Position numbers and translations under genes: made by a program
Part shown: positions 1 through 64,000 of the stretch, piece by piece
How the letters are laid out: every line of letters begins with the position of its first letter
How positions within the stretch are numbered: position 1 is the first letter of the stretch
The notes under the pieces: generated by a model
The model's input: the letters and a program-made list of their open reading frames with translations, nothing else
What the model was told of the DNA's origin: nothing
Databases searched by the model: none
Assembly (NCBI GenBank): GCA_033819885.1
Contig: JAQYUZ010000024.1
Span: forward strand, 62,001 to 126,000
From: Microbotryomycetes sp. JL201
Lineage: Eukaryota; Basidiomycota; Microbotryomycetes
Reading direction: 5' to 3'
DNA length: 64,000 nt

Positions 1-2887
1 CAGGACTTGGGATACTTTTTCGTCAACGCCCAGGTAAAGACGGGCAAGACTGCTCCGATGAGCAAGAAGTACAAAATCGGGTTGTACAGCTTGCCGTGAC
101 CAAACAAGCGCTTGGGCCCGACGACGCCCCTGGACAATGATCCAGTCAGCGCTCATAGCTAGCGCGTCCCCGTGGGCTCTCCACCTCACCATACGACCGT
201 CGACGAATAGAACTGGCGAGTGATGGGGCAGTTGAGACTCGCACTTTGTCCCCGGGTACAGAAGCCTTCGACGTTGGCGTTGAGCCAGCGCTTGACGCCG
301 ACCTGGACCAAAGCTCCAATAATTGTGGAAACCATTTGAACTGGCATTCTGTGTCAGCTTGACGATGCTTGTGCGCGCCGCCAAGAGTACTTACTTGAAA
401 AGGTTGATCGCGGAGGTAATTTCATATAGTGACCGAGCTTGAGATCCTGTACAAAATACAAGCCACTTGAAATGCACTGGGCAGCGTAGGTTCGGAACAG
501 CTGCAAGTGACCAAGCGGAATCAGCGACACAGATCAACCTCGCATAGCCTGCAATACCTACACCATTGGCCAAGGGCAGACCGGGGATCATGTACCCTCC
601 GATCAGTTGTACAATCAAATTGATGTTGATCTGGTCGGAAATCGTCAGCCGCGGACTGCTCTTCAAATCCGTGTCTAACATACATTCATTGCCGTCATGG
701 CAAAGATGAAACCGCCGGGCAAGATGTAAATGAACCCGATGGCAAGCGAGATAATCAAGGCCCACACAGGCATCGCTGTGTCCCAACACTGCAGGGCGGA
801 GAAAGTCAGCGCCCAAAAAACAGTCGCGTACAGAAATAGACTCACGGCCACGACGATGATTGAGAGACCGACAACGGCGGCCGTGACAAGCAGATACCAC
901 CAATCCGGTACCTCCGGGTACCGTTTCATAAGCTTCATGTGGATGTCTTCGTCGGCCTTGGACATTTTGCGCATCCGATTGAGAATGTCTTGGCCAAAGT
1001 ATAGAGCTGTGTGCACGATCGCGGCTGCCGCAAGCATGAGGTAGACACCATAGAGCATGGCGTAGCTCACGGACAGGTACAGAGGCGAATAGCTCTCATA
1101 CTCTGTCACATTGAGCGTCAAATGCTCGGCGTCTAGCACACGCGAGGTGTTGTACGGCATGCCGAAGCGATCATACACGGTTGCACTCAGCAGCGGCAAA
1201 TACGCGCTGTACCATACCTGTTGAGTCAAGTTGAGTCAACGTCAGCCTGTCGTTCGGCGAGCGATTGTCAGAAGCGCATGTACATTAGCGTAATACATGA
1301 TTGGGGTCACGAGCCAGTTGATGACGACGAAGCAAGCAAAGATATTGACTTGAGCCCACCACGGCACCACTAGCGGCGAGGTAAGGTAGCTGATTTGAGC
1401 CCAGTCAAACGTCAACATGGACATGCCTGGAAAGGACTTTACGTGAGTTCGGGGTATTCGAAGAAGGCTGCCACGGGCTGACCGAGACCAGAGCTGACAC
1501 CAAACAGCTGGTTGACAATGACGTTGTCTGATGGCATTCGTGTGAGTTGACGTCTAGGCGAAATACGGCAAGGGCTCGACTCACTTGGCGCGATCCAGCA
1601 AACGAACGAAAATGCCGAGAGCGCTTGGAATAGGAAGCCTGGCAGCCAGTACCAGGCAAAAGCGCCGCCCATGACCCACATGAAGAAGCGGGTTCGCGAC
1701 AGGCCGCGACCTTCTTCCTCAAAATCCTCCGCTTCGGCGTGCAGTGTGTTCAGGAGCGTGCAGTAGACGAGATTCTGTGGCCAGATCATCGCAGCTGGCC
1801 ACACGAGAAAGCGTCTGCACAAGCCAGCTACTCCAAATCCGATCAACTGGCTCGACACGAGAAGCAAGATCTCGAAGCCAGCACCAAAGTCGCGACCGTA
1901 GTACGTAGTCGACGCAGTGATGAAACTGAGAGTAAAGGCCGGCCCAGTTGCAACGTTGGCAACAATGACGAGCGCGGTGTGCTCCTTGATGTTGAACGGA
2001 CCGGGATTGAAGGAAAAGTCTTCGCCAAGCCCCAACCGCTGCATCCACGCCGGCAACGTCCACGTGTAGACCGGCAGCAAGCCCGCGAGCAGTTTACCCG
2101 CAGGGTATGCAATGATTTGCACGAGAATAGGAGTGACGAACGGGGCGGGATATCGAAAATAAAAGAACGTGTTGAACGCCGTGACGACAATTGCGAAAAA
2201 AATGCCAAGAAACCACACGCGGAACGACAGGCAAGGCATTTCTGGGTCGTCAATGTTGGACACGCTCGCGCGGACTTCCGGGTATGGCGAATCTTCCTCC
2301 TCTCCGTAATCAAAATCGAAACCTGGCATCCCGTAACCGAACCCAGAGTATCCGCCAAACTCGGCGAGCATCTTTTCGTCCTGGGATCTTGTCGGCTGCA
2401 AGGGACCTCCAAACTCCTGCATCTGATATGCGCGCTCGCGCTCGTCGTCGATATCGAGGGCCGAGCCATCTGACGTAGGTGGCCACATAGTCGGGTCATC
2501 CTTTGTGCTTGAGTCGCTCGTCCGCCGCTCACCCGATAACGGCATTTGGACGTTGTATGTGACGGGCGGCGTACCCGCATCCAGCGTACCCCGAGCCGCA
2601 GCTAGCGCGTACGCCGCGGCCGGGCTGAGTGGCGAAGTTGTTGAGCCTATTGTCGCCGGAGCCGATTGTTGGGGGATGGGTGATTGCGCAAACATGCCAG
2701 GTGCATATGGAGTCCCGCTTGTGGTGGCTGTTGTGGGTGCGTTCGTCATTGGTGACATTGGTGTGGACGAGATGCCCGTCTGAGGTCGCAGAAACGAGAA
2801 CATGCCCGGATCCTCATCGCTCTCGCCGTCCGACCACTCGTGAACGTCAGTGACGGCCGTTCGAGGCCTTGTGTTGCCCGTCGACAT
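1..2887 (-). CDS. OPT-family oligopeptide transporter (3' part outside window)
   Basis: Proton-coupled plasma-membrane transporter for small peptides, by family. Translation starts at the ATG at 2887 and opens with an acidic, Ser/Pro-rich cytosolic tail of about 200 residues. Multi-pass segments follow, beginning near FRVWFLGIFFAIVVTAF. Family signatures appear in order: NPGPFNIKEH, then KADEDIHMKLMKRYPEVPDW in the exon at 675-1229, then DLKLGHYMKLPPRSTF near 420-455, then a CTRGQ...CP segment near 200-270. Reading to position 1 gives GPKRLFGHGKLYNPILYF, so roughly the last hundred or so residues lie beyond the left edge. The coding sequence is broken by at least six short GT-AG introns. Family assignment is firm; the transported substrate cannot be told. 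Confidence 0.93.
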
Positions 2888-3959
2888 GGTCACCAGGCGG
2901 CCAGAAGCGCTCAGAATGGACCAATGGAGCCACAAGCTGTGCGAGCGCGGGGAAATGTCAGCACACGAGATGTGTAGGGGCATAGGGGACCGGCGAGGGC
3001 AGTCAATGTCCAGAGAGAGCACATCTAAGCCGTGTGCGGTGCAGGCGAGAGCCTGCGTTGACCAGCAAACGTGCTTGTGCCACCGATCATCCGGCGCTCG
3101 TTGTCTGCGACGCCAAAACCGGCGCCGATAGGGACCTTTAGATGAATTCAACGTACACAATAAGCTGATGCGACGGCGCTACGACGGCGCGAGGCGATCA
3201 ATGGCGGTCGACGTCCGCTTCGGCGAGATCGCGACGTCCAAACAAAGTGTCGCGCAAACAGGCAGCGCCCGGTGCGGTCAGTCACGCACACCTGGCAAGG
3301 GGCGCTGTGAAAGAGCGCTCGGATGGCGCACGGTCGCGATGTGTATGTGTTTTGTGATGCGTAGAACGGCAAGGTGCTGTGCGAAGAGCTTCTGTGGCGC
3401 CACAGCTTTCCCTTCGAGAATAGATGATACCGACCTCGTCGCACCGTCTTCTGGGGCTAGATGATTGTCAGACACTGCCGTCTAGAAGGCTGACTTCGAA
3501 CTGCGTCGCTGCTCTGGGCGATAACGCGACCTCGGGGTGGCTTCCAGACGCCCCTCAAGCTTCCGAAAGCGGGAGCTGCGCAGCCACCTCTGCTTGGCGA
3601 TGGAAAACAGCAGCGACACCCGCTATGCTGGCACACGTGAGACGCAAATCAGAATAATACGTCGCTACAGGGCCCATATGTTCTCGGATAATCCTGTCAG
3701 CGATAGTCAGCGGCTTGCTGGACAAGAATGACAGCACATTCCGCGGCAGCCGGGGCTGGTGAGTCAGACATGGGGAAAATCGAAGAATGCGAATGCAAGC
3801 ATAAATGTACCAGGGTGTTAAAGTGCACAGGATGGACGAGGCGATCTAAACAAAGAGGTCGTCGTTGCAGGGAGCGAGCAGAGTGTAGATGAGAGGCGGG
3901 CAGTCGTGTATATCAGCGCGGCGGTGAGAGAGTGTCAAAAAAACCACATTTTTGCTTTT
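2888..3959. other. Intergenic: transporter 5' side and precursor 3' side
   Basis: About 1.07 kb between two minus-strand genes. It must hold the promoter of the transporter and the terminator of the repeat-peptide gene. I found no convincing coding exon; the open frames here are short and have no recognisable motif. Confidence 0.5.
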
Positions 3960-4683
3960 TCACTGCTGAGGTTCAGTCACCTCAGCACCGCCCGTTTTGA
4001 ACCACCTCTTCTCAGCAGGGTCGGTAGTGTTGGCACCGCCAGTCTTGAACCAGCGCTTCTCAGCAGGGTCGGTAGTGTTGGCACCGCCAGTCTTGAACCA
4101 CCTCTTCTCGGCAGGGTCGGTAGTGTTGGCACCGCCAGTNNNNNNNNNNNNNNNNNNNNNNNNNNNNNNNNNNNNNNNNNNNNNNNNNNNNNNNNNNNNN
4201 NNNNNNNNNNNNNNNNNNNNNNNNNNNNNNNNNNNNNNNGCACCGCCAGTCTTGAACCACCTCTTCTCGGCAGGGTCGGTAGTGTTGGCACCGCCAGTCT
4301 TGAACCAGCGCTTCTCAGCGGGGTCGGTAGTGTTGGCACCGCCAGTCTTGAACCAGCGAGCCTCAAGGCCCTGTTGCATCCCAGAAAGATATAATTATTC
4401 GTTGTTGCTTTATAACGGGTAACAAAGTGCGTATGAGAGTCGGCGGGTCACGTGCCCTCGGCGTCAGGACCCAAGGGCCCGCGAAGTGCTGCGGAATCCG
4501 CTAGCGCCAAAACGCGTCGGCTGAGCGAGCGGCACGCGCGGCACCATCGAGGAGCGCCATACGACTGACCACGGGGCGTTGACATGGAAGACAACTCACC
4601 TTGGAATCAGCACGGGGAGCCGGAGCGGCAGTAGCCAAAGCCGCAAAGACCGCGATGGCGGTCAACGGTGTCGAGAACTTCAT
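3960..4683 (-). CDS. Secreted repeat-peptide precursor with Kex2-type Lys-Arg spacers
   Basis: Exon 1 (4683-4600) encodes 28 residues beginning MKFSTPLTAIAVFAALATAA, a clear signal peptide, and ends at AAG with a GTGAGT donor. The acceptor is GCAACAG and exon 2 runs 4370-3960; the join is phase 0. After a short GLEAR linker the protein is a series of WFKTGGANTTDPAEKR units and closes with the variant WFKTGGAEVTEPQQ and a stop. Each unit ends in EKR, the classic Kex2 site, so Golgi processing would release peptides starting Trp-Phe-Lys; trimming of Lys-Arg would leave WFKTGGANTTDPAE. NTT is a possible N-glycosylation site. There is no long pro-region and no C-terminal CAAX motif. The design resembles alpha-factor-type pheromones, fungal Kex2-processed repeat peptides and dikaritin/epichloecyclin RiPP precursors, but the unit matches none I know. 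The intron (229 bp) is longer than its neighbours. Copy number is unknown because of the assembly gap. Confidence 0.82.
4005..4355. repeat. 48-bp tandem array encoding the 16-residue peptide
   Basis: Complete 48-bp units lie at 4005-4052, 4053-4100, 4260-4307 and 4308-4355. Partial units flank the N run (4101-4139 and 4240-4259). Because 48 is a multiple of three, all frames stay open and spurious ORFs appear on both strands. Differences between units fall at Ala, Pro and Arg codons and are all synonymous (GCT/GCC, CCT/CCC, CGC/AGG). Confidence 0.97.
4140..4239. other. 100-N assembly gap inside the repeat array
   Basis: Exactly one hundred N, the usual placeholder for a gap of unknown size. 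The flanking bases are in different positions of the 48-bp unit and overlap if forced into one unit, so the gap hides at least part of another unit and possibly many. Confidence 0.99.
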
Positions 4684-6218
4684 CGCGTGAGGGGCACAGT
4701 TGATTCACGAGACACGAAGGCGTGTATGTGTCTTGCGCCGGCGGACGACGTGCGGTAGTAAGGACGAGGGGAGAGTGGTTGGTGAAGAGGAAACAAGTTT
4801 GTGACCCGACCCGATTCTGTGGGAAAGATGAGCAGGAACGCCGGGAGATCGTCTGCACGCGGTCACTGTAATGCGACTGAGTTTGAAGCTTGAACCTTTG
4901 CGCTGCGCCTCGGCACGAGATCGCCTCTGTACTGCGCTTCCAGATCAAAAGTCCAGATTTGCAGTTCGTTACGACGGCCGTTTTCCTCGGCGGCGTTTTT
5001 GCCCCTCGCAAGGTTCGATGAACGCGTCCGCGCGCTCGCGGAACACGCGCGCTTTCATTCGTTTTTCGTGTTCTGAAAACACTGCAGTGCCTTTTTTGAT
5101 TGCAATGACGCGTGATTTTGGCCTTGTGCAACTTTACAGAACGTTACGTAGACCGGTAATAGTCGTGGCACGCGTGTCTCAAAGCTTTGAGACTTTTGTC
5201 TCGACAGCGCGCGCGATGAAACATTGAGCATGACGGCAGAATCGTATTGTGCGGGTTTTTTTTCTCACACATACCGACGACGCCGCACTCGTTTCGATGG
5301 TATTACCGTACAGAATCTGGTCACGATCTGCTGCAGATCCGATTCTTTATGTGTCTTCATCGAGCTGGAATGCTGACACGTGCCTGTGCCGCATGCCGCA
5401 TTTGCCGCCGCTCCGATCATTCATGCCATCAACAAAATGGCGGAAATGCAAATTCCATTGTAATGAGTATATATCGCCCGCGCTGTGCTTGGCGCACTTG
5501 AAGCTTGGCGAGCAATGATGACATGTAATTTTCTTTTCTTTGTTTGCATCGAACGCCCGTCATCCGAGGGTCGAGATGACGACACGCATAAAGAAAGCTG
5601 CAACGTGTGCCCTCGCGGTAAGATGTGCCTGCTGCTGTCGTCCCGCTCCTCTACACACATTGCACGCATGCGGCCTCGGATCCTGCGCCGCTTCGCAGCC
5701 TTCTTGCCACGCGTCAGGCGATCGCGGCCAGGCCGAATCCGCTCGGTCCCGAGCCTCAAGGATGGAGGTGAGATGTGACGCATGGAAACAAGACTCGTGG
5801 ACACATGTCATTTGAATTTTCCGGCCCGTCACGGCAGACGGCAGCGAGCATCCAGACTTTCAGAAACGCAAATTTCGTCGAAAGTTTATGGTTTCAAGTC
5901 TCGGCTCACGAAAAGGCAGCGCGCCAAGTCAAATCTGCAACAACCGAAAGTTTCTTTGAAAGCAAAGTGTGACCCTTGACAGCGTTTGTGTCCGATCACT
6001 TGGTGCCTGAGCGCGGCACTCTGCTCTTCTATCTCACCTCCGTGAGGTTTTTTTCCGAGCTCGTCCTGTAGTCATTCTTCCACAGCTCAGTCTGGTAGTC
6101 ATTCTTCCACAGCTCAGTCTGGTAGTCGATAGAGGCTTACAGATATGTGACATTCTGGTATTGACAGCTTCACCAATCGCGAGCGCTGTCGCTCTCACTG
6201 CTCAGTCCCTCGTGTCGA
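4684..6218. other. Long divergent intergenic region
   Basis: About 1.5 kb between the minus-strand repeat-peptide gene and the plus-strand secreted hydrolase; both promoters should be here. There is a CT-rich stretch just upstream of the precursor start, and a 27-bp duplication near the hydrolase. No coding exon is convincing. Confidence 0.6.
6068..6127. repeat. 27-bp direct repeat, about 2.2 copies
   Basis: A unit beginning GTAGTCATTCTTCCACAG occupies 6068-6094 and 6095-6121 with no visible change, and GTAGTC begins a third copy. It lies about 100 bp upstream of the hydrolase start codon. Confidence 0.9.
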
Positions 6219-9200
6219 ATGCCATGTTCCCTACACGTATGGACTAGCACGGTTCTCTGGCTCCTCTACTTGGCCTCTGTTGGTCTTGCACGGCAGTTGG
6301 TGCTTGAAAGACCTGTAACTTGGTCGGTGACCGGTCCCCATCCCGTCGGATCACGCGAAACATCTGTCCTTCCCCCTCTTCTTGCGATCAGTAGCCGGCA
6401 CGGCGCCTCTGTATTTGGTCCACACGGGCCCATACAGCATTTTGACGTCATCGAAAGCGACGGCTGGGTCAGGACCTCGTTTGACTTCATCGAGTGAGGC
6501 TTGCTTCGACCAATTAGCACTCTGGATCAACTGATGACTTCTCCACTGCCAGCTGGGCTGGCTTGCGATCGACTGCAGGGTGGAGTGTCTTGCAGCACCG
6601 AGCATACTTTGAGCGACCTTTCCTTGTGCCCCTTGGCGGTGTGCATGCGTTCGCACTGAAAGGTGCGAAAGAATTCTCGCTCTTGAAATTTGGAACGAGC
6701 GAGACATCACGACGATGGTACAATGGGGACGTATATTCCAACGACTCGCCGCCACATCTCGTTCATCTCGAAGAGGGCGAGTATCAACTCACAGTGGTCG
6801 CAGCGTACGATGTACGTATCAATGGTGATTCCGGTGTTGAGTCAACACCCTCTCTGGAGTGGCGTCTGGACGTCTCGAAAATTCGTGACCTGGAAATCAG
6901 GAGCTCGATCGCGCCCGATATTGTGAGCGGTAGACTCATGGGCAGCGTGGCCTCTTTTATTTTGTCGAATCCATTCAACCACTCGATCACTGTCACCGCT
7001 GTTCGCTCTCTTACACGAGATGTGAGTCCGATGCATTGCCCGGTTGCGGCTTCGCTCAAACGTACACACAGTTGCTAGCGAACCTAGAATGCCCCTTTCA
7101 CGTGGCGACACTGCAGTCACGGACGATCACAGTTTATCTAAGGCAAATCCGTCCGTTGTTGGACACGGTGTACCCTGTCCGTTTTGTCGTGAAGTCCCTA
7201 GATCGACACCTCGATGCAGGTCTCGCGATCAGAAATCTCTTGACGGTAGAAGCGAGAGCGGCGGGCTTTGTCTCGACATTCATCAGCAACACCGGTGTTG
7301 CATCGTACGCAGTCTATACGCCGCCGACTTCATTGGACTGCTCCGATGCTGTTCTTGTGGCGTTGCACGGGGCCGGCGTGGATCCTCGAAGTTCTCGTTT
7401 CTGGACGACCTCCATCCAGAGAAGACGCCACGAGTGGATCATATGGCCCCTCGGCTTGACAACCTGGGGATTCGATTGGCACGGACCAAGCTTGGCAGAC
7501 GTTGAAATTGCCACTGCACACCTTTCACACGTGCGACTCTCCTGGTCTTGCGTCGCTTCGACACCCGTAGAACCGGAGTGCTCAACTGCCACGAAACTGA
7601 TTGTCCTCGGTCACTCGAACGGTGGACAAGGCGCGTGGTATTTGACGTCGCGATTCCCAGACAAGGTGCTCGGGAGCGTTCCGGCCTCGGGCTAGTACGT
7701 GTGCTCCCTCACTTTTGCTCAGGAAATTTGCTGACCGCACTCTCGCAGCGTCAAGATTCAAGATTACGTGCCTTATCACCTTTCAGTGGGCGGCCATTAT
7801 CGAGACCCCTTGATGACTGGCGTATGCTTGTTTTTCCTTGACAGCATGTGACTGCTCAGCAGATTCGTTACTCCCTCAGGTACTTCAGAGCTCTCTCAGC
7901 TCATTCGACAACGACCTGCACGCGTCGAATTTGCAAGGGATACCGATTCTTGCCAGACATGGGGTGAGTAATTGTCGTAAAGAGGGTCTCTCAGCTTTTT
8001 GAGCCGGCATGTTGCGCAGACAAGCGACGACAATGTACCAGTATATCACTCGCGCCAGATGGTAGCCAGTGTGGCGGCTTGGGCAGGTTCGAGTGGCCTA
8101 GCAAACTCTTCTGCTACACTGAGCGAGGTTGCAGGCGAAGGACACTGGTTCGATAGCGTTCTCAATTCGAAAGAAGTCAACCAGTTCGTGTCCGATATCG
8201 TCAACGGCCATATCTCTAGGCAGGAGTTTTCCGAATTCACGGTAACGACAGTGAATCCGGACGAAACAGGCAGCGTTCGCGGGTTTCGCATACGACAAGT
8301 TGAAGTTCCTGGCAGACTCGCCCGCTTACATGTCGAGATCATACAAGGCGAAGGATGCGTTTTGCGCACAACAAATGTACGGACGATCGAGATTGATGGC
8401 GCCAGCGCCTTTGCCGGCCAGTTGGCTGGAAGCTTCAGCCTGCGAGTCGACGGAAACGATGTCGGCGAATTTGACGAGCGTTCGCGGACCATTGTCACAT
8501 TGGACAGAAGCGAGCTCTCGCCACAGCAATGGAAAAGCGATGATGGAACGCACTCTATACGCCGGTATGGACCGCTGATATCGATCCTCAAAACTTCGCT
8601 CCCAATCCTCATAGTCACCGGAACCCGAACAAATCACCTAAATCATCTTGTTTCGGCGGCCCAGCGCGTTGCACACGACATCTTGGCCTACGGCAGCGTG
8701 GACAGTGAGATCATGACCGACGCAGATGTGATTGCAGACATTGCGATGCTTCGCGGTCGCAACGTAGTGCTGCTCGGTAGCTCGCACGAGAACGCCCTGA
8801 CTGAAGCTTTCGCTTCAGATTGGGCTGTGCCAGGCGAGTTGATTGATGCTCGCACCTTGTCGACATTCTGACATGAGCGCTCGTGCTACAGTACGTTTCC
8901 CGTCTCGTCATGCTTTCCAGGTGCACGACCGAGTCTTTCAAAATGAAAACGAAGGTATGACAAGTTTGGTGAGGTGCCGAAACTGTGCGGCCCAAGGGCT
9001 GACATTGTCCTCCAGGAATCATATTTCTGACGGAACATCGCTTCGATCCTGAGAGCATGGCAATTGTAGTGGCCGGCAACTCCCGAAGCGGCCTCGAATT
9101 GGCACTGCGCTTGTTCCCAATCCAGACGGGCGTCACTGTACCCGAATGGGGTCGGTCGAGACAGACTCCTCCGCATCATATCAACTAACCAGAGTTTGAT

Positions 9201-9360
9201 TCGACAGCTGTGGTTTCCGATGACTTGACGACGGGAGGCATCCAAGCTGCCGGGTGAGATTGAGATATTTGTTCCTAGTGCACCATTAGACTGACAGACG
9301 CGAATCAGGTTTTGGTCAGAAAAGTGGACTTGGTCTGACAAAGTGAGCTACTTACCGTAG
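6219..9360 (+). CDS. Secreted alpha/beta hydrolase, prolyl-oligopeptidase-like
   Basis: The ATG at 6219 begins a hydrophobic leader (LWLLYLASVGLARQ), so the product is probably secreted. The N-terminal third is beta-rich and has no known signature. The catalytic domain contains LVALHGAG, then GHSNGGQGAW with the nucleophile Ser, then SASGY-type continuation and IPILARHG. The C-terminal part includes GIIFLTEHRF, a LALRLFPIQTG segment and the end WSEKWTWSDKVSYLP. Introns split the gene many times; for example 6495-6552 joins DFI to DWAGL. The intron 8834-8891 starts with GC, not GT. Reading through it would falsely end the protein near 8871, before the conserved C-terminal block. The family is seen in fungi as peptidase S9-like proteins; the substrate is unknown. 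Confidence 0.8.
8834..8891 (+). other. GC-AG intron in the secreted hydrolase
   Basis: Donor CCAG/GCGAGT, branch-like CTGAC, acceptor CTACAG/TA. The join is phase 1 and turns WAVP into WAVPVRFPSRHAF, leading into the conserved C-terminal block. No GT donor nearby keeps the frame. Confidence 0.8.
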
Positions 9361-9718
9361 ATCTCTGGCGGGTTTTGCGTCTTTGGCAGCTTTGCCCACG
9401 TCGTCTTTTTCTTTTTCTTTCTTTTGTTGGCGGTGCAAGCACTGTTTCATCACGGATTTTGCTGTTATTCATCTCATCTGGGGGAGCGTGTGTCCGCACA
9501 AATAAGCCTCCTGCCGCTTACCGGTGTTACCTACCGGCGCTACCTTGCCTACCTGTCGCCGTCTAGCGCTCGTGGGTGCAAGCTTTCGGGATCTGCCGGA
9601 GGAGGAGTAGACTAGGTCTCATACAGTGATCATCAGTGCTGGTGGGGCCGAAGCGGGTCGAGGTCGCAGGCGGTCGGCGAACGGGTGTGCAGTCGCGTGA
9701 CGGTGCACAGGAGCGGAC
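9361..9718. other. Intergenic between hydrolase and VPS11
   Basis: About 360 bp with a T/C-rich stretch near 9400-9425. It holds the hydrolase terminator and VPS11 promoter. Nothing else is evident. Confidence 0.5.
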
Positions 9719-12700
9719 ATGGTGACGAGCACGAGTCACGCGTCATCTGTCGCAGGCCCAAGCGTCGCCGAACGGTCTGCTGCACCTGCCGCAAGTCTTG
9801 AGCAGTCCGGCCTACCTCGTGTCGACACCGCTGCTGACGCGCATTTGCATGCTCACAGTGGAGGCAGTTCAAGTTCTTCAGCCAGACCGCCGTGAAAGAT
9901 CACCATGATCCAACGGCAGACGCGCCAGAGAGCGTACGCCAGCCAATGCTCATCTCGGTCATACATGCAGACGACGACATTGTGCTCAAGGCCGACATCC
10001 AAGGCAATGTGCAACAACTGAGCCCAGACTACGACATCTTGAGGTCATGGCAGGCCTACGCGGGCGGCAGATGCACTCACGTCAAGACAGTTCCAGGCTG
10101 GCGTGGCATTGTCATCACAGTCGGAGTGCGTCAGTGATAGAATGAGTATCTGCGCGCATTCTGACACTACAGTGCATGCAGGACGAGTCCAACTCGCCCG
10201 AGCCTCTCGTCAAAGTCTGGGCTGCTGATTTCAAAAATTCTGCCACAGAGCCAAGGCTATTGCGGTCGGCCAAAGTCAACCCCTCCGCTCGACCGCATCC
10301 AGTGACGTCGATAGCAATATCCCCCAGCTTGTCGCACATTGTGCTCGGTCTGGCCGAAGGAACGGTTGTCGCTTTCAAACACGTAGCACAATTGATAGAG
10401 TCCAGCCTGGTCACGATGCAGCAAGCAAACGACACAGGTTCTACAAACGTTCCTGTGCTTGGTCTGGGTAAGCTCAGAACCTTGCACGAAAGCAAAGAGC
10501 CTGTTACCGGTCTCGGCGTAGTGGGCGACCGCTTGGAAGGAGGGAAACGATCGTCGGCAACGCTATTCATCGTAACGACCTCTCGTGTCCTCTCGTACTC
10601 GCTCAGCACGTCGTCATCAAAAACTCCGATCGCGACATTGGACAATGTTGGAGCAAATGTAGAGTGCGCCGCAGCTATTCGGCTTGCAGACGGCGACAAA
10701 ATGGTTGTCGCTCGCGACGAAGCAATCTACGTTTACAGTATAGACGGGAGAGAAGGATGCTATGCCTACGAAGGTGTGCATGGATGGCACTGTTCCACGA
10801 TTCATGGGCTGACCATTTCGAGCAGGCTCAAAGTCATCTCTTCGAGTTCTCTCGTCCGATCTCGCCACGAATCCTCCAAAGAGCAATCGAACAATATATC
10901 TCGCCATGGTAACGCCACCTCAGACTGCGAGCAGGGCGTCCCAATCGGCTACGATCCGTGATTTCGCTCGCAGTCAAGGTCGTGCAGCAAGTGACGTTGC
11001 CAAGCTCACCATCTTTGACCCTGTCAACAAGTTTGTTGCTTTCTCGAGCACTTTTGAGGAGGGTATCAAGGATTTGTGGGAGGCGTGGGGCGCTGTGTGG
11101 GTTCTGACGGATGCTGGTCAAGTGAGTTCGAGCGACTGAAATTTTCCAACGGTTCGCTGACTACATCGATTATTCCAGTTGTATCGCTTGGCAGAGCAGC
11201 CTCTACAGTCGTCGCTGTCAGAACTGTTCTCGCGCAACTTGTACACTCTGGCTGTATCACTTGCGCAATCCCGTGACATGTTTCCGTCCGAAATCGCCGA
11301 GATTCAACGCAGGTACGGGGACTTTTTATACGGAAAGGGAGATTTTGAGGGAGCAATTGGCTGCTACATCAAGACTGTTGGCACCGTACAGCCGAGTTAC
11401 GTTATTCGCAAGGCAAGCGCGACTTGCAAAGAGCCTTGCCGAACTGCTTCTGACTGCTCAAACAAATACAGTTTCTGCACGCACAGAGGCTATCTCATTT
11501 AACATCATACCTCCAAGAACTTCATTCGCATGGTCTTGCCAATTCTGATCACACGACGCTGTTGCTCAATTGTTACACAAAACTGGCCGATGACAAAGCG
11601 CTGTCCGACTTTTTACACACGTCGGCTGCATGCTCAGACGGCAAAGCAATGAACGCGCCTGTGTCCGACACTCCAGTTACTGAGGAGCCTCCGTTCGACC
11701 TCGAAACCGCAATTCGCGTGTGCAGGCAAGCAGGCTACTTTGATCATGCCGTGTGGTTGGCCGAGCGGTACAAAGAGCATTCGGAATATTTAAGAATCCA
11801 AGTAGAAGACAGACACGACTATCAGCAAGCTTTGGCGTACCTCAGAAGACTAGAACCTCGATTCGCGCAAGAGAGCTTGGTTAGATATGGCCGGTTCTTG
11901 TTGGATGCAGAGCCCGACAAGACGACGGAGCTGTTGATCAGCTTGTGCTGCGGTAAGGGCGGCATTCAACGAGATGACCGGAGGAACGGCATGACAGAAC
12001 GCGAGGACGTCCCAAAGACGAACGGTGTTGGCGTTACGACCGGGACCTTTTCGTACTTGGCTTATGGAACGGCAGCAGAGCCTGGAGCAACAACGCTAGC
12101 ACCAGAGCAGGGCTCATTGTTGACTCGGCCGCAGCGAGAAACGCCAGAACAGACCAGAGTTGACGGCGCCGACTTGCCGGCGCCTCGTTTATTCTTTGCC
12201 TTGTTTGCCGACCATCCGAGACAATTCATCCAGTATCTGGAAACCGTCGCCGAGACAAGATACGGACGGACAATCGATACGATGCCGGATGGTGGCGATA
12301 CACAGCGACCTTTGCCCTCTGTGCGCTCAGCTTCCAAGTTGCAAGACGACGTACATGAGGACGCGCAAGACGAGATCGACTTGTGGAATACGCTCCTTGA
12401 ACTTTGGATTTCGGAAAGCATGGTCGAGGACGACCCTTCCGTTGGCCGGGTAGTTCCTCGTCAGGAACGACTGGCGTTGCAGAGCAAAGCTTTGCGCATG
12501 TTGCAGACTGGCGAACGGATACCCTACGACGAAACGCAAGCGCTGCTCGTCTGCACCACACTGGACTTTGAAGAAGGATTCATTTTGCTTTACGAGCAAC
12601 TCGGCATGTACGAGGACATTGTGCGATGCAAGTTTGCGCTTTCTGCGACAGAAGAGATCAGATGCTGATTTTTGGGGCCTCGACAGACTGGATCAAAGTT

Positions 12701-13460
12701 TCCCGGTCTGAAAAGGCTTCGGCTTTGGCATCAGGCAAAGTTCTGCAGGCGTTGAGAAGATACGGTCCAGCTGGACCGGGACTGTACCGGACAGTACTCA
12801 AGTTTCTGACGTCGGACAATGATATTCTTTCTCGACATCACGACGATGTCGTCGACATCCTCGCCACTGTTGAAGAGACAAAGGTTCTCGCGCCCATATC
12901 TGTCATACAGATTTTGAGCGCGACCAATGCAGCGACTGTCGGGCTCGTGCGCGACTACCTGCAGCGTCATCTGGCTTCAGAGAAGCAACAGGTCGAAGCC
13001 GACCAAGGTTTGATCAAATCTTACCGAACAGAGACGATGACGAAACGGAAGGAGATCAAAGAATTGTCTGACCGGCAAACACCACGGGTGCTCCAAGTAA
13101 CGCGCTGCAGTGCTTGCGGCGGACAGCTTGAGTTGCCAGCCGTACACTTCATGTGTCGTCATTCGTATCATCAGAGGTGAGCAAGTCTCGTTGGGTATGC
13201 GGTATCGTACCGAGAGCTTGACCTGCGACTGGACATGCTGCAGGTGTCTTGGTGACTCGACAGCGTCTCACGAAACTCAATGTCCGACTTGCGCACGGTC
13301 ACATGGTGTCGTGCAAGAATTGCGACGTGCACACGAGCAGAGTGCATCGGATCACGACATGTTTCTGCAAGACGTTCGGGAGGGCGAAGACGGTTTCAAA
13401 GCAGTGGCGGATGCGTTTGGGCGTGGTGCGCTGTCGTTTGCAGCGAGTCGTAGTTCATAG
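9719..13460 (+). CDS. VPS11: Vps11/Pep5, core subunit of CORVET and HOPS
   Basis: Vacuolar/endosomal tethering subunit with an N-terminal beta-propeller, an alpha-solenoid and a C-terminal RING. The propeller starts with WRQFKFFSQTAVKD, diagnostic of Vps11, and continues through SPEPLVKVW, ISPSLSHIVLGL and NKFVAFS. The solenoid contains AEIQRRYGDFLYGKGDF and SYVIRKFLHAQRLSHLTSYL. The RING begins CSACGGQLELPAVHFMC and ends near 13460 in AASRSS. The likely start is the ATG at 9719, followed directly by an intron 9722-9858 so that exon 1 is a single codon (Met) joined to Trp; this start is inferred. Two introns use GC donors (11413-11471 and 12628-12686), and both are required to rebuild conserved Vps11 stretches. 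ATG8 follows 383 bp downstream on the same strand. Confidence 0.94.
11413..11471 (+). other. GC-AG intron in VPS11 (first)
   Basis: Donor CGCAAG/GCAAGC and acceptor ATACAG/TTT, phase 0. Splicing yields SYVIRK-FLHAQRLSHLT, which fits the conserved Vps11 YVIRKFLDAQRI block. Alternative GT sites would remove VIRK. Confidence 0.88.
12628..12686 (+). other. GC-AG intron in VPS11 (second)
   Basis: Donor CGAT/GCAAGT and acceptor CGACAG/AC, phase 1. It rebuilds GMYEDIVRYWIKVS, matching the family YEDIVRYWI motif; unspliced reading stops at 12668. Confidence 0.9.
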
Positions 13461-13842
13461 AGGCAGTGGCAAGCAAGCAGTACGTCGAACAGGAGGCTCC
13501 ATGCCCGATGAGCTTGGGTGATCGCGCATTATATGAAGACCACTTGTTGAATGAGAATGCCTTGATTCATGCGATGGCACCTACTGTTGTGCTTGGTGGG
13601 TCATGTGGGGGGGCGAAGCCGCCGCCGCCGCGCCGAGTCGAGCGCTTGTTCTCGCTTGCTCGGCACACTTGATCCTTGTCCGGACCGCACAACTCATCTC
13701 GTGAGTCATGTCCTGCACGTGGCACGGGGCTCATCTTGCGCTGCCACATGGGCATTGTGGGCTGACTCGGCGCACGCGCGGCCGGCTGCGTCATGGCCGC
13801 CGCGTGACAGGTTGTAGCGCACTCACTCGCTCAACACTCGCC
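13461..13842. other. Intergenic between VPS11 and ATG8
   Basis: A 382-bp spacer with GC-rich runs (CCGCCGCCGCG near 13620). It carries the ATG8 promoter. The short open frame at 13466-13672 shows no similarity I recognise. Confidence 0.5.
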
Positions 13843-14780
<938 letters not shown>

Positions 14781-15031
14781 TTTTTTCGAACAGCTGATCG
14801 GGTTTTGAACATTTCATACCGTTTGCTGGGGCTACTTGCCCATTTTTTGTGTTTTTAGTTTTCTCGTGCTGGTTTCTGTCGTGTCACTTTTTCGGTGCCT
14901 TGCTCCTACCTCTTGCTTTTGCGATCGGCTTTCTGGCCATTGTAACAATTGACTCAAATCTTTTGAATTTCCTTTCACAAACTATAGTCTTACACGATGA
15001 ACGACTGCTAGCGCGAGCTCGGTTTTTGATT

Positions 15032-17235
15032 CTAAGAAACAAACAAGATTTCTGCAGGTCCTGTCGAACTCGCCGCAAACGATACTGAGTTTACAACGTC
15101 GTTGTCGTCAGCTGCTGCCGCCGCCGTTGTCAGATCTCGTTGCGTCGTCCTTTGGTTGTTTGCCAATGTCATTTGATCTACGTCTCGTTCGAGCGTGTTG
15201 CCATCGGCGGCATCCGTGCCCGTTCGACCCGTCGACGTGGCTCTGGCGTGACTCGAAGTGGCTCGACCAGGAGATTGTTCATTTGGGGGGCCGGCACTGC
15301 TACTACTACTACTACCGCCGCCGCCGCCGGCGGCGCTACTGCCGAACGGGTTTCTACGACCGCTTGACGATTGAGGTCGAGAGCGAGACCTAACAGGCGT
15401 ACCCGGAGTCGTGTCTGTTGGATTAGATTGACTGCTCGTCGAAACGAACGTTGCCGGCATCGATCCAGCAACTTCTGACCTCTTGTTGACTGTAAAGTCC
15501 AACAAGTCGACCGAACCGTTTAAAACAGTCACGAGTGCCGAAGAAGTTAAACCTCCCGTGACCGCTTTAAACGATCCGACGAATCCGCCAGCCAACTCTT
15601 CGTCTTGGTTCTCATTGTAACTTGAATTTGGGTCCGTCTCTGAAACTCGTGGTCTGCCACGATTGGCTCTACCGAAAGGCGCTGGGTGTTCGACGCACAC
15701 TCTTGATCCGCCCGTCGTTGACGCGGACGAACTAAGAGAGACCGTGACCGGATGGTTCAAATAAGTCAGATTAAGGTGCGCTTCAGTCGTTTGAACGTGT
15801 ACTTTGACTTGTTGAGCAGATCCGTTGCGAGAACTGTCGAGGTCTGCTTGCATGGCGTCTTCAAACGTTGGCAAATCTGTTGTCGTTGACGAGGAAGTGA
15901 ACGAAGGTGGCGGTGCGCCCATCACTGAAGAAGGTCTACGGTGTCGACTTGACGAACGAGACAAGGTCCGTACAGGAGACAGACGAACGTCTGCGTCGAT
16001 AGGAAACCCGGTCGTCTTGATCAACAAAGACTTTGCGACAGTGAAGTGCGCTGCGATGGAAGCCAGCTTGTTGACGATTCTGACGCTGCCAAACGGCGCT
16101 TCAAACTTTGCGCCGTCGACTTTGGTTTGTTGCAACTCGACCGTGATGCCACCAGGTCCGTGCGCCGTGAACGTGCCGGACAAGGCAGCGTTCATCGTCG
16201 ACAATGTCAAATCCTTTGCCGACTTGAACGTTCCCGAGATGTTGAAATTCGTTGTAGAGACCGACATTGATTCGACGGTCGTCTGAAATGTACCGTTGAT
16301 CGAGCCGTTCGTGCACGTGAGATTGATCGACTCGGCCGATAGTGAGCCAGATACGAGGTCATCATGGTGTTTCAAGCTCGTCCGAGTCGGGTTCAATCTG
16401 TTTTCGTTCCGAATGTCGACCGTGCCACAGCCAGTCAAATCGAGTTGCACGGGCGCGTCTGCCGTTCGAATGCCGAGTTCGGCGATCGACAATGTTTGCT
16501 GCAGACTCGGATCAAATTGAATCCTGAACCTGTCTGCATCTACTTGGAATCCGTTGATGCGATTCGTCGTCGGTGGCAACAAGATTGTGACATGGTAAGA
16601 GATTGACGCTGCCATCGGAGCCGAGTCTGGTGTCTGCGCGTGTGCAAAGGCCGGTCAGCAATCGACCATGTTGACGTTGTTTGCTCGTTCGTGTGTCTGA
16701 CCTGAATCGACACGACCTGGTTCAATTCGTCGCCGTCGCAGCTGACTCGACTGGCCTCTGCCAATTCTCGCTTGTTGAATCGTTGCACGACGACGACTGT
16801 CGCGTAGCCTTGAAGCTTGTTGGAATGCGTCCTGCCTTGATCGTGACCGTGCGCGAGCAGCATGCCCTCGTCCTCGTCAGAGTACTTTGGTGGTCCTCGT
16901 TCCCCCACACTCGCCCGATCGAGCTCGGCCTCGGTTGCGTGTCGCTTGACGACGAGCGTGCCAACGCACCACGAACCTTTCGTACATTCGAACCTGATGT
17001 TGGTGACGCTGCCAATGCCTCTCCCGTTCGGGGCGAGCTTGTACTCGTGTTTAAACTCGGAGAACCCGACCGGCAACGACGTGACAGCAGGAGTCCATTG
17101 CGTCGGGTTCGTCCCAGACGTAACCGTCTTGGCAAACAACCGCTCAGCCAAGTTGGGCATCGCTCGTCGTTCCCGCGCCGCGTTTCCCGTCTCGCGAAAA
17201 CAAAAGTGAGAGCTCATAGAATTCGGGTCGCGCAT
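15032..17235 (-). CDS. Unrecognised beta-rich protein with Ser/Gly-rich tail
   Basis: I do not recognise the family. Two large exons are joined by an intron near 16628-16698, giving ...LNQVVSIQ-TPDSAPMAASISYHV. The central part has repeated short strands separated by polar turns (GSINGTFQTTVESM, FNISGTFKSAKDL, AALSGTFTAHGPGG), as in DUF4097-like or adhesin-like beta-solenoids. The C-terminal 200 residues are low complexity (Gly5, Ser6, Ala runs) and probably disordered. No signal peptide or membrane segment is obvious. I placed the start at MRDPNSM (17235); an in-frame Met at 17349 is also possible. The similar strands suggest internal repeats rather than an enzyme. Confidence 0.6.
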
Positions 17236-17401
17236 TGCCCGGCGGGTTCGCGAACTGCTGCTGCTGCTGCTCCCGCTGCTCCCGCTGCTCCTGCGAAATT
17301 GAAACAGCTCGCAAATCTCGAAAAAAAGCGTGGATGAACGGTACAACAACTAGCTCGAATAAAAACACAACACGGAATTAAACAAAACAACGCGACGCAC
17401 T

Positions 17402-19996
17402 TTAGCGGGAGCCGGCCGGGTTCTGCGACGACGACGGCGGCGGCGGCGGCGGCTGCTGCTGCTGCTGCTGCGTCTGCTGGACAGGCCAAGGCCAGCCGAC
17501 AATAGGCTGGACATGGATAGCTGCAGTCCGAGAGGGCATGGAAAAGGGAGGGCAACGCGAGAGGGAAATGGGACCGGGCTGCTGCTGCGGCTGCGGCTGC
17601 TGTAGCGGTAAATTCGTAGCAGTCACACGGTGACCAGAATTGTTACTGGTGGCCACAGCCGATGGTTGCGCGAAGCGGCCAAAGTTGATCTCGGGCATCA
17701 TAGACAGTCCGCTGTTGGCTTGCGGTACCAGCGGATGAGCGAATCGGATCGGACGGCGGTCGCGTAGCATGGTAGATATGGTGCTCTGAGAACCATGATC
17801 GTGGACATGAGCGCGGTGCCGTGGCCAATAACCAATCGTCGCATACTCACGAGCACGTCCAGGTTGCCATTGGGCGTCATGCTCGAGCTCGTCGGCATCA
17901 ACATGGCTTGGGACGTCGGAGCAGACACGTGCATGGTTTGCGAAGGGGACGAGAAACGCTCCTGTAGACGAGCCATTCCAATGAGCACTATTGCCGATAG
18001 ATATTTGTATCCAAAACGAGCCTCTCACCCAAAGCGTGGAATGAGCTGCTTGCAGACGTCCCGATTCGCAGTTGAGCATCCTTTGGTCGATATTGACCTG
18101 CATCTGTGGACGTTGCTGCACAGTGAAGCTATTCCCGGGTGCAACGCGGTTCAGGTTATTGAAACGTTGCAGCGAAATCTGTCGTTCTTGGTCCGTCTTG
18201 ATTCTCGACAGAGTTTCATCCTCCAGACGTTTCCTCTGCTCGGCAAGGCGCGCCTCACGAACACGCGTCAATTCTTCAAAGATTGAAACACTGATCTTGC
18301 GCCAAACTGCATGTGGACAATCAAGGTCAGGAAAATTGGCCGGCAAACTCAGACGGTCTGACTGCACAGCCTCGAGACGCACCCCTGTCGGTCAATGCAT
18401 AAGGCTGATCAATCTTGCTGCGCACGTGTCCGTCCTTGTCAAAAACGCGTTCAATGTCTTGCTCTTCATAACCCTGATCCAAGCACTTGTTCCGAATGCT
18501 GAAAGATCGAGAGCAGCTCTCGTCAGCGCAGAGTGGGCGACCTGCAACAACTTCAGACGGGCTCACCACTTGATACGCTCTCTACGCAGCTGTGCTTTTG
18601 TGCCGACGCGATGCGTGTCAACTTCAGCTTGCCAACTTTGCAATGTCGCGGCATCCTGTCAAATCGCGCAGCAGATCAACGACTGGACATGTCAACAGAC
18701 ACTATTGGTCATCTCACCTGCTGCATAAGCTCGATCAGGCCTTTGCGTTTTTCGATATACGACGATCGCTCGGACGGCCCTCCGTCAACGGCTGGCTCGT
18801 CGTTTAGGTCGAGAATTCTTTGCAGCTCGGTCTTGAAGGCCGACTCGACATACAGTTTGAGCGGAACACCTTCAAAGTGACTCCAATGACCGCCACGGCA
18901 GGGAGGACCTGAGGGCAAATGACGAGGGGGTCAGTACGGTCCAGAGCGGGGCCGGGATCCGTCCGCCTTACTAGTGATGCAAGGCACACAATCAAAGATG
19001 TCAGGCACGCCTGTCAGATTGAGTTCTGAGCGTAATTGGTTTGGTGTCTTCAGGCTGAAATCCGACTGTTGTGTCAGCGACAAGTTGTGCGACCATTTCA
19101 GGAGAGGCGAGAGCAAAGCGCACCAGTGCTTCAAGCATGGGTCGCACAACCTGGACCACAGGCCGTAACAGATCTTGTGTACCTTTAGGCGGCCGCATTT
19201 CTGCCGTTCCAGGAGAGCAATGATCTGTTAGTGTTTGCGTGTTCGCCGGTTCGCCACTCGTTGCGCAGCAGAACATGTCCCGGGACTGGTTCTGGTGGCA
19301 CGAACGAGACTGACCTCGCACTCCTTGTCCCAAATGAGTGAAGCGAGTAGAGGTTCACAAATCTGGTCGTTGACCAAGCCCGTGATGCCATCATTGGCAA
19401 ACGATCGTCTCCAGATTGAGCGCGATGCGCGAGTCATGAGCAGCTGACGGAAAACTTTGGCCATCCGTGCGAGACGCAGCAGCATATTTGGCGTCAGTTG
19501 GGACAGGATCTGGCAACGAACCAAGTGTCGTCGTCAGTGATCAACATTAGCATCGGGTGCACAAGAAGCGGGAAGCGGGTGCCCGCAGAAAGGGAGGAAC
19601 GGGGCCCGTGCTCACCTCGCCCAGGATCTCGACCGGCATCTCTTGCAGAACGGCCTCGAGCCTGCCCAAGCGTTGCCCCTTGCGCCTGCGTGGCGCCGGC
19701 AGGACTGCTCCGCTCGCCGGCAGCCTCGTCGCGGGCGAGAGCGACCGGTTCAGGCTGTGCGCCTTTGCGCGCTTGCCCGAGCGCTCATCCTCGCCAGCAT
19801 CGCGCGCGTGCTGGCCCAAGACGGTTCCGGTCGACGTCGACGGCACTGGGCCGGCTGCCGCGTCGCCGTGCGTGCTCGCGTGCACGGGATCGCCGAGCCG
19901 AGATGCCTCTGCCGTCGATACGCCGTCCTCGTGCACGTTCAGGCCCCGTCCACCTGTTGAGTGCGTCACCACCTTCCCATGGTCAAACTCGGTCAT
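17402..19996 (-). CDS. F-box protein
   Basis: Probable substrate adaptor of an SCF ubiquitin ligase. After a Pro/Ser-rich leader the F-box reads EMPVEILGE-ILSQLTPNML, then RLARMAKVFRQLLMTR and SIWRRSF; an intron with a GTGAGC donor near 19618 splits it. The next exon has a Cys-bearing KVHKICYGLWSRLCDPCLKH segment typical of basidiomycete F-box proteins. Later exons include ELQRILDLNDEP and SWQAEVDTHRVG, then YALTDRVWRKISVSIFEELT. The C-terminus is coiled-coil-like, then Gln/Pro-rich (QQQQQPPPPPP) to the stop at 17402. Start chosen at MTEFDHGK. The exons between about 18100 and 17700 are the least certain. Confidence 0.75.
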
Positions 19997-20265
19997 GTCC
20001 CAGCGTGAGTCGGTGCACTGGGAGAGCCGAGGCTGGGGCACGAACGGGCGCGCGGGCACCGGGCGCTTGGGCCGCCGCAGCCCGCAGCCCGGATGGCCCA
20101 GGCCCTCGATCCGATTTTTTTCGTGAAGCGATTGCGCAGGAAACAATATCGCAAACAAGGAAACAATCGGGCGACATCAGCACCGACTCGCTCCCATCAC
20201 ATACGTCGAGATCATGGAAAAAGGCGAGTTAAGCGTCATAGTTGCATACAGTCACACTGTCAAAG

Positions 20266-22949
20266 TCATCTCTGTTGTCCTGCACCAACCGCTGCCGCTA
20301 CGAGGTTCGTTCGGACCAACGCCTCTGCCAAAGCCGTCGCCCTCTCACTCGCCACCGCACTGAACCAAGCACCCGAATTCAAACACGTACACAACCTCTC
20401 GAGATTATCGACTCCAAATTCGACTGGCGCCAAAGGAAACTCGCTCGCCAACACTTCGGGAGGAATCAAAACGACGTCAGATGCCGCCGAGCCTTGGCCG
20501 TCACCACCCGTCGCCTGCCGGGCTTGATGCTCTGCTTGACTCTTGACGATCCCGTAATGTGTCGCACCAACGAGCGCCGTCTCGAGGTACCTTGGATACG
20601 CTTCCAACGCCGACAATCTCGCAGAATTGACACGTTGACGCGCACTGAACGGGTTGTTGAGCTGAGAGGCAAGAGCGAGCTTGGTCAGTAACCTCGAAAC
20701 CTTTCACGCTACTCGACCAGCCCACCTCTTCTGAAGCACAAAAGTACAGGTCCACCTTGAGTGCGTGTAAGAACGCAACCTGAGCACGATCAATCATGTG
20801 CTTTGGCTCTTGCAACACTTGAGACATCGGCACGTTCTGGTAACAAGCCATCGACGACAAGACATGTTGACAAATGCGTTCCGTATGATGAGTCAACGCA
20901 GCTTCGACCGAAATCAAACATGCCGAAATGTCGTTCAATTGCGAAAAACTCGCCGTCGTAACGGTCGAGTTTGGCTGGTCCGAGTTTTCGACGGGAACAA
21001 CTTGCAGAACCGTGTAGCACGAGTCGAGCAATGAACGAACCTGGCTGAGATTAGAGATCGTATCGGACCATTCGTCTGCCGAAGGCGCCGCTGCTCACAA
21101 ACGCCGTCACTTTCAGCATTCCTTTCTCTTTGTTGACAACGTTCGGACTCACGATCGTAAGGGTCTTGAGCGATCATCCTCAAACATTGAACAACCACGT
21201 CAAACACGGCCAGCTCCAACTCTCGAGCCGTCTTTTTCTCCTTGCTTTTGACAGCTCGGAACAATTCCAATGCCTCGTTGGCTCGATCTTGAGACCAGTC
21301 GTACACTGACGATAGTAGCTCGTCCGACGCCAAAAGAGGCCTTTGCAAGTAGATGCTCGTCAAAGCGTCCCAGAGCATAACCTTGCGAGCGACGTGGTCG
21401 ACAAACGCTTGCTGCTCTGGCGCGAGCGTCGATCTACGGGGTTTGAGGGACAGGTACTGACGGTGTATCTACTTGACCGTCAACGACTGCCCGGCCTCCC
21501 AGGATGTGCTCAATGTCCTACCTGAATGAGCAAGTTGATACGCGACTCTTCCCAGCGAACGGCTGCAAACGGCGTCACACACACACACACACCAGTCAGA
21601 CGTCTCCTTTGACACAGACATGCAAACCTGACTTGCTCAAGGCGCCTTCATACAGCATGTACAAGACGCATAGATGCTCAAACTTGGGCGAGTCACGCAC
21701 AGGCGTCAAGTCGAGCATTTTGCTGGCCTTTTCGCGCATGACATCGATCCGTTTCTCGCGCGTAACGCTCAAATGGTTACGTTGGTCCGTCTTGGCATTT
21801 CGAATGTCGTCCAAAGTCGAAATGCGACAATGAGTGACGGCTTTGATGAACGTCCAACGAGTTGCGTGCGCCACTGTCGCTTGAAAAATGAGCTGCACGA
21901 GGCAAAGTTTCAGACGGAGCTCATTGGCCCGAATGTCAAATCTTTGCGGACCTCGCTGATGACGGTCTGATGGCAACCTTTGATCAGATAGTCCCTCGTA
22001 AACTCGAAAGGCACCGGCTCTAGCGGCAAACGCCACCCACCAGAGTCGAAAAACTCTACGTAGAGTGGATTCAGGACTAACTGAGAAGCACAGGACGGAC
22101 CAGACTAACCGTTCACGAGTGATGCAGCTGCATGAGGACTGAGTTCGCCCACGCGACGCGATATCCGTGGAGTTGGTGCGATCGAAGCAATCTGCTGACG
22201 CTCTGCCGGTGCGAGTCCGATCAAGGCGAGCTCATCTGTCTTCACGTCCGAGGATTGATCGCCAGCGGCAACTTGGTGCAGCTGTTTGAGAATGGGCCGA
22301 TTTCTTTCAACGTTGCCGCGAACTCGCGAGCGCTCGCGAGGTTGACAGTGACTTGCCGGTGCAACGTGTCAGCGGACGTTTTGAGCATGCGTGCCCGAAT
22401 ACGCGAGGCAACTCACAGAAGACCAAGTCGAGTGCAGTTGGAGCACCTGTACTGGTTTTTTACACTCACTCCACTGCACACAGTCTTCCTGCGGTAACAC
22501 TCTGTACAGGCGAGCTTGCGTGGCAAAGGTCTAGCGACCGAGTCTGGCGTCGACCCAGTTGATCTGGAACGTTTGTGCGATCTTTCCACCAGCCCAAGCG
22601 AGTCCTCTTCATAGTCTTCATCCTCATCCTCCCCTGACGACGGATGAAAGTCTTGATCCTGATCAGACTCTGGACCGTCAGACTCGGAATGAACCTCGCT
22701 GTCTCGGTTCGCAGCGTGTTCAAGGCCAGCGTCGCTATCCTGCAGCTGTACAGGTACTTCTCGAGGCGAGCTTGCCACCCCATCTGCTGCTGCTGATGCC
22801 GCTGCTGCTGCCGCTGATGGTGGCGGTGTTCGGGAGGCGGCCTGAGCGGCTTGTACGTCACGCTCATCCCCGGCTTCGCTCGAAGTGTAGTCGACGCTGA
22901 CCCCGCGCTCAGTCGTCGTCTTTAAAGGGCTTCGACGACGTTTGGGCAT
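20266..22949 (-). CDS. Zn2Cys6 transcription factor
   Basis: Start at MPKRRRSPLK (22949), followed by an acidic, Ala/Ser-rich region. The zinc cluster reads CTECYRRKTVC, then YRCSNCTRLGLL-HC. The sixth Cys is supplied only after splicing an intron with a GTGAGT donor and an AAG acceptor, giving C-X2-C-X6-C-X10-C-X2-C-X7-C. Downstream exons include FDSGGWRLPLEPVPFEF, HQTVISE-LIFQATVAHATRW and PVRDSPKFEHLCVLYMLYEG, then LWDALTSIYLQRPLL, consistent with the fungal-specific regulatory domain. The end at 20266 follows VAAAVGAGQQR. A (CA)n run near 21575-21592 sits in an intron. Targets are unknown. Confidence 0.82.
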
Positions 22950-23675
22950 GCTCTCTGTCAGCGTCACGAGGCAAAGCGTATACAAACACCGCAAAGCTCA
23001 GAGGTGCAGCGGAGAATTAGCTCCTCGCGGACATGCCATATGGCTCCTGAGCGCGAAGAAGTCGTCTGCCTTGCGTGCCTATACCAATCCTCCATTCTCT
23101 ATATGAAAGGCACCGCCGTTTCATGGTGCGATGACTTTTCATGTCAATCACGTCACGTGACCTTGGTGGAAGAAAAGGCAGTTTCAAAAATCCGAACGCC
23201 CTTATCACTTATCACGGCTGTTCAGGAACAGAGCGTGATCTCCGTTGATCGAGTGCAGCTTGTGACTGACTTTTCAGTTTTCTTGCTTGGCGCTCGGTGC
23301 CGCGCCCGACAATTGCCGACTGTTTGACCCTTTTTCGCGGCTTTGATTGAACTTTGAAAAGTGCGGGGGACCTCATCATGTGATGCTGTGTGTCGCGTAT
23401 CCGGCAAACGTCGGGATCGAGGAAAGAGGACTGCGCTGCTGCGAAAGCGCGCTTGCGGAGGGTCAAGAGGCCCCGGTTTTCTGCTCCGCCGACCCCCTCG
23501 TCTCTTACGATATCATCTCGACAAAGCTCTCTTTCGGACGTTTGTCAATCGCCTGTCCACGCCTGCGGGGTACACCGCTTGTTGCCTGACTTGATTTGCC
23601 GATCTCGCTTCTGCCGACTTTTGCGAAACCGCTCGCGTCCGACCTTGGGAAGGAGAAAAAAAAGCCGGGCACATC
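22950..23675. other. Divergent promoter region
   Basis: About 730 bp shared by the minus-strand Zn2Cys6 factor and the plus-strand amino-acid transporter. It contains a palindromic CACGTGA at 23154-23160 (E-box-like). No coding exon is supported. Confidence 0.5.
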
Positions 23676-25590
23676 ATGCTGGACCGCAAGGACAAGAAGG
23701 AGCACGTCGAGGACGATTTCTCAGTGAGCATCGAGCGGACATCGGGCGCAGAACCTGTAGCCGATGGTGTGTTTGGCGCTGCCGATGATTCGGGCGATCA
23801 ACGCCGCGGACCAAAGTGAGTAGGGCAACACTCGAGACTCCTCTACGTAATGTCTCAAGCGGTGCATGTTTGGCCAAGGACTGCAATCTCTTGCAACACG
23901 TGCTTATCGCACCCTCAGCCGGATCACTGCTCTTGTTGCGAGATCCGACCGCTGACCTCATTTCCTCCTCTATTCCCTCCTCGCCGCCATGGACTGCCAT
24001 TTATCGAATCACGCGCCAACCCATCACGCTCGAACACTTACTCGCGTCCAGCTACACCAATGTCGGATGGATCCGTGCCAGTGTGCTTCTCAGTGAGTCA
24101 GGGCAGAACGTTCGGGCCTCGGCTGCGAAAGCCGGATCCCAGATCTCCGACGGAAAGCCGCACCGAAAAAACTTGAGTCGTGCTAACAACGCCGACCGCG
24201 CCCACGATCGCAGTGAAAGCACAGATTGGACTCGGAGTATTGGGCAGTGAGTGTCGACCACGTCATGGCAGAGCATCAGCTCGCGCTGACCGTTGTGGCG
24301 TCTCGCAGTCCCTCAGGTGTTTTCGACCGTCGGTCTCGTACCCGGTATCATCCTCATCCTCGTCATTGCTGCTATGACGACGTTCTCGTCCGTGATCATT
24401 GGCCACTGGAAGGTCAATCACCCTGCAACACATTCAATTGCCGACGTCGGCAAGACGATGGGTGGCGTCGTCGGTAGGGAAGTGCTCGGAGGAATCTACT
24501 GGCTGTACATGACATGCATCAGCGGCTCCGGCATGCTATCAATCGCCATCGCCTTCAACACGTTCTCAGAACACGGCGCATGCACCGTCGTCTTTGTCGT
24601 CGTTGCCGCCATCCTCGTCTTTTTGTTCTCGAGCATCCGCACACTCGATAGGGTCACAATTCTCGGATGGATCGGTCTCGTATCTATTGTTGCAGCATTG
24701 TTGACGCTCGCTGTCGCCGTAGGCGTTCAAGATCGACCTGCCGCCGCCCCTCAGCCTCCGGCCGTCTGGGATAAGGAGATTCGTGTCTTCGCCACCCCCA
24801 CGTTTGCAGAAGCGGCATCCTCCCTCGGAACAATCGTCTTTGCCTTCGGTGGCACACCTGGCTTCTTCAACGTGGTGGCAGAGATGCGCAACCCGAGGGA
24901 CTTCACGAAGACCGTCTTGTTGACGCAATCTTTTGTAACTCTCATCTACATCGTGATCGGCATCGTCGTCTATGTCTTTTGTGGTGATCAAGTGGCCAGT
25001 CCGGCACTCGGTTCGGCTGGTGTTTTGATGCAAAAGGTCTGCTATGGCATCGCGTTCTGCGCGTTGCTCGTCGGCAGTGTCATTTAGTGAGTCTCCCTCG
25101 TGCGTCAAGATCGACACAAATGCTGACTCGTTCTCCTAGCACACACTTGCCTGCCAAGTACATCTTTGTGCGCATTCTCCGTGGCAGCAAGCACCTCACA
25201 TCAAACTCTCTCGTTCATTGGGCTACCTGGTTGAGTTGCGTCGGAGGCACGACCCTGCTTGCCTTCATCATTGCCGAAGCTATTCCTGTCTTTGGTGGCC
25301 TGATCTCCCTCGTTGGCGCCTTGTTCGGTACGATCATGTCCATTGTCGTCACCGGCATCATGTTTTTCCACGATCACTGGTGGCGTCCAACCGAGAACGC
25401 TGCCGGAAGACCAAAAAGCAACGGGTGGTACAGAGTCATGTTGCTGTTTTCGGCTTTCATGATCGTTGGCGGTTTGACAATCACGGCCGCTGGAACGTAC
25501 GGAGCTGTCGAAGGCATCATCCAGTTGTCTGAAGACTCTACCCTGTCGTCCTTCTCTTGCGCCGACAACAGTGGTTTGGCCGGGCGTTAA
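23676..25590 (+). CDS. Amino-acid transporter, AAAP/AVT type
   Basis: Membrane amino-acid permease. The ATG at 23676 starts a charged tail (MLDRKDKKEHVEDDF). A long first intron leads to NYTNVGWIRASVLL, then a further exon with KAQIGLGVLG and PQVFSTVGLVPGIILILVIA, the AAAP first-helix block. The 24293-25087 exon holds six to seven membrane segments, including FAFGGTPGFFNVVAEMRNP, a conserved family motif. The last exon has FIIAEAIPVFGGLISLVGAL and ends at 25590. The family is firm; vacuolar versus plasma-membrane location is not resolved. A degenerate partial copy lies 300 bp downstream. Confidence 0.92.
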
Positions 25591-25889
25591 AAGGCACGAG
25601 AGAAAGCAAAACGACTCGGCTCATGCGCGCATGTGAGCAGGCTCTCCTCGCACCCAGGAGTTGAACATCGCACGGCATTGTACAGATAGAGATTAGACAT
25701 CGTCGTAACAGTATTCACTTTTCTTGTGCATTCAAATTTGCAGTCTCATATCCTTGCTGCTGGTCGCATCTTTTTTTACAGAAGACTTGCTTTTGCAGCA
25801 CTGTATTGGCTTTCCACAATGATCAAGCCAAAAGTCGTCACCTTGACCACAGCGGCCACAGGAAAGTATTCTAAGGCACTCGTCGATCA
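25591..25889. other. 3' flank between transporter and its degenerate copy
   Basis: Terminator region of the transporter. T-rich stretches occur near 25715-25780. No coding signal seen. Confidence 0.4.
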
Positions 25890-26275
25890 ATCGTGACATG
25901 CATCAGCGGCTCAAGCGTGCTCTAGATTGCCATCGCCTTCAATGCGTTCTCAGGACAGGACTCATGCACAGTCGTTTCGGTGGTTGAACTCTCCATCCTC
26001 GTCCTTTTGTTTTCGATCATCCACACACTCGTACCGTCACCATTCTCGGCCAGATCGGTCTCGTGTCCGCCATTTCAGCTCAAATTTACGCTGGCTATTG
26101 CCGTAGGCGTTCAAGTTAGACCCTCCGCCGCCGCTTCTCAGTATCCGGCTGTCTGGAACAAAGTAATTGTTCTTGGCCACCCACACGCCCTCAGAAGCTG
26201 CATATTACGTGGAACAATCGTCTTCAGCGGGGCGGGATGAACGCAGACTGCCTTGTTGATGAATTGATCCGCTAA
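25890..26275 (+). pseudogene. Degenerate partial copy of the adjacent AAAP transporter
   Basis: Nucleotide similarity to 24510-24935 is obvious by eye: ACATGCATCAGCGGCTC, ATTGCCATCGCCTTCAA, then CCGTAGGCGTTCAAG and GGAACAATCGTCTTC all recur in order. The copy has an in-frame TAG where the parent has TATCAATC, small indels and a deletion before CAGACTGCCTTGTTGAT. It lacks the N-terminal and C-terminal exons. A tandem duplication of the transporter was therefore partly lost. Its 3' limit abuts the ATG5 stop codon at 26287. Confidence 0.88.
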
Positions 26276-26286
26276 CGCGCTTACAG

Positions 26287-27599
26287 TCAATCTATTGCGA
26301 CAACAACTGATACCCAACCGTCGGCACCCGTCAAGCACGAGCCTAGCCATCCGATCTCGGTTTCGGGTGGCACCTCGATGCCCTGCACAATCGTCTTTGC
26401 CACGGAAGCCGAGTTTGGAGGGAACAAGAGTGACACGACTGAAGATAAATGCTCTTTGAGTGTGAGAGCCGAGCCTACCGGTGAAAGTTTGTGAGCTGAA
26501 CATACTCTGGGCTCTGGTCGGAAGTACTGACCTTCTTTTGTGTAGGGTGGCGCGAGATCCTGCATGACCGGCGCACCATAGGGCAGATATATCCGCACAG
26601 GTACGCTCCGTAGCTTGACGCTGTCGAACCCTGAAGGCGAAGGCGACCTCGTCGTCGGTGGCGAAGGCTGCAGAGTGGTCAAGTTGGGAGAGGCAGGTGG
26701 CGGAAGCGGGGAAGGTAGAGTTATCAGCTTTGATGCCACGTTCCAATATTTTTCAAAGTCGCCTGTGCACACAGTGTCAGCCCAGATGGTTGTCACTAAG
26801 GGGCGCTTGAAACTCGCCTTGCACAACCCCTTCCCAGATAGCATCTTGCTGCTCTCTTCTCAGATTGACCACTCGCTTAGTACTACCGTACCGCGTATAG
26901 TCGCTCTCCTAAAATGAGGAAATCAGTATTGAGCCATCGTCCTGGTCGACTCAGCTTACTTTCAGCATGTTCATGAACGAGCTTTGGCACGCTTCGAGGC
27001 TAGGATTGAGCAGCAATACGTCTGAAGGCGGATCCTTGACGTGCAAAGTGATTGTGAAAACGGCTGATGGCTGACGCTGTCAGGTCTCGGTCACCAGATC
27101 GCGAACCGACCACCGCTCACGATCAGATTGTTGTAGAGGATATAGTTTCTGTTCTTTACGGGGCAAGAAGTGAAGGTCGTACAGCAGTCCTATCGGCCAG
27201 TGCCTGAGCAGGAATGTCAATGACATCAATGGACTTCCTTTGGCTACTCCAATAGCTCACCATTTCAGCGGCGAACCTTGATAAGAGAACCAGATGCTCT
27301 CATCATTCAGTGCGTTCAAAGAGATGCCGTCGAGCACCGCAGCCAAAAAGTTTTTGCGCAAATGTGGAAGCAGCAATGGCAAATAAGATATCCGTCTAGC
27401 TTGCATCTTTATCGAGGACGCATCAGTCACGAGCGCAGCTGGAGTGACGTTTTCAGTGACCGACATAGTACGACTCTATAGCTTTGTCTGCATGCGACGG
27501 CAACTCGTCTTGGGCGATCTGAATCTTCAAGGTCACGTGCGCGCCAAACACGAGCGACCTGAACAAGGACGCTGGTACGGGTGCGAAAGTCTCTTGCAT
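26287..27599 (-). CDS. ATG5: Atg5, autophagy conjugation factor
   Basis: Joined to Atg12 and acting with Atg16 as the E3 for Atg8 lipidation. Exon 1 (27599-27465) gives LFRSLVFGAHVTLKIQIAQ and DELPSHADKAIESYY. An intron 27464-27407 leads to MQARRISYLPLLLPHLRK and IWFSYQGSPLKW, then HWPIGLLYDL; these are the most conserved Atg5 stretches. Further exons hold RREQQDAIWEGVVQ-GDFEKYW, and the last block has VRIYLPYGAPVMQDL and IVQGIEVPPETEIGWLG, ending GWVSVVVAID. The intron before DFEKYW has a GC donor. Length is near 300 residues, as expected. The start lies 268 bp from the divergent EMC2 start, so the two share a promoter. Confidence 0.93.
26763..26817 (-). other. GC-AG intron in ATG5
   Basis: On the minus strand the donor is TGCAAG/GCGAGT and the acceptor GCACAG/GC, phase 1, with GCTGACAC as branch site. 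It joins AIWEGVVQ to GDFEKYWNVA, matching the Atg5 family. Confidence 0.92.
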
Positions 27600-27866
27600 G
27601 ACTCTGAAATTCGTGTCTGAGCACCTTGAAGGGCGTCTGCGCGGCCTCTTGCGCACGCAAACCGTCAAAGTGGAGCACCTCCTCCGAGGGCAATGCACGC
27701 TGCACAAGCGTCGTTTGATGCGCAGACGGATGGCTTGTGCTTCTCCAATGCCAAAGGGAGCCAGCTCTGTGCTGACCGGTCGATTGTGGCCCGTGTAGTC
27801 GTTGTGGCGAGAGGTCAAAAGTGTCGTTGTCGTCTTGCTCTGACGCCAACCATCCACGCTTTGACA

Positions 27867-29152
27867 ATGCCTGCGGCCGCCACTGCAGAAGCTTTGCTCG
27901 AACAATTGAAGGACCTGCGCGTCAAGAACGTGCATGACCCGCTCACGGTCGTCCACGTCGGCCAACAACTGCTCGAACGGCGTTTCGCGGCCAAGCGTGG
28001 CGAACAGGGCGAGTTGAACGGAGACAGTCTCTTGTGCTGTACCTCCACTGGCAGCTGACGCACACACTGTGCCCAGTCTGGACCGTCTTGGAGCAGATTG
28101 GCTCGGCCGCAGCAGAGTGCGGCCAATTTGACCTGGCAGAAGTGCGTCAACGCGAACTGGTACCTTTATCGGTCTTCTGGCTTTACCTGATGCTGCCAAC
28201 GCTTGCTCCAGGTGTGCGCGTCCCGCCTCGACGCTCAGTTCCCGGACAGTCCACGAGTGGCGCTCTTGCTCGGTGCCATAGCAGAAGCAAAAGGGCAGAC
28301 GGACGCCGCGGTCGCTATCTACAACAGAGAGATCAAGAAGGATGCGACGAATACGGTAGGCTCACTCGCTCGAGCGTGACTGGGCGCGAGACTAGAAGCC
28401 CGTGCCGGATCCTGACCACGTGTCTTTCTCTGGCTCTGTGCGCATGGCATAGGCTGCAAGGAAACGTCTGATCGCAATGCATTTGCATGCTCCATCTTCA
28501 AACGACAAAGGCAAGGGTGTCGCAAATACGACGTACCTCAGCAAGACGAAAGGAATCGACATGCTCGTCCAGTTTCTCGACACGTTTTACAACGACATGG
28601 ATGCCTGGGTCCAATTAGCCGAAGCTTATCAATCCCTGCAATTGTACGTCCACCTTCCGCTAACAGCTTGACAGTCTCTCTGAACCGCAAGCACTCCTTA
28701 GGTACTCGCAATCCCTGTCGGCGATTTCGAACCTCATTCTGCTTGCGCCCTTCAACCCATTCTACTTGCTTTGGCACGCAGAAACGGCATACACTGTTCA
28801 AGATTTTGCATTGGCCTACAAAGAGTTCTTGAGAGTGATCGAGCTGACCGAAGGAGTCTCGACAAAAGGTGGCATTGGCAGGAGGGCCGCGATAGGCGTC
28901 AAAATGGTCTGTCCAAACAGTCTGCAGCTACGTATAAACATGATTGTCCTGACTGTCTCATGTTGTTCTCTCGGGCAGTGTCTGACGAGACTGTCGAGCT
29001 CGACAACGAACGATAACACCTTCAAACCGACTCGCCAACCAGAAATTGACCTGCTCATGACGAAACTGATCATCAAATCGTACGAGCATAGAGACGCGTC
29101 AATGAAACCAGAAATCAAAGAATGGATAGGCGACGAGCCTGTCGTGCGGTGA
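27867..29152 (+). CDS. EMC2: EMC2, ER membrane protein complex subunit 2 (TPR)
   Basis: Cytosolic TPR subunit of the ER membrane insertase. The start at 27867 gives MPAAATAEALLEQLKDLRV. A GC-AG intron 28009-28076 joins RGEQ to VWTVLEQIGSAAAECGQFD. Next come CASRLDAQFPDSPRVALLLG and GQTDAAVAIYNREIKKDATN, then AARKRLIAMHLHA and MLVQFLDTFYNDMDAWVQLA, EAYQSLQLYSQSL and HAETAYTVQDFALAYKEFLR. All fit EMC2 TPR helices. The last exon ends EWIGDEPVVR at 29152. Convergent with the chitin synthase gene. Confidence 0.92.
28009..28076 (+). other. GC-AG intron in EMC2
   Basis: Donor AACAGG/GCGAGT, acceptor GCCCAG/TC, phase 1, giving EQ-VWTVLEQ. A weaker GT donor (GTCTCT at about 28026) would also keep the frame but adds residues not seen in the family, so this one is likely rather than certain. 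Confidence 0.7.
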
Positions 29153-29375
29153 AAAGTCGAATCAATTTTGTATAGGATCACATAACGTTCGTTGCAACCA
29201 AATCGTGTCACGCATTCAAACGAGTCAAGGGCAAGTGTCTGAGGGCGGGAGGTGATTACCGCAAGTCCGGAAAAAAAAAAACTAAAACTAAAAGCACAAG
29301 CCGGAACATGAAAGAAAAAGAAACGAAAGTGTCTGTGCTACAGAAAGGCCATCGAGACCTGAAAAGGACTTCAGA

Positions 29376-32300
29376 CTAAAGCTGACCCCCCAACACGCCG
29401 TCAATCATGTTGTTGATGGCATCTTTTCGAGTCGTCAAGTCGGCATTTGGGAAGAATTGCGTTTGCAAGCCTTCTCGTGCAGATCTTTTTGTCACCTGCA
29501 TCAGATTCTGGGTTGCGAGGTACGCCCTGCAATCATTCGATGTCAATAATAAGCCCAACATAAGTGAGACCATATATCGAGCTCACTTGAGAGCGACGAG
29601 CAGCTCGTCGTCTGTCGGGTTCGTGCTTTGGCTTGGTTGTGGTGGACCAAAAGCGCCCATGCTGTAGACGCTGGTAGATCCCGGAAAGTTGCCATAGCTC
29701 ATGCCGCTCATACCCGACGCACGTCGATTGCCCAACATTGGCGGCGCTGGACGACCAAGCGCGCCGCCGTTGCCGAAAGACATCTGACTTTGCAATGTCG
29801 GCATGAATGCCATGCTTACAGGTCGATTCATGACGGGTGACTGCGTCGGGAACGCGAATTCTGAACCACCTCGGCTGCTTGGCGGCGCGCTAACACCATA
29901 ACCTGCTATACTGCCCGGTCGGCTCGCAGCGTAGTTGCCGCCACCAAGTACAGAGAGATTGTTCTGAGAATGTACCGTGTCACGATAGAAATCGGGTCCA
30001 CCTCGATACGAGCCGGGCGGCAAACGCGTGGCGAGTGAAAAGCCTGTTGTCGAATGCGTTCTTCCAGACACGTACGACTTTGCATCTTCGTCGTCGTCAC
30101 GGACTCGGGCCTCGTATCTGAAAGCCACGCGTCAGCTTGCAACACCGGCAAATAAAGACAGGCGGAAGCAACGTACTCGGCAAATTTGGCCATCGGAATC
30201 GTCGACTCGTCGAACGCCTCTTCTTCGGCTTGCAGAACCTTTTTGGATTTGCCTTCGCCAACAACAACACGTGTATTGCCCCAAGTGAAGCTGCGGAAGG
30301 AGGACAGTCAGCACTGCTAAACTTTCTGCGCAACGCGGAGCCGGGACTTGCTCGTCAAATCGCCAGAAACTGTAAATTGGAAGGACGAAACTGTATATCG
30401 GATATGCCATAATGTAGATGACAAGCCATCCGACGAATTGCCATTTACGCTTGAGAATAAAGATGATCGCTTGCAAACCGTACGTCTGGCAAGGGGGACG
30501 TCAGCGCCGATCATGTAGCCTGGCGAACGGAAACTTACGGCCGCAATCATGACGATGGCGATGATGGGCAAGGACGAGTTGCCAGTAGCGACTTCGATGA
30601 CGAGATACAGCTGCGCGGCAGGATCCGTCAGCAAACTTGTTCTGGACCAGATCTGCAGTGCGCTCACCAGATAGACAAACGTTGCGGGCAAGATCAACGT
30701 GCCGACAAGATCAATCATGACAAAGAAACGCATGCTGAAGCAGCAGAAACCACACATGTCGGGCAGGAACATGAGCTCAGCAAGATTGTGAACGGTCGAG
30801 TTGATCCATCGACGACGTTGCGACAACAAGATTTTCCACGAATGAGGCGCAACGGTCTGAGCTCGCGCATGGGGGATGAACTTGGTCTTGAAGTTTGGAA
30901 AGTGCTTGAGGATCAAGGTCGTCAGGTAACGATCCTCTCCAAGGGATAGCAAGTTTTTCTTGTGTAGCGTGTCCAATGTGCCCTGACAACAGCCTTGTCA
31001 GACCCGAGCACAGCATCATGCTGCTGATGAACACACCTCGGAATATTCGTCGATGATCAAAGAACTGCACAAAAGAGGTTTGCCCTTGTCCGCTGACCGC
31101 AGACGGTACATCGTGAAACTGTCAACCGTAACGTGAGCATGTGCCGGAGATGTCAGGTAAATAATGCTCACCATCCAGGCAGACACGTGACGGAACCAAA
31201 CAAACTTTCAAACGCTTTGGCCATATGATGCGAGATAAAGTATTCGTATACTTTGAGCCGAGCAAAGAATTAGCCTTGACACTAGACTGCCAGCACATTG
31301 CACGAACCTTGGATCATTGTCCACCAAGAATCGTTCTCGTTCTCGAGCCTTGTCTCACCGCAGATGCCGATAATCTTGGAATCATCGGCAGAAGCAGAGA
31401 CAAGACGGTTGAGCGAGTCTGGTTCGACGCTGGTATCGGCGTCAACGACCAAGAGGTACTACAAGGGCGGACTGAGTCAGAAGATCCAAGACAAAGCCTT
31501 ATGATATCTTACCTCGTAGAGTTGAGGGTCAACACCGATGACGTTTTTGACCTGATGATACATTTCGAGCTCGAGCGGATACATCTCCGAATCAAAGTGC
31601 ACCCTGTTCAAGAATCGCATCGCCAAGATTTGCGAGTCTCGCTTTCCTCGGTTGCCAGGTTTTGAGCGTTCCGAAGGTCGGCCCACTTTGGCGACGACGA
31701 CATAAGGCACGACGTGACCTTCAACTTCGTACAAGCCGCTCCACACTTTGCCGTAATTTAGCTGTTTGGAACCTTCAGCAACAGACTTGAACATGAGCGG
31801 ATCAGGATCGTTGTCTTGGTCGACGCCGAGAATATCGAGAACAATCCTCGGCGTCGCTTTGTCGTTGCCAGAGCCGATAATCATGCCGTCACAAATGATC
31901 AACATCAACTTGCGCTTATCGTCATACGTCAACGTTGCGAGCGAGTCGATTGTCTTGCGGAGCGAGTCTTCGCCTTCGGTGTAACACGTCACTTGACAAA
32001 TGACAAACTTGTCCCGCATTTCAGGCATCCGTTTTGAGCTGAACTGGAGTGCCGCTAGGAATTTGGCCAGGATTGTGGCACATAACAAGAGTGAGAACGC
32101 CAAAAGTAAACTCGGCTGGACTTGACAGCGAGGCGTGAGGCGGAAGTCGGTCTCTCCAACGTAGAACAATGTGTTGATGCAATCCATGTTAGTTTGGTAG
32201 GTGGCCGAATCCAAATTGAGATCCTGCACGTCGTTCGTGATATCGGCACCGGGTTGCGCTTGCCACAAAGACGCCAGGCTGTCGTCCAAAAACTTGTACG

Positions 32301-35300
32301 AATCGTCGTTGAGCAGGTCGATCTGTGTACGGCCCTGGTCAGCTAATGATGCACACCCCAATGAATGCGAGCTGACGGTATAGAAGTAGTCGGACAAGTC
32401 GTATATCTTGTTGCCAACAATTGACATCAATCTCGAGTTCGAGTCTGCCTGCTTCTGTACATCCTTCTTGGACCACACAAGAGGACCCTTGCGATATTCA
32501 CGCATGGTCGGAAGGAAGTTGTCATAATACCAATTGTTATTGTGCAGCTCGCTGCCGGTGTACGGCTGACGAGAACCGGAAGTGTGTACAGCGTCTTTGG
32601 CGGGCCAGCAAAATATTTAGCGGGGGAACTGTTCAAGCCGAATCAGAACCAACTTACTTGGCACAAGCGCAGAAAAATTCTGCACATGATGGACGGTCAG
32701 TGCATATCGACTAGTGTAAGGAGAACTCGACTAACAGCATATTGTAACGTCAAAGCGTCCGACGTGACCAAGTTCGGACACGCTGCCGTGAGAGGACTAG
32801 AGAATATTCGTGAGTCAGCACATACGAATGAGACGTTGGTCTGCACTCTCACATTGGGAAATAGTTGGTCAAGTCTTGTCCTGCTAACTCCAGCATGTCG
32901 GTCGATGTAACTTCCATTTCAAGAATGTCCGAATGCCTGACAGAAGGTGAATGTGAGTCTTTGATCGAGCCATCCGACACGAAAGACTGACTGCTTGCGA
33001 TAGAACTTGGTCAGGTCGTAGACCCCGCCCCGCACGGACACCCAGTAGTCGTCCGAGCCGGCGTGGTAGCCGACTTCTTTCGTATTCCAAGCTTTGTTCA
33101 TGTTTGGGCAGAGCAGTCGACCAAAAACAACAATGTCTATCGAAAGGCGACATCAGGATGAAGCAGACAACGCATTATGGCTCGCGACTTACAAAAGATG
33201 ACGGTACCGCAGAAGAATGCAATCAACATGCACAATGCGAGCTGTGATCACCAAAGGTCAACAATAATTTGGCGTCGGTCATCTCTGGACTTGCCTTTTC
33301 ACGCCACGCCATTCTAACATCAGGTCGTTTCATACGACCGACCTTTGTCAACGCCCATGTCGGACACCACCAAGTCAAACCCCACACGAGCGCGACCCAG
33401 ACTCGTCGACCTCTGCTACTCGCAAACTCTTCGACTGTCGCACCCTGAGTTTCTTGAGGCCGACCTTCGGCGTCGAGTACGCCTTCCTTGTTGTGGCGGA
33501 ATGGCGGTTGCCCTCCTCCACCTGTGGCATACGCTCCAAATCCAGTCTGAGTACCGAAAGCGTTCGTGTACAAACCTCCTGCTCCTCCCTTCTCGGAATC
33601 AGCTGCGTCCCCTTGACCCCAGACGTCAGACATTGTCGATTGTCGGTGGTCAAGGTACGGCATGGTCGGCAAGCTCATCATGGACGTGTCGTGGTGAAAG
33701 TTACCAAAGTCGTCCGGGCGGTAGGACGGACTATTATTTGTCGAGTTGTGCATCTGATCTCGCTGTTCCTTGCTCAACAAGTCTTCGACACTGTCGGCCA
33801 TAATACCATATTCATCTCCTCCGCCGAATGTGGTCCGAGACGTGGCTGTGCCGACCATCGCGGGCAATTCGAGCTCAACAGCTCCTGGAGTCGATCCTGC
33901 GCTTAGGCCTTGGCCGCTCGCTAGCCTCGACGCCGCCACAGTCCGATGATCAGGTGGTTCGGACCTCCTCAACCTGTCTTCAACGGTTCTCCAAGCTCTG
34001 TAACTCAGCCAAATGCGTTTGTGTCCGATCTTGTAGTCGTCATCGCCAACTCCGACGTCTTGCATGAACTCTTTGATCGTCTCCATTTTGCCGCCTCCGG
34101 GTATCGCATGACGGTCGGCGAACGCTTCTATCTCGTCATCGTGGAACAAGTCGACTCTGTTGCGAGCAATTAATTCGGGCAAAAGCAGGCCAGACACCTG
34201 CTGCTTGAGCCGTTGCAAGTCGACTTGTCGAGGGACGTGCATGTCATTTGGTCGCAGAGATAAGACGTGCCAGACGTGCGTGCGCTCAAACACATTCAAC
34301 ACGCTGGCCAATGAGGCGTTGATTTGTGCCGAGACGGGATGGATATCGGTCGGGTCGAGCAAAGGCGTCGTCAGGTCGGACAAGCCCGACATGGACGAGG
34401 TGGCGGCGCGTTTGAAGGGAGAAATGCGCCTGAGCGGCTGAGACGACACTTGTGCCGCAACAATGATGCTCTCGTCGAGAGGATGTGCTTCAGCTGCCAA
34501 AGACGGTCCGCTCCACAATTTGGCAACGAACGGATCAGCGCTGCTTTGAAGGAGCACGACGAATTCGGGGTCGATAGCATCCAAATCGCGCTCAACAAAG
34601 CCGTTGCCGTCATATGTGACCGGTCCCATCCAGTGCCTGACCCCGAACGCGCTCTTCGCTCCCGGTCCGCCAGGCGTGGCCATGAACGACGTGTGGACTC
34701 CAAAATGTTCTTTCATGCCCCTCAACAGTTCTTCATCTCCGTCGATTTCTGACGCAATAGTGCCCTTTCGCACACTGACGCAAGTTTTGGACATGCCGCC
34801 GAGCATGCCTCCAGGCTTCTTGTCCGCCTTGCCCCCAACTCTTCCACCTCGCAATAATTCGATCCTGGCGCTCGAATCTGCCGGCACGACATCGGGCAAA
34901 CGGATACCGTCTTCTTGCGCACGAGCAGCCTTGCCACTGTCGGCATCAAATTCGATCTCGGACATCCAGTACCTTGTTACTTCGCTGGCATAGTTTTCGA
35001 CAAATTCGTCAAACCCGTTCAAAGCCCTGACGAGCAAGCCTTGTGCGCCGACCGTTCCCGCTCGCGAACCTGTCCTGTCCAGCGGCAGATTCTTTGACGC
35101 AAAGCCAGGCTGGTCGAGCTGGAGGATCGACGTACCACCTTCGTCTTGCAAGTATGCGATCGCTTCGTCGCCCGGAAAGATTTTGTGATTTGCCGTCTCA
35201 GTAACGAAAGCGAATAGAATGCTGTACAACGCCTCGCACAGGTTGTCGCGCTGCCGTGACGCTGCTTCTGCTTCGAGCAACACTTGGACCATCTCTCGAC

Positions 35301-36539
35301 GAATCCATCTCGTCTTGTTGGTGAGACACCGTTCGAGTTCGTCCGACGAGATGCCGAGTAGCACTGCGATTCGTTCGAGCAAGTCTCGATTGGTGCACCA
35401 AGCAGATGTCGCCTGAAAGTCAATGTCGCCACGGTGATCGTCAAAGTCGATGTTACCGAGCAAGAGAATCGCGGACAAGAGTCTCCAGATGGCTGACAAG
35501 TGACGTGGTTTGAAGCCGAGCGTTTTGAGCGCGTTGCGCAAGTCGTTGAAAGCGATCGCGTCATCGGTCAAGTTTGAGATTGGGTTCGTCGCAGACGGAG
35601 GGAGTTGATAGCATGAGGACGATGCCAAGGTCCGATAATCTGTGATGTCCGGCAGCAGCTCGTACGCCTGTCGTTCGTCTGCGGTGGCGCCGGCGAGCAA
35701 TTGGTAAAATACGTGAAATGTGCGCTCGTCCTTGGCAAGTCGGTGCACTCTGTCGTGCTCGAGTCCCCACGTGAGCGCCTTTGCGCCTGCGAGTCTGCCT
35801 GTCGATGTCAAATGCAGTTCGATCAATGTCGAATGTCGGGTCGAGGACGGGTTCGTCGCCGTCTTTGCCGAGCCAAATGCTGTCAAGACCGTGTCGAGGG
35901 CGTTCACTTGGTCTGCGATGCGCAAATCTTTTTTTGTGGACGACGTCAGGCGCAAGATTTGCGACGTGAGCAGTTGGCGCTGAGTTGTTGATCCGGCGCC
36001 AGACACTCCACTGCTCGTGCGCAGGTGTGCAACGAGATGTGCATGTCAGCGTGTTTTCGAGACAGCAGACAGACGTGACCACAGAGACTGCCACTGATGT
36101 GCTTTCCTCCGATGCGCAAACAATGGCGCTCGTGCCACCGATCTCGCACACAGCCTGAGACTTGCCTGTACACGATGCTCTGGGTCTCGCGCGTCCTCGT
36201 TGCTTTGAGCACGACTCTTGCTGCCAGCTCGTACGGCCCTGGCCTGACGTTGTGCGTGCGCTCGATCGAGTCGTCCAACACTGCGAACGCGCCGCGCTCG
36301 GCCTCGTCCTTTGCCTTGTCCGATACATCCCCTGTCAGCTCGAACGGGTTCAAACTGACAAGAATGTGACTACCGGCGAGTGTCGATGTGCGTGATTGCT
36401 TGTAGCGGTGCACAAGCAGCGTGCAAACGGCTTCTGCCGACGCAACCGCCGTTGTCGCAGCCGCTGACCTGTCGACAAGCTGCACCAGGTTGTCAGACGC
36501 CAAAGCGTCCAGCGACGCCGACACGCGCGCCGACGTCAT
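29376..36539 (-). CDS. Chitin synthase with N-terminal myosin-like head (class V/VII)
   Basis: Makes chitin at the plasma membrane. The start at 36539 gives [20 protein letters not shown]. The myosin-like head continues through [12 protein letters not shown] and [15 protein letters not shown], then [11 protein letters not shown] and [19 protein letters not shown], to about 33900. A cytochrome-b5-like region ([29 protein letters not shown]) and [13 protein letters not shown] follow. The catalytic part has [36 protein letters not shown], then [11 protein letters not shown] and [13 protein letters not shown] with the QRRRW signature, and several membrane helices. A DEK_C-like C-terminus ends [12 protein letters not shown]. 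The head's P-loop lacks its usual Lys. About a dozen introns; one at 36011-36165 has a GC donor. Confidence 0.95.
36011..36165 (-). other. GC-AG intron in chitin synthase
   Basis: Minus strand: donor TGTACAG/GCAAGT, acceptor GAGCAG/TGG, phase 2, joining QSIVY to SGVSGAGST exactly where related heads have SIVxSGxSG. At 155 bp it is longer than most introns here. Confidence 0.85.
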
Positions 36540-36822
36540 GGCACGGCGATGCACGTAACTGGCGTGGGGCAAAGGGCTGTGCGACGAGAGAATCGGAGCC
36601 AGTGGCCATCTCACCGCAATATTCTCGTATTGATATTGACATTGCAACAGGTTCACGCCATCGATACCAACGTCTGTTGCGAAACGCAGCAAACTGTTGA
36701 GCTAACCGCATAGCCGCCACCGCAAAGCTCCCAGAGGTCTGTAGAGTTGTGTATTGGATCTGCGACTGCACCCGTCTTGCTCGGATTAATCGCACGAAGA
36801 TCGATCCTATGCCATGCTAGGC

Positions 36823-37882
<1,060 letters not shown>

Positions 37883-38048
37883 TCTTGGCGTAAGTGGGGA
37901 AAGTCAAACCAGTCGCGTCCGCCACGACATCATAGAAACACGCGTCTTTACAATCATCGAAAAGAAGAGAAACGTGGAATGGATGTAGTGAAAGATCAGA
38001 AGCAGAAAGGAAAGAAGGTGCGGTACCGAAAGCAAGCGCGCAAGATAC

Positions 38049-41000
38049 TCAGAGCTCCTCATCCGCTTGCATCTCACTCGGCTGTAATTCTCAAATGTCA
38101 GCCCGCGTCGACGCCAAAGATTCGCTTCGAACTCACTTTGAGCATGCCTGGGACGGCAGCTTGCCTTTCTCGGTCTTCGGCCGCCTTCTCGGCCGCCATG
38201 GCCTCCTTGTCCTCCGTAAACAACGCCTGCGCACCTTCGTCGTCTCCTGATGCTTCCTTCATCTCGATCAAAAAGTCCCGGACGGTCGTCTTGAACTTTA
38301 CCGGGTCCGCACTTTGCTCTCTCAACGCGTTGACAAACGAAGCGACCTGGTTCTGTCCCAGGTGGGGGAACGCAGTCTTCAACAAGTTGACGCAAAAGGT
38401 GGCAATGTATTTCGGATTCGTCATGGACGGATCGTTGACGGTCGCAGGGTCGTACAACGGCGCTTGAATGTCGCCACTCTCGACCAACCTGAACAACCGA
38501 ACCAGCACCAAGGACGTGCTCTTGAAACCAGACTTGTGGTCCGGGTCCGTGAGCAGGAAGAAGCAGTTTTCGAGAATCGTAATGTAGTAGGCTTGGAAAA
38601 AGCCATTAGCTGTCTGAGAGCCAGCCGCTACAATGTTGTCAACGAGCTCGACCGTGATGCTGTTGAGGATCCCGAGGTCAGCAAAAAGGCCCGTCTCGCG
38701 ATGGAGCAAAATAACTCACTTGGCTCCTAGATCTCCAATATCGCGCATGTGGTGCTTCGAAGCCCAAATGATGGAATCGATCACGAGCTTGAACATTTGT
38801 GGCGGAATAGCCAGCAGCGCCTGGAAGCAGTGCACGTTGATGGCCCGCAAAAGACGGTAGAACGCAACGCGATGCTCGGGGTACGAAGTAAAGTCTTCCT
38901 GAATCATCTGCAGCGTGCATTCGAAAATGGCATCGAGCACGGCAGGGATCTTGTCCGTCATCAAGTTTTGCAACCTCGACACAATCGTCACCATGACGCT
39001 CAATACTTCGGCATCCCTCGCTTCCGGAATGTTCTGCTTGTAGTCTCCCAAGATTGCCTCGAGCAGCGGTGGGATCAAGTTGGCATTGACCTGCTCCAAA
39101 TCTTCTGCTTTCTTGATGTAGGTTTCACCGACGAGCTTGAGAATCTCCTTCTTGATCGTGCGCAAGCCGCGAACTTTGGGCGTCTTTGTTGCAATAATGC
39201 CCTGTGCAGCCGTTGTCTCTGAAATGATTCCCGACACTGCGCGGTACAGGCCGAGCATGTCGAGATAGATGCGAGCGATTTGCGGCAAGTAAAAGGTGCC
39301 GATCGAAGTGCACGCGGCGGTGTTGGTCTTTAGCACGTTCGACAAGATCTTGATGTTCTCTGGGTTCGACAAGACCTCGGTCCCAGACTGTTGTGCTTGT
39401 GCCATGATATTGTCCCACTGTATTATGAAGGGTTTGCGTCAGCTAGAAGAATGCGGGACCCACTACGAAGAACACTCACAGCCGCGTTCGGCGCCGACAT
39501 CAAGCTCGCAATGTACTGCTCTTGCTGAGGCTTATTTGGCTGGGCCGCGATCATGTAACCAACAGCCTCGTAGAATGTATGGATCTGTAATGGCGACAAG
39601 TCGGCCGTGATGCGTTGCAAGTTGCGCAGAATCTCGTCAATGAAAGGCTCTTGCTCGCCAGATTGTTGCATGACAAAGTGCCGCCGGCACTTTTGGGCGA
39701 TCTTAATGAACGTGTCGCAAGCCATATCTTGAACACCCTCGTGCGTCTCGTGAGCGAACTCGAAAAGCTTGTTGACAACCGTCTTGAGAAACTTCCAGTG
39801 TGCTTTCAGGAATCGCGGATACTGGCCGACGATGTACATGATGTTTGATGCACTGTCACGAATCTGCAATCAGCCATGGGTTTCTTCGGCCTCCGGCTCG
39901 TGCTTGTACTCACACGACGGCCTTGTTGTCTTTCCCTCTCTTCATTTCCGTGAGCCCCAGCAAGTCTGGCGAAGGCACAGGTATTCAGCATCCAAGCGCA
40001 CTCCGTGACCAAGCTTGCTCGCCTTTGATGACTGTGACCAAGAACCGCTTCTCTGTCTCTTCGTTCATCGCTCCAGAGATAGAACCAATCGCCCAGCACA
40101 GCGTATTCAAATTCGCCCACGACCATTCTGACCCGTCCACTTGCTTCGATAATTTCTCCGTCACTATTCCGAAGCATTTTGTCAGTATCCCACTGCATCG
40201 AGACGCGCACAACAACACCCACTGATCATCTCTGTATCGACAACATCCAGATGCGTCAAGTAGACCAGCACCTCGCGCATACTCTTGTACAAAACAATCG
40301 TGTCAATCTCCTTCAAAAACTCTCTGACAATCTCGCCTTCATCGTTCTCGACGATCAGGACTTCTTCAGGCTTGGCCATCCTCTCGACCATGACGAGTCG
40401 CAGGTTGCTCAACACTTCAGTGTAAATGGCCCTTCGAGAATTCTGAGCTGCGCCGTTGCCTCCGCCAAACACGCCGCCAGACCCGCCGAGCGACAAGTTC
40501 AACAATGGGTTGTTCATGTCGTTCATCGGGAACTTTTGCATTTCGTCGTACAAGTCGGCCACAAGCTTGGCCCAGTATTCGAGGCAAATTTTGAAGATTT
40601 CTCGCTCCTCGACTTGCGAGATTTTGATCAGGTACAAATGGGCGTTCAAGAGAACGTCGCGGTGCGAAGGCGTTTCGAGGATTTGGACGTGCGCCGACAA
40701 AAAGTTGGTCAAAAAGATGGCCAAGTTCTGGACCAGTTCTTGGTCGGCGTCTGATGATGACTCGTATGCACCGGCAATGTCGGTTGAAGGCGGTATCATC
40801 TTGTTGACGGAAGTCATCACCACTGTCAAGCAAAGGTCGTAAGCGATGATTTGGAGAACATGCCGTGCTTATAACTCACTGTTGAATAGAATGATGAATT
40901 TGGAGTTGTACTCTGGTCCGATTTGCAAACCGCCAATCTCCGACAAGCATTTGAGCGTGACGTTACGGAACTCGGGTACTTCCAAAAACTAAACGGCAGA

Positions 41001-42476
41001 AAGGGTGAGCTCATGCGCTTCGGACTTTCATGTCGTCAGCTTACCCTCGAAATGAGATGATCAATGACGGGAGTCTCGAAGATGTAACCCAACGGAATCC
41101 AGTTCAAGAACCGTAGCATAGCCTCGAGTGTCGCCTTAATAAGGCTGGCCTTGTCAGCCGAAGCCAATACCTCCACACAGAGGTTGAACACCTCTGAAAA
41201 CTCTTGACACTGCAATGCATCACTTGTCAGCGTGATTGACGCAATGTGGTATTGACTGAGACGGACGATTTGTGCCTTCAGCGCTTTTGTCTTTGTCGTC
41301 GTCATTTGTTCCGCAGAAAAGTCGAAAATCTCTTCACTCAAAAGCTTGAGAATGACCATGTTGTTCTCGCAGATCGAAAGGCTCGCCTTTGACGACGACA
41401 CAATCTCAGGAATGAACGATGGCCAGTTGTGAGGCCTAGCGAACGAGTGTCAGTGAAGGCGCCGAAGCGACATGTACAAGTCAAAGCTTACCATTCCTGC
41501 TTAAGGATCTGAACAAGAATCAAGTTGAGCTTGTTGAGATAGCTCTTCTCCTTTCTCATCGTCGCTTCGTCCGAACTGCTCTTGACAATGACGCCTACGA
41601 TAAAGTTTCGAATGCCGCTGCGCTGATCTTCTGGCAGGATTTTCCATCTGCTCTTGATGAGCCGGTCCATGATTTGCAGCGCGATATATTTTGTTTGCTG
41701 ATTGCTGGAAGATTCAAGGATTTCTGGGACGCGTTGCCATGCGTCTGGATGCTCCTGAAACTGGGCCAGCACAGTGGACGCTTGCGCTTGCTGGCTCGGA
41801 GACGAATCAACAGCTTGTCTCGCCTGTCATACATGGTCAACCCACCTCGGCTCCGGCGCCCGTCAGGAACACCTGAGCTACTCTGTCGAGCAGCCCAACG
41901 TCGAGTGGGGCCGAGAAGTTGAGAATCGCCTGCCGAAGGAAGTTAGAAGTTTGTCGCTAGGTCAGCTCGCTGGTCCAATGCTCAGGCTCGTCGGTGGCAG
42001 AAGCGTTTAGCTCGAGTCGGCGCGACGGGCAGACGCTCATCGCAAGCCTCGTCAGCCTCGACCGAGTGGCAAGCCCAGATCGGTCCTACTGATGAATTCT
42101 ATTTGCCCGACCTGCACTGTAGTGCGCCGCAGAGCAGGTCGCGTCCGTCATCGTTGGGTCAACGAAGACCGACGACGATGACGCGCCGAGAGCCTATCGG
42201 CCGCGCGGCGAGCAGCTTGCAAATGACTCGGAAACTGAACGAACGTCGTGTGCGATGCCGCAAGCGTCGACTGAATCAGACGCGGCAGGCGATGACGCCG
42301 ACTCGCGAGGGCGAGCGCGCTCGACATGACGGGTCAACGTGCGAGATGAATTCGCCCGCTTCGTCCAAGCCGGAGCTTTGATGACGTGCCATGCCGCTTG
42401 TTGCCGATGACGGTGTAGCGTGCGCTGGACCTATGACGGTCGTTCGCTCAACTGCCGCTGATCGACTCACCTCCAT
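38049..42476 (-). CDS. CRM1: Exportin-1/Crm1, nuclear export receptor
   Basis: RanGTP-dependent exporter of leucine-rich NES cargo. Exon 1 is ATGGAG (42476-42471) with a GTGAGT donor. After a 541-bp intron (42470-41930) exon 2 gives [19 protein letters not shown], matching the Crm1 N-terminus. HEAT-repeat blocks include [35 protein letters not shown] and [19 protein letters not shown], then [29 protein letters not shown] and [20 protein letters not shown]. The last exon is [10 protein letters not shown], ending at 38049. The residue at the leptomycin-B-reactive Cys position is Thr ([11 protein letters not shown]). One intron has a GC donor. Identity is certain. Confidence 0.97.
39966..40022 (-). 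other. GC-AG intron in CRM1
   Basis: Minus strand: donor TCAAAG/GCGAGC, acceptor CGCCAG/AC, phase 1, joining TVIK to [19 protein letters not shown] downstream GT donor would create a stop codon at the join. Confidence 0.92.
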
Positions 42477-43123
42477 TGTACCACAGGCGCCGTCGGTCGG
42501 TGTCAGAACGGACGTCCAAGTATACTGCGAAAACCTCGTGTGTCAGTCGTGCGAGCGGACGCACACGTGTGCGGCTGACTTGCCTCGAACGGCGGCGGCG
42601 CGTGCGCTCGTGCTCTTGACAAGCACACAGGCACACAGAGGCCGAGAGAGGATGTAACCCTTGAGGCTTTCCCCTTATGTAGTGTCGACCGAGACGCGGG
42701 TTTGTCGCGACGCGTTGATTGTCGACCGTCAGTCGTGGGCGGAAGGCAGCAGCAGCAGAGTTCGGCGGCGAGCGAGTGTGGAAATGCTGAGTTTATAACT
42801 TCTCAATCAGCAGCACAATCAATTGAATGAAATCGGTCTACAAGTCGTGACACCCGTCAGGCTTGACCATTCCGTCAATAACAAACGCCACTCATCCTAC
42901 GATCGATCCGATCTTTGATTCTACGTACAAAGAGCGAGAAAAGCAATAGGCTGTACTGCATTATTCGTCAGAATACCGAGCTGCTCATGAGCAGTTTAGC
43001 TGCAAGTCAGCTAGCAGTGCGCCTCTTCTCGCTTCCCTCCTCGTGCGAACGCCTTAACAGTCGAGGTTTGTCCCAAATGTTCACGCGCAAGACAAGATTT
43101 CTTTCGGGCGAACCGCTCTCTCT
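42477..43123. other. Intergenic: CRM1 promoter side and RhoGAP 3' side
   Basis: About 650 bp, GC-rich up to about 42780 and A/T-richer after it. No coding exon recognised. Confidence 0.5.
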
Positions 43124-45220
43124 TCAAAGGAGAAGTGATTCTAGCTGGTGCAAAAGCCCTCTAGAGTCTTTCTTGGCCGGTCTGATCTGTAAAACCGCTG
43201 CGAGTTCTTGCGGAATCTCGTGTAGCACGTGCTGGTCTTCGAGCAAGTTGAGCACGGCAGCCACCATCGCAGGCAGCTCCGTCACTCGCGGGTCGCGATG
43301 GCTAGGTCTCAACAATGTCGGAGCCATCACTGTGTCTCAGGAGTCAGTACCGTATCAAAATCGGTCGGCAAGTCATACCCTTTGCAATATTGGTGAGGTC
43401 CATTTGATTGCCGACTCGGACGTTTACATGCGCAAACTCGGACAGCCACGCCAAAAATAAGAAAACTACTTCGAGCACGTCGCGGTGCTGCACATCGCCG
43501 CATTTTATGTCTGGTAAGTATTTGCTGTAATGAAACCCCTCGGGATGGACTTGCCACCTTTGGCATAAGACAGATGACAAGATGCATCGCCCGTTTACGT
43601 AAAGCCACGTTTTTAATGTCTGCATGAGTCGAGTCAAGCCTGCACGCGTCCGTCTGCTACTTTTGCTGCTTACGTGTGGTGGCCAACCAAAGCTTGAACA
43701 AGTGTCCGCTCATGACAGGATCAGGCAAGCAAGCCAAAAATTTCTTGAACAGCGAAGCCAAGTCGACTGGTTCGAGTGCGGCCAAGTCCACCACCTGAGT
43801 CAATGGATGGATCAGCGTGCAGACGCCAGGTCTCGTTTGGTAGTACCTACTGTGCCATTTCCGTGAGCATTATCGAGCGCGTGAATCACCTCGTTGATTT
43901 TTTTCAGGTTCCCCGTTTTGCGCAAAATGCCTTCCGTGGCTACGTCTACGCTGGAATGTCAACACAGGTCATAGTTGAGTCAGAACGACATACCCATGGC
44001 CTTCAAAGCCGAGATGCAATGATCGATAAAAGAAGGGATTCGAACCGGAGTTTCGCCAAGGCAGTGCCGCGATTCGACACCTTCATAACGTGCCAGCGTC
44101 ATCAAGCTCACTGCAGCAGATACTTGTCAATGGGCCGCTTTCAAATTCATTGTTGAGCTCACCCCCGAAAAGCGCTGCAAGATCCACGACTATCAGCGCA
44201 TGAAACGTAACCATCGGACATCTGATTCACCTGAGCTGTGCTTTTCGTGGCGATCGCGCCCTGCATTGCTGCTTTGGAGGACCGAAAGAACGCGCTCAAA
44301 CCCAGACCACATGTGGCGCAGTTCCGACTGTTTCGCGAGCAAGAGGGCGGCAGCATGCTGAATGACGTAGTGCTCCCGCTTATTCAACTGGCTCAGCCAC
44401 TGTTTGCCTGTGCACAGATCCCTTCTTAGTCCAGTTCATGGGTGTGTTGCATTGACTGACTCTGCGTTTGGATTTCCCGTGGAACACGGGACGGAGATTG
44501 CGAGAAACTTGATCGACGACTCGAGCTTGAAAAGCTTCTGCGCTCCTCATGCTGGTGCCCCTTCGCGCCCTTGGCAGCCATCGTGGCAGCTACTGCACCA
44601 AGCACGGCCAAGCCGACCTTACCGACAGGTCCCTTGATTAGCGGCTCCACGTCTCTGTGGTACGCATCCGCGACCCGATTCATCGAAAGAGCTAGGGCTT
44701 GCCGTGTTCCGCCTGTTCGGTCGTTCCCCTTGACTTCAAGTGTCAGTTTCTCTTCGACTGTCTGAACAAGGCTCTCGACCAAGTCGACGCCGCCGCCGCG
44801 AGCATTTTCGTCTCCATACTCTCCGTCTGACCTCGCAGCTCTTTTCCGCTCTTTCAACAACGTTCTGACACCCATTGCAATCTTTGCCTCGGCTCTCATT
44901 CTTTTCAAACGATGTTTTGAATGCCTGCGCTCGTGTCGGTCAAACTCGGGGTCGAGATCTTTGGGTCCGAGTCGTATGGGAGTTAGTGGCGGCGAAGAGT
45001 CATGGTCGCCTTGATTGCCGACGTAGATGGGTTGCGAGTCGAGCTTGTCACGTCGATGGAAACTCAATCGACGATGCCTGCCGGCGTGTTCTTCGTAAGT
45101 GACAGGAGCGTGTGTGGTCATCGAAAAGGGATAGTCTGGTGCACAGTACGCGTCAGGTGAGGCAGGAGCGGAATGTGTCCTTCTTCTTCTGCCATGAGTC
45201 ATTCTTGGTGGGACGTGCAA
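43124..45220 (-). CDS. RhoGAP-domain protein
   Basis: GTPase-activating protein for Rho-family GTPases. The catalytic domain reads VRIPSFIDHCISALKAMG, then DVATEGILRKTGNLKKIN (Arg is the catalytic finger), ALEPVDLASLFKKFLACLPD and GDVQHRDVLEVVFLFLAWLS, then QMDLTNIAK-VMAPTLLRPS. It ends GLLHQLESLLL at 43124. Before it, WLSQLNKREHYVIQHAAALL is a preceding helical block with no ATG in frame. An intron 44460-44408 (GTCAGT donor, GCACAG acceptor, phase 1) joins it in frame to the basic, probably disordered 250-residue exon at 45220-44461 (SKHRLKRMRAEAKIAMGVRT). That fusion is inferred; if wrong, the upstream exon is a separate gene. Confidence 0.75.
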
Positions 45221-46166
45221 GTGCTCTGTCGAGCTGTGCCGCTCGAACTTTGCAAGTCCGCGAGGAGTTTTCCTGAAGGTGGCGAAAATACAGCTAGGCT
45301 ATCTATCGCAGCCACAGTGACGATTACATGCCCACTTTATACGACGAGCAACACCAGCTGCACATCCTTTCTGTGCGTCTCCGGTGATCATATCTCGTAA
45401 ACGCCGCTCGGGCCTCTCTTGTCCGCAGCAGCGGCTTTTGCTGCTCTCGTTCTTTCTCGCTACCGCTCGCCCTTTTCCCCTGTTGCCCAGCAAGTCATCA
45501 AACCAGGTTGAGGATCCGACCGACTACCAGCTTGCATCCGCTTGAAGGGATACAGCCCGGCGCTCGCTGGGCCGCTGTCGCGAATTCTTGGCGTCCTGCA
45601 CGCTTCCAAGTGTATTGCTTTTCTACCAACGAGGCAAACTCGAGCCTCCAAAGTCAGTGAGTTGTCTGTCACAGCTCCATTTTTTGCTGTTGCGTGAAGC
45701 GCTCGCACGTGCCGCTCCAACGCGATGCAGACCTGAGCTTAGGGTGTACTTCTCTGGTTGCGCTGATGCTCGGGCCTTTCAAATCTGTTCCAAGATTGTG
45801 CCTGACGCCTCATTGCTTGTCGCAGCAGCTGTGTGCCGATCTTGTGCTACCGTTCTTGGACCAGTCGGCGGTGCTCGCCTCCTCGACCGATTGGACACTC
45901 ACACATCCACAAAGACTGCGACGAAAGGTCAAGCGCATTGTAAATAAACCAGTCGGACGACTTTGACGCCTTGCAGCACAGCTCTAACCCATTCGAGCGC
46001 GGGATTCGCAGCCGCAAAAACGCGCAGCATATCATACCTTTAGCGGGTCGTGTGGCTTCGACACGTCATCGAGAACGATAAAACAAGTGTCATCAAAGCC
46101 TATCACTAGGTGAAGGCGGTCTGAAGCCCACCTGACGGGGATCGACAGGCGATCGACGAAGACAGG
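45221..46166. other. Intergenic, divergent
   Basis: About 950 bp between the minus-strand RhoGAP gene and the plus-strand protease. Only short unsupported open frames are present. Confidence 0.5.
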
Positions 46167-48247
46167 ATGCCAATCTTGCTGCTGGCAACTGTGATACTGC
46201 CGGCGCTATTGACGGGGACGGTAGCTTCAGCCCCGCCAATTGCGACAGCACCCTTGACCGCATCTCTTGCACCGCCTTCGCCGATCCCCAGGCCCATTTC
46301 CGGCGACCATCAGCTCGCCCAGGGATTCCAGGTGCCAGTATATCAGCATCCAAGAGCAAGAGCGATCTTGGACAAGCGCAATCCGGATGCACCTGACCTT
46401 GTCAGATCATGGGCGTTGCGCGAAAAAGGAAGGCTCCTGAACAAGTATGGGTCTGACTCGGACGAGGAAGAGACTCAAGTGGTCAAGCGACAGATCGACA
46501 GGTTACCGACAACGAGATTGAGCACAGCTCAGACGGCACAAGATACTTCGATTGCAACGTCTATGAGCTCGCAGAGGTCGACGCGGACCACGACGGCGAT
46601 GGGTAGCAGCAATACATCAAGGGCAGGACTTGCCGTCGGTCAGGTCAACGTCATGAACTTTGAGGCAGACTTGTGGGTGCAGTAGCAGAAAAGAACTGGG
46701 AGCGAACCCTGAGTGTCTGCATATGTAGAGCTTACTACGCGCCGATCGGTATAGGCGTGCCGCCGCAGTACATGAACGTCATCCTAGATACAGGGTTCGT
46801 TCTACTCGCTTTTGATGCAGCTGAGCCTCTCTGACAGCTCCATGTTCAGCTCGGCCGATTTGTGGGTCGCATCGACCGACTGCACTGCCGCCACCGGTTG
46901 CAACAACATGCCGCTGTTCAATTACACGGCCTCGAATTCTTCAGTCGACATGTCCACGTTTTTCAACGTGCGGTACGGATCGGGATCGGCTGCTGGCGAT
47001 CTGTTTCAGGATTATGTTGGCTTTGCCGGCTACAACGTCAGTCGACAAGGATTCGCGCTCGTCGACACCGTCTCTAGCAACCTGATTACGGGCAACATTT
47101 CGGGCCTGATGGGTCGGTCTGCACTTGCACAGACTGTTCAGCTGCAAGCGAGCTGACACGCGCTTCTCTGCAGGACTTGGCTGGCAGCCGCTGGCGGCAT
47201 CAGGTATTACGCCATTTTGGCAGAACTTGTATCAAGCGGGAGTTTTGCCGTTCCCGGGCTTTGCCTTTTCCTTGACGCGCTTCGTCAACGTCTCGAACGC
47301 GGAACTTGTCGAACCTGGAGGGCAACTCAGTGTCGGGTACCTGAACATGTCTTCATATCAGGGCGATATCCATTATGTCGACATTCCACAAAATATGCAA
47401 AGCTACTGGGTCATCCCCATGTCTGCTGTCGCTGTAAACGGAACCAACGTTACCGAAACCGAAACCATGGTTGCAATTGACACGGGAACAACTTTGATTG
47501 GAGGACCGGCAGATGTTGTTGCGGATTTGTACGGTCAGATCCCGGGAGCTCTGCCGGCGACGGGACAATTTGCAGGGTATTATTCCTACCCTTGCAATTC
47601 GAGCGTGAACGTGACGTTGACGTTCAGGGGGGCTGTAAGTGCACGTGTCGTGTGACGGACCGGGCCATTGTCTGACCCGTGTGCACGTGGACAGAACTTC
47701 AGCATGACGCCCGATGATTTCAACCTTGGGCCGTTCGGCATGATGAACAATGTTTCAACGTGTCTTGGTGCCTTCTTTGATTTGCGACTAAGTGCAAACA
47801 GTCGAATCAACTGGGTCGTGAGTAGTGAAGTCTGTTCAAGTTCGTTCTTGATCGTTGACACTGTGCACTTGCAATCAGATTGGCGCCGCCTTTCTCAAGA
47901 ACGTTTTTTCTGTTTTCAGAGCAGATCCGCCGTCAGTCGGGTTCGCCATGCTCGCGTCTGGCAACTCGAGTGCCGCCACACACAACAACAACTCTACAAA
48001 TTCGAACTCCACAGCTGATGCGACAGGTCGATTCAACGTCACTCAGATCCCAACAGGCATCTATGGACCGAGTGGTGTAACTAGTCAAAGAACGACCGTC
48101 ATGACAGATACAGTCACGACCGCCATCGAGGCCGGTCAAACCGTCTCGAGGTTACCAAATGCTCCAACGTCAAGAGCTGCATCTTTGATCGCTCTGCCTT
48201 CATTCGGGCTGGTTTTGTTGGTTGCTGTTTTGTGGGCATTATTTTGA
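46167..48247 (+). CDS. Secreted GPI-type aspartic protease (pepsin A1 family)
   Basis: The start at 46167 opens with a signal peptide (MPILLLATVILPALLTG). The propeptide contains ILDKRNPDAP and EETQVVKRQIDR, the latter a likely Kex2 activation site. Mature sequence: YYAPIGIGVPPQYMN, then VILDTG-SSMFSSADLWVAS with the first catalytic Asp (an intron splits it), the flap VRYGSGSAAGDLFQD, and AIDTGTTLIGGP with the second Asp. Cys residues pair as in pepsins. The C-terminal region is Ser/Thr/Asn-rich and ends in a hydrophobic stretch ASLIALPSFGLVLLVAVLW, a typical GPI-anchor signal. It is probably a yapsin-like cell-surface protease. Five or so GT-AG introns. Confidence 0.93.
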
Positions 48248-48620
48248 GCCATAATGCGGAGTCTGGTTTTTTCGGTGGTTTGAATCGATCTGTATGTTGT
48301 AGCCTACTCGACACACACGAAGAGACACTTTTGTCACATTGCATCAATACTATGGATTCTCGTTCTCACCGTGGAATTGTTCGATTTCAACTGGCGAAGT
48401 CGTCCACCTATGGAGGCGGCCCGTGCGCGCACATTTATCTGATAATATCAGGATCGATGAAGTGGCATGGAGCACACGTTCGGAGCGAATCCAAAGCCAA
48501 TTTCTCATCGCTCGCGTGTTGATTGACATATTCGATCTCGAAGAGGTCCATGTCACGTGGTGAGCGAGCGCCGAGTTGCCTCGTGCGTTTGCCTTTAGCA
48601 CTTGTGCAGAGCGCGATCGC
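48248..48620. other. Intergenic between protease and b561-like gene
   Basis: About 370 bp. Holds the terminator of the protease and promoter of the next gene. A CACGTGG motif lies at 48553-48559. Nothing else evident. Confidence 0.5.
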
Positions 48621-49799
48621 ATGTCTGAGCCCGCTATTTCATCACGTACAGGCTCGATCAAGTCTTCAGATCCGTCCGAGCGTCAACAGTTGCTGTCATC
48701 TACGTCACCGTGTGCCGAACGAGACCCCGAGGCAAGGACAGAACGATCGGACATGGCGACAGACATCGTCACGAGCGGATCGTATCTTTCAGAGTCTATT
48801 TTGAGGCACGCGTCAGGCTGGATCGTACTGGCAAGTTTCAATGTCGTGTATTTGACTCGCCACGATCTGCGTCTGACATTTCAACTGCTTCGTGGTTGTG
48901 ACTGAGCAGATCGGACTCGTGCTGGCATTTGTACCTTTGTGGACAACGCTCGCACGCCATCCTGCCGGTGAGTGTGCTAACAACACGGTACAAGGATCGA
49001 AACGCCACTAGATTTACACTGCGATCCGACAGGCCTGTTCACATACCATCCGGCGCTCCAGTCTGTTGCAGTGATTGCTTTCATCCAAGGTGCGTGCTGT
49101 CTTTCGTGTTGGCCACAGCGACACTCATCCCAAGTGTGTGCAGGCGTCGTTCTGCTGCAACCTCAGCCAAAGAATATCGCCGCGAAACAAAAAGGCTTGC
49201 AGTTGCATCAAGTGTTCCAATTGTTGGCTCTGCCACGCACGTTGCGAAGAGTGTAGTTGCTGAAACGAGATGCGACTGACAGACAATCTCGCAGTCATTG
49301 TGGCCGGCTCAGCCGTTATCGTCTACAACAAGGTCGTCAACAATGGCAAGCATCTGTACAGCTGGCATGGATGGTTTGGCGCTGCAGTCAGTTCCACGCT
49401 CGATGTTTCGCGCCCAAATTTAAAACTGTCACCGTGTTTTTACGCAGACCTTGTTTTTGATCGTGCTTCAAATCACATTTGGGGCGATCGTCGTGTACAC
49501 TCCCCTCACTCGTCTCGTCGGAGGTGTGGGCCGAGCAAAGTCTTTGTGGAAGTACCATCGTCTGTCGGGTTACGTAACCCTGGCGCTGTTACTCATAACA
49601 CCTCTTCTCGCTCTCGACTCTGACTGGATCAAAAACAATACGTCGGAATCTGAGAGACTTGTCATGGGAATAGGGTTAGGACTGGTTGCGGTCGGGGTGT
49701 TGACGCGTGTCCAGTGAGTTTGCCCTGACCAGAAATGAAGCCGAGGCTCGACTGATTTCTGTCGCGCGGTGCAGAGTTTCAAAGCTTGGCTTTCGGTAG
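48621..49799 (+). CDS. Cytochrome b561-like membrane protein
   Basis: Predicted di-haem transmembrane electron carrier. The start at 48621 (MSEPAISSRTG) precedes an N-terminal polar stretch. Helices follow: SGWIVL-IGLVLAFVPLW, then GLFTYHPALQSVAVIAFIQG, VVLLQPQPKNIAAKQKGLQL with HQVFQLLALP, IVAGSAVIVYNKV and YSWHGWFGAA, IVLQITFGAIVVYTPLTRL, then WKYHRLSGYVTLALLL. His residues in FTYHP, LQLHQ, YSWHG and WKYHR are placed as the haem ligands of b561. It ends VSKLGFR. Two of its introns (48831-48909 and 49237-49294) have GC donors; both are needed to keep helices continuous. Confidence 0.88.
48831..48909 (+). other. GC-AG intron in b561-like gene (first)
   Basis: Donor GTACTG/GCAAGT, acceptor GAGCAG/ATC, phase 0, producing SGWIVL-IGLVLAFVPLW. 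The nearby GT (GTTTCA) would break the frame. Confidence 0.82.
49237..49294 (+). other. GC-AG intron in b561-like gene (second)
   Basis: Donor GCCAC/GCACGT, acceptor CTCGCAG/TC, phase 1, branch CTGAC. It gives LALPLIVAGSAVIVYNK, matching the family; the GT sites present are in the wrong phase. The donor is weaker than the other GC donors. Confidence 0.72.
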
Positions 49800-50145
49800 T
49801 GCACAGTGAAAACAGAATGGATGTGCTAAAAATTGCTTTCTTCTTTCGAAATTGTGCTGCGCCCGCGTGCCGCGGACCGGCGATACGAAGCCACGTATCT
49901 GCGGACTTGCAAAGTTTTCCTTCGCGCCAAGCTCAATTGTTTCTAATAAAAAATCTTTTCGGCGGGCTCAACTTGTTCCGAACGACGCACGTTGGTCGTG
50001 CGACCGCATGGTGTATCCTCGGACTTGCCGCGTTGACTCCTGACCAGACGCAACTAGCGTCATTCTAGTCGCGAAGAAAGTCGTGATGCATATTTGTGCT
50101 TCTTCTTCTCTCTCTTTCTCTTGAATCGCTTACCAAAGTCACGAG
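49800..50145. other. Intergenic between b561-like and membrane-protein genes
   Basis: About 345 bp; a CT-rich stretch near 50098-50125 lies just before the next ATG. Nothing else seen. Confidence 0.5.
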
Positions 50146-52302
50146 ATGGCGACGGGGTTGAACTTGGCACTGTCGAATCTCAGCTTTGCGCTCGAAGCAC
50201 TGCCGACTGCCCTGTCCCCCAAGCCGCTTGCACAGCTTCCTCGACTCCTAACAACGCTCGCTCAAGATCTGACACCTCTTTCCGAGACATTGTTCCGGGT
50301 CGAACAGCAAGCCCAATTGAGCAATGCTACATTTGTGGCGGCAGGATTGACGACCACCTTGAATGGTTTGGTGTCGACCATACCAAAGAGTGATGTACAA
50401 GCTTCAGATCGAGACACCCTTTTGGCGATCATCGAAACAGGAACGACACCATACACGGTCATGACGACGTGGGCACCCGAGGTTTGGGCGATTCTTGCGA
50501 GTCTGACAGGAACAGGTCGCGCAACTAGGTGCTTACCTTGTCTTGCTCTACAGTTGATGTTTTTGTTTGGACTGGTATGCAAAGGAACATTGGCAGTCCT
50601 CGTGAAACGGCGGGCCGTCGAACGAGCCAGAATTGCCCATGTCGGGTTCGTTAACGGCGGCGTCATGCTTGATCGAGAAATGGCAAAACTCGTGCTCACA
50701 AAGCCGGCAAAAGCAATGTGAGTCGACTTGTTTCTCATTGCCAAGTGCAGGATCACGTAATCCAACTCAACCTTGTTTGACTTATGCTGCTCTGTGAAAT
50801 TTTCACACGCTATACAGGATTGGCCATTCAATGAACTTGATTGTCTCTACGGTTGTGCTCGGTCTCCAACTTGCTGCATACCGCATGTTTGCTGTCCCGG
50901 CTCAACCCATGCGTTTCATCGACGTTAAACTCGTTCTCGTCAGCATCAAACTCTTGTCTGTCGCTTACGCCGTCGAACTGTGCTTTGTCGACGTCAACCC
51001 AGAAATCGTTTTGCATCACGTCTTTACGTTTGCATTGTTCTTGGCAGGGCAAGTGTGCGCTTACCGAACGAGTTCACCCAAGTTTTTTCGTTTGGCGAAT
51101 TGGTTGACGTTGCAAGCGACACTGGAACAACCAACTTACTTTGCGATGATGTGTTACCATTCGACGACCTACCTTCGTTTGCAAAACTCAAAGACAGACA
51201 GGCAGCAAACGTTGCTCAAATCGTGTTATAGATCGCTCGTGTTGACAAAGTGGATCACGTATCCTCAAAAAATCGTACCGGCCGTCATGTCATTGTATTG
51301 GCTTGGTCGAAGTGAGTCCAACAAAACATCGTCGAAAGCTGATCCGACTGATGAGCTCTACGCTACGTGACAGTGTGGAACGACATTGATCACGTGTCTG
51401 ACGGCAGGTTCTGGATTGGTTGGTGTTTGAGCCTTGTCGTCACATTGCTCATTCTTCAAATCAAGTTTTGTGATGACATTTGGCCCTTGACGGCTTACGT
51501 TCGTTCAAAACTTGACGCTTCCACACTGTCGTTCGCTGTTGAACGTGGCGAACCTGTGCCGAGGACTGGACCAGTCATGACCCTAGTATTTCACATTTTT
51601 GCAAGACGGCATGGCGCAAGTCGGAGAGAACCCCGCCAATTAGACGGTACAGGTTCAGTGTCACCATCGACGATTGATTTCAAGCACTTTTCAGAATTCT
51701 CAAAAACCTCGTCGTCCTCCGTCACCAAGTCACCTTTTCCGAGTGGAGGTGGCCACGGCATCGGAGCGAACGAGTTGCCGATTGCCATGCTGTTTGTTCA
51801 TCAATCCGCGAGTCAGAACGAGGTATCAGATGAGTCTAATCAGTCGTCCTTCATGCTCGGAGATGTCGAGTTGGCACGCCAAGGAGAATCAGTAAAGACG
51901 AGAACGACGAGTTTACAGAGGTCTCTGTCCGAGACTGTGTCGAAAACCCGCGTTGAAGGTGAGAAAGCGATTAAAAGCGATTAGGTATTCAGACGCATGC
52001 TCGACATCTGATTCTGTACCGCGCTTGTCTGTCTGTCAGCACCACGTCCGATCCGCTCACGTTCGAGTCACAATCTGGGTTCGATTCGTCGCAGCGACGT
52101 CTCTGTTGTCAGCCTAGCTGCGTCCGAAGGGCAAGAATTCTCGTCTGCCTTGATGCATTTGCCAGAGGTTACTGTCAAGACTGACGCTGACGAGATCAAG
52201 ACGTTGTCCGAATCGGGTTCGAATTGTGGCGACGAGGTATGCGCTGGGCACCAGACAGAGACATCTGGTGAGTCGGCACAAGACGATGCGGCTCAGGCGT
52301 GA
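50146..52302 (+). CDS. Multi-pass membrane protein, unrecognised (TLC-like features)
   Basis: I do not recognise the family. Start at 50146 (MATGLNLALSNLSFALEAL). An N-terminal region of about 110 residues precedes five or six membrane segments: LMFLFGLVCKGTLAVLV, LIVSTVVLGLQLAAYRMF, VKLVLVSIKLLSVAYAVEL, HHVFTFALFLAGQVCAY and FWIGWCLSLVVTLLILQI. The HHVFTF motif and the spacing recall TLC-domain proteins, which is suggestive only. The C-terminal 200 residues are polar, Ser-rich and acidic, with an intron at GAAG/GTGAGA near 51960. It ends SAQDDAAQA at 52302. All introns are GT-AG. Confidence 0.7.
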
Positions 52303-52477
52303 AAGGTATTCGGTATATTTGGATTTTAAGGTGCGCTGGTCGCCAACCGGGAACTATTTCTGAGGACAGTGAGACGAGCATGCTCTTTGACTTTGTCGTG
52401 CAGTCTTTAGCAGAGTGTAGAGTACTAGTTGATATCTCAAGACGTCGTGGTATCTTACTTTGCTCGCTTCGGGGGAG

Positions 52478-55090
52478 ATGATTGTCGTGCGCGGCGGGCT
52501 TTGCCCGAGACGCCTCGACGCCTTTGGTCCGATGATGGTCGACAGGTGGCCGGACGCGGCGAACGGTGCAAGTCCGACGTCTTCTGCGTCGTCGTACTAT
52601 TCGCTCTCGCCGTCCGGGTCAACGTCGTGGCCGGCGACGGGCGGAGGCGCGGCGTTGCCCCCACACGCGGCGGGGGCGTGGTCGACACCGGACCACCAGC
52701 TGTACGCAACCTGGCACCAGCAGCAGCAGCAGCAGCTAGAGCTGCTAGAGCACCAGCGCCGAATGTCGATGCACGCTCACACGCTCTCGCGCGAGCACAG
52801 CGCACCCGGTTCGAGCGCAGACTCGCCCGCTCCGTCCACCAGCACAGCCTCGCACAGCGCCGCAGCGACGACATCGGCAGGGCCACTCAGGCACAAATCG
52901 CAAGCAGGCCAGGTCCAGCGTAACGTTCCGTGCACGCGCTGCCGCTCGGCGCGCAGGAGCTGCGTCTGGCACGACGACGGCGACGATAACGACTTGTCGA
53001 CATGCAAGCGCTGTCAAAGACTAAAAGTTGAATGCTCAGGCCCGACAAAGCAAGTTGACGTCCGGAACGCGAATCTCGGACAGTCTGCTGACCGTCTTGC
53101 CCCCCCGGCTCGCAGACGGCCTCGAAAGATGACAGATATGACGCTGCAGGCATACCGGACCAAACCGAGACTTCACTCGAGCGACGACTCGACCTTGTGG
53201 CTGGGACCAACATCTCCTAGCGCCCAGATGGCAACACATGCCATGTCGTACAGTCTGAGCTACCATCTCGTCAACAGTTCGTTTTTTTTGCGCCCATCGT
53301 GCCGTCTTCAAAACCTGTAGACACTCACCCGCCCATTGTTTGTACCCATGCAGCTTTCCTCGGCCTCGGCAACTCGGTCGGATTCATGGGCATCGACTCG
53401 AATTCGTTTGCAGAACGCTTTCGCAAGTCCAGAGGGCGCGCCACACAGTTGGATGAAGACAGCGAGATGCTCGCGACAATCTACATGTTGGCTGGTGCTC
53501 AACTGTCGAATCATTCAGTGGGTTCGAGCGGACTATTTTCTGTTGCACGTAAAACTTATAGTCAACGTTTCACGGTCGGCAGTCCATCGTCGGCGGCGGA
53601 TCAACGGACCTCCAAGTACCGCAATTTGGCACGTTCAGGACCTCTTCAGAAGTACCAAACATTGTACAAGTGGGCAGACGGCGGAGACCGGCGCTCAGCT
53701 CGCTGCGAGACCAACTAAAGTCAAAAGTGCTCAACTTGACTTTCGACGAAAACAGTCGCTCGTTGCAGCAAGATGCAGACAGGCTGGCAATTTGTTGGAT
53801 GGCATTGGACGGCGCATTCCTGGGAGAGTTTGAGCCGGAACGACATGCCGGATTGGGCAAAACGGTCACCGAAGGAGTCAAGCTGCTCGAGAACCCGGAC
53901 TGCGTTGGCGAAATCCGAGACAAAATCTTGTTGTACTTGCAAGGCATTGCCGTGAGTCTTTGTTGGACCGGTCACGAACCATCGGACTTGTGCTGACTCG
54001 ACGAATGATAATCACTACAGCGCGAGGAGCTGAGGGCCACCTACTCGGCGGGTTTCGTGTCTGCCATTACACCCGACATGTACTCGGCCATCTTTGGACC
54101 TCCAACCGCTCCGTTGCCCTTGCCAGAATTGACCGTCGAACAAAAAGAAATACTGTTTTTTCTTCGTCCGACGACACCTCAGGCGCTGCATCGAATCTTT
54201 GACGACCACGGCCTGGCCGTCGAGGCATTCTATGACGCCTTGGCTCATTTGCTCGTTTTTTCACCAACGTCGTCCGCGCCTGTCGTCGTAGAACGATGCT
54301 GGCAAGCTTTGGATCACGTCGAACAGTACCTGCAGCATTGGATGCGAGGTATCGTTACTGACCCAAGATTCCAAGCGATGGACGCTGAAAGTCAAGGTCG
54401 ACGGCCTTTGGCCTTTGTTCAACAAGCTTGGCAAGAGGAGATTTTGGGAAGTTTGGTCTTGTGGGGATGTCATCACGCATTGATGCGGAAAGGTGATGAG
54501 CCTTTGTTGCTCAAGACGAGCGAGACGAGATTAAAGGACAGCTTGACGAGAATCGCACGAGGCGTCGAATTAATGTTGGATCTGCCTCTGAGGCCGATCG
54601 GGATGTTGTTGACGATGGAGAGGGTCAGTCTGGCGATTGAACATTACAGTGGACCACTGTTGGAGCAGTGGGTGGCAGAAAATCCTCAATTGTGTACGAG
54701 GTCAGTGGGCGTGTGTCTGTATGTTTACCGAACAGGTCCCCGGAAGCGCTCACGGTTACGTCGCACACAGAATGCTCGACGGACTCAAATTTGCGAGCTT
54801 TGGCTTGGACGAGGCGTCGAGGGTAGTCGAAGAGATTGAATCAATCCTCGACAGGACTCATCCAGGTGAGCCATAATTGGATTGCGGTTGTGCTGTCTCG
54901 ACCTCTGACCGCCGCTTGCCTCGTTCATGCAGGTCATGTTTCCGGCGCAAACAGCGATGTCGAGTCGTTGGCGGCCAAAATCGTCCAAAGTGCGCTGCAG
55001 GAACTGAGTGACTTGTCGAGTGCGAGCGGGAGCAGTCCGGCGAGTTCGAGCCGAAGTGGAGCGAGCAGTCTCGGTCGAGCTGCACAGTAA
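52478..55090 (+). CDS. Zn2Cys6 transcription factor (second)
   Basis: Start at 52478 (MIVVRGG) or 52523. A Gln-rich N-terminus (HQQQQQQLELL) and Ser/Ala-rich segment precede the cluster CTRCRSARRSC, then TCKRCQRLKVEC, giving C-X2-C-X6-C-X13-C-X2-C-X6-C. After a 76-bp intron, joining SYHLVN to TFLGLGNSVGFMG, come ATIYMLAGAQLSNHS and RDQLKSKVLNLTFDENSRSL, then CWMALDGAFLGEF and REELRATYSAGFV, DHVEQYLQHWMRG and RIARGVELMLDLPLRPIGM. The fit is to a fungal-specific regulatory domain. It ends SSLGRAAQ at 55090. Most introns are near 55-75 bp. Targets unknown. Confidence 0.85.
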
Positions 55091-55479
55091 AGTAGAGTCA
55101 GAAGCTCATGATACACGGAAAGGTATTTGTTGTTGCAACGATCACATTCGCAAGCGAGTGGACAGCGCCTCCTGTTTGATGGTTGACGCGTCGCGTCACG
55201 CGCGGTATTTTCTATCCGCCGTCCTCGCCAGGTTCCGCTTGCGTGCGCCTTCTGGCAAAAGGTCAGTGTCAAGTGAAGCACCTGGAACCATCGCCTGGCT
55301 GCGAGTGCGGCGCCGTTGACGGCCGAACCAGAGTGCGCGTGCGCGCACGCGTCCGTTTCCCGAACGTGCAGCAAGTCCCGGGCACACGGCAACAAATGCA
55401 CGAGTCCAATCAGTGTTTCAAGGACTTGCCGCGCTGACTGTATAAATCTCTGTTCCTCTCCTGCGCTTGCTTCCGCTTG
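55091..55479. other. Intergenic upstream of SPT16
   Basis: About 390 bp. A TATAAATC box lies at 55441-55448, facing the plus-strand SPT16 gene. Nothing else is evident. Confidence 0.5.
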
Positions 55480-58400
55480 ATGCCGCCCTCTGTGACTTGA
55501 ACGCTCGTCTGCGCCTTGCTGCCACATATTGGTGACAACACTACAGCGATTCCGTGCACTCGAGCTCCCCTGGTGCACCGTTTGCGCTCGTGAGAGGCGT
55601 CACTCTCCGCATCGAGAACGCCCTACGACCGAGCTTCAAGCCTGTGCGCGCTCGCACTAGTACGTCAAGAGTGAGCTCGCCATTTCTCGTCATTCACCGG
55701 AAGAAACAGGGCCGGCGAGTCTGACGTTACCGGAACAGTGGGAGACGTGGTTATTTCAGCAACAACGTTTCATCGACGAGCGGCCAAACTGTTCAAGAGC
55801 TGGGCTGTACGTAGACGCAGTCTGCATCAGCGGACCTGAACATCTCGGGTTGAAAAGAATACGCCTCCAGTGCTGACGTCGTGACTCGATACAGAGCGCT
55901 GACGAAGATGCCGCACCCCTCGGAGACGTCGAGTGGCTGTTGGTCGTCGCGGGCAACTCTGACGAAGAAAATCCGTACCGAAAAGGATCAGCGTTACAGG
56001 TCGGTTGATTATTGATCACATGGTCACGTCCTTGTGGCTTTCTTTGACCTTACCTGGCCACATACAGTCGTATCTGCTCGGTTACGAGTTTCCGAGCACG
56101 CTCATGATGCTCGGCAACAACAAGGTTTTCTTCGTCGTCTCGAGCTCGAAAGCCAAATTGCTTCAGACCCTCAAGACACCGCCAGAAGGGCAAGACGACA
56201 AGGTCGAGGTAGAAATTCTCGTCCGGTCAAAGGACGACAACGAAAACAAAGAGCTATTCCTCAAGGTGATCAATTTGATCGGAGATGGCAACAAGGTCGG
56301 CACCTTGCCAAAGGACAAGATGGCCGGCAAGTTTGTCACAGAGTGGCAGAACGTGTTGTCGTCTTCGGGCAAAGACTTGAAAGAGGTCGACGTGGCCGCG
56401 GGTGTGTCTGCCTTGATGGCGTCAAAGGAGCCGGAGGAGATTCAGAACGAAACATATGCGGCAAAGATGACAAACAAGTTGATGAGTCATTTCTCGGACG
56501 CGATGAGCGCCGCAATCGACGGTCAAAAGAAGATTACGCACGAAGAGTTGGGAGAACAAATCGAACAAAAGTTGGAAGACGGAAAGTTCTGGAAGAGGCA
56601 GAATCTTGGAGACGACGTGCGTTCAAGCCTTTATATCGATCCCGAAAACTTTGCTGATCTCTTCCTGCTCCTAGTTCGAGACTGGATTCGGCGATTGGTG
56701 CTACTCGCCCATCATTCAATCTGGTGGCAACTATGATTTAAAGTCGTCGGCACAAACTGACGACCAACGACTCAAGCCCGGCGTCATTTTGTGCTCGCTC
56801 GGCATCCGGTACAAGTCGTACTGCAGCAATGTTGGTCGAACGTTCATGATCGATCCCCACGCGGTGAGTTCTTCAGCGAATTGTCTATTCGTTCGCCGAA
56901 AACTGAGCGAATACCGCTCACGTCACGACAGACCCAAGACAAAAACTACATGTACTTGCTCGAGCTGCAGAAGTTTGTTGTTGGAGAGCTCAAGGAGGGT
57001 GTCACGTGCCGAGACGTGTACGTCAAGGCGCTTGAAAAGATTCAAACAGACCGCGAAGATTTGCTCCCGCATTTTGTCAAGACGTGCGGTTTTGCTGTAA
57101 GTTGGCCTCCATTTCTGTTTGGCCATCAGACTTTGCAACTGACGGTCCTCGCCATCGGACACAGATGGGCCTCGAATTCCGTGATTCGGCGTACACGCTT
57201 GGACCGAAATGCACCCGCAAGATCAAGAACGACATGATTTTTTCAGTCTCGCTTGGTTTCCAAAACCTTCCAGACCCAAAGAAAGACGGTCAAGTGTACG
57301 CTATTTCGTTGATCGACACCGTCAAAACAGGTCCGACGGGTGGGCAAATCTTGTCCGAGGGCATGAAGCACAAGGACGACGTCATGTTCTTCATGGAGGA
57401 CGATGAGGAAGACAAGAAGCCTTCCAAGAACCGCAGGAGTGACGCTGGCGCTGCCAACGGTCGATCCAAGAACCAGGCTCCGACGGCCGTCGTCAAGAGC
57501 AAGTTGCGAAACGAAAACCGTGAGGTGGACGCAGACTCTCTGAACAGGCGAAAGCAGCATCAAAGAGAACTAGCAGCGAGGCGACAAGAGGACGGCTTGG
57601 AAAGGTACGCTGAAGGAGCAGGCGCCGGAGGGCAGCGTGAGAAGCAATGGCGCAGGTTCGAGTCGTACGCTCGCGACAATCAATTGCCGGAAGCCGTCGC
57701 CAGTCAAAAGGTGCGCTTGCTTCTCGTCGAACATTTGCATCTCAGTCAGCGGACTAAACACTTTCTCAACTTGGATACCAGATCGTCATTGATGCTCGCC
57801 GCAACACTGTCATCTTGCCGATCAACGGTTTTGCAGTGCCTTTCCATATCAATACTCTTAAGAGCTTGATCAAACAGGAAGAAGGCGACTACACCGTATT
57901 GCGCTTCATGTTCACGACACCTGGTGCTATCACTGGCAAAAAAGAAGACACCGCAAGTCGCAATCATCGTCAGGCGCTGTTTTTCACCTGAGCTGACAGA
58001 CCTCGATTGCAGCCTTTCGAAGACCCGACGGCCACATTCATCCGAGGTGTGACGTACAGAAGCACAGACTCGTTCAGATTCACCGAGCTGCACAAAGAGA
58101 TCAATGATCTGAAGAAAGCGGCCGTCAAACGTGAAGCCGAGCGCAAGGAAATGGCTGACGTAGTCGAGCAAGACAAACTCATCGAGGTCAAAGGTTTGTG
58201 GATACGATTCTCTTATGAGATGACAGCCCCTAAACAATGACTAATGACTGGGATATATAGGCAAGCGACCAATCAGGTTGACGGACGTCCAGGTGCGACC
58301 GTCTTTCGACGGAAAGAGGCAGTCTGGCGACGTCGAGATTCACACGAATGGTATTCGGTACCAATCATCACTCAAAAATGAGCAAAAGATCGGTGCGGTC

Positions 58401-59666
58401 TTTGTCCGAACAAACGTTGAAAACTGAATTCCTGACAAGATGTTCGATAGACGTCTTGTTCTCCAATATCAAGCACTTGTTCTTCCAGCCTTGTGACCAC
58501 GAACTCGTCGTCATTTTGCACATTCACCTCAAGAACCCAATTCTAATTGGCAAAAAGAAGGCCAAAGACGTCCAGTTCTTCCGAGAAGTGTCTGACGCCT
58601 CGTTCGACGAGACGGGCAACAAGAAGAGGAGAAAGAACTATCATGACGAGGACGAGTTGGAAATGGAGCAAGAGGAGCGCAAGCGGAGAGCGGACCTGAA
58701 CAAGTACTTTAAAGCCTTCTCTGACAAGATCGCCGAAGCCGTGAGTCTCCGTCGTCAAGGTTCAAGTTTGAGGTGGACTGATTGCGCGCGTGCGCGCGCC
58801 TGCCCAGGCCGACAACAGATTTGAAGTCGACATTCCGTTCCGCGAACTAGGATTCAATGGCGTGCCGTTCCGCTCTAACGTTCTCTTGCAACCTTCGACG
58901 GACGCGCTCGTGTTTTTGACCGAACCGCCATTCCTCGTCTTGTCATTGGCCGAGATTGAGATTGCGCACCTCGAGCGCGTGCAGTACGGACTGAAGAATT
59001 TCGACATGGTGTTTGTGTTCCAAGACTTTGCGAGGACGCCGATCCACATCAATACAATTCCAATGAATCAGCTCGATACGGTCAAAGACTGGCTAGAGTG
59101 AGTTCGGGCGAGACTTGTTCGCCAGCGCCAGAATGGAAAGAGTTGACGCAAAAGCTTCTGTCTACAGCTCGTCAGACATACCATACTCTGAGGGCCCTGT
59201 CAACCTGAACTGGGTCGCCATCGTACGTGCTCTCGTTATTGCAGAGATTCCCTGTTTCGTCGCGCTGACAGGTTGTTCTCGATCGAATGCACCGTAAATG
59301 TTGCAGATGAAAACTGTCAACGAAGATCCTTACGAGTTCTTCAAAGAAGGCGGCTGGGGTTTCCTGCAAGATCAGGAAGCCGAATCTGGTTCGGACGATG
59401 ACTCTGACGACGAGTCCGAGTTCAACGTGTCTGATGCCGAGTCGGAAGAGGATGATGATGATTCAGAATCTGACTTTGACGATGATGCGTCTGACGATGA
59501 CGACGACGACGGTTCGGACGCCGAGGACGTGAGCGCAGACGATTGGAGTGAAGCTGAAGACAAGTTGGTCAAAAAGGACAATGAGAGAAAGGCCAACGGG
59601 AAAAAATCAAAGTACGACAGTGCCAGTGAGGACGAGAAACCGAAAAAATCAAAATCGAGAAAGTGA
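55480..59666 (+). CDS. SPT16: Spt16, large subunit of the FACT histone chaperone
   Basis: FACT reorganises nucleosomes during transcription and replication. The first exon I can support reads [13 protein letters not shown] (55768-55806). The start is unresolved: 55480 is the nearest ATG upstream but needs a splice I cannot confirm. Later exons show [20 protein letters not shown], then [13 protein letters not shown] and [18 protein letters not shown], the aminopeptidase-like domain; [36 protein letters not shown] and [17 protein letters not shown]; then [20 protein letters not shown] and [19 protein letters not shown], ending [13 protein letters not shown] and a long acidic tail to SKSRK. One intron (57953-58012) has a GC donor; all others are GT-AG. 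Identity is certain. Confidence 0.95.
57953..58012 (+). other. GC-AG intron in SPT16
   Basis: Donor GACACC/GCAAGT, acceptor TTGCAG/CCT, phase 0, branch GCTGAC. It joins ITGKKEDT to [12 protein letters not shown], a strongly conserved Spt16 segment. Confidence 0.94.
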
Positions 59667-60133
59667 AATGGTTGTCCTGGCTTTGGGGTTCACGTTCGTG
59701 ACGAAACCAAAAAAAGAGGGGGAAAATCGTAAGCTTGATTTTCAACATCGTTCGTGTATTATTGTGTGTGTGTGTGCGTGTAGGATGGCCAGTGTTGGAC
59801 CGCGTGATGATCAATGTAGTACATGCATTTCGATGAAGGTGCGTTCGAGATGAACGTCGTCGCGTAACCTTGGCATGATGGGAACACAAGGGACCAGAGC
59901 TACAAGGCGAGATGGACATTCCAAGTCAAGTGGATTGAAAGCTACAAGCGGTCTGAGACACGAACCATTCAAAACGGCGCGCGCTGTGACATTTAAACAA
60001 AGGGACGAATTCAACAAACGAGAAAGGAAGCAGGAACCGAAAGAAGATTGAAAAGAAAAGAAAAAAAAACGTGTCAAAAGTAGAATCATGTCGTGGGTTT
60101 CGTTCTCGGTCAAGTTTGAGTCGCTCGTGTCAT
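59667..60133. other. Convergent intergenic region
   Basis: About 470 bp between SPT16 and the secreted-protein gene; both 3' ends lie here. GT repeats occur near 59764-59780 and A-rich stretches near 60050-60070. No coding signal. Confidence 0.5.
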
Positions 60134-61445
60134 TTAACGTTTGACGAGTCGTGCCATCTTGCTGTGAGCAGCTGGTACAGGCACAATGGTGGCTGACTTT
60201 TGTGCCACAGGTGCTGCGACTGCGGGTGCGACAGGTGCTTTGACAGGTGCTGCGGGTACAGCAGCAGGCTTCTGGTTGGACGTCGTCGTCGTCTTGTTAT
60301 TGTTCGAATTGGCCACTGGCGTCACGGGCTTGATCACGGCCGGTTTGGGGACAACGACTTTGTCCGGAGTCGCTGCGACAGCTTGCTTGTGAGGAGGGTA
60401 GAACCACGTCTTGGAACCAGAGTTGCGAGGCACAAACGTCAAGGTCTGCTCGAAGCGATGCCGAAACTCTGTCAGCTCCCGAGAGATTCCTTATCGATTG
60501 CTCGGGAGATCGAGCGAGCGAACGAGCGGGACGCACCAATGGTGATCCTCCCGTATCGGGGTTTGCCTTTTTCCACAAGTCATAGTTGCCCGTCGCTACC
60601 AGTCCGTCTTCGCTCCAGGCGACAAACGTCAAAGGAACCTGTGATCCATCGGCAGCCGTCCACGATGCTGTGAGTTGACGCGTCTTGCAGTTGAGCGACC
60701 AAACGGCGGATTCAGCTCCATAAGGTGCACCCATTGAGCTGAGACTCATCGCAAACGTTTTCGGGTTGGCTGTGGAGCGAGAACCGGCAGGAATTAGTTT
60801 TTGGAACAGTGTGTTTTCGAGTGCTTCGAGCCAAGAACTTACTGAGATTGACAGGTGCGACAAAGCCGTACCCACCCGAGTTGGCTCCGAGCGTCGTCGG
60901 CGCATCAGGCACACCCGTAAAAGTTGATATGCCGACGTACGGGATCGGTCCATAAGGGCTAAGCACGCCATACACTGAAAACAATGGCGGCAAATCGTTG
61001 CAAGTCAAGGAGGGCACTCTGAATTTCGCCGCTGCCGCTTGTTCAAACACTGGCGCCCAAACGGCGTCACCATCGAGAGAACCGTCGCCGAGCCAAGCGT
61101 CAGTGTTTGGGCCGGTCAATTTGATCGTGCCATCCTTTGACGTGGCTGGGTCAGGTACGACAGGAGCTTCATGAGGACCTAGCAGGGATGACACGACCTG
61201 GATGAATAGAATGTCAGTCCGCTACACTCTCGCCCGGAAACTACGGCACTGAGGCTGACCCTGTCGACTGAATAGGCGTTGACGTCGAGTGCTTCCTTTG
61301 GGCTGAGGGACGGATCTGCCAGCTTGTTCATATCTGGAGGCAAATGTGGTCCGGGCGGGCGAGGTTCGGGGTTGGCCAAGACGCCGGTCGAGGACGACAG
61401 GACGGCCGCCGCGACGACAAAGACTGACGAAGTTGTAACCCTCAT
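60134..61445 (-). CDS. Unrecognised secreted protein with Ala/Pro/Val-rich tail
   Basis: Start at 61445 with a signal peptide (MRVTTSSVFVVAAAVLSSST) and mature start near ANPEPRPPGP. The intron after YSVDR joins it to VVSSLLGPHEAPVVPD. A globular part follows: LTCNDLPPLFSVYGVLSPYG and GANSGGYGFVAPVNL, then AESAVWSLNCKTRQLTASW with VPLTFVAWSEDGLVATGNYD and TLTFVPRNSGSKTWFYPP. There are two Cys, possibly a disulphide. The C-terminal 90 residues are a Lys-Pro-Val-Ala-rich low-complexity tail (KAPVAPAVAAPVAQ) ending MARLVKR. No catalytic motif is visible. It could be a wall-bound or effector-like protein; that is a guess. Confidence 0.75.
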
Positions 61446-62633
61446 GGTGTCGCGGTCGTCAAAAAGCCCAAATGACCAGTCACTATAGGTGTATTACTGG
61501 CCCCTGGAGCGTGCAGAAAGGCGTCTGCTGTCGCCTGTCGTGTACGAGTTGATCTGAAACCTCTTTAACTGACGCGGCGGTCTGTGCGCTTTTGAGAGGG
61601 AAACCAGCCCTGTGCCGCACGAAACAAGGTAGAGGGGGGAAAAGAGTGACAAGAGGTCGGATGTTGAGAAAAGCACAAAGTGTCTGGCGCAGACCAAGGT
61701 CGCGATGCAGGTCGACGTGCTGGGCAAAGAATCCCGCCTGTCGGGAGGGCTCGAAGCCCGCGCTGCTCCTGATCGCCGCCCTGGCAACTTCCGCTTTCGG
61801 ACAGTGATACAAAAGAGGTAATGCGCTTGGGTAGCACCCGTTGAAACACTTTTGAAACAAGAATGCCGTCAACCCAAATGCGCATGCGCTTCCATGACAT
61901 TATCATGCAAAAGCCGCGCTCGCAGTCGCTTTCAGGGCGAGCAATGGTCGAGCTGTCCTTTTCAGTGACTGCTTTCGACGACTGATGGACCATGTTCATT
62001 TTCTCTGCCGTTGATATACACACGGCTTTTGTGCTTAGAACATGCGCTGCAACAACGGGCTCTGCATTCAATCTCAAAAGCTCTGTAAAAAAGTTTTGGA
62101 GATTCTCGAGGCGCCTGCTCGCGGTTCGTTCTGGCACTGAAATGTCATCATGCTTCTCGGTTGTCCCGGGACAACGATGGGTTCAGGCCAGTCCCCTATG
62201 ATAATGGGAATGCCATTGTTACGAATCCTCCAACGTGCACTTGAGCTCTTGCAAACTTTGTCCTTCTCCGCGAATAACACTGAACGTGGTTGCAAAATTG
62301 TTCTCGAGGTCACCAACGATTACGTTACGCATATGTCTGCATATATATACAGATCAGCTCTCGATTCTGGCTGAAACTCGAGCTCGCAGCCTGCAATACT
62401 CGAGCGATCAGAAGTTGTCGACGATAGAGACAAGGTAGAAACTGCTGATCTGATGATATAATCGCTGCTCAAGGGGCTTGTCATTCACACAAACAGCCAG
62501 GAGGAACGAAACGTTTAATTTGGCAACAAGGCGGGAAATTTCAAGCTGTGTAACCCCCTTTCAACCATGACCCGAGTTTGCTGCAAAGGAATGTCAACGA
62601 ATACGCATCAAATCCGAATCCAAGAACATCGCG
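61446..62633. other. Intergenic between secreted protein and glycerol kinase
   Basis: About 1.2 kb. A TATATATATAC run lies near 62340-62352. A minus-strand open frame at 61830-62137 might encode a small protein (see below) but nothing is convincing. Confidence 0.4.
61830..62137 (-). CDS. Possible small unrecognised open frame
   Basis: Minus-strand reading VLSTKAVCISTAEKMNMVHQ, then CERGFCMIMSWKRMRIWVDG and ILVSKVFQRVL has balanced composition and no internal stop in this stretch. There is no clear start, splice signal or family match, and an upstream fragment (GIPIIIGDWPEPIVVPGQPR) lies in a different frame. It may be a degenerate or chance frame. Confidence 0.2.
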
Positions 62634-64000
62634 TCACTTACTTTTCCATGCCATCGATCTGTTGACAGCCCGATTCCAACCGGCAAATCTACATATCACA
62701 CGACGTCGTCAACGCCATGTCAGCGAGGAGCAGTCGTCAATTCCACTCACTTCCACTCTTTCTCTTCATCAGAAATCGACTGTCTGAACGTCTTGACGCC
62801 AAACTCATTGACATTGTCCAACGTGTCCGGGTCGTCCAGCTTCCAACCAAACAACCCGAGTCCGGCACCCGCAAGCAACGCCGCCCCCAAAGCCGTGCTT
62901 TCTCTCATTGTCGGCCTCTCTACCGGAATCCCAAGAATATCGGCTTGCAGTTGCATGGCGACGTCCGAGCTCGTCATGCCACCATCAACCTTCAAAGACA
63001 TCAAGAATTCGTCTCGGTCTTCTACACCGACATCCTTGGCCATGGCTTCCAAGATTGCACGGGTTTGGAAACAAGTCGCTTCCAGAGTGGCACGACAGAT
63101 GTGGTGCTTTGTCGTAAACGTTGACAAGCCAATCAACATGCCCGTCGCTGCCATGTCCCAGTAAGGTGCAAACAAGCCGCTGAAACCTGTGACAAAGTAG
63201 ACACCTCCAGTGTCCTCGACCTCTTCGGCGAACCGACTGCACTCTTTTGCGTTGTTGATGATGCCAAGATTATCACGCAGCCTGAAACAGCAGCAGAGTC
63301 AGCATGCGAATATTGCTGCCTTGGTCCACCAGTCAAGACTCGTACCAGTTGATGGAGGAACCTCCAACGGCGACTGATCCCTCTAGAGCATAGTGCACAG
63401 GTGCGTTTGGTCCAGCTTTATAGCCGACCTGGAAGGCTCTCGAGTCAATTCCATCTCTCTTGCTCGAGATCGTATCTCGTGATGACTGACTGTTGTGAGA
63501 AGACCGTGCGTAGATTTGACAATGTCTTTACCAGTGTTGTACAACCTGCCGGACAAAGCAATCAGATCCTTGAATTAAGAAAAGAGGGGGCCAAGATCCA
63601 GTCTTACATGAAACAGCCGGTACCTATACGTAAGATGTCATGGTCAGTCGACTGCGACGCGACGGATTCGAGACAGACGCGCACCGTATGTCTGTTTGGC
63701 CTCGCCTGGGAACAAGCACTTGTTTCCGACGAGCGCCGCCTGCTGATCGCCCACCAAGCCAGCGATGGGCAGACCTTCGAGCAAGTGTCCTTTGCAAAAC
63801 ACGCCGTACTGTTCACTATTGGAGACCAGCTTGGGCAAGGCCTCGACTGGCACGTCAAAGAATTCGAGCAGCTGCGGATCCCAATCCTGCGTGTGCAGTG
63901 ACAAAAGCAGCGTTCGACATGCGTTCGTATAGTCCGTCACGTGAATTCCGCCGTTTTGTGCACCTCCCGTGTAATTCTGATAGGCGACGGCATCAGTCGA
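62634..64000 (-). CDS. GUT1: Glycerol kinase (5' part outside window)
   Basis: ATP-dependent glycerol phosphorylation to glycerol-3-phosphate (FGGY kinase fold). Reading leftward from the right edge: [40 protein letters not shown], then [35 protein letters not shown] and [19 protein letters not shown], then [20 protein letters not shown] and [17 protein letters not shown]. The last exon (after an intron with a GTGAGT donor) is [17 protein letters not shown], the usual family C-terminus, ending at 62634. The N-terminal nucleotide-binding part lies beyond position 64000. Several short GT-AG introns. Identity is firm. Confidence 0.95.

Follow-up and report, generated by a model that had tools for sequence, protein, structure and literature searches.

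Which product is encoded by a short minus-strand gene that joins a signal-peptide-like exon to near-identical, KR-spaced repeats, and what could that product do for its fungus? The locus lies near one end of the window, the whole stretch of 64,000 nucleotides analyzed here, and it had been read in a preliminary description as a Kex2-type repeat-peptide precursor. We address this through the gene model, the coding character of the repeats, the enzymes encoded elsewhere in the genome, and a neighboring transporter gene.

Gene model and repeat array

The gene comprises two exons separated by an intron that is predicted from sequence (Table 1). To define the splice, joins were scanned between positions 5000 and 3900, using [CT]AG acceptors and intron lengths of 40 to 600 nt. 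Six joins leave an open frame from an ATG into the repeats, and only that of the 4599-4371 intron has a donor matching GTRAGT at 6/6 positions. Retention of this intron would shift the frame and then lead to a stop. We grade the predicted splice as likely and no firmer, because the sole branch-like motif found ([CT]T[AG]A[CT]) sits 93 nt from the acceptor. By eye, the introns of the neighboring OPT oligopeptide transporter gene appear shorter than the 229-nt intron of the precursor. Exon 1 contains a lysine, a hydrophobic stretch (GRAVY 1.44), and an A-x-A pattern recognized by eye, a putative signal region that depends on the predicted splice.

Table 1. Features of the precursor locus and its transporter neighbor. 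Positions are those of the window.
Feature	Position	Strand	Description or basis
Precursor gene	3960-4683	minus	signal-peptide-like exon, in-frame intron, tandem WFKTGGANTTDPAE-KR units, and WFKTGGAEVTEPQQ with stop
Exon 1 (MKFSTPLTAIAVFAALATAAPAPRADSK), putative signal peptide and start of pro-segment	4600-4683	minus	hydrophobic stretch, GRAVY 1.44
Intron, 229 nt, phase 0, GTGAGT...CAACAG	4371-4599	minus	predicted from sequence
Exon 2	4370-3960	minus	repeat-bearing
GLEAR, end of pro-segment, possible monobasic Kex2 site ahead of first unit	4356-4370	minus	putative cleavage
Two complete units WFKTGGANTTDPAEKR	4260-4355	minus	unit starts at 4355 and 4307
Start of third unit, cut by gap	4240-4259	minus	unit start at 4259
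Assembly gap, 100 N placeholder, possibly hiding more units	4140-4239	none	run of N
Unit end cut by gap (TGGANTTDPAEKR)	4101-4139	minus	sequence
Two complete units WFKTGGANTTDPAEKR	4005-4100	minus	unit starts at 4100 and 4052
Terminal unit WFKTGGAEVTEPQQ and stop TGA (3962-3960)	3960-4004	minus	without sequon and without KR after it
OPT oligopeptide transporter gene	1-2887; matches continue outside the window to C17:61705	minus	family matches

The array displays four complete units, two units cut by an assembly gap, and one terminal variant. Each full unit spans 16 residues with a period of 48 bases, and KR closes all four complete units. Exactly one run of N occurs in the window, 100 bases long, and it falls inside the array. 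The two flanking units start at a distance of 159 nt from each other, and 48 does not divide this number. The run of 100 N is thus a placeholder, and the assembly does not give the total copy number. Gap lengths that fit the 48-base period are 37, 85, 133, and so on.

The splice scan and the array coordinates confirm the earlier outline of a signal-peptide exon spliced in phase to tandem units and a distinct terminal unit. The repeat units and the terminal unit of that outline stand, while the assembly gap, an NTT sequon, and the OPT neighbor had gone unreported.

The repeats are coding

We find that four columns (36, 39, 46, and 48) vary when the four complete units are compared with one another and with the gap-cut unit at 4139-4101, and that these four columns are silent in the proposed sense frame only. 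The four complete units encode one peptide in the sense frame; read in any of the five other frames, they give two to four different ones. Among 200,000 trials of four random substitutions, 0.19% were jointly silent, a figure that treats the changes as independent when two of them share one codon; the underlying count includes neither the terminal unit nor the one cut at 4259. The Arg codon of KR alternates between CGC and AGG, and KR itself is kept. Homogenization can produce near-identity among units, but homogenization alone would not limit the differences to the silent sites of one frame.

Furthermore, a six-frame scan of 104 kb, run without a shuffled control, found no exact repeated core behind dibasic sites other than the array, and a looser KR/RR scan of 187 kb likewise matched the array only. 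The third-position base composition is similar in the unit (0.69), in exon 1 (0.64), and in the OPT exon (0.65). The array is not a chance match, and the repeats are coding.

Probable assignment to the Kex2-processed repeat proteins

Kex2-processed repeat proteins (KEPs) are defined as having a signal peptide and internal repeats, at least three in number, with Kex2 sites between them (PMC6339444). At least three near-identical repeats are present in the array, and we count the layout of the precursor toward the KEP reading because it matches this published definition, with a putative signal peptide. We thus assign the gene, with a probability of about 85%, to the KEPs of a basidiomycete. The precursor is a new sequence in a known class.

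The enzyme kinds that a KEP requires are encoded in this genome (17.15 Mb in 92 contigs), given its Kex2, S10, and DPPIV_N matches. Contig C56 encodes a Kex2-like protein that combines S8 (subtilase) and P domains; its 816 residues are counted from the first ATG of the stretch, so that its N-terminus is provisional, and its transmembrane segment was recognized by eye only. Peptidase S10 carboxypeptidase matches occur at three places in the genome and DPPIV_N (DPP-IV-type) matches at one. Together with the repeats, the splice frame, and the silent-only differences, these protease genes support the original reading of a Kex2-type repeat-peptide precursor.

The placement of the host rests on a mating-type pair of divergent homeodomain genes. 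They face each other head to head on contig C1, at ~49.7-51.7 kb, one with a Homeodomain match and the other with Mating_N and Homeobox_KN matches, and they are probably the HD mating-type locus. We take a divergent HD1/HD2 homeodomain pair to mark basidiomycetes, and the host is placed there because of it. A trehalose-phosphate synthase exon was also compared with PDB sequences to place the phylum; its seven best scores are closely spaced (239 to 222 bits), and the homeodomain pair was preferred as the marker. The size of the genome and its long exons would point to Ustilaginomycotina.

The preliminary description considered such a precursor unusual in a basidiomycete, which published surveys do not support. 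A KEP survey reports 7,878 KEPs in 1,345 of 1,461 strains, with means per strain of 5.30 in Basidiomycota, 5.25 in Ascomycota, and 1.00 in Tremellomycetes (PMC7329392). KEPs are described from basidiomycetes including Ustilago maydis (PMC6339444), and mass spectrometry has revealed peptides of basidiomycete (mushroom) KEPs (PMC9769878). KEPs are common in fungi, and the phylum does not make the precursor unusual. Most KEP functions are reported as unknown, and kep knockouts of Coprinopsis cinerea as having no detectable phenotype (PMC9769878).

Searches for relatives of the precursor returned little. Pattern stretches were found in viral contigs (19) and in prokaryotic genomes (128), and none was confirmed as a relative; the model precursor had no match in Pfam. 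These collections and the PDB are not fungal, and thus they say little on conservation. Two PDB sequence matches (E 0.073 and 0.076) were judged to be chance. Four fragments of the unit are absent from the paper texts searched; supplementary KEP tables lay outside this search, and the unit may be listed there.

Proposed maturation

The precursor would enter the secretory pathway, where Kex2 would cleave after each KR and probably also after LEAR, ahead of the first unit. A Kex1-type carboxypeptidase would trim K and R, and the release would then comprise several copies of linear WFKTGGANTTDPAE and one WFKTGGAEVTEPQQ. The peptide may serve in signaling, directed either at the fungus that makes it or at what surrounds that fungus. 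A linear peptide of 14 residues is the most likely product, because the STE13 spacer of alpha pheromones is absent and no UstYa gene was found in the searches described below.

Every complete unit contains an NTT sequon, and the terminal unit has none. The peptide is perhaps N-glycosylated at this predicted site, and a glycan may shift the peptide masses that had been proposed for detection. The calculated MH+ values are 1494.686 for WFKTGGANTTDPAE, 1365.643 for the same peptide lacking E, and 1577.759 for the terminal unit. In addition, the terminal unit retains WFKTGGA and a T-acid-P spacing. The WFKTGGA half is therefore probably the recognized part of the peptide, the half that matters.

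Alternative readings

Several known precursor types resemble this gene. An alpha-type mating pheromone precursor would likewise have a signal-peptide-like exon, KR-spaced repeats, and an N-terminal Trp, but we consider this origin extremely improbable. The mating pheromones of basidiomycetes, to which the host belongs, are described as a-type (PMC6339444). Moreover, W directly follows KR in 5/5 readable cases, with no XA/XP (STE13) spacer, and the unit contains no Cys. No STE2 match was found in the genome, in a search that ran without a fungal control and that we regard as weak because it likewise missed STE3, which is expected in a basidiomycete. It is also very unlikely that the gene encodes a cyclic dikaritin-type RiPP, although its layout is identical in kind to that of a dikaritin precursor and DUF3328 genes have been described beside one KEP type that contains W and P (PMC7329392). 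No UstYa match was found in the genome-wide search, among the window ORFs scanned, or among those of the 40 kb beside it. The genome-wide family search ran without a working control and does not show absence. Within the window, the scan covered 105 ORFs (57 + 9 + 39) of at least about 140 aa, a size limit at which short exons could be missed, and for these ORFs the earlier statement that the window holds no UstY-like gene is upheld. Beside the window, 40 kb were covered through 45 ORFs with a minimum length of 150 aa, and no UstYa was among the families listed for them (25 of 28; the nearer 20 kb in full). The core unit contains no Tyr. Tyr is not universal, as some DUF3328-accompanied KEPs also lack it, and a DUF3328 neighbor is reported for 103 of 1,680 basidiomycete KEPs (PMC7329392). 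A scan of 104 kb for a UstYa-like motif gave 15 scattered matches, which were unconvincing.

The units could also be surface-active structural peptides, or the protein could stay uncleaved as a wall repeat protein. This has a precedent in the repeat protein Rep1 of the smut fungus Ustilago maydis, which is cut by Kex2 (PMC6339444). Both possibilities are decidedly unlikely here. The unit is short (14 residues) and hydrophilic (GRAVY -0.96), and this hydrophilicity speaks against a Rep1-like repellent; Rep1 peptides have 37 residues (PMC6339444) and are amphipathic according to the title of a paper cited there. The lack of a Pfam match for the model precursor also counts against this reading.

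The transporter neighbor

Downstream of the precursor and on its strand, the first gene to have a Pfam match encodes an OPT oligopeptide transporter. Its start codon is assumed at 2887, with an alternative in-frame ATG at 2983, and the distance from the precursor stop is accordingly 1,072 or 976 bases. OPT matches occur at at least five places in the genome, the window locus included. Two OPT transporter genes lie in tandem at C89:385793-393891. With five OPT genes in the genome, ~0.16% of genes would have an OPT gene directly beside them, by a hand calculation that was made after the fact and whose value rises with more OPT genes. It assumes some 6,200 genes, obtained by manual scaling of the figures for Tilletiaria anomala (6,810 genes, 18.7 Mb; PMC4056295).

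The Cryptococcus neoformans peptide Qsp1 is reportedly secreted, processed by Pqp1 outside the cell, and taken up through Opt1 (PMC7537855). Given this import and the OPT adjacency, the reading of the locus that we find most interesting is a possible pairing of peptide and importer. It would add a function to the KEP reading: the peptide might be a self-signal that is re-imported by the adjoining OPT, by analogy with Qsp1/Opt1. The position and strand of the transporter gene, the count of OPT places in the genome (at least five), and the Cryptococcus precedent speak for this suggestion, yet we hold it to be rather unlikely. The adjacency was noticed after the fact and in one genome, the peptide has 14 residues versus 11 in Qsp1, and the other four OPT places have no repeat precursor in the flanks scanned. 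These flanks comprised seven stretches of 3.7 to 10 kb, searched by a KR/RR-spaced scan; no precursor emerged either when two of these stretches were searched for tandem repeats. We found no account of OPT genes beside Kex2 peptide precursors in the literature searched, and "oligopeptide transporter" was absent among the matches listed in a literature search on fungal RiPPs.

A related form of the proposal is unlikely to a somewhat greater degree. Here, the precursor and the OPT gene would form a genetically linked peptide-and-importer unit, a KEP-based counterpart of Qsp1/Opt1, and a smut-lineage fungus would secrete Kex2-cut WFKTGGANTTDPAE and import it to read its own density. A KEP adjoining a candidate importer would supply one KEP with a testable pathway. 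Should the two genes be neighbors by chance, the precursor would simply add another sequence to a large class.

The remainder of the window contains further recognizable features. Upstream of the precursor, the divergent neighbor (6518-8871, plus strand) consists of open frames, one of which matches the alpha/beta-hydrolases weakly (E 0.0016, a match that falls short of the curated cut-off). A perfect 27-bp tandem duplication (2.2 copies, 6068-6127) lies between the precursor and this hydrolase-like gene. Adjoining chitin synthase and myosin-head matches on one strand (31477-36701, minus) look like a myosin-motor chitin synthase. Beyond 36 kb, one of 39 ORFs has an aspartyl protease match (Asp, E 3.5e-20). 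A search against Rfam found nothing in the window at gathering scores.

Comparison with known systems

The closest likeness is to the KEPs of Basidiomycota, with which the gene shares a signal-peptide-like exon, three or more near-identical units separated by KR, and a 14-residue core. Ascomycete alpha-factor precursors are similar in their signal peptide, pro-segment, and KR-spaced repeats, but here there is no XA/XP after KR, no Cys, and the host is a basidiomycete. Precursors of dikaritins and ustiloxin have a like layout, whereas no UstYa gene was found here and the core has no Tyr. Rep1 of Ustilago maydis, probably a member of the same subphylum as the host, is likewise a Kex2-cut repeat protein, with units that are much longer than the hydrophilic units described here. 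Finally, Qsp1/Opt1 pairs a short secreted peptide with an OPT transporter in a basidiomycete, as this locus may do, with uptake being hypothetical in our case. The two differ in maturation: Qsp1 is processed outside the cell by Pqp1 (PMC7537855), whereas the peptide described here would be cut from a Kex2-type repeat precursor.
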